NCBI RefSeq assembly: GCF_900177655.1
Contig: NZ_FXWK01000002.1
Coordinates: forward strand, 124,001-188,000
Origin: Devosia lucknowensis
Lineage (GTDB): Bacteria > Pseudomonadota > Alphaproteobacteria > Rhizobiales > Devosiaceae
DNA: 64,000 nt
Reading direction: 5' to 3'
Positions 1 to 64,000 of this stretch are shown piece after piece. A program made the position numbers and the translations under genes. Under the pieces are notes generated by a model, which saw only the letters and a program-made list of their open reading frames with translations, was not told the origin of the DNA and searched no databases. Each line of letters starts with the position of its first letter. Position 1 is the first letter of the stretch.

Positions 1-498
1 GAGTCCGGCGTCGACGGCTTCACCGCCAAGGTGATCGCCGCCACCGGCGAGCCGCCTGTCGCGGCCTCCGAAGCCCAGGTGCTGCAGGCCCAGCTGGCCG
101 AGATCGGCATCACGCTTGAAATCGAGATGATGGAGCTCAACGTCTACGTCGACACCTGGCTCGCGGGCAATTTCGACATGGCCGTGGCGCAGAACGGTGG
201 TCGTCCGGATCCCTATCCGATGTACAACCGCTACTTCACCAAGGACGGCAACCTGGTGAAGGTCTCGAACTTCACCGACGACGAACTCGACAGCCTGATG
301 AAGCAGGGCCAGGCCGAAACCGATCCGGCCAAGCGTGTGGAAATCTTCCATGCCTTCGAAAACCGGCTCGTCGAGCAGGCACCATGGCTCTGGCTCTCCA
401 CCGGCTACAATTACACAGCGCAACTCAAGACGGTGAAGGGCTTCGAATCCTCGCCCACCGGTACGCTGTTCGGCCTCACCAAGGTCAGCGTAGAGTAA
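1..498 (+). CDS. Peptide-type ABC solute-binding protein, C-terminal part
   Basis: This is the last 165 residues of a periplasmic dipeptide/oligopeptide-type binding protein (SBP_bac_5 family); the gene enters from the left edge in frame 1, so its start and signal peptide are not visible. The stretch with TWLAGNFDMAV, a PYPMYNRYF segment and the closing helical region around ENRLVEQAPWLWL is typical of the C-terminal lobe. It is the first visible gene of an importer operon (permeases, fused ATPase) that continues into a serine hydrolase and an AnmK-like kinase. The ligand may therefore be a cell-wall peptide or an anhydrosugar rather than an ordinary dipeptide; that is inference from context. 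Confidence 0.9.
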   Translation, partial: ESGVDGFTAKVIAATGEPPVAASEAQVLQAQLAEIGITLEIEMMELNVYVDTWLAGNFDMAVAQNGGRPDPYPMYNRYFTKDGNLVKVSNFTDDELDSLMKQGQAETDPAKRVEIFHAFENRLVEQAPWLWLSTGYNYTAQLKTVKGFESSPTGTLFGLTKVSVE

Positions 499-511
499 GC
501 CTTCCGACCCC

Positions 512-535
512 GGACCGGCCGTTTCCGGCCGGTCC
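512..535. terminator. Hairpin between binding-protein and permease genes
   Basis: Perfect 9-bp stem GGACCGGCC / GGCCGGTCC with a 6-nt loop, 14 nt after the binding-protein stop and 21 nt before the permease start. There is no U-tract. It more likely trims or stabilises the upstream mRNA and lowers permease expression than ends transcription fully. The stem sequence recurs at other gene ends in this window. Confidence 0.55.
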
Positions 536-556
536 AACCCCAAGCGGATCGACGTC

Positions 557-1516
557 ATGAACTATGTGGTTCAGCGCCTGCTGACCTTTCCCCTGATCCT
601 CCTCGGGGTCTCCATCCTGGTATTCGTTTCGATCCGGCTGGTGCCGGGCGATGCGATCACCGCCATGCTGGGCACCGAGGCAGGCCTCCTGACCCCCGCG
701 CAGCGCGCGGCGCTTTCCGCCTATTTTGGCATCGACCAGCCGGTCTGGTCGCAATATCTGCGCTGGCTCGGCGGTCTGTTCCAGGGCGATCTCGGCATCT
801 CGTCGATCTACGGCAAGCCGGTGCTGACCGTCATTCTCGAGCGTTTTCCGCTTACGCTCCAGTTGTCGCTGATGTCGATGGCGATTTCGCTCAGCGTCGG
901 CATTCCGCTCGGAGTACTCGCCGCCTCCCGCAACGAACGCCCGAGCGACCTCATCGTGAGGGTGCTTGCCATGCTCGGCCAGTCGACCCCGAGCTTCGTG
1001 ATCGGCATCCTCATCATCTACGTGCTCTCGGTGTTCTTCGGCTTCGTGCCGGCAATGGGCACGTTCACGCCGCTCTTCGTCGATCCGCTGGCCAGCATCA
1101 GCCAGCTGATCTTCCCCGCCATCACCCTCGGCTTTGCCTTCGCCGCGTCGGTGACCCGTATTTCGCGCTCGGCCATGCTCGACGTGCTCAGCGACGACTA
1201 TGTGCGCACCGCCCGCTCCAAGGGGGCATCGCCCCGAAGCGTCATCTGGCGCCACGCCCTGCCCAACGCCCTCATTCCGGTCGTGACGCTATCCGGCGTC
1301 GAATTCGGCTATCTCCTGGGTGGCGCCGTGATCGTCGAACAGATTTTCGCGCTGCCCGGCCTCGGGCGGCTGGTGCTCGACGCCATCACGCAGCGCGATT
1401 ACGCGCTGGTACAGGGCACGATCCTTTTCATCGCCTTCAACTTCCTGGTGGTCAATCTGCTGGTCGACCTCGCCTATGTCGCGCTCGATCCGCGCATCCG
1501 GATCGGGAGGCGCTGA
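557..1516 (+). CDS. Peptide-type ABC permease, DppB-like
   Basis: 319-residue inner-membrane permease of the DppB/OppB class, which pairs with the next gene to form the translocation pore. An N-terminal membrane helix (PLILLGVSILVFV) is followed by the periplasmic segment with RLVPGDAI and then five further hydrophobic segments. The EAA loop that contacts the ATPase is seen as DYVRTARSKGASPRSVIWRH, about residues 215-235. Length is normal for the family. Its TGA overlaps the ATG of the next permease, so the two are translationally coupled. Confidence 0.93.
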   Translation: MNYVVQRLLTFPLILLGVSILVFVSIRLVPGDAITAMLGTEAGLLTPAQRAALSAYFGIDQPVWSQYLRWLGGLFQGDLGISSIYGKPVLTVILERFPLTLQLSLMSMAISLSVGIPLGVLAASRNERPSDLIVRVLAMLGQSTPSFVIGILIIYVLSVFFGFVPAMGTFTPLFVDPLASISQLIFPAITLGFAFAASVTRISRSAMLDVLSDDYVRTARSKGASPRSVIWRHALPNALIPVVTLSGVEFGYLLGGAVIVEQIFALPGLGRLVLDAITQRDYALVQGTILFIAFNFLVVNLLVDLAYVALDPRIRIGRR

Positions 1517-2358
1517 TGGGCAAGTTGTTCGCCGCGTTGCTCCGCCACCCCTCGGGCCGTATCGGCGTCGTCATCATCGGGCTTTATCTGCTGGCCGCCA
1601 TTCTCGGCACGGCGGGCCTCACCCCGCATGATCCGCTCAAGCTCTTCGCCATCGACCGGCTCAAGGCGCCCAACGGCACCTACTGGTTCGGCACCGACCT
1701 GCTTGGCCGCGATGCCTTCAGCCGCCTCATGGTCGGCATCCGCCAGTCCATGGTCATCGCCTTCGCGTCCGTCGCCATAGCCACGCTCGCCGGCACCATT
1801 ATCGGGCTGGTCTCGGCCTGGTGGGGTGGCCTCTGGGACGGCCTCTTCATGCGGATCATGGATGTGCTGCTGGCCTTTCCCGCCATCCTGCTGGCGCTGC
1901 TGATCATCGCCATCGTCGGCCCCGGCACCGCCACCAGCGTCGCGGCCATCGCCATCGTCTATACGCCGATCTTCGCGCGTGTCGTTCGGGGGCCTGCCCT
2001 GTCGCTCAAGCAGCGCGACTTCGTCGACGCCGCCCGCACCTTCGGCAGTTCGCAGGGCTATATTCTCACCCGACACCTGCTGCTCAACCTCGTCGCGCCG
2101 CTCGCCGTGCAGGTCACACTGGCCCTCGCTTGGGCGCTGCTCACCGAGGCGGGCCTGAGCTTCCTCGGCCTCGGCACCCAACCGCCGACGCCGTCGCTGG
2201 GCTTGATGCTCGCCGAAAGCCGCAATCTCATGCAGCACGCGCCCTGGCTGATGATTTTCCCGGCGGTGACGATCATGCTCGGCATCCTGGGCTTCAATCT
2301 CACCGGCGACGCGCTGCGCGACATCCTCGACCCGCGCACCCAGAGGAGAGAGGCATGA
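1516..2358 (+). CDS. Peptide-type ABC permease, DppC-like
   Basis: 280-residue partner permease of the DppC/OppC class. It has the N-terminal helix, the family hallmark FGTDLLGRDAFSR at about residues 57-69, and an EAA loop (DFVDAARTFGSSQGYILTRH). The start overlaps the upstream permease stop by one base. The stop is nested with the ATG of the ATPase gene (ATGA at 2355-2358), giving a tightly coupled B-C-ATPase order. Confidence 0.93.
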   Translation: MGKLFAALLRHPSGRIGVVIIGLYLLAAILGTAGLTPHDPLKLFAIDRLKAPNGTYWFGTDLLGRDAFSRLMVGIRQSMVIAFASVAIATLAGTIIGLVSAWWGGLWDGLFMRIMDVLLAFPAILLALLIIAIVGPGTATSVAAIAIVYTPIFARVVRGPALSLKQRDFVDAARTFGSSQGYILTRHLLLNLVAPLAVQVTLALAWALLTEAGLSFLGLGTQPPTPSLGLMLAESRNLMQHAPWLMIFPAVTIMLGILGFNLTGDALRDILDPRTQRREA

Positions 2359-4085
2359 CCCGCTTGCTCAGCGTCCGCGACCTTCGCGTCGGCTTCGGCC
2401 ACAACCCCGTGGCCAATGAAGTCGTCAGGGGCATCAGCTTCGATCTCGATGCCGGGCAGACTCTGGCCATCGCCGGGGAGTCAGGCTCGGGCAAGTCGGT
2501 GTCGGCTCTTTCGATCAATCGCCTGGTCGATTTCGGCGGGGGTCGCATCACCCAGGGCAGCATCGCGCTGACGCGCGCCGACGGCTCGGTCATCGACGTG
2601 GCCAAGGCCGACGAAAAAACCATGCTGGGCATTCGCGGCCGCGATGTCAGTATGATCTTTCAGGAGCCGATGACCTCGCTCAACCCGGTTCACACCGTGG
2701 GGGCGCAGATCGAGGAAGCCTTTCGCCTATCCAAGGGCCTGACCGGCGCACAGGCGCACGCCGCCGCTCTCGACGTGCTGCAGCGCGTGCGCATTCCCGA
2801 TGCCGAATCGCGTCTGGGCTATTATCCGCATCAGCTTTCGGGCGGCATGCGCCAGCGCATCATGATCGCCATGGCGCTGGCCGCCAGCCCGCGCCTGCTG
2901 ATCGCCGATGAACCGACCACCGCGCTCGATGTCACCGTGCAGGCGCAGATCATGGCGCTGCTTGCCGAACTGCGTGCGGAAACCGGCATGGCGATGATCT
3001 TCATCACGCACGATATCGGCCTCGTTGCCGGCATCGCAGATCGCATCATGGTGATGCAGAATGGCGTGGCCGTGGAGCAGGGCGAGGCCGACAGCGTGCT
3101 CGATCATCCGCAGCACGACTATACCAGGCACCTGCTGCGCGCCGTGCCGCATTTCACCTCCGGCAAGGCCGTGCGGGAGGATGATGGCGCGCCTGCCATG
3201 CGCGAGCCTATCGTCAAGGTCGAGGATCTGGTCGTCCGCTTTCCTGTGGGCAAGGCCTGGTTCAAACCCAAGGGCGCCATCCATGCGGTGGAGGGCGTCA
3301 GCTTCGATCTCGTACCCGGCGAGACACTCGCCATCGTGGGCGAAAGCGGCTGCGGCAAATCGACGACGGCACGCGCGCTTCTAGGGCTCAACAGCATCAC
3401 GCGGGGGCAGATCGTTGCCGGCTCCGGCCATTCACGGCGTCCAGTGCAGATGGTGTTTCAGGACCCCTTCGCGTCGCTCAATCCGCGGCTCAATGTCGAG
3501 GCGCTCCTCGCCGAACCCGCGCTGGCCAACGGTCAACGGCTCGATGCGGCCTTACGCAAACGCATGGCATTCCTGCTTGATCGCGTCGGCCTGCCGCAGG
3601 ACGCGCTGGCCCGCTACCCGCACCAGTTCTCCGGCGGCCAGCGGCAACGCCTCTGCATCGCGCGCGCTCTGATGCTCAATCCCGACGTCGTGGTTCTCGA
3701 CGAAGCCGTGTCGGCCCTCGATGTGTCGGTGCAGGCCAAGGTTCTCGACCTGCTGATCGACCTGCAACGCGAATTCGGTCTTGCCTATCTCTTCATCTCG
3801 CATGACATGGCGGTGGTCGAACGCATAGCGCATCGCATCGCCGTGATGTTTGCCGGTCAAATTGTGGAAATGGGAGATGCCCGCGCGCTCCTCTCCGACC
3901 CGCAGCACAGCTACACCCAGCGCCTGATTGCCGCCGTCCCGGCCGTCGAGCGGCGACGTCAGCATTTTACCGTCGATATGACGCAGGTCCCCTCGCTGGT
4001 CCGACCCCCCGGCTATGAACCGCCAGAGGCCCGCTGGCGCGACGCCGGCGCAGACCATCGCGTGCGTCTGGAGGAAACGGCATGA
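2355..4085 (+). CDS. Fused double ATPase of peptide-type ABC importer (DppD-DppF)
   Basis: 576-residue ATPase that carries both nucleotide-binding domains of a peptide importer in one chain. Domain 1 has Walker A GESGSGKS at about residues 41-48 and signature LSGGMRQR. Domain 2 has Walker A GESGCGKS near residue 330, signature FSGGQRQR and the oligopeptide C-terminal region with QHSYTQRL. I chose ATG 2355 because it forms an ATGA overlap with the permease stop; the frame stays open upstream to 1821 but that part is out-of-frame permease sequence. Fused D-F proteins are common in Hyphomicrobiales glutathione/peptide-type systems. Confidence 0.93.
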
Positions 4086-5074
4086 CCGACGTTCAATCCA
4101 TGCTCGAGCGTGCCTTCGCGCCCCTTGCCACGTCCATCGATGCGGGCCGCATACCGGGCGGCGTTCTGGGCGTCGTCGATCGCGACGGCAACCGCGCTGT
4201 TCGCGCGATGGGCCAGGCGCAGACCGAACCCACCAGCCGCCCGATGACCGAAGAGACCTGGTTCGACCTTGCCTCCCTCACCAAGGTACTGTTCACCACC
4301 GAGCGCATCCTGAAGCTGGCGGCGAGCGGCCGCATCGATCTCGACGCGCCGCTGATTTCGGTGATCCCCGACTACCGGCACTACAATCTCGACAATTGGG
4401 AGCGCAAGGTCACCTTCCGCCAGTGCCTGGGGCACCAGACGCCCTATCCGGCGGTGTTTCCGCTCTATACCTACGGGCGCGACCCGGACCTCCTGCGCAC
4501 ATTCCTGCTGCAACACGAATTCCCGGCCGGTCCGGCCGTCTATTCCGACATCAACTTCATCCTTCTGGGCATCGCCCTCGAGCGCATCGAGGGCAGGTGG
4601 ATCCGGCAGATGGACGCCGGCGAAGGGTTTGCTTGGTCGGCCGACCCCGACCATTCCGCCGCCACCGAGGACTGCTACTGGCGTCACCGTGTGCTGGTCG
4701 GCGAGGTGCATGACGACAACTGCTCGGCGCTCGAAGGGGCTGGGCATGCGGGCCTGTTCGGCACTGTTTCGAGCGTTCTCGATTTCGCCCGGGACAAGCT
4801 CGCCACCGCCGGCCCCGAGGCGCTGATCCGCACCCCGCTTTCGGCTCGCCGCACGCATGGATGGGAGCGCCCCTACGAGGGATGGTCCGGCGGTGAACAG
4901 TGCTCGGCGGCGACCATCGGCCATACCGGCTTTACCGGCACCGGGCTGTGGCTGGACTTCGAGCGCGGTCACGCCTGGACGCTGCTGACCAACCGGGTGC
5001 ATCCAACGCGCCATTTCGACAGCGGCATCCTGCCGCTGCGTCGGGCCGTGGGTGACGCCATCAATGCCATATGA
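4082..5074 (+). CDS. Cytoplasmic S12-family serine hydrolase (beta-lactamase/PBP4B-like)
   Basis: 330-residue penicillin-binding/beta-lactamase-fold hydrolase. Visible active-site motifs are SLTK (S65, K68), YSD (154-156) in place of Y-x-N, and HTG (281-283) in place of KTG. A GEVHD...GHAGLF block at about 207-226 resembles the beta-lactamase-like domains that accompany NagZ glycosidases and YfeW-type proteins. No signal peptide is present, so it should act in the cytoplasm on imported material. It overlaps the ATPase gene (ATGA) and precedes the AnmK-like kinase. A role in trimming peptide or ester groups from imported wall fragments is inference; a plain esterase is the main alternative. 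Confidence 0.85.
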
Positions 5075-5084
5075 GGAGACGACC

Positions 5085-6203
5085 ATGGAGCCGATCTGGG
5101 CCATTGGGCTGATGACGGGCACGGTGCTCGACGGAAACATCGACGTGGCTCTGCTGCGCACCGACGGCGAAACGGTCGAAGGTTTCGGCGCCTATACCCT
5201 TGCCCCCTATCCACAATCGATCCGTGACACGCTCGAAGAAACACTGGCGCAGGCGCGGCGCTGGAATTTCGACGGGGCTGAACCTGCCATCTTCGCGGAG
5301 GCCGAGGACGCGCTGACCCGCGCCCAGTCCGCTGCCGTACTCGACCTCGTGTCGCAGGCGGGTCTCACGCCCAAGGATATTGGCATCATCGGATTTCACG
5401 GCCAGTCGGTATTGCATCGCGCTCCGCAGCCGGGACGGATCGGGGCAACCCGGCAACTCGGCAATGGCAGGCTGATGCACGCGATCACTGGCATCAAGGT
5501 CGCCTTCGATTTCCGTTCGGCCGATGTCCGGGCCGGCGGTCAGGGCGCTCCGCTGGCCGCGCTGTACCACCAGGCGCTGCTGCGCAAGATCGGCGCCACC
5601 GACGGCAAGACGGCCGTGCTCAACCTGGGCGGCGTCGCCAATGTCACCTTCTGGGATGGCGCCGACACGCTCGTGGCCTTCGACACCGGTCCGGCCAACG
5701 CGCCGATCAACGACTTCGTCAAGGCGCTCGGCCTTGGGGATATGGACATGAACGGCCAGATGGCCCTGCGCGGCACGGTCGATGAGGAGCGGCTCGCCCG
5801 CCTTCTCACCCATCCATACCTGTCGGCCGCCTATCCCAAGTCGCTCGACCGCTTCGACTTCCTTGCGACCATGGCCGAAGGCCTCGGGGCGGAGGATGGC
5901 GCGGCCACGTTGACGGCCTTCACCGCGGGCGCCGTCGGAAAGGCACTTGATCTCCTGCCGCAGCGACCGGAGCGGTTGGTCGTCTGCGGTGGCGGCCGGC
6001 ACAATCCGGCGATCATGGCCATGCTGGCAACCAGGGCGAAGGTCGAAGCGGTGCCTGCCGAGACCGTTGGCTGGCGTGGCGACGCCATCGAGGCGGAATG
6101 CTTCGCATTCCTCGCCGTGCGCGTCCTGCGCGGCATGCCGATCAGCTTCCCCACCACCACCGGCGCGCCGCATCCGCTGACCGGCGGCATTCTGGCGGCG
6201 TGA
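5085..6203 (+). CDS. anmK: Anhydro-N-acetylmuramic acid kinase-like anhydrosugar kinase
   Basis: 372-residue AnmK-family kinase. AnmK opens and phosphorylates 1,6-anhydro-MurNAc to MurNAc-6-phosphate in peptidoglycan recycling. Visible signs are the phosphate loop [10 protein letters not shown] (8-17), [15 protein letters not shown] (143-157), [20 protein letters not shown] with the likely catalytic Asp at 210, and CGGGRHNP near the C-terminus. ATG 5085 is chosen over the in-frame start at 5052 because a GGAGAC ribosome site precedes it and 5052 lies inside the previous gene. The loop departs from the usual MSGTSLDGVD, so another anhydrosugar is possible. No murQ etherase is in the window. 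Confidence 0.85.
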
Positions 6204-6207
6204 TCCG

Positions 6208-6639
6208 ATGGGCGACGTGACCATCGAAGTCACCGACACGCCCGCACAGGGTGATCTCGACTTCATCGGCACGTCGCTTGCCGCATTCAACGACGCCGAT
6301 GTCGGGGCATCCGATCGGCGGCCCCTGGCAGTGCTCATTCGCGATCCCGATGGCGCGCTCGTTGCGGGAATATCGGGCTACACCGCCTGGGGCTGGCTTT
6401 ACGTGCAATGGCTGTTCGTGGCCGAAAGCCAACGCGGGCAAGGGCTGGCCGCACAAATGCTCGATGCCGCAGAGGACGAAGCGCGCAGGCGCGGTTGCCG
6501 CGGAGCCTATATCGACACGTTCAATCCCTCTGCCCTCAAGGTCTATGAGCGCGCGGGATACACGATCTTCGGCCAGTTGCCGGATTTTCCAACGGGACGA
6601 ACACGCAGCTTCCTCAGCAAGGCTCTCGCGCCGGCTTGA
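6208..6639 (+). CDS. GNAT-family N-acetyltransferase
   Basis: 143-residue acetyltransferase of the GCN5-related fold. The acetyl-CoA-binding motif A is seen as ESQRGQGLAAQML at about residues 72-84, followed by the family C-terminal pattern with NPSALKVYERAGY and IFGQLPDFP. It starts 4 bp after the AnmK-like gene and so ends the operon. Substrate unknown; context would allow an amino sugar or an amino acid freed from wall peptides, but that is a guess. Confidence 0.85.
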   Translation: MGDVTIEVTDTPAQGDLDFIGTSLAAFNDADVGASDRRPLAVLIRDPDGALVAGISGYTAWGWLYVQWLFVAESQRGQGLAAQMLDAAEDEARRRGCRGAYIDTFNPSALKVYERAGYTIFGQLPDFPTGRTRSFLSKALAPA

Positions 6640-6722
6640 TGGACTGGCCATTCAGCGCAAAGAAAATAGCGAAAACAGCTCTTCAGCAGAACGGCATTAT
6701 GTCGTGAACGCAGGATCGTGAC

Positions 6723-6758
6723 TTTCCAGCAAAAATATTTCCCACCTATAGTTTGCTG
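6723..6758 (+). promoter_or_regulatory. Candidate promoter and inverted repeat upstream of sbp
   Basis: In the 188-bp gap before the sulfate-binding protein gene, TATAGT at 6747-6752 makes a reasonable -10, with TTTCCA 18 bp upstream as a weak -35. The region is bracketed by an inverted repeat CAGCAAA (6727-6733) / TTTGCTG (6752-6758) with an 18-nt spacer, a layout that would suit a dimeric LysR-type regulator such as a CysB homologue. No regulator gene is adjacent, so assignment is tentative. Confidence 0.35.
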
Positions 6759-6827
6759 CGCAAGTCAGAACCTTTTCAATCACGACCGAATTGATAGGGT
6801 TTAGTCATCATTCACCGGGAGGTTCCG

Positions 6828-7856
6828 ATGAAACGGACTGCCAAGATCCTTGCCTACACAGCCCTCGCAGCCTCGCTGGCCGTCGGCTTCTCCGTCACTG
6901 CCCACGCGCAGGACAAGACGCTCATAAACGTCTCCTACGATCCGACCCGCGAACTCTATCGCGAATACAACGACGCCTTTGTCAAACACTGGCAAGAGAC
7001 AAAGGGCGAAAGCGTCGCCATCCAGGTCACGCATGGCGGCTCGGGCTCGCAGGCACGCACCGTCATCGACGGGCTCGAAGCCGATGTCGTGACCCTGGCG
7101 CTCGAAAGTGACATCAACGCCATTTCGGACGCCAATCCCGCGCTCATTCCGGCCGACTGGCGCGGTACGCTCGAAAACAACAACGCGCCCTACACCTCGA
7201 CCATCGTCTTTCTCGTGCGCAAGGGTAACCCCAAGGGCATCCAGGACTGGGGCGACCTGGTCGACGAGGGCGTCGAGGTGATCACGCCAAATCCCAAAAC
7301 CTCGGGCGGCGCGCGCTGGAATTTCCTTGCCGCCTGGGCCTGGGCCCGCGAAGCCAATGGCGGCGATGAGGCCAAGGCGCAGGAATATGTTGCCAATCTC
7401 TTCAAGCATGTGCCGGTGCTCGATACCGGCGCGCGCGGTTCCACCACCACGTTCGTGCAGCGCGGCATCGGCGACGTCCTGCTCGCCTGGGAGAATGAAG
7501 CCTATCTCGCCCTCGAGGAACTCGGCCCCGACGCGTTCGACATCGTCACGCCGTCGATTTCGATCCTCGCTGAACCGCCGGTGGCGCTCGTTCCGGGCAA
7601 TGCCGAGCGCAAGGGCAACCTTGAAGTGGCGCAGGCCTATCTCGAATACCTTTATTCGGATGAAGGCCAGGCCATCGCGGCAAAGCACTACTACCGCCCG
7701 TTCAAGCCCGAAGCCGCCGCTCCCGAGGACATTGCCCGCTTCGGCGACGTAAACCTTGTCACCATCGAGGACTTCGGTGGCTGGCGCGAGGCACAGCCGA
7801 AGTACTTTGGCGACGGCGGCGTGTTCGACCAGATCTACGCCGGTCCTACCCAGTAA
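6828..7856 (+). CDS. sbp: Sulfate/thiosulfate-binding protein of ABC importer
   Basis: 342-residue periplasmic binding protein of the Sbp/CysP family that delivers sulfate to the CysTWA importer encoded just downstream. It has a Sec signal peptide ending near AHA-QD (about residue 28). The mature start INVSYDPTRELYREYN and the block THGGSGSQARTVIDGLEADVVTLAL, which forms the oxyanion site, are family hallmarks. ATG 6828 is preceded by CGGGAGG. A strong hairpin after the stop and a 1.1-kb interval with two other genes separate it from cysT. Confidence 0.95.
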   Translation: MKRTAKILAYTALAASLAVGFSVTAHAQDKTLINVSYDPTRELYREYNDAFVKHWQETKGESVAIQVTHGGSGSQARTVIDGLEADVVTLALESDINAISDANPALIPADWRGTLENNNAPYTSTIVFLVRKGNPKGIQDWGDLVDEGVEVITPNPKTSGGARWNFLAAWAWAREANGGDEAKAQEYVANLFKHVPVLDTGARGSTTTFVQRGIGDVLLAWENEAYLALEELGPDAFDIVTPSISILAEPPVALVPGNAERKGNLEVAQAYLEYLYSDEGQAIAAKHYYRPFKPEAAAPEDIARFGDVNLVTIEDFGGWREAQPKYFGDGGVFDQIYAGPTQ

Positions 7857-7867
7857 GTCCCAATGCC

Positions 7868-7892
7868 GCGGCCGGTCCCAAAGACCGGCCGC
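7868..7892 (+). terminator. Strong hairpin after sbp
   Basis: Perfect 10-bp stem GCGGCCGGTC / GACCGGCCGC with loop CCAAA, 11 nt after the sbp stop and followed by a short ATCTGTTT. It probably ends most sbp transcripts or protects their 3' end, giving more binding protein than membrane components. Confidence 0.7.
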
Positions 7893-7927
7893 ATCTGTTT
7901 CGAGCCTCTGGAAACCACGAGGACAAC

Positions 7928-8146
7928 ATGGTGCATTTCTTCGGCATTCTCACGCCCGGCCCACTGAAGCGCCAGGCTGCGGACGAGGCCCCTCACAAGG
8001 CGAACTTCTTCGGCGGCATTCCGGACATCGCAGCCGGTGCCGTCCCCATGACCCGCGCCGAGCAGGATGCGTGCTATCTCGGCGGCAAGGGCCCCGAACC
8101 CGACAGGGCTGCCGAAGACGCCACCAGTCCCGCGGCAGACCAATGA
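7928..8146 (+). CDS. Small protein of unknown function in sulfate locus
   Basis: 72-residue protein that I do not recognise. It is hydrophilic with no signal peptide or membrane segment; it begins MVHFFGILTPGP and ends in an acidic, low-complexity tail. It is supported as a real gene by a GAGGA ribosome site 5 nt upstream of the ATG, by an ATGA overlap with the following hydrolase, and by its position between sbp and cysT. No cysteine cluster suggestive of a redox role is seen (one Cys only). Confidence 0.6.
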   Translation: MVHFFGILTPGPLKRQAADEAPHKANFFGGIPDIAAGAVPMTRAEQDACYLGGKGPEPDRAAEDATSPAADQ

Positions 8147-8736
8147 CCCGCCCTTTCCTCATCATTCCCGGGCTCAACGGATCGGGCGACGGACACTGGC
8201 AGCGCCACTGGCTCGCCGATCATGACGACGCTTATCTGGTCGAGCAGTCCGACTGGTCCAACCCGACCGCGGGTCGCTGGATGCACCGGCTGGAACAGGC
8301 TGTCATCGCCCATCCCGGGGCCCTGCTCGTTGCCCATAGTCTGGGCACCATTCTCGTTGCGCGGCTTGCTGCCAGTTCGGTCGCGCCACTGGTGGGCGGC
8401 GCGCTTCTCGTGGCGCCGGCCGATATCGAGCGGACGTCCGAGCTCCACGCCCGCACATACGAGTTCGGGACCATCCCGACGGAGCGACTGCCATTCCCGG
8501 CGCTGGTCGTCGCCAGCCGCGACGACATGTATATGAGCCTCGACAAGGCCCGCCGCGTTGCCCAGGCCTGGCACAGTCCGGTGGTGGATATCGGCCAGGC
8601 CGGGCATATTAATGTCGCGAGCGGTTTCGGGCGCTGGCCCGACGGGTACGCCCTGGCGCAGCAGGTGGCGGTCAAGGCCGAGCGCTGGCAGAGGCCGCGC
8701 CTGCAACGCCAAGCCCTCGTCCAAAATTACGGGTAA
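8143..8736 (+). CDS. RBBP9/YdeN-family alpha/beta hydrolase
   Basis: 197-residue serine hydrolase of the RBBP9/YdeN family. The N-terminal strand ends in IIPGLNGSGDGHWQRHW, the nucleophile motif is AHSLG at about residues 65-69, and the Asp (SRDDMYM) and His (AGHIN) of the triad are both present. No signal peptide, so cytoplasmic. ATG 8143 overlaps the stop of the preceding small gene as ATGA. Family members have been linked to peptidase or esterase activity; a role in sulfur uptake is not established and rests on location only. Confidence 0.85.
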   Translation: MTRPFLIIPGLNGSGDGHWQRHWLADHDDAYLVEQSDWSNPTAGRWMHRLEQAVIAHPGALLVAHSLGTILVARLAASSVAPLVGGALLVAPADIERTSELHARTYEFGTIPTERLPFPALVVASRDDMYMSLDKARRVAQAWHSPVVDIGQAGHINVASGFGRWPDGYALAQQVAVKAERWQRPRLQRQALVQNYG

Positions 8737-8970
8737 GCCCGGCCGGCAGAATTTTCGCTTGCACAGCCTTGACGCCCGTCCAACGCAACATTTCGTGGGG
8801 TGACAGCGCACTGCAAAGAATGATTTTCTACCCGCACCAAAAATCTTGACCGCTGGCCTCCTTGAGATACCCGACTATCTGGCTAGTGTTAGCGCACGTT
8901 ATCCAAGGCCGAAACTGATGTTCCGACCCCACTATTCCATGCCCGAGAAAATCCGCCTCCGGAGGCATGC
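8737..8970. other. Intergenic region before cysT
   Basis: 234 bp without a gene. It holds TTGAGA at 8862-8867 with TAGTGT 16 bp downstream as a weak promoter candidate. Over the same bases lies a short inverted repeat AGATA-CCCGAC-TATCT (8865-8880). The ribosome site of cysT lies inside a 12-bp palindrome GCCTCCGGAGGC (8955-8966). No small gene or riboswitch-like structure was evident by eye. Confidence 0.4.
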
Positions 8971-9816
8971 ATGAAGCCATTTGGCCGCTTCCGCCAGCCG
9001 AGCGTCATCCCGGGATTCGGCCTCACCTTCGGCTTCACCATCGCCTATTTTTCGCTGATCATCCTCGTGCCGATGATTGCGCTGGTCATCCGCTCGACGG
9101 GCCTCGGGTGGAACGGATTCTGGGCCGCCGCACTTGACCCGCGCGTAGTCGCGGCCCTGCGGACCAGCTTCTCCACGGCATTGATCGCCGCCGCAATCAA
9201 CGTGGTGTTCGGCACGCTGATCGCCTGGGTGCTGGTACGCTACCGGTTCCCGGGCCGCCGCGTCTTCGACGCCATGGTCGACCTGCCCTTCGCCCTGCCC
9301 ACGGCCGTGGCCGGCATCGCGCTTACCGCCATCTATGCGCCCAACGGCTTTATCGGCCAGCTGGTCGCCCCGCTCGGCTGGCGCATCGCCTACACGCCGA
9401 TCGGCATCACCATCGCCATGGTGTTCATCGGCCTGCCGTTCGTGGTGCGCACCATCCAGCCCATTCTCGAAGAAACCAGCAAGGAGGTCGAGGAAGTCTC
9501 GGCCACGCTGGGCGCCAATCGCTTCCAGACGATTTCGCGGGTGCTGCTGCCAAGCCTGGCCCCGGCCATCCTGACCGGCTTCGCGCTCGCCTTTGCCAGG
9601 GCCGTCGGCGAATATGGCTCGGTGATCTTCATCGCCGGCAACATTCCCTTCGTGTCCGAAATCGCGCCGCTGCTGATCGTCATCCGGCTCGAGGAATTCA
9701 ACTATGCCGGGGCCGCCGTCATCGCCACGGTGATGCTGGCGATTTCCTTCGCCATGCTGTTCGTCATCAATCTGATCCAGGCCTGGAGCCGCCGGAGGTA
9801 TGGCTATGGCAGCTGA
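8971..9816 (+). CDS. cysT: Sulfate ABC permease CysT (CysU)
   Basis: 281-residue inner-membrane permease of the sulfate/thiosulfate importer. It has about six hydrophobic segments and the conserved loop [17 protein letters not shown] at about residues 103-119. The EAA region [20 protein letters not shown] contacts the ATPase. It uses a GGAGG site 5 nt before the ATG. It overlaps the start of cysW by 11 bp. Confidence 0.95.
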
Positions 9817-10675
9817 GATCGCTCACCGTCGCCTGAATTCCCCCACCAACGAGCCCATGTGGGTGCGCGTGCTGTTGATCGCCATCGGTCTCGCCTTCAT
9901 GGCGCTGTTCCTGGTGCTGCCGCTGGTGGCGGTTTTTTCAGAGGCGTTCCGCCAGGGCATCGGCGCATTCTGGGCGAGCCTGCAGAGCCCTGATGCCCTC
10001 TCCGCCATCCGGCTGACCCTTCTGGTCGCGGCCATTGCCGTGCCGCTCAACGTCGTCTTCGGCATTGCGGCGTCCTGGGCCATCGCCAAGTTCGAATTCA
10101 AGGGCAAGGCCTTCCTCATCACCCTGATCGACCTGCCGTTCTCGGTCTCGCCTGTCATATCGGGCCTTGTCTACGTGCTGCTGTTCAGCGCCGGCAGCGT
10201 GCTTGGCCCCTTTCTCAAGTCCTACGGCATCGAGATCCTCTTTGCCGTGCCGGGCATCGTGCTGGCGACCATTTTCGTCACCTTCCCCTTTGTCGCGCGC
10301 GAGCTCATCCCGCTGATGCAGGACCAGGGCACGGGCGACGAGGAGGCAGCGCTCTCGCTCGGCGCTTCGGGCTGGCAGACGTTCTGGCGGGTGACCCTGC
10401 CCAACATCAAGTGGGGCCTCCTCTACGGCGTCTTGCTCTGCAATGCCCGCGCCATGGGCGAGTTCGGCGCCGTGGCCGTGGTTTCGGGCAAGATCCGCGG
10501 CCAGACGACGACCATGCCGCTGCAAGTCGAAATGTTCTACAACGAATATCAGGGGACGGCGGCTTTCGCGCTCGCATCGCTGCTGGCATTGCTCGCCCTG
10601 GTGACACTGGTTCTCAAGACCGCGCTCGAATGGCGTTTCAGCGAAGAGCTGGCCGCCACCGGCCGTGGCCACTGA
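9806..10675 (+). CDS. cysW: Sulfate ABC permease CysW
   Basis: 289-residue second permease of the sulfate importer, heterodimer partner of CysT. It shows [20 protein letters not shown] and the EAA region [20 protein letters not shown]. Two in-frame ATGs lie at 9800 and 9806; 9806 is preferred because the GGAGG at 9794-9798 is only one base from the first but 7 bases from the second. The gene ends 11 bp before cysA. Confidence 0.94.
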
Positions 10676-10686
10676 CAGGATAAACG

Positions 10687-11720
<1,034 letters not shown>

Positions 11721-11724
<4 letters not shown>

Positions 11725-12035
11725 ACGCAGAGGCTGACGAAGGTCAGCGGCAGGACAAGCGCGAGCACGCCTGCGGCCAGCGCCGCGCGATTGGCCCATA
11801 GCGCGGCCACGGCCAGGGTCGTGGCGGGTTCCCCATCGGCCGCCGGCCGCCGCCACGCCAGCCAGGCCATCGGCACGAGGCTCGCCATGCCGGCGGCGAT
11901 CAGGATCAGCCGGTGCTGCGGCCAGCCATAGGCGCAGCCAAGGGCCTGCAGCGCATAGAGCAGCACGAAAGCCACCGACCACACCGTGAAGCCGGCCGCG
12001 AGCCAGACCAGAGCTTTTATATCCTGGCGCATCAT
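11721..12035 (-). CDS. Small membrane protein of oxidase operon
   Basis: 104-residue protein with three hydrophobic segments (about 8-33, 42-60 and 74-100), otherwise unrecognised. It follows the fused oxidase subunit I/III gene with an ATGA overlap (start 12035; a second ATG at 12032), so it is very likely an accessory or subunit-IV-like component of the oxidase. Two cysteines only; no heme or copper motif is visible. Function is inferred from operon position alone. Confidence 0.75.
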
Positions 12036-14536
12036 GCAGCGCCTCCCGCCCGAGCCAGCAGGAAGCCGAGCAGCAGCGCCGGCACGGTAACGCCGACGGC
12101 ATAGCCGCTCCAGAGCAGTGCCAGCTGCATTTCGGTCTGCCGCCGCGCCGAAACATAGCCCTGCGCGATCCGCCAGGCACCGTGTCCCGAGAGCAGGGCC
12201 GCAAGGGCGCAGTGGATGGCGGAATAGGCGAGGAGAACGAAGATCACCGCCTGCCGAGCATGACCTGTAGGCTCGCTGACCGATGCCATCAGCACGATCA
12301 GCAGCACCACCGCACCCAGATGCAGCGCCGCAGCTGCGCCGAGCAGGATCATGGCATTGCCGCCCGCAGCATTGCGAGCCCGTGCCGCAAAGCTCAAACC
12401 GGCTCCCAATGCGCTCAATATCACCGCCAGGAGGCCAGGCCAGGGCGATAGCTTGAGCGTGCCGATCCCTGACCAATTGGGGGCCACGACCAGAAGAAAC
12501 AGGCCACCAAACAACAGCGACGAGAACAGCGTGGCGTTCATGACCACGGCAGCCCGATTGGCCAGTACGCTGACATTGTGCGGGCTTTCCACGTCGAGAA
12601 CCGCACGCTCGCCCATGCCGATATCGACGGGACCGAAATCCTTCTTCTGGCCGATCGTCGTGGGCCAGAACAGGAAAAGCACCAATGTGGCCAGCGCCCC
12701 GAACGGCGCCAGCCAGTATTGCCCGAACAGCATGGCGAGAAAGAAACTCGCGGTTGCGATCGCTGTCCAGAGCGGCAGGTAGGTCCGGCGCGGCAAGACG
12801 ATCACGTGCTCGGGCGCGCCGGTCACCATGTCGACGCCCATGGTTTCCTGGTCCTCGTTGCGGACGAAGCCGAGATAGCCTCTGCCGCCGGCCAGAACCG
12901 GCCCGATGCTTGCTGGCTCCAGCGCGTCGGCGCGAGTGTCGATCCGGGGGATGGCGGCGAAGTTGTAGCTTGGCGGCGGGGTCGGCGTGGCCCATTCGAG
13001 CGTCTGCGCCTGCCAGGGATCGCGGCGGAACCAGCGGCCGAAGCGGAACTGCAGGATGATGTCGGCAAGGACGAGGCAAAAGCCCATCGTCAGGATGAAG
13101 CCGCCAACCGACGACAGCAGGTTCAGCCAGTCCCAGCCCCAGTTGGAGGGATAGGTCGAAATGCGCCGCGGCATCCCCATGAGGCCGGTGAGGTGCATGA
13201 GGAAGAATGTGAGGTTGAAGCCCACGAGGATCAGCCAGAAGGCGGGCACCGACAGGCGGTAGAGGCTCTGGCGGCCGGATATGTGCGGCATCCAGTGATA
13301 AATGCCGGCAAGCATGGGAAAGACGAAGCCTCCCACCAGCACATAGTGCAGGTGCGCAACGACGAAATAGCTGTCATGGGCCTGGGTGTTGAACGGCACC
13401 ATGGCCAGCATCACCCCGGTCAGGCCGCCGATCACGAAGACGAAGAAGAAGCCGAACACGTAGAGCATGGGGATATCCCAGCGTGGCCTGCCCGAGGCCA
13501 GCGTCCCCAGCCAGGCGAATATCTGCACCGCGGTCGGAATCGCCACCAGGGCGCTGGCGGCCGAGAAGAAGGCGAGGGCCAGATGCGGGATACCCACCGT
13601 GAACATGTGATGGACCCAAAGGCCGAAGGAGAGGAAGCCCATGGCGACGATGGCTGCGATGATCGCGCGGTAGCCCAGGATCTGCCTTTGCGCGAAGACC
13701 GGGATGATGGTCGACAACGCGCCGGCGGCGGGCAGGAAGATGATGTAGACCTCCGGGTGGCCGAACAGCCAGAAGAGGTGCTGCCAGAGCAGCGGATCGC
13801 CCCCGCGGGTCGGATCGAAGAACGGCAGGTCGAAGGCCCGCTCGAGTTCGAGCAGGATCGATCCCAGGATCAGCGGCGGGAAGCCGACGATCATCATCCC
13901 TGATGTCACCAGCATGTACCAGCCCATCAGCGGCATGCGCGCCAGCGACATGCCCGGCGCGCGCATCTTGAGGATGGACACGAAGATCTCGATGGCGGCC
14001 GTTACTGCGGAAATCTCGACGAAGGTTATGCCGAGCAGCCACACATCGGCATTGATACCGGGTGTGTAGGGGCGCGAGGAGAGCGGGGTGTACATAAACC
14101 ACCCGCTGTCCGGGGCCACGCCAGCGAGCATCGCCACGATCAGGATGGTGCCGCCGAACAGGTAGCACCAGAAGCCGTAGGCAGTGAGCCGTGGGAACGC
14201 CATATCGCGTGCGCCCAACATCTTGGGCAGCATGTAGATGACAAAACCCTCGAACATCGGAATGGCGAAGAGGAACATCATCACCGTGCCGTGCATGGTG
14301 AAGATCTGGTTGTAGATTTCCGGGCCGATGAAGGCGCTGTTTGGGGTCGCCAGCTGCGCCCGGATCAGCATGGACAGAAAACCGCCAATGGCAAAAAAGG
14401 TGAGCGCCACCACCATGAAGCGCTTGCCCAGAACCGTGTGGTTGACACTCGACAGGCGACCGATGCCGGGCGGGGTCATCCACACGCGCTCGAGCGCCTT
14501 GTGGAGGCGGATGGAGGAGAGAGGCGCGTCGCTCAT
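12032..14536 (-). CDS. ctaD: Cytochrome c oxidase, fused subunits I and III
   Basis: 834-residue heme-copper oxidase core. Residues 1 to about 540 are subunit I: heme a ligands H82 and H397, heme a3 ligand H395, copper-B ligands H260, H309 and H310, and the cross-linked Tyr in GHPEVY (Y264). The Glu in that motif marks an A1-type proton pathway. Residues from about 570 form a subunit III-like domain of several helices, so this is a ctaD-ctaE fusion. It takes electrons from cytochrome c via subunit II. The start overlaps the ctaC stop (ATGA), and the stop overlaps the small membrane-protein gene. Confidence 0.95.
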   Translation of the reverse strand: MSDAPLSSIRLHKALERVWMTPPGIGRLSSVNHTVLGKRFMVVALTFFAIGGFLSMLIRAQLATPNSAFIGPEIYNQIFTMHGTVMMFLFAIPMFEGFVIYMLPKMLGARDMAFPRLTAYGFWCYLFGGTILIVAMLAGVAPDSGWFMYTPLSSRPYTPGINADVWLLGITFVEISAVTAAIEIFVSILKMRAPGMSLARMPLMGWYMLVTSGMMIVGFPPLILGSILLELERAFDLPFFDPTRGGDPLLWQHLFWLFGHPEVYIIFLPAAGALSTIIPVFAQRQILGYRAIIAAIVAMGFLSFGLWVHHMFTVGIPHLALAFFSAASALVAIPTAVQIFAWLGTLASGRPRWDIPMLYVFGFFFVFVIGGLTGVMLAMVPFNTQAHDSYFVVAHLHYVLVGGFVFPMLAGIYHWMPHISGRQSLYRLSVPAFWLILVGFNLTFFLMHLTGLMGMPRRISTYPSNWGWDWLNLLSSVGGFILTMGFCLVLADIILQFRFGRWFRRDPWQAQTLEWATPTPPPSYNFAAIPRIDTRADALEPASIGPVLAGGRGYLGFVRNEDQETMGVDMVTGAPEHVIVLPRRTYLPLWTAIATASFFLAMLFGQYWLAPFGALATLVLFLFWPTTIGQKKDFGPVDIGMGERAVLDVESPHNVSVLANRAAVVMNATLFSSLLFGGLFLLVVAPNWSGIGTLKLSPWPGLLAVILSALGAGLSFAARARNAAGGNAMILLGAAAALHLGAVVLLIVLMASVSEPTGHARQAVIFVLLAYSAIHCALAALLSGHGAWRIAQGYVSARRQTEMQLALLWSGYAVGVTVPALLLGFLLARAGGAA

Positions 14537-15192
14537 CGGCCGGCCTCCATCAATGCGGCAAAGTCATCGGGAGCATGAGCCTCGACACGGAATTGCATGC
14601 CGTCATGTCCCTCCCCGCAATATTCGGCGCATTGGCCCCAATAGATGCCGGGCGCGTCGGCCTCGAGGCGGATGACATTGGTGCGTCCGGGGATGGCGTC
14701 GATCTTGCCTCCGAGACGCGGAATCCAGAACGCATGGATGACGTCTTCGGCCGTCACGGCGATGTCGACGGGCTCGCCCGCTGGAATGTGCAGTGTCTGG
14801 CCATCCATCGGCGTGCCGTCGGGAAAGCCGAACTGCCAGGACCAGCGTTGCGCATGCGCTTGCAAGCGCATGGGCGCGTCGCCCTTGGGCAAAAGCTGCT
14901 CTCCCAGCACCAGTGCGGTGCCCGTGAGCAGGACGAGCACGGGGATCGGCAGCACCAGCCCGCCACCAATAATCCACTGTGCCGGCGTGATGCGGGAGAC
15001 CCAGCCAGTGCGCAGGTATGCCAGCGCGAACATGGTCATCACGAGGGCAAAGAGCAGTACCGATCCGGCCAGCATGACCCACCACAAGGTGGCCAGATTG
15101 GCGGCGCGCGGACCTGCCGGATCGAGGGTCGACAGCTCCCCGGTGCAACCGGCCAGCAGGAGCGGCGTTGCACACAGTGCAACGAACCTCAT
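14533..15192 (-). CDS. ctaC: Cytochrome c oxidase subunit II
   Basis: 219-residue lipoprotein subunit carrying the CuA centre that accepts electrons from cytochrome c. It has a lipobox LLLAGC with C16, two membrane helices (about 33-58 and 72-97) and a periplasmic cupredoxin domain. All six CuA ligands are visible: H153, C188, E190, C192, H196 and M199. No cytochrome c domain follows, so it is not caa3-type by this criterion. Start 15192 gives the lipobox at the right distance. The oppositely oriented DUF2231 gene begins only 15 bp away. Confidence 0.94.
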   Translation of the reverse strand: MRFVALCATPLLLAGCTGELSTLDPAGPRAANLATLWWVMLAGSVLLFALVMTMFALAYLRTGWVSRITPAQWIIGGGLVLPIPVLVLLTGTALVLGEQLLPKGDAPMRLQAHAQRWSWQFGFPDGTPMDGQTLHIPAGEPVDIAVTAEDVIHAFWIPRLGGKIDAIPGRTNVIRLEADAPGIYWGQCAEYCGEGHDGMQFRVEAHAPDDFAALMEAGR

Positions 15193-15207
15193 ACAAGGGC
15201 CGGATAC

Positions 15208-15762
15208 ATGGGTGAAACGACGCGGCAGAACGAAGAAGCCGAAATGGCGCTCGAGGAGGGCCAGGAAGCCAGCGCCGATCATCCCAATCCGCACATTCGC
15301 GAAGTTGCCGAACAGGATATCGGCTCGGCCATTGCGGTCGCCGGCCATCCGGTCCACGCCATGTTGGTGCATTTCCCCATTGCGTTCGTCATTTCGACGC
15401 TGGGCATCGACATCTTCTACTGGTTCACCGGCGACCCGTTCTGGTTGCAGGTGGGCACATGGTCGGCAGGAGCAGCCTTCGTCTTCGGGGTTCTGGCTGC
15501 GATCGTTGGCACGCTCGAACTCTTGGCCGTACCAGGCATTCGCGTTCGCGTCGCCAGCTGGAACCATGCCATTGCGGCCATGGTCATGCTCGCGATCGTC
15601 GGCGCAAATGCGGGCCTCAGGATGTTCTGGCCGGAAACTGTCCTGCCCAACGGCTTGATGCTGTCGGTGCTGGGCAGCATGGCGGCGGGCTTCGCCGGCT
15701 GGCATGGAGGCAAGCTGATTTTCGATCACGGTGTCGGCCTCCTCATATCATCCAAGCAATGA
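15208..15762 (+). CDS. DUF2231 membrane protein
   Basis: 184-residue protein with a hydrophilic N-terminus of about 45 residues and then the DUF2231 signature HPVHAMLVHFPIAF and four hydrophobic segments. The role of the family is not known; members often neighbour respiratory or copper genes, as here. ATG 15208 is annotated; ATG 15244 in the same frame is possible and would leave a 51-bp instead of 15-bp divergent gap to ctaC. The 3' end overlaps the converging CopD-like gene by 20 bp. Confidence 0.75.
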   Translation: MGETTRQNEEAEMALEEGQEASADHPNPHIREVAEQDIGSAIAVAGHPVHAMLVHFPIAFVISTLGIDIFYWFTGDPFWLQVGTWSAGAAFVFGVLAAIVGTLELLAVPGIRVRVASWNHAIAAMVMLAIVGANAGLRMFWPETVLPNGLMLSVLGSMAAGFAGWHGGKLIFDHGVGLLISSKQ

Positions 15763-16243
15763 ACGGTTGGGCGATCTCGCCCAGCCGTCCTGGCGCGAAG
15801 AAGTCGGCTAAGAGCTCCGGCCATTCGATGCGCGGCTTTGCCAGCACGAGAAAAAGGATGGAACTGATGGTCAGAAGCGTCAGCGGCACGACCGTCAGCA
15901 TTCGCCACAGCGGATAACTGCGATCGGGCTCGAACAGCTTGAGCACCATGAGGCCGGAAAAGATATGAATGCCGGTCAGCACGGCGACGCCGAGCAACTT
16001 GGCGGAGAACCAGTTCTCGTATGTGCCCATCATGAAGATCAGCGCCGTACCCGAGCCGATGGCCACGAACGCCGCAGGCGACATGATGACGACGTAGAGA
16101 AACCGGGCGAAAGCGTGCAGCTTGTGCAAGGCGTCGCCCTCCAGCCCGCCACGCTGCCGATAAAGAAACGGCAGGGCGATCAGGCCGGCGGACCAAAGTG
16201 CGATTGTGGCGACATGAATGAACTTGAGCCAGGTGACGATCAA
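15743..16243 (-). CDS. CopD-like membrane protein
   Basis: 166-residue polytopic membrane protein of the CopD/HemJ-like type, with about four helices and histidines in KFIHVATIALWSAG, KLHAFARFLY and GIHIFSG that could bind heme or copper. I start it at TTG 16243. No ATG lies nearby, a GGGAGG site sits 7 nt upstream, and the TTG overlaps the ctaG stop as TTGA, mirroring the ATGA couplings elsewhere. Position next to ctaG suggests help with oxidase metal or heme assembly, by inference. Confidence 0.75.
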   Translation of the reverse strand: MIVTWLKFIHVATIALWSAGLIALPFLYRQRGGLEGDALHKLHAFARFLYVVIMSPAAFVAIGSGTALIFMMGTYENWFSAKLLGVAVLTGIHIFSGLMVLKLFEPDRSYPLWRMLTVVPLTLLTISSILFLVLAKPRIEWPELLADFFAPGRLGEIAQPFIAWMI

Positions 16244-16998
16244 TCCAGCGCCTCCCGCCGGGGCAGGACAGCCTCCAGCAGGCGCCAGAGCGCCAGTACC
16301 AGCAGCGGCAGGTTGGCCGGCACCCACATGATCAGCCCGGCCAGCTGCTGGTCTTCGGACGGCGAGAACCCAAAGGCCATGGTGGTGCCCAGGTGAGGGA
16401 CATAGAGTGCGCGGGGGGCAAAAACCAGCAGCGCACCGAGCATGCCCATCTGCATCGCAGAGGACAGGGCGCCGAGCCCGGCGCCGAGCGGTCGCGGATC
16501 GCGCAGCAGCGCCATCCACAAGGCGGTGAAACTTGCCAGCAAGCTGAGCTGCATGGCCCAATAGACGGCGGGATGACCGAAGGCCGCGGTGTAGAAGTCC
16601 GGCGCGTGCCAGAGCCACAGGGCCGCCGTCGAGACGATCAATGCGGGCAGCATCGGTACTCGTTTTGCCCACGCAGGTGGCAGCGCCCAGGCCAGGAGCG
16701 GCGCCACGATCATGGTGAGAACGACATGGTGTCCTACGCGCGCGGAAAATAGCGCCACCGTCAATGCGCAGATCGGAGAGATGAAAAGCACTGCCGAAAT
16801 GAGCCATGCCCCAGCAAATCCGGCCTGTTGCCGCCTTGTGGCGCGGCGCAGCCCCAGCGCCACGGCAATTGCCAGCACCGCAAAGGCCAGCAGCAGGAGC
16901 GGGTCGAGGTTCCACCGTCCCAGCAGAGTGTCGAGCGTCGGCGGGGAGCCGCAATAGCTCATGTCGAAGGAAAAGGCTGACGCTTCGTCCATTTCCAT
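16240..16998 (-). CDS. ctaG: Cytochrome c oxidase assembly protein, Caa3_CtaG family
   Basis: 252-residue membrane protein of the Caa3_CtaG family, with about seven hydrophobic segments and conserved GHHVVLTMIVAPLLAWALP and ALWLWHAPDFYTAAF blocks. These proteins are needed for assembly of the oxidase copper centre. ATG 16998 is annotated; ATG 16992 has the better-spaced AGGA and is equally likely. It is followed by the CopD-like gene (TTGA overlap). An inverted repeat and the gcd terminator lie upstream. Confidence 0.87.
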   Translation of the reverse strand: MEMDEASAFSFDMSYCGSPPTLDTLLGRWNLDPLLLLAFAVLAIAVALGLRRATRRQQAGFAGAWLISAVLFISPICALTVALFSARVGHHVVLTMIVAPLLAWALPPAWAKRVPMLPALIVSTAALWLWHAPDFYTAAFGHPAVYWAMQLSLLASFTALWMALLRDPRPLGAGLGALSSAMQMGMLGALLVFAPRALYVPHLGTTMAFGFSPSEDQQLAGLIMWVPANLPLLVLALWRLLEAVLPRREALD

Positions 16999-17001
16999 CC
17001 T

Positions 17002-17018
17002 GTCTCAAATGATGAGAC
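17002..17018. promoter_or_regulatory. Inverted repeat upstream of ctaG
   Basis: GTCTCA-AATGA-TGAGAC, a perfect 6-bp inverted repeat ending 4 bp before the ctaG start and abutting the gcd terminator stem. It could be an operator or a structure over the ribosome site. No bound regulator can be named. Confidence 0.3.
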
Positions 17019-17043
17019 GGAGGCGCAGACGCGCGCCTCCGTC
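17016..17043 (-). terminator. Terminator hairpin of gcd
   Basis: 11-bp perfect stem GACGGAGGCGC / GCGCCTCCGTC with a 6-nt loop, beginning 10 nt after the gcd stop on the minus strand. It separates gcd from ctaG, which then needs its own promoter in the short remaining gap or relies on readthrough. Confidence 0.65.
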
Positions 17044-17053
17044 ATGATCCGGG

Positions 17054-19666
17054 CTAGGGCTGCGCGGTTTCCGGCGCACCCACCGATGCGGCGGGAAGCG
17101 CATAGGCGATGAAATAATCGCCGATCGCAGTCTCCATGAAGTCGTGACCACCGGCATTGATGACGACGATCTGCCGTCCCTGTGCCTCATAGGTCATCGG
17201 CGTCGCCTGGCCGCCGGCCGGCAGTTCGACCTGCCAGACGGTTTCGCCGGTATCGACATCGATGGCGCGGAGCAGGTCATCGGTCGCCGCGGCGATGAAG
17301 AACAGGCCCGATGCCGTGATCACCCCGCCACCATTGTTGGGCGTGCCGATGTCGATCGGCAGCATGGACGGAATGCCGAACGGACCATTCTTGCGGGCCG
17401 TGCCGAAGGGACGATCCCAGATGATCTCGCGCGTGTTGAGATCGATGGCGGCGATTCCGCCATAGGGCGGCTCCTTGCAGAGCATGCCGGTGAAGGGAAC
17501 CCGCCAGCCCGCATTGACGCGTATGCCATAGGGCGCGCCGGCCTGCGGGCTCAGCGACCCGTGCGAGCCGCCACCGGCTTCGGAGTCGTAGTTGGGATCG
17601 GTGATCGGCAGCACGCCGGCAGCGTCGACCTCCTCGCGAGGCACCAGCTGGTTGTAGTTGGGCATGTTGTTGTAGTTGGTGATCATCAGGCCGTTGACCG
17701 GATCGATCGCCACGCCACCCCAGTCGACACCGCCATTATAGCCGGGAAACTGGATCCAGGGCCGGTCCACCGTCGGCGGCGTATAGACGCCGTCATAGGC
17801 CGCCTGCCGGAACTGGATGCGGCACCACAGCTGGTCGAGCGGCGTCGTGCCCCACATGTCCGCCTCGGTGAGGTCAGGCTTGAGCAGGTTGGGGAAGTCG
17901 GTGACGAAGGGCTGCGTCGGCGACAGGCGCTCGGGCTCGACACCGCCCTGCGGGGCCGGACGCTCCTCGATCGTCACCAGCGGCTCGCCGGTTTCGCGGT
18001 TGAGGATATAGAACTGGGCCTGCTTGGACGGCATGATGATGGCCGGCACCGGGCCGTTCTCGGTCGGGAAGTCGACCAGCGTACCCTGCCCGCCCAGGTC
18101 ATAGTCCCAGATGTCGTAGTGGACGGTCTGGTAGTGCCAAGCCACTTCGCCGGTTTCGACGTCGAGCGCGACGATGGCGGTGGAATAGGTATTCTCCGCC
18201 TCGGATCGGTCGCCGCCCCAATAGTCCACGGCCGAATTGCCCATGGGCAGGTAAACCATGCCCAGCTCGTCATCGCCGGAAGCGATGGTCCAGACATTGG
18301 GTGTGCCGGGCGTATAGATTTCGCCTTCCGGCGGCAGGCCGGTTTCGCCGGGGCGACCCATGTCCCAGGCCCAGTCCATCTGGCCGGTCACCGCGTTATA
18401 GCCCCGGATGACGCCCGATGGCGCTTCGCGGGTCTGGCCATCGCTGACCTGGCTGCCAACGACCAGCACGTCGCGCACCAGGGTTGGCGGAGAGGTCGGG
18501 GCGTAGAAGCCCGGCGCGCTGTCGCCGATACCTTCCATGAGATTGACGATGCCGCCATTGCCGAAGTCGGGGCAGAGCTGGCCGGTCTCGGTATCGAGCG
18601 CGATCATGCGCGCATCGTGGGTCAGATTGACCACCCGCGTGGCGCAGAGCGCATTGGTCTCGGCCGTCGGATCCTCGAAGTAGACGAGGCCGCGGCACGA
18701 CGCATTATAGCCGATGGCGTCGACCGGCGTTTGCGGATCGTAGGTCCAGAACTCGGCGCCGGTCGCTGCGTCAAGCGCCGAAATCTTGTTCAGCGCCGAG
18801 CACAGGTAGAGCCGGTCGCCCACCTTGACGGGCGTGTTCTGATTGCCGAAGGGCTCGTCGTTCTCGGGCAGGTCGCCGGTGCGGAACTCCCAGATCTTTT
18901 CGAGCTCGCCGACATTGTCCTTGCTGATCTGGTCAAGCGGCGAATAGCGCAGCGCTGCGTGCGTGCCGCCATAAGCCGGCCAGTCGACACCGGTTTCGAG
19001 CGCGACATAGGTCGGTCCTGTATCGACGGGTTCGGCCGGCGCGGCCTCCGTGTCGGCAGGGGGCGTCGCCGATGTCGCCTGCGGTGCCGCTGGCGTTTGC
19101 CCGGCCTGTTGTGCGGGCTCTGCTGCCGGCGCTGCGGGCGCTTCCGTCTCAGGCGCGGCCGCCGGGGTGCCGGGCTCGACCGCGTCCGGTGGGCTCTGCT
19201 CCTGCGCGAAGCTGCTTTCGACGCCGTGGTTGGCGACGGTGATGGTCCCGATCGCGCCGGCTATGGTGACGATGGCCGCCGCCGCACCGCTGCCAATGCG
19301 GCGGATCGAGCCGCGCAGGACCGGCAGCGTGGAGAGGACCAGAACAAGGACGACCGTCGGCGCCACGAGGCGCGGAACCTGAGCCCAGCCATTGAGGCCA
19401 GCTTCCCACAGCGCCCAGACCACGGTTGCGCCATAGGTCACGAGATAGACCCAGAGCGCATTGATGTCGCGACGGAACAGGAACCAGGCGGTGAGGAGCA
19501 GGCCAAGGCCCGCAGGCAGGTAATAGAAAGAGCCGCCGAGAATGATGAGCCAGGCGCCGCCCGCCGCAATCGGCAGGCCGAAGATCAGCAGAATGACCCC
19601 GACAAGCATGGTCCACCAAAACCCGAATCCCCTGTGGTCTGGGCGCGACATTGCGTGCTCGGTCAT
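17054..19666 (-). CDS. gcd: Membrane-bound PQQ-dependent glucose/quinate-type dehydrogenase
   Basis: 870-residue quinoprotein of the membrane glucose/quinate/shikimate dehydrogenase family, which oxidises sugars or cyclic polyols in the periplasm and reduces ubiquinone. Five N-terminal helices (about 15-145) are followed by an unusual Pro/Ala/Glu-rich linker of about 60 residues (157-218). The eight-bladed propeller then begins VDWPAYGGTHAALRYSPLDQI. The family usually runs near 800 residues, so the linker accounts for the extra length. ATG 19666 has a GGAGG and lies 30 bp after an EcfG-like -10 element. No pqq biosynthesis genes are in the window. Confidence 0.9.
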   Translation of the reverse strand: MTEHAMSRPDHRGFGFWWTMLVGVILLIFGLPIAAGGAWLIILGGSFYYLPAGLGLLLTAWFLFRRDINALWVYLVTYGATVVWALWEAGLNGWAQVPRLVAPTVVLVLVLSTLPVLRGSIRRIGSGAAAAIVTIAGAIGTITVANHGVESSFAQEQSPPDAVEPGTPAAAPETEAPAAPAAEPAQQAGQTPAAPQATSATPPADTEAAPAEPVDTGPTYVALETGVDWPAYGGTHAALRYSPLDQISKDNVGELEKIWEFRTGDLPENDEPFGNQNTPVKVGDRLYLCSALNKISALDAATGAEFWTYDPQTPVDAIGYNASCRGLVYFEDPTAETNALCATRVVNLTHDARMIALDTETGQLCPDFGNGGIVNLMEGIGDSAPGFYAPTSPPTLVRDVLVVGSQVSDGQTREAPSGVIRGYNAVTGQMDWAWDMGRPGETGLPPEGEIYTPGTPNVWTIASGDDELGMVYLPMGNSAVDYWGGDRSEAENTYSTAIVALDVETGEVAWHYQTVHYDIWDYDLGGQGTLVDFPTENGPVPAIIMPSKQAQFYILNRETGEPLVTIEERPAPQGGVEPERLSPTQPFVTDFPNLLKPDLTEADMWGTTPLDQLWCRIQFRQAAYDGVYTPPTVDRPWIQFPGYNGGVDWGGVAIDPVNGLMITNYNNMPNYNQLVPREEVDAAGVLPITDPNYDSEAGGGSHGSLSPQAGAPYGIRVNAGWRVPFTGMLCKEPPYGGIAAIDLNTREIIWDRPFGTARKNGPFGIPSMLPIDIGTPNNGGGVITASGLFFIAAATDDLLRAIDVDTGETVWQVELPAGGQATPMTYEAQGRQIVVINAGGHDFMETAIGDYFIAYALPAASVGAPETAQP

Positions 19667-19696
19667 TCTGCCTCCAATCTGGTGCTTACCCCCGTG

Positions 19697-19721
19697 AACG
19701 CCCAAATGCGGACACAGTTCC
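19697..19721 (-). promoter_or_regulatory. EcfG-like promoter of gcd
   Basis: On the minus strand, GGAAC (19721-19717), a 16-bp spacer, then CGTT (19700-19697). This is an exact fit to the alphaproteobacterial general-stress sigma factor (EcfG/RpoE2) consensus GGAAC-N16/17-CGTT. The -10 lies 30 bp from the gcd start codon, in the gap after the topoisomerase gene. Confidence 0.65.
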
Positions 19722-19745
19722 GAACCGAGTGCGGCATAATCGAAA

Positions 19746-20789
19746 TTAGTGGGTCTGGCGCTTGAGGAACGCGACGGTCTCCACTTCATCCTCATCCATG
19801 CCGTCGACTGCCTTGAGGCGTCCCGAACGCCGCAACTCGCCGTCTTGCCAGCTCCTGGGAATGGCGGGGTGGATATAGGATTGGCGGCACACGGTTCGGG
19901 TATTGCCAAGCTTGGCCGCGACCTGATCGATCAGCGCGTTCATGGCGCGGGCCTGTGCGGTCTTGGTCTCGGGCAGTTCGGCGTCGGCGAACAGGCCGAA
20001 GGCCCGCACCGTTCCGGCCCAGGTCCGGAAGTGCTTCGCGGTGAAATCGGGACCCGCGAAAGCCGCAAGATAGTCGTTCACATCGCGCGAGCTGATCGAA
20101 CAGTAGTGACCTTCGTCCTCATATTTGAACAGGTGCTGCCCCGGCAGCTCCTGGAGCGATTTGAGGATATTGGCGATGCGGCGGTCCGCCATCTGCAGGC
20201 GCCATTCCTTGCCCGATTTGCCCTTGAACTGGAACTGCAGCTTGTGGCCGGTAATCTCGACATGGCGTCGCCTGAGCGTCGTGAGGCCGAAGCTTTTGTT
20301 ATCCCGGGCATAGGCCGGGTTGCCGATGCGGATGAGGCTGTTGTCGAGCAGCCAGACGACGGAGGCGACCACCCGTTCATAGCCCAGCGTCCGGCGGCGG
20401 AGGTCGCGCTGCACCTGTTCGCGCAAGCCCGGCAGTGCGGCCGCGAAGGCAGGAAGGGTCTCGAACTTGGTGGCGCTGCGCTGCTCCGTCCATTCGGCGT
20501 GGTAGCGATACTGCTTGCGGCCCTTTTCGTCGCGGCCGGTCGCCTGGATATGCCCGCAGGCATCGCGGCAGATCCACACGTCGGTCCAGGCAGGCGGAAT
20601 GGCGAGCGCCTTGATACGTGCAAGCTCGCTGGCGTCGGGCCTGCTGCCGTCGGGCGCGGTGTAGGAAAAGCCGGTTCCCTTGCGCTGCCGGTGCCAGCCC
20701 GGATCGACGTCGCAGGAAAAGGCCAGCGTCGGCGCCGGGCCCATTTCGTCGGCCCGCATTCTGTCCAGAACTATCCTTGCCAGATGCAT
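19746..20789 (-). CDS. DNA topoisomerase IB, bacterial type
   Basis: 347-residue eukaryotic/poxvirus-like type IB topoisomerase, which relaxes supercoils through a 3'-phosphotyrosine intermediate. The N-terminal domain (DPGWHRQRKGTGFSY) and catalytic region are both present. Catalytic residues include R255 in KHFRTWAGT and the nucleophile Y305 in CRQSYIHP. Start 20789 has AAGAGG 7 nt upstream. The gene is transcribed away from ku, and both promoters in the shared gap look EcfG-type, which suggests a joint DNA-stress role. Confidence 0.92.
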   Translation of the reverse strand: MHLARIVLDRMRADEMGPAPTLAFSCDVDPGWHRQRKGTGFSYTAPDGSRPDASELARIKALAIPPAWTDVWICRDACGHIQATGRDEKGRKQYRYHAEWTEQRSATKFETLPAFAAALPGLREQVQRDLRRRTLGYERVVASVVWLLDNSLIRIGNPAYARDNKSFGLTTLRRRHVEITGHKLQFQFKGKSGKEWRLQMADRRIANILKSLQELPGQHLFKYEDEGHYCSISSRDVNDYLAAFAGPDFTAKHFRTWAGTVRAFGLFADAELPETKTAQARAMNALIDQVAAKLGNTRTVCRQSYIHPAIPRSWQDGELRRSGRLKAVDGMDEDEVETVAFLKRQTH

Positions 20790-20813
20790 GATCTCGCCTC
20801 TTGTCGTCGCTGC

Positions 20814-20839
20814 AATGACGAGGTGGCGCCAAGCGTTCC
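20814..20839 (-). promoter_or_regulatory. EcfG-like promoter of topoisomerase IB
   Basis: On the minus strand, GGAAC (20839-20835), 17 bp, then CATT (20817-20814). This fits GGAAC-N18/19-TT with one deviation from CGTT. It lies 25 bp from the start codon. Its -35 forms half of a 9-bp inverted repeat (CGTTCCGTT / AACGGAACG) with the -35 of the opposite promoter. Confidence 0.5.
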
Positions 20840-20859
20840 GTTTGCGCGCAAAGGTGAAC

Positions 20860-20884
20860 GGAACGGCGTGCGGGTCGCGGCGTT
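20860..20884 (+). promoter_or_regulatory. EcfG-like promoter of ku-ligD
   Basis: GGAAC (20860-20864), 16-bp spacer, CGTT (20881-20884): an exact EcfG consensus match, 30 bp before the ku ATG. Known from Sinorhizobium, the general-stress sigma factor RpoE2 controls some ku/lig genes, so this placement is biologically sensible. Confidence 0.7.
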
Positions 20885-20914
20885 GAGTCGCCAAACTCAG
20901 CGGAGGTACCGTTC

Positions 20915-21811
20915 ATGCCCGCATCGCGTCCGATCTGGAAAGGCCAGCTGCGCCTTTCTCTCGTGTCCATCCCGGTTGAGCTTTTCAGCGCCGCAAAGAC
21001 TGGAGCCAAGCCCAGCTTCCGGCAGATCCATGAGCCGACGGGCAAGCCGATCCACTACGAAAAGGTGGTCGCCGGAGTTGGGCCAGTCGACAAGGACGAG
21101 ATCATCAAGGGCTTCGAATACGAGAAGGGCGACTATGTCCTCCTCACCGATGACGAGATCGACGCCGTTCGCCTCGAGACCCGCAAGACACTCGAGCTGA
21201 CCCAGTTCGTGGGCGCCTGCGCGATCGACCCGATCTACTACGACAAGTCCTATTTCGTCGTGCCGACCGATGAACTGGCCGAGGACGCCTTCCGGGTGAT
21301 CCGGGATGCCCTGCGCAAGACGCAGAAGGTCGGGCTCGGCCAGCTCGCCATGCGCGGCAAGGAGTACCTTGCGGCCATCAAGCCCAGCGGCACCGGTCTT
21401 ATGCTCGAGACGCTGCACTACGAAGATGAAATCCGCAAATCCGATCCGTTTTTCTCGCAGATATCGAACAAGAAGGCCGAGCCTGACCTTCTCGAAGTCG
21501 CCACGGCGCTGATCGAGAAGAAGACCGCCGCCTTCGATGCCAAGGCCTTCAAGGACCACTACCAAGCAGCCCTGCACGAGCTGATCCAGCGAAAGATGAA
21601 GAACAAGGGCCGCAAGATCACCGCCGATGACAGCGACGAGCCCAAGCGCCCAAGCGGCTCCAATGTCGTCGACCTCATGGCGGCGCTCAAGGAAAGCCTC
21701 GAGGGCGGCAAGACCAGTCCCAGCGCGCGTCGCAAGCCAGCCGAGAAGAAGGCGCCCGCCAAGGCAACGGCTAAGAAAACAACGACCACAGCACGCAAGA
21801 AAGCGAGCTGA
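20915..21811 (+). CDS. ku: Non-homologous end-joining protein Ku
   Basis: 298-residue bacterial Ku, which forms a homodimeric ring on DNA ends and recruits LigD. The N-terminal core RPIWKGQLRLSLVSIPVELFSA and the KPIHYEKVVAGVGPVDKDEIIKG-like block are characteristic. The C-terminus is a lysine/alanine-rich tail (about 255-298) typical of DNA-binding extensions. A CGGAGG site precedes the ATG. ligD follows after 67 bp on the same strand and is probably cotranscribed from the EcfG-like promoter. Confidence 0.96.
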   Translation: MPASRPIWKGQLRLSLVSIPVELFSAAKTGAKPSFRQIHEPTGKPIHYEKVVAGVGPVDKDEIIKGFEYEKGDYVLLTDDEIDAVRLETRKTLELTQFVGACAIDPIYYDKSYFVVPTDELAEDAFRVIRDALRKTQKVGLGQLAMRGKEYLAAIKPSGTGLMLETLHYEDEIRKSDPFFSQISNKKAEPDLLEVATALIEKKTAAFDAKAFKDHYQAALHELIQRKMKNKGRKITADDSDEPKRPSGSNVVDLMAALKESLEGGKTSPSARRKPAEKKAPAKATAKKTTTTARKKAS

Positions 21812-21878
21812 CGATGACGTCCTGGCTCCCGAATTTGGCATGTGACACGCTGCTGCGGGTTGGACGGGGCCAACTCAC

Positions 21879-24422
21879 ATGAAGACCACCCCAGGCGACC
21901 TTCTGAAGGACTACAAAGCCAAGCGAAACTTTGCCAAGACGCAGGAGCCCGCTGGCGCCGAACCGAAATCGGGCAGTGGACGCGGCAGCTTCGTGGTTCA
22001 GAAGCACGACGCGACCCGCCTCCACTACGACTTCCGGCTCGAGCTCGACGGCGTGCTCAAAAGCTGGGCCGTCACCAAGGGGCCGTCCAACAACCCGGGC
22101 GATAAGCGTCTTGCCGTGCGGGTCGAGGACCACCCGCTCGAATACGGTGGTTTCGAAGGCACTATCCCCGAAGGCGAGTATGGCGGCGGCACCGTCATGC
22201 TTTGGGACCGCGGCACCTGGGAGCCGATTGGGGATCCACACGAGGGGCTCGAAAGCGGCGACCTCAAGTTCCGCCTATTCGGCGAGAGGATGAAGGGCGA
22301 ATATGTCCTCGTGCATATGAAGGGGCGGGACACCAAGCGCCGGTCCGGCCCGGACCGGGAGAACTGGCTGCTCATCAAGCATCGCGACAGCTATGCCCGT
22401 GACAAGGACACGCTCACCACCCGGTTTACCCGCTCGGTCGATACCGGCCGCGACCTCAAGCAGATCGCAGCCGGCGCCGAGGCGCAGAAAAAGAGCAAGA
22501 CCCAGCCCGATGCGGTCTGGCACTCTGACGCGGAAGAGGCCGAAAAGGCTGACCAGAAGACGCGGATCATCGAGAGCGCGAAGAAAGGCGCTGCCCCCGC
22601 CTTCCGTCCCGTTCAACTGGCAACACTGGTCGACAGCGTCCCGGCCGGCGACGGCTGGGCCTTCGAGATGAAGTATGATGGCTACAGGTGCCTTGCCGCG
22701 ATCAAGGGACAGAGCGTTCGCCTTTATACCCGCAATGGCCTCGACTGGACCGAACAGTTCGGGGCGCTGGTCGAGCCTCTACAGAAGCTCAAGCTCGGCT
22801 CAGCGGTGATCGATGGCGAAATCTGCGCCTTCGACGCCAAGGGGCGGACCGACTTCACCACCCTCAAGAACGTGCTATCCGGGGGCGGGCGGCTCGAATA
22901 TTTCGCCTTCGACCTTCTGGAGCTGGACGGCAAGGACCTCGCCAAAAGGCCGCTGATCGAACGCAAGGCGGCGCTCGAAAAGCTGCTCGGCAAATCGGCG
23001 CGCCAGGATCCGGTCCAATATTCGTCGCACGTCACCGGACACGGCCAGAAAGTGTTCGAAGCCCTGTGCCGCGATGGCCACGAAGGTGTCATCGCCAAGC
23101 GTCTCGCCGACCCCTATCGCGGCGATCGGACCCGCAGCTGGCTCAAGATCAAGTGTCTTAAGCGCCAGGAATTCGTCATCGGCGGCTGGTCGCCCTCCAC
23201 CAAGCGCCGCGGTTTCGCCTCGCTCCTTCTCGGCGTCTGGGAAGATGGCAAGCTGCTCTATCGCGGACGCGTCGGCACGGGATTTTCCCAGGATGTCATG
23301 CTGGACCTCGACGCGCGCCTCAAGACCCTGGCGCGGAAGACCAACCCCTTCGAAGCCGTGCCGCGCGAGCGCGCGCGCGGCGTTCACTGGGTCAAGCCCG
23401 AGCTGGTTGCCGAGATCGCCTATACCGAACTGACCGGCGACGACATTCTCAGGCACCCGTCATTTCTGGGGCTGCGAGAGGACAAGCCCTCAAAGGAGGT
23501 GAAGATGGAAAAGGCCCGCCCCCCTGACAGCGGCGTATCCATTACCGACGAAGAGGGCGAAGAGGTCGCCGAACGCGTCGGGGTTCGCCTTACCTCGCCT
23601 CATCGCGTGGTGTTTCCCGATCAGGGGGTCACCAAGGCGCAACTCGTCGATTACTATTCCGAGGTGGTCGAGGCCATGTTGCCCCATGTCGGAAACCGCC
23701 CGCTGAGCCTCGTGCGCTGTCCGCAGGGGCGCACCAAGCACTGCTTCTTCCAAAAACACGATACCGGCGGTTTTCCCGATCAGTTGCTGTCGCGCGCCAT
23801 TGCGGAAAAGGATGGCGAGAAGAAAGACTATTTCCACGTCGAGGATCTGGCGGGCCTCGTGGCCGGAACGCAGATGAACGTGCTCGAATGGCACATCTGG
23901 GGATCGCGCTTCGATGACGTCGAAAAGCCAGACCGGCTGGTCTTCGACATCGATCCGGACGAGGCACTGGACTTTTCGGCCATTACCAGCGCGGCCATCG
24001 ACATTCGCGATCGGCTGGCAGACCTGGGCCTCAAGAGTTTCCCGATGGTGTCGGGGGGCAAGGGCATCCATGTGATCGTGCCGCTCAAGCCGCAGGCCGA
24101 GTGGCCGGCGGCCAAAACCTTCTGCAAGGATTTCGCCCAGGCCATGGCCGACGACGAACCCGATCGCTTCACCGCCAACATTTCGAAGGCGCGACGCAAG
24201 GGCCGGCTGTTCATCGACTATTTGCGCAACGAGCGCGGTTCGACCGCGATCAGTCCGTGGTCGGTGCGCTCGCGCGGGGGCGCTCCGGTGGCCGTGCCGG
24301 TGGAGTGGGACGAGGTGCCCGGGCTCAAGTCGGCCAACGGGTTTTCGCTGGCGGCCGCGGCTGAACGGGCCAAGGACAAGACCTGGTCAAACTATTTCCG
24401 GCTCAGGCAGGTCCTCAAATGA
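21879..24422 (+). CDS. ligD: Multifunctional ATP-dependent DNA ligase LigD
   Basis: 847-residue end-joining ligase with the domain order 3'-phosphoesterase (about 10-170, HDATRLHYDFRLE at 43-55), ATP-dependent ligase (about 240-540, adenylated lysine K265 in KYDGYR) and primase-polymerase (about 570-847, metal-binding D690 and D692 in FDIDPD). All three activities look intact. The ribosome site before ATG 21879 is weak, so coupling to ku translation is possible. A strong hairpin follows the stop. Confidence 0.96.
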   Translation: MKTTPGDLLKDYKAKRNFAKTQEPAGAEPKSGSGRGSFVVQKHDATRLHYDFRLELDGVLKSWAVTKGPSNNPGDKRLAVRVEDHPLEYGGFEGTIPEGEYGGGTVMLWDRGTWEPIGDPHEGLESGDLKFRLFGERMKGEYVLVHMKGRDTKRRSGPDRENWLLIKHRDSYARDKDTLTTRFTRSVDTGRDLKQIAAGAEAQKKSKTQPDAVWHSDAEEAEKADQKTRIIESAKKGAAPAFRPVQLATLVDSVPAGDGWAFEMKYDGYRCLAAIKGQSVRLYTRNGLDWTEQFGALVEPLQKLKLGSAVIDGEICAFDAKGRTDFTTLKNVLSGGGRLEYFAFDLLELDGKDLAKRPLIERKAALEKLLGKSARQDPVQYSSHVTGHGQKVFEALCRDGHEGVIAKRLADPYRGDRTRSWLKIKCLKRQEFVIGGWSPSTKRRGFASLLLGVWEDGKLLYRGRVGTGFSQDVMLDLDARLKTLARKTNPFEAVPRERARGVHWVKPELVAEIAYTELTGDDILRHPSFLGLREDKPSKEVKMEKARPPDSGVSITDEEGEEVAERVGVRLTSPHRVVFPDQGVTKAQLVDYYSEVVEAMLPHVGNRPLSLVRCPQGRTKHCFFQKHDTGGFPDQLLSRAIAEKDGEKKDYFHVEDLAGLVAGTQMNVLEWHIWGSRFDDVEKPDRLVFDIDPDEALDFSAITSAAIDIRDRLADLGLKSFPMVSGGKGIHVIVPLKPQAEWPAAKTFCKDFAQAMADDEPDRFTANISKARRKGRLFIDYLRNERGSTAISPWSVRSRGGAPVAVPVEWDEVPGLKSANGFSLAAAAERAKDKTWSNYFRLRQVLK

Positions 24423-24423
24423 G

Positions 24424-24447
24424 GGCCGGACCCTGATAGGTCCGGCC
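24424..24447. terminator. Bidirectional terminator between ligD and pfpI-type gene
   Basis: Perfect 9-bp stem GGCCGGACC / GGTCCGGCC with a 6-nt loop, sitting between two converging stop codons (24422 and 24461). It can serve both strands. Confidence 0.65.
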
Positions 24448-24460
24448 ATCGGTCGATCGA

Positions 24461-25072
24461 TCAAGCAGCCTTTTCGCTGACGTCGCCGCTGTGGCGGATT
24501 TCTGTGCCGAGTACCTTGAGGCATTCCCGGATAAAGGCCGCCAGCGCCGTCCAGCCCTTGGCCGAGACCATGGTGCCGTCGACATAGGCTTCGGTCGGCG
24601 AGAGGTCGATATAGGTACCGCCAGCCAGCGTCACTTCCGGCTCGCAGGCGCCGAGCGCCGCGACCTTCTTGCCGCGCACCACGCCGTCGACGGCGATGAG
24701 GATCTGCACGCCGTGGCAGATCGTGAAGATCGGCTTCTTGGTTTCGTGGAAGTGGCGGACCATGGCCTGCACGCGCTTGTCGGTGCGGATATATTCCGGG
24801 CCGCGACCGCCGGCGGCATAGACCGCGTCATATTCTTCGAGACGCACTTCGCTGAAGGTTTTGTTGATCAGCGCGTAGTGGCCCATCTTTTCGGTATAGG
24901 TCTGGTGACCTTCGAAATCGTGCAGCGAGGTGGCGATCACGTCGCCGGCCTTCTTGTCCGGGCAGACGACATGCACGGTGTGGCCCACCGCTTCCATGGC
25001 CTGCTGGTAGACGTAGATTTCGTATTCCTCGGTGAATTCACCGCACAGCATGAGGATTTTTTTGCCAGGCAT
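24461..25072 (-). CDS. DJ-1/PfpI-family protein
   Basis: 203-residue protein of the DJ-1/PfpI superfamily. The nucleophile elbow is AICH-like, seen as FTICHGVQILI with C119-H120, and AAGGRGPEYIR precedes it. Family members act as deglycases, chaperones or amidases; which applies cannot be read from sequence. ATG 25072 is used because GGAGA lies 7 nt upstream and the longer open frame upstream lacks features. It converges on ligD. The hairpin at 25102-25125 insulates it from the sugar importer operon. Confidence 0.85.
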   Translation of the reverse strand: MPGKKILMLCGEFTEEYEIYVYQQAMEAVGHTVHVVCPDKKAGDVIATSLHDFEGHQTYTEKMGHYALINKTFSEVRLEEYDAVYAAGGRGPEYIRTDKRVQAMVRHFHETKKPIFTICHGVQILIAVDGVVRGKKVAALGACEPEVTLAGGTYIDLSPTEAYVDGTMVSAKGWTALAAFIRECLKVLGTEIRHSGDVSEKAA

Positions 25073-25101
25073 TCTCGGGTCTCCAAACGAACGATAGGGG
25101 T

Positions 25102-25125
25102 TGGACCGCGCCGGGGCGCGGTCCA
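25102..25125 (-). terminator. Terminator of ribose-type importer operon
   Basis: 10-bp perfect stem TGGACCGCGC / GCGCGGTCCA with a 4-nt loop, 8 nt beyond the binding-protein stop on the minus strand. It lies ahead of the separately translated DJ-1/PfpI gene. Confidence 0.65.
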
Positions 25126-25133
25126 TTAAGCGA

Positions 25134-26081
25134 TCAGAACGGGGAATCGGGGAAGTAATATTCTTCCGCATTGTCCTTGGTGATCAGCGGGGCGTCGAGC
25201 TTGACGGTGCCGCGCACCGGCGCCTGGCCGTTGAACTGGGCGGCGGTCATGTAGATGGCCGTCTTGATCATGGACGGCGGATAGGGCGTCTCGATCGGCG
25301 TCATGGGGTCGCCGGCCATGACCTTTTCGATGATTTCCTTCATGCCGTTGCCGCCGAGCGCATACTTGATCTCGGTGCGGCCGGACTGTTCGATGGCTTC
25401 GAGCACGCCGAGCAGCATGTCGTCGTCATTGGCCCAGACCGCGTCGATATGCGGGTACTTGGCCAGGTAGTCCTGCATCAGGCTGAAGGCCTCGTCGCTG
25501 TTCCAGTTGGCATACTGGATATCGAGGATCTTGATGTCGGAGCCTTCGAGACCTTCCTGGAAGCCCTGGATACGCTCGTCGTCGATCACGGTCGGAATGC
25601 CGCGCAGTACGACCACGTCACCCTTGCCGCCGAGGTTGTCGACGAGGAACTTGGCCGTGGTCGAGCCCACGGCGATATTGTCGCCGGCAACGTAGAGGTC
25701 CTGGATTTCCGGATCGGTGAGGCCGCGATCGACCACCGTGATGAAGGTGCCCGCGTCGGCAACCGACTGCACCGGGCCGGTCAGTTCGTCCGACGAGAAC
25801 GGCAGGATGACGAGCGCATCGAGATTGCCGGCGGCGGTGAGGTCTTCGAGGGCGCTCACCTGCGCGGCAGCCGAAGGCGAGGTCTTGACGATGACTTCGA
25901 TATTGGGGAACGCCGCCTGGATTTCCTCGGCGGCCTTTTGTGCGTGGTAGACCACGCCGCCCGTCCAGCCGTGGGTCGCTGCGGGAACCGAGACGGCGAT
26001 GGTCCGGGTTTCCTGGGCGAAGGCAGGAACGGCGAGCATCAGGCTCGTCAGCGCGGTGGCGGCAAACAGATTACGATTCAA
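25134..26081 (-). CDS. Ribose-type ABC sugar-binding protein
   Basis: 315-residue periplasmic binding protein of the RbsB/Peripla_BP_4 type, last gene of the gntR-ATPase-permease-binding protein operon. The signal peptide ends near VPAFAQ-E (about residue 22). Mature motifs such as GWTGGVVYHAQKAAEE and DAVWANDDDMLLGVLEAIE are family-like. I start it at TTG 26081: a GGAGG lies 8 nt upstream and no ATG precedes the signal sequence. The ligand is unknown; neighbouring dehydrogenases suggest a polyol, hydroxy acid or short alcohol derivative. Confidence 0.88.
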   Translation of the reverse strand: MNRNLFAATALTSLMLAVPAFAQETRTIAVSVPAATHGWTGGVVYHAQKAAEEIQAAFPNIEVIVKTSPSAAAQVSALEDLTAAGNLDALVILPFSSDELTGPVQSVADAGTFITVVDRGLTDPEIQDLYVAGDNIAVGSTTAKFLVDNLGGKGDVVVLRGIPTVIDDERIQGFQEGLEGSDIKILDIQYANWNSDEAFSLMQDYLAKYPHIDAVWANDDDMLLGVLEAIEQSGRTEIKYALGGNGMKEIIEKVMAGDPMTPIETPYPPSMIKTAIYMTAAQFNGQAPVRGTVKLDAPLITKDNAEEYYFPDSPF

Positions 26082-26140
26082 TGGTATTTCCTCCCAGAAA
26101 TGAAATGGACCTGAAGCATTGTGCAGGCCGTGAGGTCCGG

Positions 26141-27136
26141 TCACGGCTGCTTTGAGAACCTCTGTACGAGCATGGCGATGATGATGATCACGCCCTGCAC
26201 CGCAGCGACGAGGTATTCGGAGATGAAGTTCGAGAGCACCATGAGGTTGGCGATCATCTCGAGGATGACGGCGCCGGCCACGGTGCCCCAGATGCGACCC
26301 TTGCCGCCGCGCAGGGCGGTGCCGCCGATGACGACGGCGGTGATCACCTGCAGCTCCCAGAGCTGGCCGGTGGTCGGCGTGGCGGCGCCGAGGCGGGGCA
26401 CGTAGCAGATGGCGGCGATGGCGACGCAGATGCCCTGGATGACGAAGGCGATGGTGCGGATGCGGCCCACCGAGATGCCGGAGAAGCGCGCGACTTCCTC
26501 GTTGGCGCCCACGGCGGCGCAGCGGCGGCCGAACTTGGTCTTGTAGAGGATGAAGGCGCCCACCAGGGCCACGGCGATCGATACCAGAATGGGGATCGGA
26601 ATGCCCACGAATGTGCCGTAGTAGACGGGCCGGAACGGCTCGCGCAGGCTGCGGTCGAGCGGAATGTTGCCGCCGTCGGACATGAAGGTGATGAGGGCGC
26701 GGAAAATGCCCATCGTTCCGAGCGTCACGATGAAAGGCTCGATCTTGCCCACGGTGACGATGAGGCCGTTGAACAGCCCGCAGAGCGCTCCCACGCACAG
26801 CACCAGCGCCATGCCGGCGATGATGGCATTGCCGCCCATGCTGGGCACCATGGCGTTCATGAACATGATCATGATGCCGGTGACGAAGGCCGTCATCGAT
26901 CCCACGGAAAGGTCGAGGCCGCCCGAGGATATGACGAAGGTGGCGCCTACCGCGATGATGGCGATGAAGGCCGAGCGCGTCACCACATTGGTGATGTTGG
27001 TGGGGGCCAGGAAGTCGGGATTGATGAGAACGCCGACCATGACCAGGATGGCCAGGGCGATGAAGGGACCGATATCGACCCAGTTGATGCGCTGGAGCAA
27101 AGGCTCGCGCGATGGTGTCGCCGCGATGTCGCTCAT
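26141..27136 (-). CDS. Ribose-type ABC permease
   Basis: 331-residue inner-membrane permease of the RbsC/BPD_transp_2 family with 8-10 hydrophobic segments and the conserved GGLDLSVGSMTAF block. It starts directly after the ATPase stop on the same strand (no gap) and precedes the binding protein by 59 bp. It is the only permease in this operon and so is expected to homodimerise. Confidence 0.92.
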   Translation of the reverse strand: MSDIAATPSREPLLQRINWVDIGPFIALAILVMVGVLINPDFLAPTNITNVVTRSAFIAIIAVGATFVISSGGLDLSVGSMTAFVTGIMIMFMNAMVPSMGGNAIIAGMALVLCVGALCGLFNGLIVTVGKIEPFIVTLGTMGIFRALITFMSDGGNIPLDRSLREPFRPVYYGTFVGIPIPILVSIAVALVGAFILYKTKFGRRCAAVGANEEVARFSGISVGRIRTIAFVIQGICVAIAAICYVPRLGAATPTTGQLWELQVITAVVIGGTALRGGKGRIWGTVAGAVILEMIANLMVLSNFISEYLVAAVQGVIIIIAMLVQRFSKQP

Positions 27137-28696
27137 TTAGTGATGTCCTCCTGCCGCGGCGTTCGGTCCGCCGCTTGTGGCCGCCAGAACGACGGCTTCT
27201 TCGGTGATCGCCTCGTCGGCGAATTCGGCAACGATCCGCCCTGCCCGCATCACCAGGATGCGGTCGCACAGGCCCACCAGTTCCTGCAGCTCCGACGAGA
27301 TGACGATGCAGGCCTTTCCGGCCCGGATCAGCGCGTCGATGAAGGCGTAGATCTGGCTCTTGTTGCCGATGTCGATGCCGCGCGTCGGTTCGTCGATGAT
27401 GACGACCTTGGGATCGAGCATCATGATCTTGGCTAGGAGCAGCTTCTGCTGATTGCCGCCGGACAATTGCCCGGCCTCGAGGCGTTTGGAGCGCACCCGG
27501 ATATCGTATTCGTCGACGGCCCGGTCGAGCTCGCGCTGCTCGAGCCCCTGTTCGAGATAGGGCTTGCGATAAAGGCGCGAGAGCGCCGTGAGCACCAGGT
27601 TCGGCGCCAGCCTTTCGCGCAGCAGCAGGCCCTTGCCCTTGCGATCTTCGGTGAGGTAGCCGATGCCTGCCTCGACTCCGTCGGCAACCGAGCCGATCCG
27701 GACGAGCTTGCCGCCTACCCGCACCTGACTAACCTTGGCCGGGCGCAGGCCCAGCAACCCCTCGAACAGTTCCGTGCGGCCGGCGCCGATCATGCCACCA
27801 AGACCCAGCACTTCGCCGGGGCGGGCCACGAGCGAGGCGTCCTCGACGAAACCGGGAACGCTCAGATGTTCGATCTCCAGCACCGGTTCCTCCGAAGAGG
27901 GGCCGCGCTTGGCGGGATAGAGCATAGCGAGCTCGCGCCCGACCATCAGCCGCGCCATGTCTTCCTGGGACACGTCCACCGCGTCATAGGTGCCGATCAT
28001 CTTGCCGTCCCGCAGCACGGTGATGCGGTCGGCCAGCGCCTCGACCTCGTTGAGCCGGTGCGAGATGTAGAGAATTGCGACGCCGCGATCGCGCAGCCCG
28101 CGCACGATGCCGAGCAGGGTGTCGACTTCGGTCGTGGTCAGCACGGCGGTCGGTTCGTCGAAAATCACCAGCCGGTGTTCTTCCAGCAGCGCCCGCGCGA
28201 TCTGCACCAGCTGGCGTTGGGCGATGGGAAGACTGCGCACCAGCGCCCGTGGCGAGGCTGTGCAACCCAGTGCGGCGAGCTTTTGGCTGGCGATGCGCTC
28301 CATGCTGCGGTCGTCGACCACCCCATTGCGCGTCATTTCGCGGCCGAGAAACAGGTTTTCGACGACAGTGAGGCCGTCAGCGAGCAGGATTTCCTGGTGC
28401 ACCAGGGCGATTCCCGCATGCTCAGCCGCAGCCGGGTTGACGAATTCGACCTCTTCACCGGCCAGCCGGATGCTGCCTTCGGTGGGCTTCACGTGTCCGG
28501 AAATCAGCCGCATCAGCGTCGACTTCCCGGCCCCGTTCTCCCCGATGATGGCGTGGATTTCGCCCGGGCGGATATCGAGATTGACGTCGGACAGAACCCG
28601 CACCGAACCATAGGCCTTGCCCAGTCCGGACAGCTGCATCAGCGGTGCCGCATGCCCTGGCGATACCTGTTCGTCGATCATCTCGCCCGCGCTCAT
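27137..28696 (-). CDS. Ribose-type ABC ATPase with two nucleotide-binding domains
   Basis: 519-residue RbsA-type ATPase. Domain 1 has Walker A GENGAGKST (about residues 53-61) and H-loop region YISHRLNEVEALAD. Domain 2 has the degenerate Walker A GMIGAGRTEL usual in this family and the signature LSGGNQQK, followed by DEPTRGIDIG. Its ATG overlaps the gntR stop (ATGA), so the regulator and transporter are coupled. Confidence 0.93.
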   Translation of the reverse strand: MSAGEMIDEQVSPGHAAPLMQLSGLGKAYGSVRVLSDVNLDIRPGEIHAIIGENGAGKSTLMRLISGHVKPTEGSIRLAGEEVEFVNPAAAEHAGIALVHQEILLADGLTVVENLFLGREMTRNGVVDDRSMERIASQKLAALGCTASPRALVRSLPIAQRQLVQIARALLEEHRLVIFDEPTAVLTTTEVDTLLGIVRGLRDRGVAILYISHRLNEVEALADRITVLRDGKMIGTYDAVDVSQEDMARLMVGRELAMLYPAKRGPSSEEPVLEIEHLSVPGFVEDASLVARPGEVLGLGGMIGAGRTELFEGLLGLRPAKVSQVRVGGKLVRIGSVADGVEAGIGYLTEDRKGKGLLLRERLAPNLVLTALSRLYRKPYLEQGLEQRELDRAVDEYDIRVRSKRLEAGQLSGGNQQKLLLAKIMMLDPKVVIIDEPTRGIDIGNKSQIYAFIDALIRAGKACIVISSELQELVGLCDRILVMRAGRIVAEFADEAITEEAVVLAATSGGPNAAAGGHH

Positions 28697-29397
28697 TCGT
28701 CAAAGACCGGCAGCAGGCGGTCGCGCGACCGCTCGATGTGGATGCGCATCGCCTTTTGCGCGGCATCGGCATCGCGCGCCTCGAAAGCGGCGATGATTGC
28801 TTCGTGCTCGGCCAGCGCTTCCTCTGTCACCCGGGAGTGGAACATCAGGCGGAAAATGTGAAAATGCACATGCTGGTGGTTGAGCGTGTCACGGATCAGC
28901 TGATTGCCGGCCACCTGCATGATCATGTCGTGGAAGACGGCGTCCTGGCGCGCGAACTGCGAATAGCGGGCGCGCTCGTCGCCGCTCTTGGCGCGACGCC
29001 CCATGACGCCGGCCGCCTCGGTGAGTTCGGCAACCGAATCCGGGGTCAGCATAGCCACTGCACGGCGCGCGGCATCGGGTTCGAGCAAGAGACGCAGTTC
29101 GTAAAGGTCGGCGAACTGCTTGGACGTGATCTGCGGCGCGGCGCTGTAGCCGACCAGATGGGTCTTGTTGACCAGCCCTTCGGCCTCGAGGCGGCTCAGC
29201 GCCTCGCGGATGGGCGTCTGGGACACGCGCAATTCGCGTGCCAGATTGTCGACGGTGATGCGCGATCCCGGGGCAATCTTGAGCGCCATCAACTGCGAGA
29301 ACACAGTTTCATAGACCTCGGTGGCGAGGCTGTGGCGCTGGATTGCACCGACCGGTTCGGCGCTACCATTCTGGGCTGTCGGAAGCTCTCTGGCCAT
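28693..29397 (-). CDS. GntR-family regulator, FCD type
   Basis: 234-residue transcription factor. A winged helix at about 27-75 (ITVDNLARELRVSQTPIREALSRL) is joined to an FCD effector domain with metal-site residues in RQDAVFHD, NHQHVHFH and EHEAIIAAFEARD. ATG 29397 has a GGGGGAAAG site. It heads the sugar-importer operon and is divergent from the Ldh2/ADH/ALDH operon. The palindrome at 29456-29467 in the 75-bp gap is its likely operator, so it probably controls both units and itself. Confidence 0.92.
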   Translation of the reverse strand: MARELPTAQNGSAEPVGAIQRHSLATEVYETVFSQLMALKIAPGSRITVDNLARELRVSQTPIREALSRLEAEGLVNKTHLVGYSAAPQITSKQFADLYELRLLLEPDAARRAVAMLTPDSVAELTEAAGVMGRRAKSGDERARYSQFARQDAVFHDMIMQVAGNQLIRDTLNHQHVHFHIFRLMFHSRVTEEALAEHEAIIAAFEARDADAAQKAMRIHIERSRDRLLPVFDE

Positions 29398-29455
29398 CTT
29401 TCCCCCTTGACAATGACTACTGGCTAACACGATGTTGCGACCGACGCAATACGAT

Positions 29456-29467
29456 ATCCTATAGGAT
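29456..29467. promoter_or_regulatory. Candidate GntR operator palindrome
   Basis: Perfect 12-bp palindrome ATCCTATAGGAT in the divergent gntR/ldh2-type gap, ending 5 bp before the ATG at 29473. FCD-type GntR regulators bind short AT-containing palindromes next to their own genes. A TTGACA element lies 44 bp upstream at 29407-29412. Binding here would sit at the 5' end of the + strand transcript. Confidence 0.55.
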
Positions 29468-29472
29468 TTCCG

Positions 29473-30516
29473 ATGAAGGTTTTGGCCGGTGAGGCAATGG
29501 GGGTGGCGGAAGGCCTGCTGATCGCAGCGGGCACGCCGGAAGCCCATGCATGCATTCAGGCCGACCACCTTCTCGAAGCTGAGCTGCGCGGTCATCCCTC
29601 GCATGGATTGCAGCGACTGCCACGCCTTTTAGACCGTATCGCAAAGGGCCTCGCCGATCCGCGCACCCGTGGCGCCGCCTCCTGGAACCGCTCGGGTGAA
29701 CTGCATGTCGATGGGCGACAGGGGCTCGGCCCCGTTGTCGCCCATGCGGCCATCGACGCTCTGGTCGAACGGGTTGGCGCCAGCGGCATTGCCTTTGCCG
29801 CGATCCGGAACGCCAACCATCTGGGCATGCTTGCCGGTTATGTCGATCGCATCGCCCGGACGGGGCAGATTGGCATGGCCCTGTCCACCAGCGAGGCGCT
29901 GGTTCATCCGCATGGGGGCACGCGCGCCATGCTGGGCACCAATCCCATCGCGATCGGCATTCCGACCGGTGCGGAGCCTTTTGTGCTCGACCTCGCCACG
30001 AGCCGGGTATCCATGGGCAAGATCCATGATCATGCGATGCGCGGTGCGCCCCTGCCTGACGGCTGGGCGCTCGACGCAGAGGGCAAGCCGACGACCGATG
30101 CGGACCTGGCCAAGCTTGGGTCCATCGCGCCCTTCGGCGGCGCCAAGGGCTATGGCCTGGGCCTGGCCTTCGAATTGCTGGTGGCAAGTCTGGCCGGCTC
30201 GGCCTTCGCCCCTCAGGTCCATGGCACGCTCGATGCCACCCATCCCGTCAACAAGGGCGATCTGTTCATCGTCATCGACCCCGCCCAATCGCCTTTCGGC
30301 GCAAGCGGCATCGGCGCCTATCTCGATCTGCTGCGATCCAGCCCGCCCGCTGACGCGGCCAGCCCGGTCTCCGTGCCGGGCGATCGCGCACGGGCCAGGC
30401 GCCAGAACGCTCTCGAGGCCGGTTTCGACATCAACGACCGCCTCTGGTCCGATTTGACCGACCGCCTCGCCTCTTCATCATCGACACCGCTCGCCATCCG
30501 GGAACTCCAGACATGA
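29473..30516 (+). CDS. Ldh2-family NAD(P)-dependent dehydrogenase
   Basis: 347-residue oxidoreductase of the malate/L-lactate dehydrogenase (Ldh2/YlbC) family, unrelated to classical LDH. Family hallmarks are ELRGHPSHGLQRLP (about 37-50), IRNANHLGMLAGYVDRIAR and GTNPIAIGIPTG, ending with FGGAKGYGLGLAFELL. Known members reduce 2-oxo acids such as diketogulonate, ureidoglycolate, sulfolactate or delta-pyrroline carboxylate relatives. First gene of a four-gene catabolic operon under the divergent GntR regulator; its own substrate is not evident. Confidence 0.88.
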   Translation: MKVLAGEAMGVAEGLLIAAGTPEAHACIQADHLLEAELRGHPSHGLQRLPRLLDRIAKGLADPRTRGAASWNRSGELHVDGRQGLGPVVAHAAIDALVERVGASGIAFAAIRNANHLGMLAGYVDRIARTGQIGMALSTSEALVHPHGGTRAMLGTNPIAIGIPTGAEPFVLDLATSRVSMGKIHDHAMRGAPLPDGWALDAEGKPTTDADLAKLGSIAPFGGAKGYGLGLAFELLVASLAGSAFAPQVHGTLDATHPVNKGDLFIVIDPAQSPFGASGIGAYLDLLRSSPPADAASPVSVPGDRARARRQNALEAGFDINDRLWSDLTDRLASSSSTPLAIRELQT

Positions 30517-31730
30517 GTCTATTCGCTGCCCTCAGACTGCCGCGCGAGGTGCTCTTCGGCACCGGACAGAGGCACGCCCTCGGCAAGGTCGCATCAGGCC
30601 TCGGCAAGCGCGCCCTGGTCTGCACCGATGCCCGCCTCGCTGGCGAAACCGTGTTCACCGACATGGTCGCGCTGCTTCGAAGCGAAGGAATAGACGTCCT
30701 CGTGGATGCGAGCGTGGAACCGGACGTGCCGCGCGATTCCTGCAACCGCGTCGCCGCGGGTGCACGCGCGTTCGGCCCCGATCTCGTCATCGGCATAGGC
30801 GGCGGCTCCTGCCTCGACCTCGCCAAGACGGTCGCGCTCTTGCTGCGTCATGGTGGTTCGCCGGAGAATTATTATGGCGAGGGCAAGGTGCCGGGTCCGA
30901 TCCTTCCGGTCATCGCGGTGCCGACCACGGCCGGCACCGGTTCGGAAGTCACACCCGTTGCCGTGCTGTCCGATCCCGATCGTGCCATGAAGATCGGCAT
31001 CTCGAGCGCCCACCTCATTCCGGCGGCGGCCATCTGCGATCCAGAGCTGACCGTGACCTGTCCGGCGGGCCTGACTGCCATAGCCGGCGCCGACGCGCTC
31101 ACCCATGCGATCGAGGCCTTCACGGCCACCCGTCGCCAGCCGACCCCGCTTCTCGCGCAGGAGCGCGTCTTCCTGGGCAAGAGCGCCCTTACCGATCATT
31201 TTGCCCTGCTCGCCATCGAACTTCTGGGCCGCAGCCTCGAACGCGCCTGGCGGACCGGAAGCGATCTCGACGCCCGCGCCGACGTCATGATGGGAGCCTT
31301 ATGCGCCGGCATGGCGTTCGGCACGGCCGGCACGGCCGCGGCCCACGCCATTCAGTATCCGATCGGCACCCTGACCCACACGGCACATGGTCTGGGCGTG
31401 GCGTGCATGTTGCCCTATGTCATGACGTACAATCGCTCGCATGCGCTACCGGAAATGGCGGCAATCGGGCGAGCGCTAGGAGCCACCGGGAACGACGAGA
31501 CAATACTGGCGGATGCGGCGATCGAGCGGGTCCGGGCGTTGTTCGAGCGGATCGGTATTCCTCCGACGCTCGGCGCCCTCGGACTTGAGGAGGCCAAGCT
31601 GGACTGGACCTGCGAGCAGGCCATGACCATTGCCCGGCTCATCAACAACAATCCGCGGCCCATCGACGCCGCCGCCATGAAACGCCTGGTCAGCGCCGCC
31701 TATACCGGCATGCTGAACACTGCGTCCTGA
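30513..31730 (+). CDS. Iron-containing alcohol dehydrogenase
   Basis: 405-residue group III (Fe-ADH) dehydrogenase. The nucleotide loop GIGGGSCLDLAKTVALL (about 92-108), TAGTGSEVTPVAVLS, and metal ligands in GADALTHAIEAF and AHGLGVACMLPYVMTYNR are all visible. It overlaps the Ldh2-type gene as ATGA. Together with the following aldehyde dehydrogenase it would carry an alcohol through aldehyde to acid; maleylacetate reductase-like or hydroxyacid dehydrogenase activity cannot be excluded. Confidence 0.9.
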   Translation: MSLFAALRLPREVLFGTGQRHALGKVASGLGKRALVCTDARLAGETVFTDMVALLRSEGIDVLVDASVEPDVPRDSCNRVAAGARAFGPDLVIGIGGGSCLDLAKTVALLLRHGGSPENYYGEGKVPGPILPVIAVPTTAGTGSEVTPVAVLSDPDRAMKIGISSAHLIPAAAICDPELTVTCPAGLTAIAGADALTHAIEAFTATRRQPTPLLAQERVFLGKSALTDHFALLAIELLGRSLERAWRTGSDLDARADVMMGALCAGMAFGTAGTAAAHAIQYPIGTLTHTAHGLGVACMLPYVMTYNRSHALPEMAAIGRALGATGNDETILADAAIERVRALFERIGIPPTLGALGLEEAKLDWTCEQAMTIARLINNNPRPIDAAAMKRLVSAAYTGMLNTAS

Positions 31731-31748
31731 TCACGAAGGAACTCGACA

Positions 31749-33221
31749 ATGAGTCAAGCACACGCCATCCCGCTCGCCAATGACAGCCTCAACTGCAGCC
31801 GCTTCGCCAAGGGGCTCTACATTGGTGGCAAATGGATCGCCGGATCGGGCATATCGGTCGTCGATCCGTCGACCGAGGCGGTACTGGCCGAAGTTGCCGA
31901 TGCCGGAGAGGCCGATGCGCGCGCGGCAGTTGATGCTGCCGAAGCCGCCGCACCGGGCTGGCGCGCGACACCGCCGCGCCAGCGGGCGGAAATCCTGCTC
32001 CGCTGTCACAAGTTGATGCTTGAGCGGCTCGATGAACTGGCGACGCTGATCTCGCTCGAAAACGGCAAGGCCCTGTCCGATGCACGTGGCGAAGTCACCT
32101 ACGCCGCCGAGTTCTTCCGCTGGTATGCCGAGGAGGCTGTACGGATTTCGGGCGAGTATCGCATGGCGCCCTCGGGCAGCAATCGCATCCTCGTCGACAT
32201 GGAGCCGATCGGCATTGCCGTGCTGATCACGCCCTGGAATTTCCCGGCCGCCATGGCCACCCGGAAGATCGCGCCCGCGCTGGCGGCCGGCTGCACGGTC
32301 GTGCTCAAGCCCGCGAGCGAAACGCCGCTGACGGCCTATGCCCTGGCCGATCTCTATGCCGAAGCCGGCGTGCCGGCAGGCGTCGTCAACGTCATCACCA
32401 CCAGCCGCCCCGGCCCGGTGACGGCCACCATGCTCAACGATGCGCGAGTGCGCAAACTCTCCTTCACCGGTTCGACCGGCGTTGGCCGGACGCTTCTCGC
32501 CGAGGCGGCAAAGACCGTTCTCAGTTGCTCCATGGAGCTGGGTGGAAACGCGCCCTTCGTGGTCTTCGATGATGCCGATCTTGACGCGGCGCTCGATGGC
32601 GCCATGGTCGCCAAGATGCGCAATGCCGGCGAAGCCTGTACCGCGGCCAACCGCTTCATTGTCCAGGATGGCATCTACGACCGGTTTGCCGAGGCGCTGA
32701 GCCAGCGCATGGCGGCGCTTCGCGTCGGCCCCGGCACAGATCCGGCTACCTCTTGCGGACCGATGATCACCCGGAAGGCCGTCGACAAGATCGAGACCCT
32801 CGTGGCCGACGCCACTGCCAAGGGTGCGCGCGTGCTGGTGGGCGGCAAGCGGCCTGAGGGCAAGGGCTTCTTCTACCCGCCAACCGTCCTGGCAGACGTG
32901 TCGCCGGGCGCCGACATGGCGCGGGACGAGATCTTCGGGCCGGTGGCGCCGCTTTATCGCTTCACCACCGAGGACGAAGCGGTGCGCCTTGCCAACGACA
33001 CCGAATACGGCCTTGCCGCCTATGTCTTTACCACCGACCTCAAGCGTGGTCTTGGCGTGGCGGGGCGGATCGAGGCGGGCATGGTGGCCCTCAACCGCGG
33101 TCTGGTGTCCGATCCGGCAGCGCCATTCGGCGGGGTCAAGCAGAGCGGTCTCGGTCGTGAGGGCGGCGTGCACGGCATCGCCGAGTTCATGGAGCCCAAA
33201 TACATCGCGACCTCGTTCTGA
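31749..33221 (+). CDS. Aldehyde dehydrogenase, succinate-semialdehyde dehydrogenase type
   Basis: 490-residue NAD(P)-dependent aldehyde dehydrogenase of the GabD-like class. It has [27 protein letters not shown] (cofactor), the general base in [11 protein letters not shown] and the nucleophile Cys in [12 protein letters not shown]. The C-terminal [10 protein letters not shown] block is typical. It begins 18 bp after the alcohol dehydrogenase gene and its last base is shared with the next start. The true substrate in this operon is unknown. Confidence 0.9.
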
Positions 33222-34012
33222 TGGTCGACCTTTTTCGCACCCGCGACCACGTCCCCGAGTTCGAGGACTACGTCGCCCAGTATGCGCAACGCAGTGCCCA
33301 AACGCGGTCACGGCTGCGGGCGGACCTCGACGTCGCCTATGGCGCGGGTGCGGATGAGCGGCTGGACCTGTTCTTCCCGCCACGGCTCGACGGCCCCGCG
33401 CCGGTGCATCTCTTCGTCCACGGCGGCTACTGGCGCATGTTCGGCAAGGGCGATTTTTCGTTCGTCGCCGATACGGTCACGGCCGCCGGAGCCATTGCGG
33501 CGGTGATGGACTATTCGCTGATGCCGGCGGTGCGGATGGAGACCATCGTCGCCCAGGTCAAGAGCGCCGCGCGCTGGCTCGTCGCCAATGCGGGATCGTT
33601 CGGCGGCGAGGGGGCGAGGCTCTCCATGTCCGGGCACTCGGCCGGCGCGCATCTGTGCGCCACGCTGCTCGCCGATGCCGGGGCGCCGCGCCCCAGGGGT
33701 TGCCTGCTGCTCAGCGGCGTCTACGACATCGCGCCGCTGCGCCAGTCGTTCCTCGATCCGCTGATCGGCATCACGGCGGCGGAGGCGGCGGCGTTTTCCC
33801 CGCTGCATCTGCCGATCGACACCACCGCCGACATCCGCATCCTCGTCGGCGAGCGGGAAACGGCGCCGTTCCACGACCAGGCGGCCGCGCTTGCGGCACG
33901 GCTCGGTCGGCCGGTGCAAACCATTGCCGGGGCCGACCACATGAGCGTGGCGCTCGACCTCGGCAATCCCGATACGAGCGTCGGCAGGGCTCTCGCCGCG
34001 CTCTGCGGTTGA
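33221..34012 (+). CDS. Alpha/beta hydrolase, esterase or arylformamidase-like
   Basis: 263-residue hydrolase with the oxyanion motif HGGYW (67-71) and nucleophile GHSAG near residue 136. Asp and His of the triad are plausible in ILVGERETAPF and AGADHMSV. It resembles kynurenine-formamidase-like esterases. No signal peptide. It closes the catabolic operon and would release an alcohol or acid for the upstream dehydrogenases. It converges on the importer genes 6 bp away. Confidence 0.85.
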   Translation: MVDLFRTRDHVPEFEDYVAQYAQRSAQTRSRLRADLDVAYGAGADERLDLFFPPRLDGPAPVHLFVHGGYWRMFGKGDFSFVADTVTAAGAIAAVMDYSLMPAVRMETIVAQVKSAARWLVANAGSFGGEGARLSMSGHSAGAHLCATLLADAGAPRPRGCLLLSGVYDIAPLRQSFLDPLIGITAAEAAAFSPLHLPIDTTADIRILVGERETAPFHDQAAALAARLGRPVQTIAGADHMSVALDLGNPDTSVGRALAALCG

Positions 34013-34018
34013 CTGCCC

Positions 34019-35668
34019 CTAGAGCAGCGCCTGCTCGTTGCGTCCCATGAAGCGGAAGGCGAGGTACACCGCGCAGCCGCTGAGCAGCAACAGCACCGTC
34101 GAGAGGGCGGCGGCCACGCCGAAATCGCCATCGAGGATCAGCAGGTAGATGCGCACCGGCATGGTCATCGTGCTGCCCACATAGAGCACCAGCGAGGACG
34201 ACAGCTCGTTGATTGCGGTGACGAAGCTCAGCATCCCGCCGGCGATGATGCCCGGCACGATCAGCGGCACGGTGATCCGCAGGAAGGCCTGGAACGGGCT
34301 GTAGCCGAGCGAGATGGCCGCCTCTTCCATGCTGGGCGAGATCTGGCGCAGCGACGAAGCCGTGGTCCGCACCGTGTAGGGCAAGCGGCGGATGAAGATC
34401 GACAGCACGATGATCGCCGCCGTGCCGGTCAGCACGATCGGGCCGGTATTGAAGGCCGCGATGAAGGCGATGCCGATGACGATGCCGGGCATCACGTAGG
34501 GCACCATGAAGGCGCCGTCGAGCAGCGCCGTGTTGAAATTGGTGCGCCGCGCCACGAGCACGCCCACGATCGTCCCCACGACCACGATCAGCGCCACGGC
34601 GGCGAAGGAGAAGGTGAGCGAATTGCGCACCACGTCGCCCAGGCCGAACAGGATGCGCTCGTAGCTCTGCAGCGCGAAGCCGTCCTGGAACACCGGGCCG
34701 CTGGTCTTGCGGAACGAGTAGATCACCGAAATGATCACCGGCAGCGCGCCGCAGAGGCCGATGAAATACACGGCGAAATGCGCGAGCACATTGCGCCACC
34801 CCTTGAGCTGGATGCGCACCGGCTTGTTGATCATGTTGCCGTGGTAGACGTTGCGGCGCGACATGTAGCGCTGCAGCAGCACGAAGAGCATGGAAACGAG
34901 GATCAGCACGACGCTGATCGTGGTCGCCATCGACATGTTCGAGCCCACTTCGGCGGCGTAGAGCGTGAAAGCTTCGGTGGCGAGCACGTTATAGCCGCGG
35001 CCGAGCAGGCGCGGCGTGCCGAAATCGGCGATGGCATGGATCAGCGCCAGGAGGCCGCCGGCGGTCAGCGCGGGAAACACCATGGGGAAGGAGATTTTCA
35101 TGGTGCGCTGCCAGGGCGTCAGCCCCAGGCCTTCCGCGGCTTCCTCGAGCGAACGGTTGACGTTGCTCAGCGCCCCGGAGACCATCAGGTACACATAGGG
35201 GTAGAACTTGAGCGAGAAGACGATGAGGATGCCGCCGACCCCGTAGATCGGCGGCATGTTGATGCCGAAGTCGCGCAGGAAACCGCGCACAACGCCCCCG
35301 GCGCCGAACAGCACGATCCACGAATAGGCCCCGATAAAGGGCGGCGAGACCAGCGCCAGGATGGCGAGCAGCGATACGAACTTGCCGCCGCGAATGACGA
35401 AGCGCGACACGCAGAAGGCCATGATCGAGCCGAGCAGCAACGCGCCGATGAGCCCGCCGAAGCCGACTACCAGCGTGTTGACGAAGGCCTGCAGGAAGCG
35501 CGGTTCGCCCAGGAATTTGAGATAGTTGGCGAAGGTGAAGTTGCCGCTCTGGTCGTAGAGGCTGGAGACCAGCACCGAGCCGACCGGAATGAACAGCAGC
35601 ACGAACAGCATGATCCAGGTGAGGATCATGGCGACGGTCCAGAAATTGAAGCGTGGCATGGCGATCAC
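34019..35668 (-). CDS. FbpB/AfuB-type ABC permease, two fused permease domains
   Basis: 549-residue membrane protein in which two binding-protein-dependent permease domains are fused, with about 12 hydrophobic segments. EAA-type loops occur twice, as SLEEAAEGLGLTPWQRTMKI and SMEEAAISLGYSPFQAFLRI. The family is usually named for iron(III), but the associated binding protein lacks iron ligands. GTG 35668 overlaps the ATPase stop as GTGA; ATG 35659 is an alternative. Confidence 0.9.
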   Translation of the reverse strand: MIAMPRFNFWTVAMILTWIMLFVLLFIPVGSVLVSSLYDQSGNFTFANYLKFLGEPRFLQAFVNTLVVGFGGLIGALLLGSIMAFCVSRFVIRGGKFVSLLAILALVSPPFIGAYSWIVLFGAGGVVRGFLRDFGINMPPIYGVGGILIVFSLKFYPYVYLMVSGALSNVNRSLEEAAEGLGLTPWQRTMKISFPMVFPALTAGGLLALIHAIADFGTPRLLGRGYNVLATEAFTLYAAEVGSNMSMATTISVVLILVSMLFVLLQRYMSRRNVYHGNMINKPVRIQLKGWRNVLAHFAVYFIGLCGALPVIISVIYSFRKTSGPVFQDGFALQSYERILFGLGDVVRNSLTFSFAAVALIVVVGTIVGVLVARRTNFNTALLDGAFMVPYVMPGIVIGIAFIAAFNTGPIVLTGTAAIIVLSIFIRRLPYTVRTTASSLRQISPSMEEAAISLGYSPFQAFLRITVPLIVPGIIAGGMLSFVTAINELSSSLVLYVGSTMTMPVRIYLLILDGDFGVAAALSTVLLLLSGCAVYLAFRFMGRNEQALL

Positions 35669-36720
35669 CCTGCGATGCGGGCGCCGTCGGCGCCGAAGGC
35701 CATGGGCGCATTGCGCGGGATGACGACCGTCACGGCCTCACCGGCTTCGCGGGTCGCCGCCATGCCCGGATTGGCGATCTGCACCACCAGCAGGCCGGCA
35801 GGGGTGTCCACCTGCACATGCGCTTCGCGCCCGAGATAGGTGTATTTCGTCACCGTGCCTGCCAGCGTCGCGCCCTGTGCGCCATCGCCCCCGGGTCCGG
35901 TCAGCAGCAGGTGCTCCGGGCGCGCCGCCCAGGTTGCCGCAGCCGGCGCCTTGAGGTCCAGCGTGGCCAGCATGGCGTCGAGCGCCGGGCCGGGGGTGAA
36001 CACGTTGATCGTCCCCACGAACTCGGCGACGAAACGGGTCTGCGGATTGCCGTAGATTTCCTGCGGCGTACCCACCTGTTCGATGCGCCCGGCATTCATC
36101 ACGCAGATGCGGTCCGAAATGGCCAGAGCCTCTTCCTGGTCGTGCGTCACATAAATGGTTGCGATATCCACCTGCTTCTGGATATCGCGGATTTCCTCGC
36201 GCAGCTCGATGCGCAGTTTGGCGTCGAGGTTGGACAGCGGCTCATCCATGAGCAGCAGGCGCGGATTGATGACCATGGCACGCGCAAGGCCGATACGCTG
36301 CTGCTGGCCACCCGACATGGCGGCCGGCAGGCGCTCGGCCATCGCGCCGAGGCGAACCGCCTCGAGAGCCTGCGTAACCCGCGTCTTGATCTCGGCGGCC
36401 GGCACTTTGCGGGGCTTCAGCCCGAAGGCAACATTGTCGAACACGCTCAGGTGCGGAAACACCGCATAATCCTGGAACACCATGCCGATGTCGCGCTGGT
36501 GCGGCGGCACGGCGCGCAGGTTGGCGCCATCGAGGGTAATGCTGCCCGAGGTGAGGTCGTTGAAGCCGGCGATGGCGCGCAACAGCGTGGTCTTGCCACA
36601 TCCGCTGGGTCCGAGCAGCGTGAAGAATTCCCCCCGCTCGATCGAAACCGACACCCCGTTCAAAGCCATGAATGTTGGCCCGAACTGCTTGGTTGCGTCG
36701 GCGACCGTCAAATAGCTCAT
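35665..36720 (-). CDS. FbpC/AfuC-type ABC ATPase
   Basis: 351-residue ATPase with Walker A GPSGCGKTT (about 37-45), signature MSGGQQQR, Walker B LLMDEPLSNLD, H-loop VTHDQEEA and a C-terminal TOBE-like domain. It precedes the fused permease in a two-gene operon and is divergent from the gene for its binding protein across a 125-bp gap. The substrate is more likely a phosphorylated sugar than iron, from operon context. Confidence 0.9.
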   Translation of the reverse strand: MSYLTVADATKQFGPTFMALNGVSVSIERGEFFTLLGPSGCGKTTLLRAIAGFNDLTSGSITLDGANLRAVPPHQRDIGMVFQDYAVFPHLSVFDNVAFGLKPRKVPAAEIKTRVTQALEAVRLGAMAERLPAAMSGGQQQRIGLARAMVINPRLLLMDEPLSNLDAKLRIELREEIRDIQKQVDIATIYVTHDQEEALAISDRICVMNAGRIEQVGTPQEIYGNPQTRFVAEFVGTINVFTPGPALDAMLATLDLKAPAAATWAARPEHLLLTGPGGDGAQGATLAGTVTKYTYLGREAHVQVDTPAGLLVVQIANPGMAATREAGEAVTVVIPRNAPMAFGADGARIAG

Positions 36721-36845
36721 GCCGTTTTCTCCCTCATCCCTTTGGCTCTAAGACACCCCACAAACTTTCGTATTGCAACATATTTCCGCGTAGTTCAGGA
36801 TAAAATCGATCTCGCAATGATCGTAATCGAAAAGGGAGGATTCGA
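36721..36845. promoter_or_regulatory. Divergent promoter region of the FbpABC-like importer
   Basis: 125-bp gap between the ATPase gene (-) and the binding-protein gene (+). It holds two loosely inverted blocks, CTTTCGTATTGC (36765-36776) and a GCAAT...CGAAAAG run (36814-36834). TTTCG/CGAAA half-sites are common in DeoR-family operators, and a DeoR gene lies two genes downstream. The match is imperfect and low in confidence. Confidence 0.3.
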
Positions 36846-37838
36846 ATGAACATTCGCAAACGTACATTTCTCGCTCTGTCGGCGGCGGCGCTGATCGCCT
36901 CGACCAGCATGACGTCGCTGGCCCTGGCGCAGGATGGCTCCGTGGTCATCTACACCGCGCACAAGTCGTCCATCGTCGATACACTTCTGCCCATCTTCGA
37001 GCAGGAAACCGGCCTCAAGGCCGAAGTGGTCAAGCTCGGTTCGGGTGACATCGCCAAGCGCGTGCAGGCCGAAGCCGGCGCCCCGGCGGCAGACGTCATC
37101 TGGTCGATTTCGGGCAGCCAGCTCACCGAGCTCGAAGACCTGCTCGAACCCTACACCCCGCCCGAGGCCGACCAGATCGATCCGCAATTCGTCAAGGACG
37201 ATTCCTGGACGCCATACACCGCCGTGGTCTACGTGCTAGCCGTCAATACCGACCTGCAGCCGATCGACACCGCGCCCAAGACCTGGGCCGAACTGGCCGA
37301 TCCGAAGTGGGCTGGCCAGATCGCCAGCGCCCGTGCCGATGGTTCGGGCTCGGCCATGCAGCAGCTCCAGACGGTGCTCACCGTCTTTGGTGACGAAGGC
37401 TGGGACAAGTATGCCGAGATCGCCAAGAACTTCGTGTTCGCCGACTCGTCGGGCGCCGTGCCGCGCTTCGTGGCCGATGGTGAAACCTCGATGGGCCTGA
37501 CGCTCGAGGATAACGCTCTCGAATACGTCCAGGGCGGTGCACCGATTTCGATCGTGCATCTTGCCGATGGCACGGCCGCGACGCCCGATGGCGTTGCTCT
37601 GGTCAAGGGCAGCCCCAATCCAGAAGGCGGCAAGGCCTTCATCGATTGGGCCATGTCCAAGTCCACCCAGGAAAAGCTGGCCATGGATATCGGCCGCCGC
37701 TCCGTGCGTCTGGACGTCGCCGGTCCGGCCGGCACGCCGAACCTCGCCGACCTCACCCTGGTCAACGTCAAGCCCCTGAGCGACTTCGGCGGTGCCGAGG
37801 AAGTGCTCGCGAAGTGGCGGACCGCGATCGGCGAATAA
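36846..37838 (+). CDS. Periplasmic binding protein, AfuA-like, lacking iron ligands
   Basis: 330-residue solute-binding protein of the FbpA/AfuA fold with a signal peptide ending near SLALA-QD (about residue 28). Mature blocks include VIYTAHKSSIVDTLLPIFEQETG and ADVIWSISGSQL. Ferric-binding proteins carry an adjacent Tyr-Tyr pair in the C-terminal half; none is present here, the corresponding region reading VADGETSMGLTLEDNA. AfuA homologues bind hexose phosphates, and the nearby nagA, nagB and phosphatase genes favour a phosphorylated sugar. 2-Aminoethylphosphonate is the main alternative. Confidence 0.85.
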   Translation: MNIRKRTFLALSAAALIASTSMTSLALAQDGSVVIYTAHKSSIVDTLLPIFEQETGLKAEVVKLGSGDIAKRVQAEAGAPAADVIWSISGSQLTELEDLLEPYTPPEADQIDPQFVKDDSWTPYTAVVYVLAVNTDLQPIDTAPKTWAELADPKWAGQIASARADGSGSAMQQLQTVLTVFGDEGWDKYAEIAKNFVFADSSGAVPRFVADGETSMGLTLEDNALEYVQGGAPISIVHLADGTAATPDGVALVKGSPNPEGGKAFIDWAMSKSTQEKLAMDIGRRSVRLDVAGPAGTPNLADLTLVNVKPLSDFGGAEEVLAKWRTAIGE

Positions 37839-37880
37839 GCCGAAACCGGTTCAACGACAGAAACACCAGAGCAGGACCAT

Positions 37881-38897
37881 ATGAGGCAGCTTGAAGCATT
37901 TTCGCTGGGCAAGAAGTTCGGCCATCCGGAGACCAACGAAGATAGCCTCGTGGTCATGCCAAACCTCGGTTACGCCGTCATCGACGGCGTGACCGACCGC
38001 AATGGCACACGCTATGGCGGCATGCTGTCGGGGCAGTTCGCCTCGCGCACCGTGCAGCGCGCCATCGAAACCTTCCTCCTGGCCCAAGGCCGGGCGGATG
38101 CCGAAGATCGGCAATTCCAGGGCGGCGAACACTTCGTCGACTATCTGGGCAAGGCCATCCACGCCGGTTACGTGGCCAATGGCGCTCTGGACGCCGTGGA
38201 GAAAGACTGGAAGCTGCGCGGTGGCTGCACCGTGATGGCCGCCCTCATCATCGGCGACCGGCTGGAAGTCGTCGCGGTCGGCGATAGTGGCATCCGCATC
38301 AACGGCCACGACACGCTGCAAGTACTCAAGCCACTCGACGACGTCACCGCCATCCTGCGCCGGGAAACCTGGCGCTTCTTCGAGGCGCAAGGCAAATCCA
38401 TCGACGAGTGCGATCGTCTTGCCGCCTCGATGACCTGGCAGGGTACGCGCAACCAGCCCGCCGGTAGCATCACGGCCGACGATGCCCTCATCGCTGCCAT
38501 CGAGGATCGGGCCATGGCGGCGTGCCGGCAACACCTGCCGCACGTGCCGGATGCCGAATTGCTGCTGCTTGTCCAGCACGGCATTTCCCATGGCCAGGGC
38601 AAGTTCCAGAACGTCACCGAACCGGTGCTGGGCTATGGGGGCATCGACGGCTTCGACGTCCCTTCCCGCTATGTTGAAACCCGCAGCTACGCACTGGCAG
38701 ACATCGAGACAATCGAGCTATTCTCCGATGGCTATTTCAAGCCGGGAGCCGGCTTCGGCGTCGCCTCGTGGGAAGCAGCATTCCAGGAGGTGGAAGCCGA
38801 AGACTTCCACAAGATCGGGCGCTACATGAGCACCAAGGGCACGACCCCCACGCAATTGACCGACGACCGCACCTATCTCGGCGTGCGGTTGAAATGA
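37881..38897 (+). CDS. PP2C-like metal-dependent phosphatase
   Basis: 338-residue protein with the PP2C metal-binding layout: NEDS (19-22), VIDGVTD with D35-G36, GDSGIRING near residue 137, FSDGYFKPG near 280 and a terminal TDDRTYLGV. These are the four Asp-containing motifs of the fold. It is soluble and has no sensor or SpoIIE domain. It lies between the sugar-phosphate-type binding protein and the DeoR regulator, overlapping the latter as ATGA. It may dephosphorylate an imported sugar phosphate or act on a protein of the pathway; both are inference. Confidence 0.8.
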   Translation: MRQLEAFSLGKKFGHPETNEDSLVVMPNLGYAVIDGVTDRNGTRYGGMLSGQFASRTVQRAIETFLLAQGRADAEDRQFQGGEHFVDYLGKAIHAGYVANGALDAVEKDWKLRGGCTVMAALIIGDRLEVVAVGDSGIRINGHDTLQVLKPLDDVTAILRRETWRFFEAQGKSIDECDRLAASMTWQGTRNQPAGSITADDALIAAIEDRAMAACRQHLPHVPDAELLLLVQHGISHGQGKFQNVTEPVLGYGGIDGFDVPSRYVETRSYALADIETIELFSDGYFKPGAGFGVASWEAAFQEVEAEDFHKIGRYMSTKGTTPTQLTDDRTYLGVRLK

Positions 38898-39712
38898 GCG
38901 GCGAGATCGCGCCGCGCCTCGGCGGCGGGGTGGAACCGGCCGCCCCCGATACCGGGCGCGCGGCCGACCGTCGTCAGGCGATCCTGCATGCCGTGCGCAC
39001 CAACGGCGCCGCATCGGTCGCCGAGCTCGCCGCCCGGTTCGACGTCACCTACCAGACGATCAGGCGCGACCTGCGCACTCTCGAAGAGCAAGGCCTGCTG
39101 CAAAAGGGTTTTGGCGGGGCCTTCGCCTCACCGGGCGTGGCCCATCACACCCTCGACGAGCGTCACGCCATTCAGATGACCGTCAAGCGTCAGTTGGTGC
39201 TGGCCCTCGAGGAATTTCTAGTGCCCGGCGCCACCATCTTCGTGGGTCTGGGGACGACGTTCGACAGTCTCCACGAAGTGTTGGCCCGTCATCCCGGCGT
39301 GCTGATCGCCACGCCCAATCTTGAAGTGGCCCATTCCTGCGCGCTCAAGACCGACGCAACCGTCTATGTCTATGGCGGCTATGTCCGCAACAAGGACTCC
39401 TCGGTCCTGACCCTCGCCGATGAGAGCCGCCAGCGCTTCAAGTTCGACGTTGCGGTCATAGGTGCCAGCGCCATCGACCGCGATGGCACGGTTCAGGAAT
39501 TCGATCCGATGGAAGTCGACCTCGTCCGCACCATCCTCCCTCAGGCGCGGCAGGTGATCCTCGTCGCGCATGACGAGAAATTCGAAAAACGTGCCCCGCA
39601 TGTGGTGACGCAGATGAGCCACGTAGATGTGCTGATCACCAATGGCGATCCCGCCGGGCGGTTCGACACCGCATCGGCGCTGGCCTCGACGCGGGTGATC
39701 GCGCTCCCTTAA
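38894..39712 (+). CDS. DeoR/GlpR-family regulator
   Basis: 272-residue regulator with an N-terminal helix-turn-helix (SVAELAARFDVTYQTIRRDLRTL, about 39-61) and a C-terminal DeoRC sugar-phosphate sensor domain (FVGLGTTFDSLHEVL, TPNLEVAH, VDLVRTILPQARQVILVAHDEKF). DeoR proteins are usually repressors released by a phosphosugar, which suits the neighbouring importer and nag genes. ATG 38894 overlaps the phosphatase stop. The 3' end overlaps nagA by 4 bp in convergent orientation. Confidence 0.92.
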   Translation: MSGEIAPRLGGGVEPAAPDTGRAADRRQAILHAVRTNGAASVAELAARFDVTYQTIRRDLRTLEEQGLLQKGFGGAFASPGVAHHTLDERHAIQMTVKRQLVLALEEFLVPGATIFVGLGTTFDSLHEVLARHPGVLIATPNLEVAHSCALKTDATVYVYGGYVRNKDSSVLTLADESRQRFKFDVAVIGASAIDRDGTVQEFDPMEVDLVRTILPQARQVILVAHDEKFEKRAPHVVTQMSHVDVLITNGDPAGRFDTASALASTRVIALP

Positions 39713-40713
39713 GCGGCTGGCAGTCGTTCGATCGTTGGCGTCATGTCGGAGGCCCATCGCACCCGACCGCTCTCCATGACGATCCCGTGGTGTCGCATGC
39801 TGTCTGCAAGCGCGCGGCGCGGCGCCTTCGAAGCCATGGCAAGCGCCGTTTCCGCCTCGAGGCCAGCCCAGGCCATCGTGTTGCGCACCGCGTCGTCGAG
39901 ACACAGGGCCGATCCGGCCAGCATGGTCTTTCCCGGCTGGACCATGGCACCACTCGACGTGCGTTCCACGGGTATGCCCGCGAATGTGTAGACACCAGGG
40001 TCCGCGGCCGCACCGAGCACCGCGTCGGTGACGAGAATGCACTTGTCCGCGCCCTTGATCCGGATCATGGCCGCCAGCGCGTCCGGCGACATGTGGTGAC
40101 CATCGGCGATAAGACACGCCGCAAGGCGGGGCTCGGACAGTTGTGCGAGGAGCGTGTTCTCGAGCTTGGGCAAGGAGTGCGGCAACCCGTTGCCGAGATG
40201 GGTCGACATCGTCAGGCCCGCATCGGCGGCAGCGCTCACTTGCGCAAAGTTGGCCGCCGAATGGGCCATGGCGAGTGTCTTGCCCCGTCGCCGCATCGCG
40301 GCGATGAAATCTCCCGCCCCTTTTCGCTCGGGCGCCAGCGTCACAAGCAGGATCGGCCGCGAGAGACCATCCTCGATACGCGCGATAACCGCCGCATCGG
40401 GGTCGGTCATCGCCGCTTGCGGGTGGCAACCGGAATAGCCGTCCCCGGCATTCAGAAACGGCCCTTCCAGATGATAGCCGGGCACCATGGCCGGACCCAG
40501 CCGGCTCGAGCGCACGGCATGGTCGAGTGCCGCGAAACGCTCGGCAAGCTCATCGGGGAAAGCCGTGATGATCGTTGGCAGGCATTGCGTCACGCCCGAG
40601 ACGAGCATGGCTTCGAGCGCCAGGTCGAGCTTGGCCGGGGTCAGGGACGGATCATTGAAATCCACCCCGGCATAGCCGTTGACCTGCAGGTCGGAGAGGC
40701 CGTCACTGATCAT
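39709..40713 (-). CDS. nagA: N-acetylglucosamine-6-phosphate deacetylase, short form
   Basis: 334-residue amidohydrolase that removes acetate from GlcNAc-6-phosphate. Metal/active-site residues by alignment with the family are E83 (HLEGPF), H151 (MAHS), H172 (THLGNG) and D230 (VTDAV). It begins directly at the first barrel strand (SDLQVNGYAGVDFND) and so lacks roughly 50 N-terminal residues present in E. coli NagA (382 residues). The start is fixed by the ATGA overlap with nagB, so this is not a misread start. A related phosphosugar amidohydrolase remains possible. Confidence 0.87.
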   Translation of the reverse strand: MISDGLSDLQVNGYAGVDFNDPSLTPAKLDLALEAMLVSGVTQCLPTIITAFPDELAERFAALDHAVRSSRLGPAMVPGYHLEGPFLNAGDGYSGCHPQAAMTDPDAAVIARIEDGLSRPILLVTLAPERKGAGDFIAAMRRRGKTLAMAHSAANFAQVSAAADAGLTMSTHLGNGLPHSLPKLENTLLAQLSEPRLAACLIADGHHMSPDALAAMIRIKGADKCILVTDAVLGAAADPGVYTFAGIPVERTSSGAMVQPGKTMLAGSALCLDDAVRNTMAWAGLEAETALAMASKAPRRALADSMRHHGIVMESGRVRWASDMTPTIERLPAA

Positions 40714-41444
40714 TCGAGCATGCTCGCCGAGGCCCGATCAAGATGCAGCGTCGCATTGGGGTGCCGCTGCAGGATCGATGCCGGATGGAGCGGCGACACC
40801 GGCTGCTGCACGGCCTGGCGGACCGCGAGGGCCTTGCGCTGGTCGGGCACGCTGAGCACGATCTTTCGCGACTTCATGATCTGCCGGATGCTCATCGAGA
40901 TCGCCCGAGCGGGAACGGCCTCGATACTGTCGAACCACCCTTCCCCGAACTGCTGTTGCCGGCATGCCGCGTCGAGGTCGACCACGATATAGGGATCCTC
41001 GATGGCAAAGTCGGCCGGGGGGTCGTTGAAGGCCAGGTGGCAGTTCTCGCCGATGCCGGCGAAACACACGTCGACCGTTTCGTCCGCGAGGCGGGCATTG
41101 AGCCGCGCCACTTCTTCCCCGAGATCGGCCGCATCGCCGCCGACTTCCACGAACTCCCGCAAGCCTTTCACCCGGTCGACGAAGCGCGTGCGCAGATAGC
41201 CGCGGAAGCTCGCCCTGTGCGTTGCCGGCAGGCCGACATATTCATCGAGGTGGAAAGCCGCCACGCGGCTCCAGTCGATGTCGTGGCCGACCAGTGCGTC
41301 GAGCATGGCGAACTGGCTGGCGCCAGTGGCGACGATGATGGTGGCCTGGCCCGCACGTGCAATGGCGTGGTTGATGGCGGCGGCGCCGTCCTCCGCGGCG
41401 TGCCGACCCAGTTCGTCGCCATTCTCGTGTATCTTCAGTTCCAT
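40710..41444 (-). CDS. nagB: Glucosamine-6-phosphate deaminase
   Basis: 244-residue enzyme converting glucosamine-6-phosphate to fructose-6-phosphate and ammonia, the step after NagA. Catalytic D67 (FHLDEYVG) and H136 in GIGENCHLAFNDP are present. Relative to E. coli NagB (266 residues) the Asp of the DGH triad is Asn134, a change common in the GIGENG subfamily, and the C-terminus is shorter. First gene of a nagB-nagA pair. Repeats in the 191-bp upstream gap are likely regulatory. Confidence 0.9.
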   Translation of the reverse strand: MELKIHENGDELGRHAAEDGAAAINHAIARAGQATIIVATGASQFAMLDALVGHDIDWSRVAAFHLDEYVGLPATHRASFRGYLRTRFVDRVKGLREFVEVGGDAADLGEEVARLNARLADETVDVCFAGIGENCHLAFNDPPADFAIEDPYIVVDLDAACRQQQFGEGWFDSIEAVPARAISMSIRQIMKSRKIVLSVPDQRKALAVRQAVQQPVSPLHPASILQRHPNATLHLDRASASMLE

Positions 41445-41457
41445 GCCATACCTCGAC

Positions 41458-41474
41458 CAATCGTTGTCCGATTG
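41458..41474. promoter_or_regulatory. Inverted repeat just upstream of nagB
   Basis: CAATCG-TTGTC-CGATTG, a perfect 6-bp inverted repeat with a 5-nt spacer, 13 bp upstream of the nagB ATG. Position would suit repression by the nearby DeoR protein. Not a known consensus that I can name. Confidence 0.4.
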
Positions 41475-41521
41475 TGCATCACGTCGAGGACCGAGGCAAA
41501 GTAGCCGGTCACCTTTTCCCC

Positions 41522-41582
41522 GTTAGCGGCCGGTTAGCAAATTGGCCCTGGCGCTGCGCCAGATGCTAACCGCGTGTTAGCA
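41522..41582. repeat. Phased GTTAGC repeat cluster upstream of nagBA
   Basis: Four copies of GTTAGC: three direct (41522, 41533 and 41576) and one inverted (GCTAAC, 41565). The 41522/41533 and 41565/41576 pairs are each offset by 11 bp, about one helical turn. Two copies extend to GTTAGCAAATTG (41533-41544 and 41576-41587). The inner pair makes the perfect inverted repeat TGCTAAC-CGCGT-GTTAGCA. A small hairpin CTGGCG-CTG-CGCCAG (41548-41562) lies between them. This looks like an operator array 80-140 bp upstream of nagB. Confidence 0.55.
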
Positions 41583-41599
41583 AATTGCCTGGATACGAG

Positions 41600-41620
41600 G
41601 GCCGGTCCGTGAGACCGGCC
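41600..41620 (-). terminator. Terminator of liv-aldehyde dehydrogenase operon
   Basis: Perfect 8-bp stem GGCCGGTC / GACCGGCC with loop CGTGA, 15 nt beyond the aldehyde dehydrogenase stop on the minus strand. Same stem sequence as the hairpins near 520 and 7880. Confidence 0.6.
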
Positions 41621-41635
41621 TTCGCTGGTATCAGG

Positions 41636-43087
41636 TCAGATCGGGTAGTGGATGTGGCCATCTTGGACGGTGACCCAGCGCAGTTCGGTGAACTCGGCGA
41701 TACCCCAGTTGCCGCCAAAACGTCCGTATCCAGAAGCCTTTACGCCGCCGAAGGGCATCTGCGCCTCGTCGTGGACCGTGGGGCCGTTGACGTGGCAGAT
41801 GCCGCTTTCGATGCGCCGCGCCACTGCCAGTGCCCGGTTCACGTCCTTGCCGAAAACCGCAGCCGACAAGCCATATTCGGTGTCATTGGCCACCCGAACC
41901 GCCTCGTCGACCGAGCCGACCCGGACCACGGTAACGACCGGGCCGAAGGACTCTTCGCCATAGATGCGCATCGACGGCGTGACCTTGTCGAGCAGGGTTG
42001 CGTCCATGATCGTGCCATCGATGCGCCCGCCGGCGGCCAGCACGGCACCCTTGCCCGTGGCGTCCTTGATCAGTTGTTCGAGACGCTGGGCAGCGCTGGC
42101 ATCGACCACCGAACCGAGCGGCGTATCGCCCTTGGTCGGATCGCCGGCCACCAGCGTCCTGGCCTTGGCAGAAAGCTTGTCGACGAAGGCGTCGGCGATC
42201 GTATCGAGCACGACGATACGCTCGGTGGACATGCATATCTGGCCTTGGTTCATGTAGGCACCGAATGCGGCGGCGGCCACAGCTTCGTCGAGATCGGCGT
42301 CGTCGAGGACCACGAACGGAGCCTTGCCGCCCAGTTCGAGCAGGGCGGGCTTGAGGTGGCGCCCGGCCTTTTCAGCAATGATACGGCCGACGCGGGTTGA
42401 GCCGGTGAAATTAACCCGGCGCACCGCCGGGTGGGCGATCAGGGCTTCGACGATTTCGCCGGCATCGTCGGGTGAGTTGGACACGGCATTGAGCGCTCCC
42501 TTTGGCAATCCGGCTTCGAGCAGGGCCTCGACGATCAGCCGGTGCGTGCGCGGGCAGAGCTCCGACGTCTTCATGACGACGGTGTTACCGCAGGCGAGCG
42601 GCGTGGCGAGCGAGCGGACGCCAAGAATGACGGGAGCATTCCACGGCGCCATGGAAAGCACGACACCCGCAGGCTGCCTCACGGCCATGGCCAGGCTACC
42701 CGGGCGGTTGGAGGGAATGATCTCGCCCTTGATCTGAGTTACGAGGCTGGCCGCCTCGCGAAGCATGTCAGCGGCTAGCATCGTGTTGAACATGGCCCAA
42801 CCGGCCGTTGCACCGATCTCTGCGCCCATGGCCTCGACGAACTGAGGGCCCTTGCTTTCGAGTATATCCGCCGCCTTGAGCAAAACCTTGCGCCGCTCCT
42901 TGGGGGCGGTCCTGGACCATTCCGGGAAGGCCGCTGCTGCGGCGTCGGCCGCACGCTGCGCATCTTCGACCGTTGCCGCGGCAGCGCGGGTCGCCACTTC
43001 GCCGGATATTGGATTGCGGCGTTCGAAGACCGCACCACCGGTGGCCTTTTGGTCTTCGTTGGCAATGAGCAAGCCGAGTTGATCCAT
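41636..43087 (-). CDS. Vanillin dehydrogenase-like aldehyde dehydrogenase
   Basis: 483-residue NAD(P)-dependent aldehyde dehydrogenase nearest in style to vanillin/salicylaldehyde dehydrogenases. It has APWNAPVILGVRSLATPLACGN, FTGSTRVG, the base in ELGGKAPFVVLDDAD, the nucleophile Cys in NQGQICMSTER and the class C-terminus FTELRWVTVQ. It lies 21 bp after livF as the last gene of the Liv-type operon. This suggests the importer feeds an aromatic acid or aldehyde pathway, by inference. Confidence 0.87.
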   Translation of the reverse strand: MDQLGLLIANEDQKATGGAVFERRNPISGEVATRAAAATVEDAQRAADAAAAAFPEWSRTAPKERRKVLLKAADILESKGPQFVEAMGAEIGATAGWAMFNTMLAADMLREAASLVTQIKGEIIPSNRPGSLAMAVRQPAGVVLSMAPWNAPVILGVRSLATPLACGNTVVMKTSELCPRTHRLIVEALLEAGLPKGALNAVSNSPDDAGEIVEALIAHPAVRRVNFTGSTRVGRIIAEKAGRHLKPALLELGGKAPFVVLDDADLDEAVAAAAFGAYMNQGQICMSTERIVVLDTIADAFVDKLSAKARTLVAGDPTKGDTPLGSVVDASAAQRLEQLIKDATGKGAVLAAGGRIDGTIMDATLLDKVTPSMRIYGEESFGPVVTVVRVGSVDEAVRVANDTEYGLSAAVFGKDVNRALAVARRIESGICHVNGPTVHDEAQMPFGGVKASGYGRFGGNWGIAEFTELRWVTVQDGHIHYPI

Positions 43088-43108
43088 CGCGAATTCTCCT
43101 CTCGAGTG

Positions 43109-43825
43109 TCAGGCGGTCGAGCCGCCAAGGAAGGCCTGTTGCACTGCCGTATCGGTCTTGAGAGCTTCGGCAGTGTCCGCACCCACGATCCGGCCGGCTT
43201 CCATGAGATAGCCGCGGTCGGAGATGGACAGGGAAATCGATACGTTCTGCTCGACGAGCAACAGCGCGACGCCGGTCTGCTGCACGCGCTTGAGTGCCGC
43301 GAACAGTTCCGTCACCACGATTGGGGCAAGGCCAAGGCTGGGCTCGTCAAGCATGAGATATTTCGGATTGCTCATCAGGGCGCGGCCGATGGCAACCATC
43401 TGCTGCTCGCCACCGGACATAGTGCGCACCATCTGGCGCTTGCGCTCCGCCAAACGGGGGAAGAGATCGTAAATGAGCGCGTGCCGGTCTGCCTCGGTGG
43501 CGCGGGCTCGCCGGGGATTCGCGCCCAGCATCAGGTTTTCCTCGACGGTCAGATCGCCGAAAACCCCGCGACCCTCAGGAACAAGGGCAATGCCGGTTTC
43601 GGGAATGTCATGTGCCGGCAGCCCGATGAGAGATTTCCCATCGAGCATGACCCGGGAGCCCGCCTCGGGCGTCACGAGCCCGGCTATGGCCTTGAGCAGC
43701 GACGACTTGCCCGCGCCGTTGGCGCCCAGGATGACGACGGTCTCGCCTTCGGAGATGCCGACGGAGATATTTTCCAGCGCACGATGTCGTCCATAGAGCA
43801 GCGACAGGTTGGCGATTTCAAGCAT
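43109..43825 (-). CDS. livF: Branched-chain amino acid-type ABC ATPase LivF
   Basis: 238-residue ATPase with Walker A GANGAGKSS, signature MSGGEQQM, Walker B LMLDEPSLGLAP and the LivF-typical LLVEQNV segment. ATG 43825 is used rather than the longer upstream frame; it overlaps the livG stop by 8 bp. One of two ATPases of a HAAT-family importer. Confidence 0.92.
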   Translation of the reverse strand: MLEIANLSLLYGRHRALENISVGISEGETVVILGANGAGKSSLLKAIAGLVTPEAGSRVMLDGKSLIGLPAHDIPETGIALVPEGRGVFGDLTVEENLMLGANPRRARATEADRHALIYDLFPRLAERKRQMVRTMSGGEQQMVAIGRALMSNPKYLMLDEPSLGLAPIVVTELFAALKRVQQTGVALLLVEQNVSISLSISDRGYLMEAGRIVGADTAEALKTDTAVQQAFLGGSTA

Positions 43826-44546
43826 TGCCGTCTCCGAGATAGGCCGCGATGACGCCAGCATCGCTGAGGACATCAGCAGTCGGCCCATCGGCAATCTTGG
43901 AGCCAACGTTCATGACCACTGAGCGCGTGCACAGTGCACGGACGGCCTCCATGATGTGCTCGACCAGCACGATCGTCATGCCGCTCTGGCGCAGCGACAG
44001 GATCAGATCAATGCCGACGCGCAGCTCTGTCGGATTGAGACCGGAAAGCCACTCGTCCAGCAGCAGCAACCGGGGTTCCGACGCCAGAGCACGCGCCAGT
44101 TCCATGCGCTTTTGATCGATGTATGTGAGTTCGTCGGCATGCTCGTCTCCGCGCCCGCCGAGCCCGACCCGGTCCAGCAAGACCTCTGCCTGGTCGCGAG
44201 CGCCGCGTCCCCAGAGCGGCTGGGGGCGGAAAGCGAGAGCGGCGATAATGTTTTCGGCCACGCTTAGCGATGGGAGTATCTTGACCAGCTGGAATGTCCG
44301 GGAGACGCCCTTGTGTGCGATCCCGTTCGGCGGCAGACCTGAGATGATGTCCCCCTCCAGCGCGACGGTGCCGCTGGTGGCCTGCAAGGCGCCCGAGATC
44401 ATGTTCAGCAGCGTGGTCTTGCCGGATCCGTTGGGGCCAAGCAGCGCGACGATTTCCCCTGCGTTGACAGAGAAACTCACCTTGTTGACGGCCGTGAGGC
44501 CGCCGAACTGCTTGGTGAGCGCGGTTATATCGAGCAGTTGGGTCAC
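43818..44546 (-). CDS. livG: Branched-chain amino acid-type ABC ATPase LivG
   Basis: 242-residue ATPase with Walker A GPNGSGKTT at about 37-45, the LivG hallmark KGVSRTFQLVKILPSLSV (Q-loop) and Walker B LLLDEWLSGLNP, in which Trp replaces the usual Pro after DE. Start is GTG 44546, which overlaps the livM stop as GTGA; the longer open frame upstream reads through livM out of frame. Confidence 0.9.
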   Translation of the reverse strand: MTQLLDITALTKQFGGLTAVNKVSFSVNAGEIVALLGPNGSGKTTLLNMISGALQATSGTVALEGDIISGLPPNGIAHKGVSRTFQLVKILPSLSVAENIIAALAFRPQPLWGRGARDQAEVLLDRVGLGGRGDEHADELTYIDQKRMELARALASEPRLLLLDEWLSGLNPTELRVGIDLILSLRQSGMTIVLVEHIMEAVRALCTRSVVMNVGSKIADGPTADVLSDAGVIAAYLGDGNA

Positions 44547-45475
44547 GACCGTAGCTCCCGACTGCGGAAACGACGCATCACGTCTTCTCCCAGCGAGAGG
44601 ATGCCGCGCGGCACGACGAAGACGATGGCGATGAACATGAGGCCCAGAATGATCGAATAATGATTGGGAAAGTTGGCGCTCAGCCATTCGAACAACAGGA
44701 AGAGAGGCACGGCGCCGAGCACAGGTCCCCACAACCGGTTTGCACCACCCAGCAGTGCCATGATGACCGTGAGGAAAGACACGGTTGGATTGAAGACGAT
44801 GGCTGGCTCGATATAGGTCCATCGCGGTGCCTGGATGGCCCCGACAAGCGTGATGATTGTTGCGCTCACGGCGAAAAGTGACAGCTTGACCCGCGAGATA
44901 TCGATGCCGATGTGGCTGGCGACAGTTTCATCGTCGCCGATCACCTTGAGGGCGAGCCCGATACGCGAGCGGGCGATCCACCAGCCGATACCCAAGGTCA
45001 CGGCTGCGAGTGCCAGGAGCTGCCAGTAGATCTGCTCGGCGGTAATCGGCAGGAAGATATAGCGACCCAGGGTGCCGGTGACGTTGACCTCGTACCAAGT
45101 CACCAACTGGCGAATGAGTTCAGCGAGGCCGAACGTGAAAATTACGAAATAGACCCCGGCCAACCGTAGTGTCGCAAGTCCGACGACGAGAGCGACCACA
45201 AGGCCGATCAGTCCGGCGACAAGCAGCACCAGCGGATAGGGCAGCGTTTCGGACAGGACGGCGACGGTGTAAGCGCCGATGCCGAAGAACGCGACGGTTG
45301 CGAGTGAGATGTAACGGGTCGGGCCCGAGAACAAAGCCCAGGCGCTGGCAAGCACCACGTAGCCAGTCATTCCTAGAAGCAGGCCAACGCCATAGGCGCC
45401 GAGTTGCGTGGGCAGAAAGGCGAGAGCGGCAAGCGCAAGGGCAATCAGGCCAAAGCCGATGGTGGTGCGGGTCAT
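44543..45475 (-). CDS. livM: Branched-chain amino acid-type ABC permease LivM
   Basis: 310-residue inner-membrane permease with 8-9 hydrophobic segments and the LivM blocks ASAWALFSGPTRYISLATVAFFG and GDDETVASHIGIDISRVKLSLF. ATGA overlap with livH upstream and GTGA with livG downstream. Confidence 0.9.
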   Translation of the reverse strand: MTRTTIGFGLIALALAALAFLPTQLGAYGVGLLLGMTGYVVLASAWALFSGPTRYISLATVAFFGIGAYTVAVLSETLPYPLVLLVAGLIGLVVALVVGLATLRLAGVYFVIFTFGLAELIRQLVTWYEVNVTGTLGRYIFLPITAEQIYWQLLALAAVTLGIGWWIARSRIGLALKVIGDDETVASHIGIDISRVKLSLFAVSATIITLVGAIQAPRWTYIEPAIVFNPTVSFLTVIMALLGGANRLWGPVLGAVPLFLLFEWLSANFPNHYSIILGLMFIAIVFVVPRGILSLGEDVMRRFRSRELRS

Positions 45476-46347
45476 CGACCGGCCGCCTTTCCGAAGAGTC
45501 CGGACGGTTTCCAGAGCAGGATCACGAGGAAGATGACGTAAGTGGAAGCAAGCGTGAGGCCAGGATCGACATAAGTCGCGACCAGCGTTTCGACGACGCC
45601 CAGCAGAAGGCCTGCCACCAGCGCACCCATAAGATTGCCGAGCCCGCCCATGATCACGATGACCAGCGCCTTCATGGTGAAAACCACGCCCATAGACGCA
45701 TTGAAGGTCTGATACATCGAGACCATCACTCCGCCCGATGCGGCAAGCATGGTGCCGAGCGCAAAGGCAAAGCGAGCCGTGCGATTGACGTTGATCCCCA
45801 CCAGCGGCGCTGACTTCGGCGCGACAGCGATGGCGCGCACCGTTGTGCCCCAGCGCGTCCGCGTCAGCACCAGGAAGAGCGTCGCGCCAATGACCACGGC
45901 CAGCACGAAGGCAAGGAGGCGATTTGCAGCGATGTTGGCGCCGAAAATGTTCACGCCAAAGTTGAGATAGTTGTAGCTCGTGTAGTTGGACCCGAAGGTG
46001 ATGAGCATCACACCCTGGATGACGAAGAGCAGGCCGAAGGTCGCCAGTATCGAGTCCACTTCCAGCGTGCCGCTCTTGGCCGATCGCCGCACCAGCGGCT
46101 GCATCATGATGCCGTAGATAAGGTAGCCGAAAGCGAAGGCGGCGGGCAGCACGATGATCATGCCCATCAGTGGATTGATGCCGAAGGTCGAAAACAGGAG
46201 GAAAGCGGCGAAGGCCGCAAAGATCGTCACCTCGCCATAGGCCAGGTTCATGATGCGCGAGATGCCGTATTGAAGCGTCAGGCCCATGGCGACAAGCGCG
46301 TACGTGCCGCCAAGCACCAAACCTGAAATAAGCGCCGTCAGCAGCAT
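45472..46347 (-). CDS. livH: Branched-chain amino acid-type ABC permease LivH
   Basis: 291-residue partner permease. It shows GLVLGGTYALVAMGLTLQYG at the N-terminus, then RIMNLAYGEVTIFAAF, and the loop VRAIAVAPKSAPLVGINVNR. It lies 107 bp after livK, with a hairpin between them, so it is probably expressed at lower level than the binding protein. Confidence 0.92.
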   Translation of the reverse strand: MLLTALISGLVLGGTYALVAMGLTLQYGISRIMNLAYGEVTIFAAFAAFLLFSTFGINPLMGMIIVLPAAFAFGYLIYGIMMQPLVRRSAKSGTLEVDSILATFGLLFVIQGVMLITFGSNYTSYNYLNFGVNIFGANIAANRLLAFVLAVVIGATLFLVLTRTRWGTTVRAIAVAPKSAPLVGINVNRTARFAFALGTMLAASGGVMVSMYQTFNASMGVVFTMKALVIVIMGGLGNLMGALVAGLLLGVVETLVATYVDPGLTLASTYVIFLVILLWKPSGLFGKAAGR

Positions 46348-46414
46348 GGGGAAGATGTTCCTTGGCCGGAATGCAATGAAGAAATCACGAGCAGTATGAT
46401 CTCAGATCAAGGTG

Positions 46415-46447
46415 GCTCCCCCGCCGCAGATGGGAAGGCGGAGGAGC
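46415..46447 (-). terminator. Hairpin between livK and livH
   Basis: 11-bp stem with one mismatch, GCTCCCCCGCC / GGCGGAGGAGC, and an 11-nt loop, 8 nt after the livK stop on the minus strand. Likely an attenuating or mRNA-stabilising hairpin that raises binding protein relative to membrane components. Confidence 0.55.
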
Positions 46448-46454
46448 AACGCGG

Positions 46455-47684
46455 TTACTGGGCCTGCCAGGTCTGCTTGGGCAGGACGATGGCGCTGGCG
46501 CCCTCACGTTCCGAAGGCTCGATGGCAACGAATACGCCATTCTGCCACTGGCCGGTCCACCAGAGATCACGAAGCTGGTTATCTTCGAGCCTGGTTTCCC
46601 CCAGGATGGTGGTGAAGGTGCCGCTCGAGAGCTCCTCGGCCACGGCATCGCGGTCGAGACCCACCCGCTTGATGGCTTCCTCAAGCATTTCGAGACCGGC
46701 GTAGGTCATCTGCGAGGCCCAGAAGTCCGGTGCCTGGCCGATGAAGTCGGTGTGGCGCTGCCGGTAGTCCATCAGGGCCTGGTTGGAGGTATCGATACCG
46801 CCGAGGCTGAGGATGCCTTCGGTATTTTCACCATTGGCCGCCAGGTAGGTTGGGAACGGCGTGCCGACACCGAGGTAGAAGACATCGGGATTGTACGACG
46901 CGACCTGGGCCTGCTGCGTCAGCGCAAAGGTATCGGGCGGATAGGAAAAGGCGACAAAGCTGTCCGCACCGGAGGCCTGCGCCTCGTTGATCATCGGCGA
47001 GAAATCGGTGGTCCCGGGAGGATAGGTGCGATCCATCACGATATTGAGGCCGGCCTCTGCAAACGTCGCGCGCGCGGCGTTGACAAGGTCGATACCAAAG
47101 CCGTCCGCAACAGAAATGATAGCCACATCGCCGTTGATCTCGCCTGACGCATGGGCAGCAGCGAGAACTTCGGACAGCGCGCCGGCGTAGTCGGCGCCGC
47201 CGCCCAGAAGCCAGAAACTGCGCGTCCAGCGCTCGGCAAATTCAGGAGCCTTGTCGGTAACGGCAGCCGAGGCAATCAGTGGGTAGCCGAAGCGATCGAG
47301 AAGAGGCGCAACCGCGAGATTGAAGCCCGTGCCCCATGGCGAGAGAACGAAATCGACCTGGTCCTGGGTGACCAGCCGCTCAACGGCGCGGACGACTTCT
47401 TCGGCCGAGGAGCGGTCATCGTATTCGACCACTTCGATGGGCAGGCGCGTACCATCGGGCAGTTCCAGACCGCCTGCCTCGTTTACCTCATGCACCCAAA
47501 GCTTGTAGTTGGGGATCGTTGTAATGCCGGCGCCGCCAGCATTGCCGCCTGTCATGGATACGGCATAGCCGATCTTGACCGACGTACGATCCTGCGCGGA
47601 AACCGCGGAGAGACTGGTGCTAGCCAATAGCGTTGCGGCAGCACATAGCGTCTGCAGGGCGAGCCTGCGGGAAACGAGTGTCAT
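46455..47684 (-). CDS. LivK-type ABC substrate-binding protein
   Basis: 409-residue periplasmic binding protein of the HAAT/Peripla_BP_6 family. The signal peptide ends near AVSAQ-D (about residue 30). Mature motifs are VKIGYAVSMTGGNAGGAG, EVVEYDDRSSAEEVVRAVERL and the domain around DVFYLGVGTPFPTYLA. ATG 47684 has an AGGAGGA site. First gene of the operon ending in the vanillin dehydrogenase-like enzyme and divergent from an AraC regulator, so its ligand is probably not a plain branched-chain amino acid; an aromatic is a fair guess. Confidence 0.9.
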   Translation of the reverse strand: MTLVSRRLALQTLCAAATLLASTSLSAVSAQDRTSVKIGYAVSMTGGNAGGAGITTIPNYKLWVHEVNEAGGLELPDGTRLPIEVVEYDDRSSAEEVVRAVERLVTQDQVDFVLSPWGTGFNLAVAPLLDRFGYPLIASAAVTDKAPEFAERWTRSFWLLGGGADYAGALSEVLAAAHASGEINGDVAIISVADGFGIDLVNAARATFAEAGLNIVMDRTYPPGTTDFSPMINEAQASGADSFVAFSYPPDTFALTQQAQVASYNPDVFYLGVGTPFPTYLAANGENTEGILSLGGIDTSNQALMDYRQRHTDFIGQAPDFWASQMTYAGLEMLEEAIKRVGLDRDAVAEELSSGTFTTILGETRLEDNQLRDLWWTGQWQNGVFVAIEPSEREGASAIVLPKQTWQAQ

Positions 47685-47783
47685 TGGTTCCTCCTGTGCC
47701 CCTGAGCGGGCATCGAGGCGCCATGGGATCTTTATCCTCTTGGGCGCTTGAGACAGACCGTAACGCAGCACCCCTGCATACAG

Positions 47784-47796
47784 AAATAGACTATTT
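47784..47796. promoter_or_regulatory. Palindrome in araC-type/livK divergent promoter
   Basis: AAATAG-A-CTATTT, a perfect 13-bp palindrome near the middle of the 151-bp divergent gap, 39 bp before the AraC-type start. It is the best operator candidate in the gap, although AraC-type proteins more often bind direct repeats. Confidence 0.4.
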
Positions 47797-47835
47797 ACGG
47801 AGAAACTTGTACTTTTGCTGCCTAGAGGATTTTTG

Positions 47836-48729
47836 ATGAGATCGATGGAGCGGAGGGGGACCGATAGAGCCCATCTCGACCTGGCGATCGAGGTCGAGAG
47901 CCAGGCGATCGCGACAACGCTGGACGTGTCGGAATGGACGCTGCTGGGACGGCGCAATCGCATTTTCGTGCTGCCAGCAGGGACAGGGACGATCAACTAT
48001 GCGGGCGAAGTTACCGCCATCCAATCACCGACCCTGGTCTGGATCCCGACAGGGAAACCAGCACAGCTGACCTTGCAGGCTGGTTCGCGCGGAGCATGGC
48101 TTGCCATTTCGGACGCGCTTCTGGGGCAGGTCGCCCTGCCCGGCAACATTGCCGAAGACATCAGACGGCTGTCGCAGCAGCCGCAGCTGGGCACTCGCAT
48201 CGAGCGCGACCTTGCGGGGCGTCTCATCACCCTCTTTGCGACCATGGAAAGTGAATTGCGCGACAATCGTGCTGGTGCCCAGGAGATGGTGCGCCACCAG
48301 CTGGCGATCGTGTCGATCCTGCTCTGGCGCAGCTCGGACATCAGTGCCACAGCGCGCCAACCAGCACCGCGGGCTCTGGTCAACAATTTTCTGCGCCTTG
48401 TCGATCAGCAAATGCGTGGACACTGGTCCGTTGCCGACTACGCCCGCTATCTCGGTGTCAGCGTCGACCGGCTCAATACCGCTGTCATGCGCGCCACGGG
48501 CCAGTCGCCACTGGCGCTTATCCACGGCCGACTGATGAGTGAGGCACGGCAGATGCTGGAAAATTCCGGCATGCACATTGCCGAGATCGCACTGTCGCTG
48601 GGCTTCGACGATCCGGCATATTTTTCGCGCTTCTTCAAAAGGCTCAGTGGTCGCTCGCCTCGGCAATACCGGCTCGAGGCGATCAGAAGCCACGTGGACA
48701 GCGCCGGATCGTTCGCTGCCTGGCCGTGA
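47836..48729 (+). CDS. AraC-family transcriptional regulator
   Basis: 297-residue regulator with a cupin-like N-terminal sensing domain (about 15-130) and a C-terminal double helix-turn-helix (about 200-290) containing WSVADYARYLGVSVDRLNTAV and IAEIALSLGFDDPAYFSRFFK. ATG 47836 has an AGAGGA site; ATG 47845 is an alternative. Divergent from the liv-aldehyde dehydrogenase operon, which it probably activates with the imported compound as effector. Confidence 0.9.
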   Translation: MRSMERRGTDRAHLDLAIEVESQAIATTLDVSEWTLLGRRNRIFVLPAGTGTINYAGEVTAIQSPTLVWIPTGKPAQLTLQAGSRGAWLAISDALLGQVALPGNIAEDIRRLSQQPQLGTRIERDLAGRLITLFATMESELRDNRAGAQEMVRHQLAIVSILLWRSSDISATARQPAPRALVNNFLRLVDQQMRGHWSVADYARYLGVSVDRLNTAVMRATGQSPLALIHGRLMSEARQMLENSGMHIAEIALSLGFDDPAYFSRFFKRLSGRSPRQYRLEAIRSHVDSAGSFAAWP

Positions 48730-48733
48730 CGGC

Positions 48734-48765
48734 GATACTGGCCGCGCCCGGACGCGGCCAGTATC
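48734..48765. terminator. Bidirectional terminator, AraC-type gene and iron operon
   Basis: 13-bp perfect stem GATACTGGCCGCG / CGCGGCCAGTATC with a 6-nt loop, lying between converging stops at 48729 and 48770. One of the strongest hairpins in the window. Confidence 0.75.
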
Positions 48766-48769
48766 AACC

Positions 48770-49729
48770 TCAACGCGGGAGTGGGACGAAGTCCCTGCCC
48801 GAGATTTGCGAGATCAGCATGTAGGTGAGCACCCCAAGCCCATAGAACGAGGCGGCCGATGCTTCCTCGCGCGGGATGATGATGAGCTGGTTCTCGCGGC
48901 AGGCATGCAGGAACTCACAGAAGTTGGGTAGCGCCGCTTCGAGAGCGTCGCGCGCATCTTCCGGCGTCTGCAGAGCATCCGTGCGATAGGTGGCGAACAC
49001 GAAATCGGCGTCGAATTCAGGCATGGTTTCAGCGCTGAATTCGGCGCTCTGATTGGCAGCAATGGCCTCGACGCGGTCCGGGAATGTGAAGCCCGCGTCC
49101 CGCATGACTTTGCCGAGGGCGCCATAGGTATGCTCGATATAGAGCTTGCCGTCATTGGCCTGGATGACGCTGGCACTCACAGAACCGGGTTCGATCAGGC
49201 GACGAATCTGTTCGATCTGACCATCGTAGCGGGTTTTGAGGATAGCAAGACGGTCCTGGGTGCCGGTGAGGTCGGACAGCACCTCGAAGATTGCAAAGGG
49301 TTCGCGCACCGTATCATCAAGCACGACGGTGGGGGCAATCGCCTGCAGTTGCTCCACATCGGCAGTCTGCCAGGCAGTGGTCAGGATAATGTCGGGCTCG
49401 AGCGCGGCCACGGCCTCAACGTCTGCCGGCAGGTTACCGACGAACTGGATCTCGGAATTGTCGAAGTCGACGCCGGTCAGCACCTTGCTGGACCGGATGA
49501 ACGGGACGCCCTGCTCCGTCGTGCGGCCGTGGCTGCCAATCGGCATGACGCCGAGTTCGATCAGCGGAACGGTCAGCGACAGGTCGTGCAGAGACACGAT
49601 GCGCTTCGGAGCGACGGGGATTTCGACCGTGCGACCTGCGTCATCGGTGAAGGTGCGCGTTTCTTGCGCCAGCGCAGGCGTGACAAGCACTGCCACGGCA
49701 AACAGTATGGAAGACAGCAGGCGTTTCAT
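48770..49729 (-). CDS. Siderophore-type ABC binding protein (pair B, second copy)
   Basis: 319-residue FepB/BtuF-class periplasmic protein with a signal peptide (cleavage near PALAQ-E). Blocks are RTFTDDAGRTVEIPVAPKRI and LEPDIILTTAWQTADVEQL. It resembles the protein encoded at 50681-51655, including the shared LIELG...GVDF-N segment, so the two are paralogues. ATG 49729 has GGAGAG upstream. Last gene of the minus-strand iron operon, separated from the iron-sulfur protein gene by 43 bp. Confidence 0.88.
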   Translation of the reverse strand: MKRLLSSILFAVAVLVTPALAQETRTFTDDAGRTVEIPVAPKRIVSLHDLSLTVPLIELGVMPIGSHGRTTEQGVPFIRSSKVLTGVDFDNSEIQFVGNLPADVEAVAALEPDIILTTAWQTADVEQLQAIAPTVVLDDTVREPFAIFEVLSDLTGTQDRLAILKTRYDGQIEQIRRLIEPGSVSASVIQANDGKLYIEHTYGALGKVMRDAGFTFPDRVEAIAANQSAEFSAETMPEFDADFVFATYRTDALQTPEDARDALEAALPNFCEFLHACRENQLIIIPREEASAASFYGLGVLTYMLISQISGRDFVPLPR

Positions 49730-49772
49730 TGTTCTCTCCAGGGATCGGATCAGGTGGGGCCTGAAGCTCGGT

Positions 49773-50681
49773 TCAGTGGGTCTGCTCAACGGTGACGGTC
49801 TCGAGGCACCAGCGCAGGGTGTTCTGCCCCTCGCCCTCGACGATGGAGCTGCAATTGCCCTGCACGAAAAATTCCCGTGCCTGCATGTGAACGGCGAGCC
49901 GGGTGCCGGCAACCTCGGCGCCGAGGGTCAGGCGCGAACCAGCGACAGGATCTGCAGGAATATCGCCTTCCAGATGTACGGCATCGGCGGGGCTGCCGTG
50001 CTCGGTCGCCCAGTTCAGCGCCGCCAGCTCCGCGACCTGAACCGGCTCGGGCATATCGGTCCGGCCCTTGTAGGTCGGCAGATAGAGCCGACCCTTCCCG
50101 AGGGCCACGAGAAAGGCGCCGGCGTGGTCGGCTGTCATCCGTCCATATCGCTGGCGCTGCGGCATCACGACGATGGATGCAGCGAAGCGGCAACCGCCGA
50201 TATGGGTGCATTGGACGATATGGAATTGTCCCGGGTCGGCGGCGGCGACCAGGGCCTTGTAGGTGGAAAAGCCGTGTCGGGCGCAGCAGGCATCGCGTCG
50301 GCTGTCCGTGCAGCACAGAATGACCTGACGCGGGTCGTGGCGTCCGGCGAACAGTTCTCCATCGGCATAGGCACGGATCGCTGCAACCAACTCGGCTTCG
50401 TCATCGAAGTTGGCGACGACGCCTTCGGGCAAGGCATGGAGCGTCGCGAGGGACCCCTCGGCCTCGACTTTGTCGATCAGCGCCACATGCAGGCCGGACT
50501 GGGCTGCATCATGGATCGCCTCACTGAGCGCGGGCGACATGTCGGCCGACTCCCAACGCGGCCTACGCCACTTGCCGCGCGGCCAGGCCAGCATCAAAGC
50601 CCGCTCCGGCGCGTCGCCTGTTCCCGCGAGCGGTTCGCCCCTCTCGCGGCACAAATCCGTGCAGAAGACATGCTTGCCCAT
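49773..50681 (-). CDS. Sucrase/ferredoxin-like iron-sulfur protein
   Basis: 302-residue protein of the sucrase/ferredoxin-like family (thioredoxin-like ferredoxin fold). The key block CCTDSRRDACCARHG has C123, C124, C132 and C133. A second block QCTHIGGCRFAASI has H160 and C164, where most relatives read GGHRFA. These should hold a [2Fe-2S] cluster. N-terminal C7 and C11 are extra. It starts at ATG 50681, sharing a base with the preceding binding-protein stop (TAATG). Inside a siderophore operon it is a good candidate for reductive iron release; that is inference. Confidence 0.8.
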   Translation of the reverse strand: MGKHVFCTDLCRERGEPLAGTGDAPERALMLAWPRGKWRRPRWESADMSPALSEAIHDAAQSGLHVALIDKVEAEGSLATLHALPEGVVANFDDEAELVAAIRAYADGELFAGRHDPRQVILCCTDSRRDACCARHGFSTYKALVAAADPGQFHIVQCTHIGGCRFAASIVVMPQRQRYGRMTADHAGAFLVALGKGRLYLPTYKGRTDMPEPVQVAELAALNWATEHGSPADAVHLEGDIPADPVAGSRLTLGAEVAGTRLAVHMQAREFFVQGNCSSIVEGEGQNTLRWCLETVTVEQTH

Positions 50682-51655
50682 TACGGAGCTTCGGTAAAAG
50701 GCGTGAAGGGCCGGCCGGCGACATTGTTTTCGACGAGTTCCAGAGCAAGCTCGAGGCCGGTCATGGTGCTGCCGAACGTCGGTCCTGGCAGGAGGATCAT
50801 CTGGCCATTCTGGCAGGCGGTCAGCGCCTGGCACCAGCCGGGCGCAAACTTCTCGTAGGCAGCGCGGATCGCGTCAGGCGTGGCATCGGGCTGCTGGCGG
50901 TAGAACCCGAAGATGAAATCGGCGTCCAGTTCCTGGATGAGTTCCGCGCTCCACGAAACCTGCGTCTCGGCGATTTCTGAAACGGCCTTGGGCTGGCTGA
51001 AGCCCAGATCGCCCAGGACCTGAGTGATCGCACCCAGATTGGCGCGGTACACCCAAAGTTCCTCGCCGTCGGGGAACATGAACGTGGTCGTTGCAGAGAT
51101 CGAAGCGGTATCGCCGATGAACCCCCTGGTTCGTTCGATATTGCTCTGGTAGCGCGCGAAACGGGCTTCGAAGTCGCCGGCCTTGCCGCTGACGTCTGCA
51201 AGGGTTCGAAGAGTCTCGACGAGCCCCAGTGCGCCATTGTCGATCACCAGCGTGGGCGCAATCTTCTGAAGCTGCTCGACAACAGCCGGATCGGTGTAGG
51301 TGCCGCCGATGATGAGGTCGGGATCAAGCGCGGCGATAGCCTCGATATCGATCTGATTGAAGAGACCTACGAACTTGATGTCCGTGTTGGAGAAGTCGAC
51401 ACCCAGCGTATCCATCCCTCCGCGCATGAAGGTCTTGCCTTCTTCATCGAGGCGTCCGGCGCTGCCGACCACCGGAGCTCCAAGTTCGAGCAAAGGCAGG
51501 GCGACGATCTGGTCGTTGAGAGCCACGATACGCTGCGGAGCGGACGGGATGTCGAAGGTACCGTTTGCGGCGGTGATCGAGCGGGTGTCGTTCGCGAATG
51601 CGGGGACTACAGCAAGCCCAGCGAGGGCGGCTATGACGAAAAAGAGGCGACGCAT
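50681..51655 (-). CDS. Siderophore-type ABC binding protein (pair B, first copy)
   Basis: 324-residue FepB/BtuF-class binding protein with a signal peptide ending near PAFAN-D. It has IPSAPQRIVALNDQIVALPLLELG and LDPDLIIGGTYTDPAVVEQL. Paralogue of the protein at 48770-49729. It follows the FecCD-type permease by 14 bp, so it is the probable partner of the minus-strand importer. Confidence 0.88.
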   Translation of the reverse strand: MRRLFFVIAALAGLAVVPAFANDTRSITAANGTFDIPSAPQRIVALNDQIVALPLLELGAPVVGSAGRLDEEGKTFMRGGMDTLGVDFSNTDIKFVGLFNQIDIEAIAALDPDLIIGGTYTDPAVVEQLQKIAPTLVIDNGALGLVETLRTLADVSGKAGDFEARFARYQSNIERTRGFIGDTASISATTTFMFPDGEELWVYRANLGAITQVLGDLGFSQPKAVSEIAETQVSWSAELIQELDADFIFGFYRQQPDATPDAIRAAYEKFAPGWCQALTACQNGQMILLPGPTFGSTMTGLELALELVENNVAGRPFTPFTEAP

Positions 51656-51669
51656 GAGTTAACTCCGGG

Positions 51670-52740
51670 TCAGGATGGATTGCTGGGTCGGCTGCGGACA
51701 AGCAGGATCACGAACACGGGGACGCCAATAAGCGCCGTGATCACGCCGGCCGGAAGCTGGATAGGGGCAAAGGCTGCGCGACCGATGAGGTCGGCCACCA
51801 TCACGAGAAGCGCTCCCGTGAGCGCAACCAGCAGCAGGTGGAGGCCCATCCCCGAGGGGGCAAGCCGACGCGCAGAGTGGGGCGCGATGAGGCCGACAAA
51901 GCCAAGCGGACCAACCACCGACGTCGCGATAGCGGCGCATCCGACGGCTACGGCCAGTTCGATATTGCGCACTGCAGCGACCCGAACACCAAGGCCCGTC
52001 GCTGCCGCTTCGCCAAAGCGCAGAGCGCTCATCGACCGGCTTATGACCAGAAGCATTGGCAGCAGCACGGCGCCCCAGATGAGGAGGGTGCAGACGTCGT
52101 TCCAGTTTGCGGCGTTGATCGATCCGGCAAGCCAATTGAGCGCAGACATGGCGCGGTCGATTTCGCCATAGGTCAGGAGGGCCGATGTAATCGACGAGAT
52201 GAAGGCAGAGAGGCCGATGCCCATGAGGATGAAGCGAATGGCGCTGCCGCCATTGTGCGTCCTGGACAACCCACGGATCACAAGCGCAACCAGGATGGAA
52301 CCCAAGAAAGCCGCCCATGGGCGCCAGGTCATGACGAGGTCGGGGAAAAGAACGGTGAGCGTCACGACCGCAAGGGCAGCACCCTGGCTGACGCCGACAA
52401 GAGAAGGATCAGCCAGGCTGTTGCGCGTCACATTCTGCAGCGCGGCACCCGAGAGCGCCATCATTGCGCCTGCAAGGGCAGCGACCAGGGTGCGCGGAAA
52501 CCGGAACTCCCAGACGACGTTGTCGATGGCGCGGGAAATGGTCACGCCGCGCAGTGTTTCCCATACCTGGTCGAGGGCAACGCCATAGGTCCCGGTGCCG
52601 AGGCTGATGGCCGACACCGCAAGAAGCAGGAGCGCGAGGATTGCCAGAACCACCAGCGCCCGCAATGGCATGCGTAGCGCCAGAAGTTCACCCCGGCTTC
52701 GGACAGTCCAATGACGGGCTGGCGACATGGACGTCATCAC
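51670..52740 (-). CDS. FecCD-type siderophore ABC permease (minus set, second)
   Basis: 356-residue permease of the FecCD family with about ten hydrophobic segments, the conserved LRFPRTLVAALAGAMMALSGAALQ-type N-terminal region (seen in parts), and GPLGFVGLIAPHSARRL. GTG 52740 overlaps the upstream stop as GTGA; ATG 52737 is equally possible. Partner of the next permease upstream. Confidence 0.9.
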   Translation of the reverse strand: MMTSMSPARHWTVRSRGELLALRMPLRALVVLAILALLLLAVSAISLGTGTYGVALDQVWETLRGVTISRAIDNVVWEFRFPRTLVAALAGAMMALSGAALQNVTRNSLADPSLVGVSQGAALAVVTLTVLFPDLVMTWRPWAAFLGSILVALVIRGLSRTHNGGSAIRFILMGIGLSAFISSITSALLTYGEIDRAMSALNWLAGSINAANWNDVCTLLIWGAVLLPMLLVISRSMSALRFGEAAATGLGVRVAAVRNIELAVAVGCAAIATSVVGPLGFVGLIAPHSARRLAPSGMGLHLLLVALTGALLVMVADLIGRAAFAPIQLPAGVITALIGVPVFVILLVRSRPSNPS

Positions 52741-53759
52741 CGTGTTCTCCGGCGAACAAGGTGGACGAACAGCGGTGCACCGATCATGGCTGTGATGATG
52801 CCGGTGGAGATTTCACGCGGCGGAATAGCGATGCGCGCGACGATGTCGACCGACAAAAGATAGATGGCGCCCGTCAGCGCCGCATAGGGCACGATCCACC
52901 GATAATCGGAGCCGACGTAAAGGCGGACGACGTGCGGGATCACTAGGCCGATGAAGCCGAGCGGCCCGGCCAGCGCCACCGAGCATGCGGTGAGGACAAC
53001 CACAACGGCGAGGAGTTGCGCCTTGAGCGCCGCGGTCCGGACACCCAGGGCCTGAGCAACTTCGTCGCCCATGGCGAGGACGGTGACGCGCGGCGCCAGC
53101 AGAATGCCGGCGACGAGAGCTATGGCCATGGGCGGGCCAACGTAGACAAGGAGCGTGATGTCGCGGCCGGCAAGGCCGCCGGTAAGCCAGACCCTCAGGT
53201 TCTCGAACGTATCCTGGTTAAGCAGGTGCACTACGGAGGTGACAGCTGCAAGAAAGGCACTGACCGATGCGCCGGCCAGGGTCATACTGAGTGGCGTTGC
53301 GCCACCGGGCGCAAGCCGCGCGATGACATAGACGATGATTGCTGCGCCCAGAGCACCAGCCATTGCAATCCAGGGCGTCAAGGCCATGACGGTGATGCCG
53401 AATACCGAGGTTGCTAAAACGACCGCGAAGGCTGCGCCAGTGGTCAGTCCAAGGAGCGCGGGATCGGCCAGCGGGTTGCGCGTCACGCCCTGCATTATTG
53501 CCCCGGCAAGCGACAGGCCCGCGCCGACGACGAGCGCAAAAACAGCACGGGGCAGGCGCAGATTGACCACGATCGCATGATCGAAAACGTTGGGGTCGAA
53601 CCGCGTCAGCGCCTCGAACACCGTGACTACGGACAGCGGCTTGGCGCCGACGCCGATATGGAGTGCGAAGGCCAGGCCCGCCACAGCCAGCAGTACCGGC
53701 AGACCGATCCAGGCGCGAACGCGGTGGCGCACCACTGGCGGCATGGTCATCTGGTTCAT
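52737..53759 (-). CDS. FecCD-type siderophore ABC permease (minus set, first)
   Basis: 340-residue permease with LRLPRAVFALVVGAGLSLAG, QGVTRNPLADPALLGLTTGAAF and GPLGFIGLVIPHVVRL, all FecCD hallmarks. ATG 53759 overlaps the ATPase stop as ATGA. It forms a heterodimer with the next permease. Confidence 0.92.
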   Translation of the reverse strand: MNQMTMPPVVRHRVRAWIGLPVLLAVAGLAFALHIGVGAKPLSVVTVFEALTRFDPNVFDHAIVVNLRLPRAVFALVVGAGLSLAGAIMQGVTRNPLADPALLGLTTGAAFAVVLATSVFGITVMALTPWIAMAGALGAAIIVYVIARLAPGGATPLSMTLAGASVSAFLAAVTSVVHLLNQDTFENLRVWLTGGLAGRDITLLVYVGPPMAIALVAGILLAPRVTVLAMGDEVAQALGVRTAALKAQLLAVVVVLTACSVALAGPLGFIGLVIPHVVRLYVGSDYRWIVPYAALTGAIYLLSVDIVARIAIPPREISTGIITAMIGAPLFVHLVRRRTR

Positions 53760-54562
53760 TGTGCGGCCTCGGCCACGCGACGGCGCCCGCCATTGGGAAC
53801 GCAGACCAGACGTCCACTTGCCGGATCGCGCAGGATCGACGCGTCGAGATCGAAAACTTCCTTGAGGCGTTCGGCGGTAAAGGTCTCGTCGGGAGTACCA
53901 GCGGAGACAATGCGGCCCGCCTTCATCATAACGAGGTAGTCGGCATAGGCGGCGGCGAGACTGAGCTCGTGCAGCACCACGACGAGCGTCCGTCCCTGCT
54001 CGTGCGCAAGGCTGGCAAGCAGATCCATGAGATCGACCTGAACCTTGAGGTCGAGAAAGGTGGTGGGCTCATCGAGCAGCACAAGTTTGGTGTCCTGCGC
54101 CAGCACCATGGCGATCCAGCATCGCTGCCGCTGCCCGCCAGACAGCGTATCCACGGCGCGGTCGGCAAAATCGGCGATGCCGGCCACCGACATGGCAGCG
54201 TTCACCGCGTCCTCATCCTTGCGGGACCACTGCCGCAAAAGGGCCTGATGCGGGTAACGACCCTGCGCAACAAGTTCGCGCACGATCAGACCTTCGGGCG
54301 CGACCGGACCTTGCGGCAGGAGACCAAGTTGCGCCGCGACGGTGCGCGTGGGCAAGCGATGGAGGTCCTTGCCGTCCAGCAGGACGTGCCCACCGGTGGG
54401 AGACAGGATACGGGCCATGGTCTTGAGCAAGGTCGACTTGCCCGAGCCATTGGCGCCGATCAGCGCCGTGACCTGACCGTCAGGGACGATCAGATCGACG
54501 GCGTCCAGCACTGTCACATCGGCATAGCCGGCCCGGATGTTCTGTGCTTCGAGCCGGCTCAT
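53756..54562 (-). CDS. FecE-type siderophore ABC ATPase (minus set)
   Basis: 268-residue ATPase with Walker A GANGSGKST, signature [13 protein letters not shown], Walker B LVLLDEPTTFLDL and H-loop VVLHELSLA. Start ATG 54562 is preferred to GTG 54568 because GGGGAGG is 5 nt upstream of the ATG. It energises the permease pair encoded downstream. Confidence 0.92.
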   Translation of the reverse strand: MSRLEAQNIRAGYADVTVLDAVDLIVPDGQVTALIGANGSGKSTLLKTMARILSPTGGHVLLDGKDLHRLPTRTVAAQLGLLPQGPVAPEGLIVRELVAQGRYPHQALLRQWSRKDEDAVNAAMSVAGIADFADRAVDTLSGGQRQRCWIAMVLAQDTKLVLLDEPTTFLDLKVQVDLMDLLASLAHEQGRTLVVVLHELSLAAAYADYLVMMKAGRIVSAGTPDETFTAERLKEVFDLDASILRDPASGRLVCVPNGGRRRVAEAAQ

Positions 54563-54578
54563 GCCCACCTCCCCAGGA

Positions 54579-55481
54579 TCAGCGCGTCGACGCCAGACCG
54601 TAGATGCGCTCGATGTCGTCGAGCATCAGGTGCGCCGCGTAGATGCCGCCCGCTGTGTTCCAGACGATCTCGCTGACGCGCTGTGCCTTGCCGGCCCTGA
54701 CGCCTTCGAGGTTGAGCCAGAGCGGATCGTTGAGCCATTCGTCCAGATTGGCCGTAGCTTCATCGGCGTTGAGATCGTCGGAGAAGTAGAAAATCCGGTC
54801 GCCTTCCATCTCAGGAATGCGTTCCGTGGTCACTTCCTCGGCGAACTCGTTCTTGTCCTGTGCAGCGGCGCGCTTGAAGCCGATCTGGCCGAGCGCCAGC
54901 CCGGCGAACGTGTCCTTGTAGTAGATGCGGGTGCGATTGGGCGCAAAGCGCACCAGCGATATCTCTTCGTTCACCGCATCACCGAGGGCATCATGCAAGC
55001 GCTGCGTGCGGTCGATGAACCCGGTCACTGCGGCCTTGCCTGCATCTGACTGGCCGATGGTGTCGGCATAGAACTGGAGGTTTTTCTGCCAGTCGCCGCC
55101 GATGGTTTCCGTCATGACGGTCGGGGCAATGGCCGAAAGCTGCGGGTAGATGCTCTCCTGACGCACCTTGGTGCCCAGGATCAGGTCGGGCTCGAGGGTA
55201 GCGAGGATTTCCAGGTTCACCGCAAGCTCGGTGCCCAGGTTGACCGTGTCGGCGAGCGGCTCTGCGATGTGATCATACCAGGGGTCGCCGCTCCAGCTCT
55301 GGACGGCACCGACCGGGGTCACGCCAAGAAAAAGCAGAGCCTCGGTGCCTTCGTTGGTCAGAATAACAACGCGCTGCGGGTTATCCGGCACCTCGGTGAC
55401 GCCCATGGCGTGGGTCACTTCGCGCGCCTGAGCGGATGTCGCGAGCACGGCCGCGAAAGCTAGGGTGATGAGGGTACGCAA
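54579..55481 (-). CDS. Siderophore-type ABC binding protein (pair A, second copy)
   Basis: 300-residue binding protein of the YfiY/FecB-like class with a signal peptide ending near SAQA-RE. It carries VVILTNEGTEALLFLGVTPVGAV and GDPWYDHI, signatures shared with Bacillus citrate-hydroxamate siderophore binders. Start is TTG 55481 with AAGGAG upstream. It is a tandem paralogue of the gene just upstream, similar along the whole length, which points to a duplication with possible ligand divergence. Confidence 0.87.
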   Translation of the reverse strand: MRTLITLAFAAVLATSAQAREVTHAMGVTEVPDNPQRVVILTNEGTEALLFLGVTPVGAVQSWSGDPWYDHIAEPLADTVNLGTELAVNLEILATLEPDLILGTKVRQESIYPQLSAIAPTVMTETIGGDWQKNLQFYADTIGQSDAGKAAVTGFIDRTQRLHDALGDAVNEEISLVRFAPNRTRIYYKDTFAGLALGQIGFKRAAAQDKNEFAEEVTTERIPEMEGDRIFYFSDDLNADEATANLDEWLNDPLWLNLEGVRAGKAQRVSEIVWNTAGGIYAAHLMLDDIERIYGLASTR

Positions 55482-55493
55482 GCTGAAAACTCC

Positions 55494-56414
55494 TTAGCGC
55501 GTGGTCGCAAGGCCGTAGATGGCCTCGACATCGTCGAGCAGCAGATTGGCAGCGATGATGCCGCCGGCCGTGTTCCAGATCGCGTCGGAAACCGCGTGCA
55601 CCTTGCCCGACTTGACCACTGCCAGGTTCTGCCAGAGTGGATCGGCGAGCCAATCGGCTGCCTGAGTTTCGCCCTCGCCATTGCCTGTCTCATAGGTGAA
55701 ATAGATCAGGCGATCGCCTTCGAATTCGGGGATGCGTTCCTTGGTGATTTCCTCGGCGAACTCGTCCTTGTCCTGAGACGCGGGACGGTGGAATCCGAGC
55801 TCGGAAAGGATCAGCCCCGAGAAGCTGTCCTTGAACATGATGCGGGTCTGCGCGGCCATGAAGCGCGCGATCGAAATCTGCTCCTCGCGAGCGCTGCCCA
55901 GGGCCTCCGACACCGCGGCAACGCGAGCGTCGAACGCTTCGAGCTGAGCCTTGCCTTCGGCGCCGACACCTGCAGCATCGGTATAGAGCGCCATGTTGAT
56001 TTTCCAGTCGCCGCGCAGGCGCTCGGAAATGACCGTCGGCGCGATGGCGGACAGTTGCTCGTAGATCGCTTCATGGCGCTGCTTGTTGCCCAGGATGAGA
56101 TCGGGCTCGAGCGACACCAGCACTTCGAGATTGACGGCGGATTCTTCGCCCAGAACCGTCACGTCGGCCATTTCAGAGGCGATGTGATCGTACCAGGGAT
56201 CGCCCAGCCAAGACTTGACCGCCCCCACCGGCGTGATCCCCACCGACAGCAGCGCTTCGGTGCCTTCGTTGGTCAAAACCACGATGCGCTGCGGATGATC
56301 CGGAACATCTGTCACGCCCATGGCGTGGGTGATTTCACGGGCAGAAACCGGCGCGGCGGCTAGAACCAGGGCCGACAGCAACGCGATGCCGGAAACGACG
56401 GAACGAGATTTCAA
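55494..56414 (-). CDS. Siderophore-type ABC binding protein (pair A, first copy)
   Basis: 306-residue binding protein, first gene of the minus-strand iron operon. The signal peptide ends near APVSA-RE, followed by ITHAMGVTDVPDHPQRI, VVLTNEGTEALLSVG and GDPWYDHI. Start is TTG 56414, with a GGGGG run 5 nt upstream; no ATG is suitably placed. It is divergent from the plus-strand permease pair, which lacks its own binding protein, so it may serve that importer as well. Confidence 0.87.
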   Translation of the reverse strand: MKSRSVVSGIALLSALVLAAAPVSAREITHAMGVTDVPDHPQRIVVLTNEGTEALLSVGITPVGAVKSWLGDPWYDHIASEMADVTVLGEESAVNLEVLVSLEPDLILGNKQRHEAIYEQLSAIAPTVISERLRGDWKINMALYTDAAGVGAEGKAQLEAFDARVAAVSEALGSAREEQISIARFMAAQTRIMFKDSFSGLILSELGFHRPASQDKDEFAEEITKERIPEFEGDRLIYFTYETGNGEGETQAADWLADPLWQNLAVVKSGKVHAVSDAIWNTAGGIIAANLLLDDVEAIYGLATTR

Positions 56415-56508
56415 GATTACCCCCAGAAGCTAGCCGTGGATTGGCCTAGCCGACGGCGCCGGCTAACTTGACAATCAGGCTCAGAAATCGGATGGCTTTT
56501 CACCAGAG

Positions 56509-56530
56509 TTTAATCTGACTGTCAACATCA
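56509..56530 (+). promoter_or_regulatory. Candidate RirA (IRO-type) iron-responsive site with -10
   Basis: TGACTGTCAACATCA at 56516-56530 fits TGA-N9-TCA, the iron-responsive operator described for the RirA repressor of rhizobia, with a near-palindromic TGT-AACA core. A TTTAAT -10-like element (56509-56514) abuts it, and TTGACA occurs upstream at 56468-56473. It lies 16 bp before the plus-strand permease start, in the divergent gap of the iron genes. The six fixed bases occur often by chance; the position is what counts. Confidence 0.45.
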
Positions 56531-56545
56531 TGTATTGGAGGCGCG

Positions 56546-57568
56546 TTGGCATCCCTGGCCGCAGCCTTGCCCCACACTTCGCAACGGATCAGCAGACGCG
56601 CGACCACCTATGCGGTGCTGCTAGTCGCGCTCGCCCTGGCATGGCTGGCGAGCATGATGCTGGGCTACAAGATTTATTCGTTCGACGAAGTGTGGCGGGC
56701 CCTCTTCTCCCATGACGGTACCGAGACTGCGACGGTGATCGCCGGCCTGCGACTGCCGCGTGCGCTGATCGCGCCGCTGGCGGGCGCTGCGCTGGGGATG
56801 GCCGGGGTGATGGTCCAGACACTGTCGCGCAATCGCATCGCTTCGCCTGATACGCTCGGGCTCAATGCCGGCGCTTCACTCGCCGTGGTCGTCGCAACGG
56901 TCGCGTTCGGGGTGCAATCGCTGGTCGGATTGTCGCTGGCTGCAGCGGTGGGAGCGATGGCAGCCAGCGTGATCGTGTTCGGCGTGGCCGCCGGCGCGGG
57001 TGGCCTTTCACCCCTCAAGATCGTGCTCGTCGGCGTAACATTCGCGAGCCTGGCGCATGCCGTGGTCGAGATCATTCTCACGAGCAACGAAGCCCAGTTG
57101 CAGCAATTGCTGTTCTGGTTGAGTGGCGCATTCGTCGATCGCCCGATTTCCTTGTTTTTCAACGGCCTGCCGGTGGTCCTGGTCGGCGCCGCCCTGGCCT
57201 TCGCGCTCTGCACCGCGCTCGACGCGCTACAGGCTGACGACGCGACAGCTGCGAGCCTTGGCGTGCCCTTGACCCTGGTCCGCGGCGTTGCCTTTCTTGC
57301 GGTCTCGCTGCTCACCGGTGCCGCCGTTTCCATGGCTGGACCGGTCGCCTTTGTCGGGCTGGTTGTGCCACATGTCGCCCGCCGCCTCGTCGGCCTGAGA
57401 CACCGGCACCAGCTGGCAGCTGCAGCCTTGGCGGGCGCGATCTATGCCACGCTTGCCGATGTCGTTACCCGGTTCGTGATCTACCCGGTCGAAGCGCCTG
57501 TCGGAGCCATCACAGCCGTGGTCGGGGCGGTCGCCCTGCTCGTCTTGCTGAAGCGGAGGCTTGCGTGA
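56546..57568 (+). CDS. FecCD-type siderophore ABC permease (plus set, first)
   Basis: 340-residue FecCD permease with LRLPRALIAPLAGAALGMAGVMVQ-like N-terminal region (in parts), RNRIASPDTLGLNAGASLAV and GPVAFVGLVVPHVARRL. The only plausible start is TTG 56546, preceded by GGAGG at 4 nt. It overlaps the next permease as GTGA. No binding protein is on this strand; the divergent pair A proteins are the likely partners. Confidence 0.9.
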   Translation: MASLAAALPHTSQRISRRATTYAVLLVALALAWLASMMLGYKIYSFDEVWRALFSHDGTETATVIAGLRLPRALIAPLAGAALGMAGVMVQTLSRNRIASPDTLGLNAGASLAVVVATVAFGVQSLVGLSLAAAVGAMAASVIVFGVAAGAGGLSPLKIVLVGVTFASLAHAVVEIILTSNEAQLQQLLFWLSGAFVDRPISLFFNGLPVVLVGAALAFALCTALDALQADDATAASLGVPLTLVRGVAFLAVSLLTGAAVSMAGPVAFVGLVVPHVARRLVGLRHRHQLAAAALAGAIYATLADVVTRFVIYPVEAPVGAITAVVGAVALLVLLKRRLA

Positions 57569-58605
57569 CCGACATTGCGGCCAGGCTGCCCCGTCATGCC
57601 CTTCCGCAGAGCGCGATAGCACTCGTCGTGCTCGGCGTCTTCGTTCTGCTTTTCCTGGCAGGCATCGGCTTTGGCTCGACCTGGATCCCGCTTGAAACCG
57701 TCGCCCAGGTGCTCCTTGGCGGTGGAGAGAAAACCGAAAAGCTCGTCGTCCTGCAGTTGCGCCTGCCGCGCGTCGCGGCTGCAGCGATCTCAGGCGGCGC
57801 CATTGCCTTTGCGGGATATCTCCTGCAGCGCATCACCCGCAACGAACTGGCCTCACCCGGCGTGCTGGGGGTTGTCGATGGCGCCGCGCTGGGTGTCGTC
57901 CTGTTCATGGCCATATTTGCCAGCGAAACCAACTCACTGACGGTGTCGGTCGCCTGGCAACCGCTCGCTGCCGCCCTTGGTGCGATCGCCGCGGTGAGCC
58001 TCGTCTTCATCCTTTCCGGTCGCCAAGCCTCCTCGGCAATCCGTCTCCTGCTGTTCGGGATTGCCGTTGCGGCCGTCTGCAAGGCGCTTACCACCATCTT
58101 CATGCTGGCCGGGCCGATCTATCAGGCATCGCAGGCCGCGCGCTGGCTGGCCGGCTCGGTCAACACGATCAACGTTATGGAAATCCAGCTGATGCTGCTG
58201 GTGCTGGTGCCGACCGGCCTCATAGCGCTGATCGCGGCACGGCATCTTCCTCCTGCCGACCTTGACGACACATCGTCCCGATCCATCGGGCTCAACCTGC
58301 CACTTTATCGGGTGGCAATCTTCTTCCTGGCAGCACTCCTTACCGCCGGTGCCGTCGCCTTTGCCGGTGGTGTCAGTTTCATCGGCCTGATGGCGCCGCA
58401 CCTGGCGCGGCTTCTGGTTGGTCGTGCGCGGGGGGCCGGCATCCTGGTCTCGATTCTCCTCGGAGCAATCATCCTGATCGGCGCGGACCTATTGGTCCGG
58501 GTGGCCTTCGCTCCGATGGAAGTTCCTGCCGGAACTGTGACGGCCGTGATCGGCGCCCCCTACTTTCTTTATCTGCTGATGCGCAAGGATCGAAGCAATG
58601 GATGA
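57565..58605 (+). CDS. FecCD-type siderophore ABC permease (plus set, second)
   Basis: 346-residue permease starting at GTG 57565. It shows LQLRLPRVAAAAISGGAIAF, TRNELASPGVLGVVDGAALG and GGVSFIGLMAPHLARLL. It overlaps the following ATPase gene by 8 bp, so the three-gene importer is tightly coupled. Confidence 0.9.
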   Translation: MTDIAARLPRHALPQSAIALVVLGVFVLLFLAGIGFGSTWIPLETVAQVLLGGGEKTEKLVVLQLRLPRVAAAAISGGAIAFAGYLLQRITRNELASPGVLGVVDGAALGVVLFMAIFASETNSLTVSVAWQPLAAALGAIAAVSLVFILSGRQASSAIRLLLFGIAVAAVCKALTTIFMLAGPIYQASQAARWLAGSVNTINVMEIQLMLLVLVPTGLIALIAARHLPPADLDDTSSRSIGLNLPLYRVAIFFLAALLTAGAVAFAGGVSFIGLMAPHLARLLVGRARGAGILVSILLGAIILIGADLLVRVAFAPMEVPAGTVTAVIGAPYFLYLLMRKDRSNG

Positions 58606-59404
58606 CCTGCTGGCGCGGCGCATAGATGTGCAGGAGCTGACGCTCGGTTATGGCGAGGACGTCATTCTCGATGCGCTGAGCCTGCCCATTCCCAGCGGTC
58701 AGATCACCGTTCTGGCGGGGCCCAATGGCTGCGGCAAGTCAACGTTGCTGCGCGCGATCCGGCGTCTGCATGCTCCCCAATCGGGCAAAGTGCTGCTCGA
58801 TGCGGAAGATATTTCCAAGCTCAACGGCAAGGCCTTGGGCCGGCGGATCGGCCTATTGGCGCAAAGCCCCTCAGCTCCGCAGGACATGACGGTGGAAGAA
58901 CTGGTTCGGCTCGGCCGCTACCCTCACCAGGCAATGCTGCAGCCCTGGAGCCCGCGCGATGACGCGGCTGTCGCCTCGGCGATGGAGGGCACGACGGTTA
59001 CCGCGTTGCGCGGACGGCGGGTCGGCTCGCTGTCTGGCGGGCAACTGCAGCGCGCCTGGATCGCGATGATCCTGGCGCAGGAGACCGACGTCATCTGCCT
59101 CGACGAGCCGGTCAACCATCTCGACATGGCGCATCAGCTCGACTGCCTTGAGCTGGTCAGCAAGCTCAACCGAGATCAGGGCCGCACCGTTGTGCTGGTT
59201 CTTCACGACCTCAATCTCGCGGCGCGCTACGCCGACCAGCTGGTGTTCCTGTCCGGTGGCAAGATTGCCAAACGCGGTACGCCCGAGGAGCTCATGCGTC
59301 CCGACCTTATCGAGTCCGTCTTCGACGTGACGGCAACGATCATCACCGACCCGGTCTATGGCCGGCCGCTTTGCGTTCCGCTCGGACGCGCAAAGCCGGA
59401 GTGA
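58598..59404 (+). CDS. FecE-type siderophore ABC ATPase (plus set)
   Basis: 268-residue ATPase with Walker A GPNGCGKST, signature LSGGQLQRAWIAM, Walker B VICLDEPVNHLDM and H-loop LVLHDLNLAARYAD. It completes the plus-strand siderophore importer and ends 9 bp before the converging cupin gene. Confidence 0.92.
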   Translation: MDDLLARRIDVQELTLGYGEDVILDALSLPIPSGQITVLAGPNGCGKSTLLRAIRRLHAPQSGKVLLDAEDISKLNGKALGRRIGLLAQSPSAPQDMTVEELVRLGRYPHQAMLQPWSPRDDAAVASAMEGTTVTALRGRRVGSLSGGQLQRAWIAMILAQETDVICLDEPVNHLDMAHQLDCLELVSKLNRDQGRTVVLVLHDLNLAARYADQLVFLSGGKIAKRGTPEELMRPDLIESVFDVTATIITDPVYGRPLCVPLGRAKPE

Positions 59405-59413
59405 CTCGAGGCC

Positions 59414-59971
59414 TTAGCCCAGACTGTCCCGGAAATCGTTAAGGTCGGCATCGACCGATGACGGAGCGTCGATCCAAGGGATCATCGGCAGGCCCGTGGC
59501 CGGATCGCGATCCGGGATAGGCAGCATCATGATGCGCTTGGCAGCGTCACGGTGCCCGGCTTCATCGAGCAGCGCCTGTTGGACATTGTCCCAATCGCGA
59601 CCATCGGGATAACCGCCGACCATTTGAATGTCATCGGAATTTCCGGTCATGCAGTGGCTGACGCCGGCCGGCAGGACGATTATGTCGCCGGCCTCTACCC
59701 GAACCGTGGTTCCGCCGTCCCCGAACAGCACTACGTCCATCCAGCCTCGGGCGCAGCCCAGGCACTCATGCGTGGTCGAGTGGAAGTGGTGATAGGTGTA
59801 GATGCCGGGATATCGCCAGTTGTTGAGCCAGCCGTGTTGACGAAGCCGAGACTGGACCGCTTGTTCACCGCCACCGGGGACGGCGTTGCGATGCACCAAA
59901 ACTGGAAAGCGGCTGTTGGGCAGCATGGGCCCAGGTCTGGACCAGAGCTGCTCGGTAGTGATGTCTGACAT
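59414..59971 (-). CDS. Cupin-domain protein, YjlB-like
   Basis: 185-residue single cupin barrel with the metal-site pattern H62-x-H64-x4-E69 (HHFHSTTHE) and H106 (AGVSHCM). Similar to the YjlB group, of unknown function. ATG 59971 has AGGAG 6 nt upstream. It follows the sugar-binding-protein gene on the same strand but beyond a terminator hairpin, so cotranscription is partial at best. It converges on the siderophore ATPase gene. Confidence 0.8.
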   Translation of the reverse strand: MSDITTEQLWSRPGPMLPNSRFPVLVHRNAVPGGGEQAVQSRLRQHGWLNNWRYPGIYTYHHFHSTTHECLGCARGWMDVVLFGDGGTTVRVEAGDIIVLPAGVSHCMTGNSDDIQMVGGYPDGRDWDNVQQALLDEAGHRDAAKRIMMLPIPDRDPATGLPMIPWIDAPSSVDADLNDFRDSLG

Positions 59972-60000
59972 GACACGCTCCTCTCGCGCCAAAGCAAAAC

Positions 60001-60020
60001 GGGGCGCCCGTGGGCGCCCC
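60001..60020 (-). terminator. Intrinsic terminator after sugar-binding protein gene
   Basis: 8-bp stem GGGGCGCC / GGCGCCCC with loop CGTG. On the minus strand it is followed by GTTTTGCTTT, the best stem plus T-rich tail in the window. It lies 20 nt after the binding-protein stop and before the cupin gene. Confidence 0.7.
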
Positions 60021-60040
60021 CAGTCCTCGTTGGGAAGGAC

Positions 60041-61171
60041 TTACTTGGTACCGCCCCAGGCTTCGGGGTAGCTCGGCATGTCTTCACAGCCGCACATCGC
60101 GTAGTGGAGCGGCGGCATGGATTCGTTGATGTACTGGTCCAGGACTTCCTGGGTGATGGCCGGCTGCGGCAGTACCCATTCCGGACCCGGCACCTGCTCG
60201 CCCTTGAGTGTCATCACCGCGGCGATGACCGCGGTACGCCACTGGTAGGTCGGGTAGGTCGGGGCGATACCCTTGAAGCCAAGGTCGCGCCACTTCTGCA
60301 GATAATCCTGCTGGTCTTCGCCGGTGACGACCGGAATATCCACGCCCTGGTCCTCGAAGGCTTCGACGGCAGCCACGGCAGTGGCACCGGCGTCCATCCA
60401 GACGGCATCGATCGTGCCGCGCTGCAGGTAGTCTTCGACGATGGACTTGGTCTTGGCATTGTCACCATCGGTGAATTCTTCGCCAAGAATTTCAAGACCG
60501 GCTTCGGCGAACATGTTGCGCGCTCCGGAAGCACGCGTTTCCAGCACGTCGACACCGGGCAGGATGCGCAGCATCAGCACCTTGCCGCCCGCAGGGACGT
60601 TGGCGATAATGTGGTCCGCCGCCTGAATACCGAAACCGTAACCGCCGACCGGGTGCACGAAGGTCACCGGACAATCGGTGGTGACGCCACGGTCGAACAC
60701 GATCACCGGAAGGCCGGTGGCGCAGGCTTTTTCGACAGCTGGGGTGAGGGCAGCGGTGGAGTTGGGCGACACGATCAGGACGTCGCAGTCACCACCGGCG
60801 AGCAGGTCGTCGATGTCGGCGATCTGCTTGTCGTCGGACCCTTCGGCGTCGACATGGGTGAAGGTGCCGATTTCGGGGTGCAGCTTCACTTCCTCGGTCA
60901 TGTCGGTGTAGCCGACCACACGCCAGGGATTGTTGACGCCGGCATTGGAGAAGCACACGGTCCAGGGTGCTTCCTTCTTGAATTCCGCGGTGTCGACCAT
61001 GGCGTCACCGGCGTACTGAAGATAGGGCTGATCTGCCGCACCATTGAAGGTGGCGGTCAGCTGTTCGCGCTGCTTGGCAAATTCGGCCGGGTCGTCGAAA
61101 TTCGGCGCCTGGGCCGCCGCCGACCCGGTCATCAGACCGAGAATGGCGAAGGTCATGATAGTCTTGTTCAC
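60041..61171 (-). CDS. Sugar-type ABC substrate-binding protein
   Basis: 376-residue periplasmic binding protein of the Peripla_BP_4 class, longer than RbsB. GTG 61171 with GGGAGGA upstream gives a signal peptide ending near GSAAAQ-A (about residue 22). Mature blocks are WTVCFSNAGVNNPWRVVGYTD, VLIVSPNSTAALTPAVEKAC and DAVWMDAGATAVAAVEAFED. A C-terminal MCGCEDM cysteine pair is unusual. Last importer gene of an ATPase-permease-permease-binding protein order; ligand unknown. Confidence 0.87.
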   Translation of the reverse strand: MNKTIMTFAILGLMTGSAAAQAPNFDDPAEFAKQREQLTATFNGAADQPYLQYAGDAMVDTAEFKKEAPWTVCFSNAGVNNPWRVVGYTDMTEEVKLHPEIGTFTHVDAEGSDDKQIADIDDLLAGGDCDVLIVSPNSTAALTPAVEKACATGLPVIVFDRGVTTDCPVTFVHPVGGYGFGIQAADHIIANVPAGGKVLMLRILPGVDVLETRASGARNMFAEAGLEILGEEFTDGDNAKTKSIVEDYLQRGTIDAVWMDAGATAVAAVEAFEDQGVDIPVVTGEDQQDYLQKWRDLGFKGIAPTYPTYQWRTAVIAAVMTLKGEQVPGPEWVLPQPAITQEVLDQYINESMPPLHYAMCGCEDMPSYPEAWGGTK

Positions 61172-61224
61172 GTCTTCCTCCCGTTGAAAACCTAAATTGG
61201 GCGGCTTGTGCCGTCCGGCATCGC

Positions 61225-62211
61225 TCATCGGCCCGATCGCTTGCGTTGGTAGGTAGCAAGCGCGACCGCTCCGATGAGAATGAGCCCCTGCACGACCAGG
61301 CGAACCGGCTGCGCCAGTCCAAGCAGATTGAGCAGGGTGAAGATGGCTTCGAGCGCCAGGGCGCCGGCAATTGTGGCCGGCACCGAGCCTCGTCCGCCAA
61401 GCAGTTGAGCGCCACCGATGACGGCAGCGGTAATGGCCTGCAATTCAAACCCTGAACCGATATCGACCGATACGCCGGCGCGACCGCCCAGGATGACGCC
61501 CGCCAGCACCGCCGTCAGCGCGGAGACGATAAAGGCCGAAATACGGACTCGCGCCACCGGCACACCGGCGAGGCGCGCGGCTTGCGGGTTGTCACCCACG
61601 GCGTGCAGCATCCGGCCAAAGTTGGTGCGATGCATTCCCCACCAGAGAATGAGCCCGAAGCCGACAAGACACAGGACCGCTATGGGCAGGATGGCAATGA
61701 CCGGGACATCGGCAATGTTGTAGCGACCGAAGAAGCGGAACGTATCCGGCAGATAGCCGCGCGGGGCGCCGCCGGACCACATGAAGGCGACACCATTGAG
61801 CGTGATCATCATGCCCAGTGTGGCGATCAGCGAGGGCACCTTGAGATAGCTGACGACAAGACCGTTCACGAGGCCGATGACGGCGCCGATGCCGAGCATC
61901 AAAGGGATGATCCAATAGGTCGAATTGGGATCGTTGCTGGCCAGCATCGAGGAGCCGATGACGGTGAGCGTCATGATCGACCCCACGGAAAGGTCGAAGC
62001 CGCCCGAGACGATAACATAGAGTGCGCCGGCCGACAGGATGGCCAGGGCGGTGACACGCTTGAGGAAGTTCATGTAGCCGGTGGGCTCGCCGAAAGCCGG
62101 ATTCATGATGATGATCGCGATGATCAACGCGACGACAAGCACGTAGACGGGGTTGATTTGCAGCCAGTTGCGCCGGGTCGGCTCGGGGCGGGCAATGGTC
62201 TGGTCGGTCAT
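61225..62211 (-). CDS. Sugar ABC permease, RbsC family (second)
   Basis: 328-residue permease with 8-10 hydrophobic segments and VSGGFDLSVGSIMTL. Different in sequence from the adjacent permease, so the pair probably forms a heterodimer, as in YtfT-YjfF-type galactofuranose importers. ATGA overlap with the upstream permease. Confidence 0.9.
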   Translation of the reverse strand: MTDQTIARPEPTRRNWLQINPVYVLVVALIIAIIIMNPAFGEPTGYMNFLKRVTALAILSAGALYVIVSGGFDLSVGSIMTLTVIGSSMLASNDPNSTYWIIPLMLGIGAVIGLVNGLVVSYLKVPSLIATLGMMITLNGVAFMWSGGAPRGYLPDTFRFFGRYNIADVPVIAILPIAVLCLVGFGLILWWGMHRTNFGRMLHAVGDNPQAARLAGVPVARVRISAFIVSALTAVLAGVILGGRAGVSVDIGSGFELQAITAAVIGGAQLLGGRGSVPATIAGALALEAIFTLLNLLGLAQPVRLVVQGLILIGAVALATYQRKRSGR

Positions 62212-63191
62212 GCTACCGGCCTTTGCGAACGGGCGGCGTAGAAGGCAACCGCGGCGACGATGATGATGCCGCGCAGCACCTGTTTGACGAAGGCGTCCAC
62301 GCCGGCCACGTTGAAGATGGAGTCGATGAGCGAGAAGATGATGACGCCCGCCATCGTCCCCCAGATGCCGCCGCGTCCACCGGCCAGGACCGTGCCGCCG
62401 ATGACGACGACAGCGATGGACTCGAGATCATAGACGCCTTCGGCGCCGATCCAGGGCGCGCCGGAGCGGAGGCGCGAGGCGAGATAGATGCCGGCGATGG
62501 CGGCGCAGAGCGAGCAGATGACGTGGGCACCGACGACGACGCGCGCCGTCTTGATGCCGGCAAGGCGTGCCGCATCCTTGTTGCCACCGACCGAATAGAC
62601 ATCGGAGCCAAAACGCGTGAATTTGAGGACGAACCAGGCGAGCCCGGCGAGGGCAAACATGAAGATCAGTGAATACGGCACGATGCCCCAGGAGCCATAG
62701 GCGAAGATCTGGAACTCGGCAGGAACGTTCCCCGCGAAATTGTTGTAGTAGTAGGACAGCACGCCCTGGATGATCAGCGACATGCCGAGCGTGGCGATCA
62801 GCGGATTGACCTCGAGCTTGGCGATGACGAGGCCATTGACCAGCCCGACCGCCGCGCCGAGCACAAGGACTGCCGCAACAGCCGGCAGCATCATGGCGGG
62901 GTCGCCATTCATCACCACCGAGGTGACTACAGCCGAAGCCGAAATGACGCTGGCGACGCTGAGGTCGATCGAGGCCACGAGGATGGCAAAGGTCTGGCCG
63001 ATGGCCGTGATCCCGAGTGTGATCGAGCGGCCGAGAATGGCGATAAGGTTTTCGAGTGTCAGGAAGCGCGTCTGGCCGAGCGCGATCACGAGGACTACGT
63101 AGATCAGGATCGCGGCAGCCAGAAGGATGCTGGAAGCATGGCGGTCGAACCGGAAGCGGCGCGGCGGCGTGGGCAGGGAAGCCTCGGTCAT
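62208..63191 (-). CDS. Sugar ABC permease, RbsC family (first)
   Basis: 327-residue permease with ILVASIDLSVASVISASAV in place of the usual GGIDLSVGS, and AGGRGGIWGTMAGVIIFSLID near the C-terminus. ATGA overlap with both the ATPase upstream and the second permease downstream. Confidence 0.9.
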   Translation of the reverse strand: MTEASLPTPPRRFRFDRHASSILLAAAILIYVVLVIALGQTRFLTLENLIAILGRSITLGITAIGQTFAILVASIDLSVASVISASAVVTSVVMNGDPAMMLPAVAAVLVLGAAVGLVNGLVIAKLEVNPLIATLGMSLIIQGVLSYYYNNFAGNVPAEFQIFAYGSWGIVPYSLIFMFALAGLAWFVLKFTRFGSDVYSVGGNKDAARLAGIKTARVVVGAHVICSLCAAIAGIYLASRLRSGAPWIGAEGVYDLESIAVVVIGGTVLAGGRGGIWGTMAGVIIFSLIDSIFNVAGVDAFVKQVLRGIIIVAAVAFYAARSQRPVA

Positions 63192-64000
63192 GCCGCGACC
63201 TCCGTTTCGCCCGTGGCTGCGAGCATCAGCTCGGCTTCCGTTGCCGAGCGGCCGAATTCGCCGACGATCCGGCCTTCCCGCATGACGAGGATGCGGTCCG
63301 AGGCGCCGAGGATTTCAGGCAGATCGGACGAAACCATCATCACGGCCGTGCCGGCACGCGCCAGGTCGCGCATCAGGTGGTAGATGCTGGCCTTGGCGTC
63401 GACATCGATGCCACGGGTCGGCTCTATGAAGATCAGCACCTTGGGCTTGAGCGCCAGCCAACGGGCAACGATTGCTTTCTGCTGATTGCCGCCCGACAGG
63501 AACCGCATCTCCTGCTCGTAGGACGGCGCACGCACCTTCATCTGGTCGAGCAGCGCATTCATGCCATGGAGATCGGTGAAGCGATTACTATCCTTGCCGC
63601 CCCACAGCCGGGCAAAAGCCCGCGCCGTCAGCATGCCGTTGTCCCGAACCGATTGCATCAGCACGAGCGCACTGGCCTTGCGATCTCCCGGCAGCATGCC
63701 GATCCCGGCCCGTATCGCGTCGCGCGGCGAATTGAGCTGGACCGTTTGACCGTCGAGCGTCATGGTTCCAGACGTGAACGGCCTAGCGCCGAACAGCGCC
63801 ATGGCCAGAGCCGTCCGCCCTGCCCCCTGCAGTCCGGCAAAACCGACGATTTCGCCTGCGTGCAACTGAAGATTTATGTCGCGCAGCGCGCTGTTTGTGC
63901 CCGCAGCAACCGAAAGGACCGGCCTGCCGATCTCGGCCGGGGTTGCCGGCTCGGGATAATATTCCGAGATATCGCGACCGACCATGGCACGCACGACGAC
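63188..64000 (-). CDS. Sugar ABC ATPase, C-terminal part, runs off right edge
   Basis: C-terminal 270 residues of an RbsA/MglA-type double ATPase; the 5' end lies beyond the window. The visible part covers the end of domain 1 (VRAMVGRDISEYYPEP) and all of domain 2 with the degenerate Walker A GLQGAGRTAL, signature LSGGNQQK and EPTRGIDVDAK. Position 63188-63191 overlaps the permease start as ATGA. It energises the two-permease importer. Confidence 0.92.
   Translation of the reverse strand, partial: VVVRAMVGRDISEYYPEPATPAEIGRPVLSVAAGTNSALRDINLQLHAGEIVGFAGLQGAGRTALAMALFGARPFTSGTMTLDGQTVQLNSPRDAIRAGIGMLPGDRKASALVLMQSVRDNGMLTARAFARLWGGKDSNRFTDLHGMNALLDQMKVRAPSYEQEMRFLSGGNQQKAIVARWLALKPKVLIFIEPTRGIDVDAKASIYHLMRDLARAGTAVMMVSSDLPEILGASDRILVMREGRIVGEFGRSATEAELMLAATGETEVAA

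What the first reader, a model, noticed from the sequence alone, without database searches (positions are those of the whole stretch)
34019..41444. Sugar-phosphate import and breakdown cassette disguised as an iron transporter
The FbpABC-like importer would be annotated as ferric iron, but its binding protein has no Tyr-Tyr iron pair. The genes beside it are a PP2C-like phosphatase, a DeoR phosphosugar-type regulator, and convergent nagA and nagB. AfuABC homologues are known to take up hexose phosphates. A system taking in GlcNAc-6-P or a similar phosphosugar directly, with the phosphatase handling phosphate release or signalling, would be a new arrangement.
Basis: partly seen in the sequence, partly recalled or inferred. 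Interest (0 to 1): 0.75.

Follow-up and report, generated by a model that had tools for sequence, protein, structure and literature searches.

The report
Phosphosugar importer with its own phosphatase
A soil bacterium (Devosia) carries a gene set that could easily be mislabelled as an iron transporter but most probably imports phosphate-bearing amino sugars, and it comes with its own unusual phosphatase and sugar-breakdown genes, a pairing that recurs in related bacteria.

Summary
The cassette (34019-41444, Devosia): fused permease and ATPase, divergent from binding protein (SBP), PP2C-like phosphatase and DeoR regulator, then convergent nagA-like and nagB-like genes. The SBP has no Tyr-Tyr pair; its closest solved relatives (AfuA, VcA0625, P5PA, 6lkg) bind phosphate esters and rank ahead of iron proteins, but only one of AfuA's three sugar contacts is kept.

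(2) The amino-sugar link is real: in two Devosia-genus genomes SBP-PP2C-DeoR-nagB-nagA are collinear; all 14 genomes with this nagB are among the 29 of 75 with a PP2C-family gene; a distant PP2C-importer set in Neorhizobium ends in AgaS-NagK-NagA-like genes.

Best reading: import of a phosphorylated (amino)sugar, handled by a PP2C-fold small-molecule phosphatase. Ligand and PP2C substrate are untested; direct GlcNAc-6-P uptake is possible, not shown. New variant of the AfuABC kind.

The parts
34019..35668 (-). ABC importer permease, two BPD_transp_1 halves fused (AfuB/FbpB/PhnU2-like)
   Evidence: PF00528 two stretches; best NCBIfam PhnU2 208 bits (cut-off 593, not met)
35665..36720 (-). ABC importer ATPase with TOBE domain
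   Evidence: PF00005, PF08402; best NCBIfam PhnT2 367 bits (cut-off 458, not met)
36766..36780 (+). TTTCGTATTGCAACA, conserved operator candidate between the divergent ATPase and SBP genes
   Evidence: exact in 12 of 15 aligned loci, one or two changes in L018, L022, L023; only exact copy in the genome (two more at 2 mismatches on C1); within 2 mismatches of it in DeoR-bearing loci whose gap is held, not in the DeoR-less loci scanned; a second, inverted copy in L026 (G259), L071 (G319) and L211 (G1475), weaker pair in L212
36818..36832 (-). possible degenerate second, inverted half-site just before the SBP gene
   Evidence: by position and partial match to TGTTGCAAAACGAAC of L026/L071; weak (6 of 15 positions differ, counted by hand)
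36846..37838 (+). Solute-binding protein (type II, AfuA/FbpA fold); residues 1-29 look like a signal peptide (by eye; low confidence in the model)
37881..38897 (+). PP2C-fold phosphatase with a helical insert (helices between residues 151 and 242)
38894..39712 (+). DeoR-family regulator (HTH_DeoR + DeoRC sensor)
   Evidence: nearest models NF008154 (DeoR/GlpR) and AgaR, both below cut-off
39709..40713 (-). NagA-like deacetylase lacking the N-terminal ~50 residues of NagA
40710..41444 (-). NagB-like glucosamine-6-phosphate deaminase/isomerase
41533..41587 (+). Two exact GTTAGCAAATTG copies (41533-41544, 41576-41587) upstream of nagB
   Evidence: 0 of 100 shuffles reach 2 matches at 1 mismatch; among fetched loci exact only in stretches of this same genome

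Best explanation
A phosphosugar uptake and use system. The SBP captures a phosphorylated sugar, most likely a phosphorylated (N-acetyl)amino sugar, using Ser/Gly loops that hold the phosphate; the fused permease and ATPase import it intact; in the cytoplasm a dedicated PP2C-fold phosphatase removes phosphate from the imported compound (small-molecule, not protein, phosphatase); the sugar then enters the amino-sugar route (re-phosphorylation by a NagK-type ROK kinase where the imported phosphate was not on C6, then NagA-like deacetylation and NagB/AgaS-like deamination). DeoR senses a phosphosugar and represses the two divergent operons. Shown: gene content, conservation, predicted folds, co-occurrence and collinearity. 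Inferred: ligand class, PP2C substrate, order of steps, DeoR operator and effector.
Against: No ligand or activity data. AfuA's H205 and E229, each essential for G6P binding, are replaced (E221, T246), so the sugar site differs. This nagB is in 14 of 75 genus genomes against 29 with PP2C; of the 14, G1513 has it apart and G1516 shows it only across contig ends; nagA is a remnant in G1514 and missing in G1492. The operator candidate is not upstream of nagB. The PDB fold matches of the PP2C are mainly protein phosphatases. G1020 has a PP2C relative (E 2.4e-21) without an ABC importer, a weak match sits in an actinobacterial plasmid without one, and a shorter paralogous family has none. Whether close relatives of this SBP occur without a PP2C was not searched; a neighbouring paralogous importer in several Devosia has none.
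Confidence: 0.5

Rival explanations
1. Direct uptake of GlcNAc-6-P or GlcN-6-P that feeds NagA/NagB without dephosphorylation; the PP2C is only a safety valve against sugar-phosphate overload.
For: nagB-nagA collinear with SBP-PP2C-DeoR in two genomes; co-occurrence; NagB-type enzymes act on 6-phosphates (recalled).
Against: In the sets examined PP2C stays with the importer while nagAB comes and goes; a NagK-type kinase follows PP2C in the Neorhizobium set, pointless if the 6-phosphate is kept.
Confidence: 0.17
2. The PP2C is a regulatory Ser/Thr protein phosphatase acting on the transporter, the regulator or a kinase.
Against: No Ser/Thr protein kinase gene noticed in the neighbourhoods read (read by eye, not searched with a kinase model; the own genome was not searched for kinases); regulators change while PP2C stays with the importer; helical insert and further invariant basic residues K11, R139, R160, K319; companion genes are metabolic.
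Confidence: 0.18
3. The substrate is another phosphate ester or phosphonate (2-aminoethylphosphonate, glycerophosphodiester, polyol phosphate); nagAB serve a side role.
For: Best NCBIfam names are PhnS2/T2/U2; STM0429 is a fold relative; GDPD lies between ABC and PP2C in G051.
Against: All Phn models below cut-off; a phosphatase does not cleave C-P bonds; amino-sugar genes recur in three kinds of PP2C-importer set.
Confidence: 0.1
4. Ferric-iron (or metal-citrate) importer as automatic annotation would say.
Against: No YY in the SBP; closer to phosphate-ester binders; sugar-type regulators and genes.
Confidence: 0.02

Closest known systems
AfuABC (hexose/heptose-phosphate ABC importer, Actinobacillus/Citrobacter; PMC4546632, passages seen)
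   Same: SBP fold and closest solved relative by sequence and fold; phosphate-loop residues; annotated as iron before its ligand was found
   Different: Only D206 of the H205/D206/E229 sugar contacts is kept (D222; others E221, T246); divergent two-operon layout; PP2C, DeoR and nagBA attached
acc (agrocinopine) system of Agrobacterium pTiC58 (PMC4526662, passages seen)
   Same: Works like it: ABC import of a phosphosugar compound, putative cytosolic phosphatase AccG, repressor AccR whose effectors are pyranose-2-phosphates
   Different: AccF phosphodiesterase acts first there; here a PP2C-fold enzyme, and a GDPD gene only in the G051 set. Sequence relation of AccA, AccG or AccR to the window genes was not tested
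6lkg-l/6lki (HptA, S. aureus G6P sensor SBP; name and role recalled) and P5PA (pyridoxal-5-phosphate SBP; PMC8427247, passages seen)
   Same: Same SBP neighbourhood by sequence and fold; 6lki shares the DGxALVK region and the S(V/I)RxDV end
   Different: HptA works with a two-component system (recalled; listing); P5PA binds a cofactor
Bacterial PP2C protein phosphatases (PstP, tPphA, Stp1)
   Different: No significant sequence match in the PDB (best E 0.26); DGATD-type motif, helical insert, importer linkage
Alphaproteobacterial-type nag operon (GntR, NagB-II-like, NagA) elsewhere in this genome
   Same: Same chemistry expected
   Different: It lies on C1 (L124; NagA above cut-off, NagB-II 309 v 430 bits); the window pair is a separate, divergent nagB/nagA

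Membership tests
AfuABC sugar-phosphate importer | SBP nearest to AfuA rather than to iron binders | tested here: met
AfuABC sugar-phosphate importer | H205/D206/E229 motif that the AfuA authors used to call homologues (passages) | tested here: not met
   E221/D222/T246 by the alignment (chain numbering = paper + 2, my mapping)
AfuABC sugar-phosphate importer | Binds and transports hexose phosphates | not testable with these tools
   needs ITC and uptake
FbpA-type ferric binding proteins | Adjacent Tyr pair ligating iron (role recalled; Y195 and Y196 mutants of FbpA are listed) | tested here: not met
   no YY in 330 aa
2-aminoethylphosphonate importer (PhnS2/U2/T2 models) | Curated equivalog scores | tested here: not met
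   125 v 393, 208 v 593, 367 v 458 bits
PP2C/PPM phosphatase superfamily | Fold | tested here: met
PP2C/PPM phosphatase superfamily | Metal-binding Asp motifs | tested here: met
   D21, D35-G36, D135, D283-G284, D328-D329 invariant in 35 rows; metal role by recalled motif
PP2C/PPM phosphatase superfamily | Pfam PP2C_2 gathering score | tested here: not met
   21.2 v 24 bits; some relatives carry PF13672
PP2C/PPM phosphatase superfamily | Phosphatase activity, substrate | not testable with these tools
   assay needed
NagA (TIGR00221) | Score above curated cut-off | tested here: not met
   156 v 226 bits
NagA (TIGR00221) | Catalytic His/Glu/Asp positions | tested here: met
   HLEGP, GCHP, AHS, THLGN, DGHH, VTDA line up with 1ymy; roles recalled
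NagB | Score above curated cut-off (TIGR00502) | tested here: not met
   118 v 237 bits; Pfam PF01182 is met (60.7 v 27)
DeoR family | HTH_DeoR plus DeoRC | tested here: met
   60.8 and 104.7 bits, above cut-offs

The most novel reading that the evidence does not exclude
A branch of the PP2C fold has become a dedicated small-molecule phosphatase for imported sugar phosphates: its short flap is replaced by a helical cap, it travels as a fixed partner with ABC importers across Alphaproteobacteria under interchangeable sugar regulators, and in Devosia and Neorhizobium it defines a route 'import phosphorylated amino sugar, dephosphorylate, re-phosphorylate at C6, deacetylate, deaminate' for sugars whose phosphate is not on C6 (for example hexosamine-1-phosphates from bacterial or fungal polymers).
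Probability: 0.35. Interest if true: 0.75.

Novelty: new variant of a known kind. Interest (0 to 1): 0.58.

Why it matters
Such SBPs risk being annotated as iron transporters. If the reading holds, it adds an importer class for phosphorylated amino sugars in soil and root bacteria, gives a likely function to a PP2C-like family whose members sources call hypothetical protein, PrpC or PP2C-domain protein, and offers a testable case of a PP2C-fold enzyme working on small molecules.

Tried and rejected
Iron importer: rejected (no YY; relatives). Phosphonate importer: names only, below cut-offs. nagAB as chance neighbours: I leaned to this after (nagAB beside few loci; no shared operator) and dropped it. 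My notebook entry 9 wrongly said nagA is missing in G1528 and G1501; one search shows it there, and entry 10 corrects it. A shared operator for nagB: not found; the exact GTTAGCAAATTG occurs in no fetched locus of another genome. Literature: searches showed no paper describing this arrangement (open-licence library; two searches found none; one listed 12 of 40 and 108 listed 8 of 933).

Limits of the counts. The hypergeometric 1.4e-7 ignores kinship; the nagB cut (E below 1e-87, 55% identity or more) was set after seeing the gap to the next full-length hits (42-43% and less); 61 of 75 genomes have some match at E 1e-3, the weaker ones including other NagB/6-phosphogluconolactonase-type proteins. 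The genome samples overlap, and 19 and 102 used one sequence, the others alignment A3. Matches outside Alphaproteobacteria: Miltoncostaea plasmid (35% over 43% of the query, E 2e-7; no importer beside it) and G1020 (same phylum, class not known). Partial matches in a Bosea plasmid (22% of the query; an ABC ATPase gene is near) and an Agrobacterium plasmid (28%) were not followed. Protein searches listed the best 120 of 542 and of 537. A shorter paralogous family (L064-L067, L109, L110, L112, L113) has no importer beside it; gene reading there was mechanical.

Rows left out of the 58: genome-contig loci L009-L024 (several are the same genomes as G handles), matches with E above 1e-14 (G151 among them), contig-end fragments of G573 (L090, L091) and the second pieces of G1470 (L196) and G1020 (L100). 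The window itself is one of the 54. G305 (fragment), G620 and G1506 (contig ends) could not show flanks and are counted as misses with G1020.
Full report
What is there. The window is from a Devosia genome (most named relatives found with the PP2C are Devosia; the genus search holds 75 genomes; G000 has 3.71 Mb in two contigs). The importer is SBP, fused permease, ATPase. PP2C and DeoR follow the SBP; nagB and nagA lie on the other strand and meet DeoR tail to tail.

PP2C and importers. At E 1e-3 the family is found in 26 of 397 genomes of the order, 15 of 385 of the class sample, 10 of 398 of the phylum sample, 8 of 394 of family f23 and 29 of 75 of the genus; samples overlap and many hits outside the genus are weak. 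Of 58 places chosen as told in Tried and rejected, 54 have an importer gene within 1.2 kb, on the same strand in 51; the other four are one fragment, two contig ends and G1020. Layouts differ: SBP-PP2C-DeoR with divergent ATP-perm; SBP-ATP-perm-PP2C with a ROK, a LacI-type or a two-component regulator; SBP-PP2C-ATP-perm; an ABC-GDPD-PP2C set (G051); a CUT1-like ABC with ROK, Gfo/Idh and PP2C (G646). These regulators are of kinds often used for sugars (recalled). A phosphatase that keeps company with importers of several kinds, with no fixed regulator and next to metabolic genes, fits an enzyme for the imported compound. I did not search how often this SBP occurs without a PP2C.

Amino-sugar genes. 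In 75 Devosia-genus genomes the window nagB has orthologues (E below 1e-87, 55-100% identity) in 14; all 14 are among the 29 with a PP2C-family gene (hypergeometric 1.4e-7, no correction for kinship). In ten of them nagB lies within 2 kb of the window-type PP2C; in G1516 the pieces sit at two contig ends; in G1486 nagB starts 157 bases from the SBP of a second, distant PP2C-importer set; in G291 it is 11 kb from such a set; in G1513 it is apart. In G1528 and G1501 the order is SBP-PP2C-DeoR-nagB-nagA, all on one strand. nagA is a remnant of 80 aa in G1514 and missing in G1492. Beyond Devosia, a Neorhizobium plasmid has SBP-ATP-perm-PP2C-AgaS-ROK kinase (best model N-acetylglucosamine kinase)-NagA in two frames; AgaS, kinase and NagA matches are below their cut-offs. 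G151 has a partial PP2C at a contig start, then an AgaS fragment and a NagK-like piece. G1486 and G291 carry nagB, a SIS sugar-isomerase-type gene and a NagA-like gene. So amino-sugar enzymes of different families accompany PP2C-importer sets of more than one kind.

Regulation. TTTCGTATTGCAACA in the SBP/ATPase gap is exact in 12 of 15 aligned Devosia and Rhizobium-group loci and changed by one or two bases in three, has one exact copy in the genome, comes with an inverted second copy in L026, L071 and L211, and is not found within 2 mismatches in the DeoR-less loci scanned (L138 and L139, which have DeoR, were not scanned). It is the likely DeoR operator (inferred). It does not occur before nagB, which has its own repeats, so in this strain nagBA may be under another regulator.

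Rest of the genome. A GntR, NagB-II-like, NagA operon and a MurNAc-6-P etherase-type gene lie on C1; the other PF01182 gene looks like 6-phosphogluconolactonase between zwf- and edd-like genes (read by eye). A NagK-like kinase is on C2 (212 bits, cut-off 380). The cell therefore could take a dephosphorylated N-acetylhexosamine back to the 6-phosphate, and the window nagBA is not its only GlcNAc-6-P route.

Comparison. It works like AfuABC (import) joined to something like the acc system (putative phosphatase plus a repressor that senses a sugar phosphate; passages of PMC4526662). It is not filed as an AfuABC member because the sugar motif is not met. The paper searches showed no description of a PP2C-importer pairing.

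Verdict. Observation confirmed; interpretation partly supported and in one respect (the nag link) better supported than its author could know. The new element is the PP2C partner. Ligand and PP2C substrate need the bench.

Noticed in passing
L111 (G1020) 7021-7902: A PP2C-like gene (E 2.4e-21 to A3) beside what read by eye like hexuronate TRAP uptake and breakdown genes rather than an ABC importer.
   Followed up: no
L064-L067: A shorter PP2C-like paralogue (about 275 aa) in one genus lies beside a HAD gene that reads like trehalose-6-phosphate phosphatase and a LysR regulator.
   Followed up: no
L010, L012, L014, L016, L202-L205, L210: A second FbpABC-like importer (SBP about 31% identical; the L202 copy's best model is PhnS2, below cut-off) sits next to the cassette without its own PP2C; not seen in the window.
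   Followed up: partly
L022 9836-11484: In Rhizobium populisoli the cassette is followed by what reads like a Pit phosphate transporter and its PhoU-like partner.
   Followed up: no
L062 6236-7950: GDPD gene directly before PP2C in an ABC operon, recalling the AccF-AccG pair of the acc system.
   Followed up: partly
window 29473-34012: Separate (+) set: sulfolactate/malate-type dehydrogenase, iron-type alcohol dehydrogenase-like (by eye), aldehyde dehydrogenase, HSL-like esterase; ends 6 bases from the permease end.
   Followed up: no
L024 and L206 (Devosia algicola): SBP, ATPase and PP2C frames are interrupted in this record, sequencing error or decay.
   Followed up: no
L115 6662-7504 (Miltoncostaea oceani plasmid): A weak PP2C-family match in an actinobacterium, annotated hypothetical, with no importer gene beside it.
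   Followed up: no
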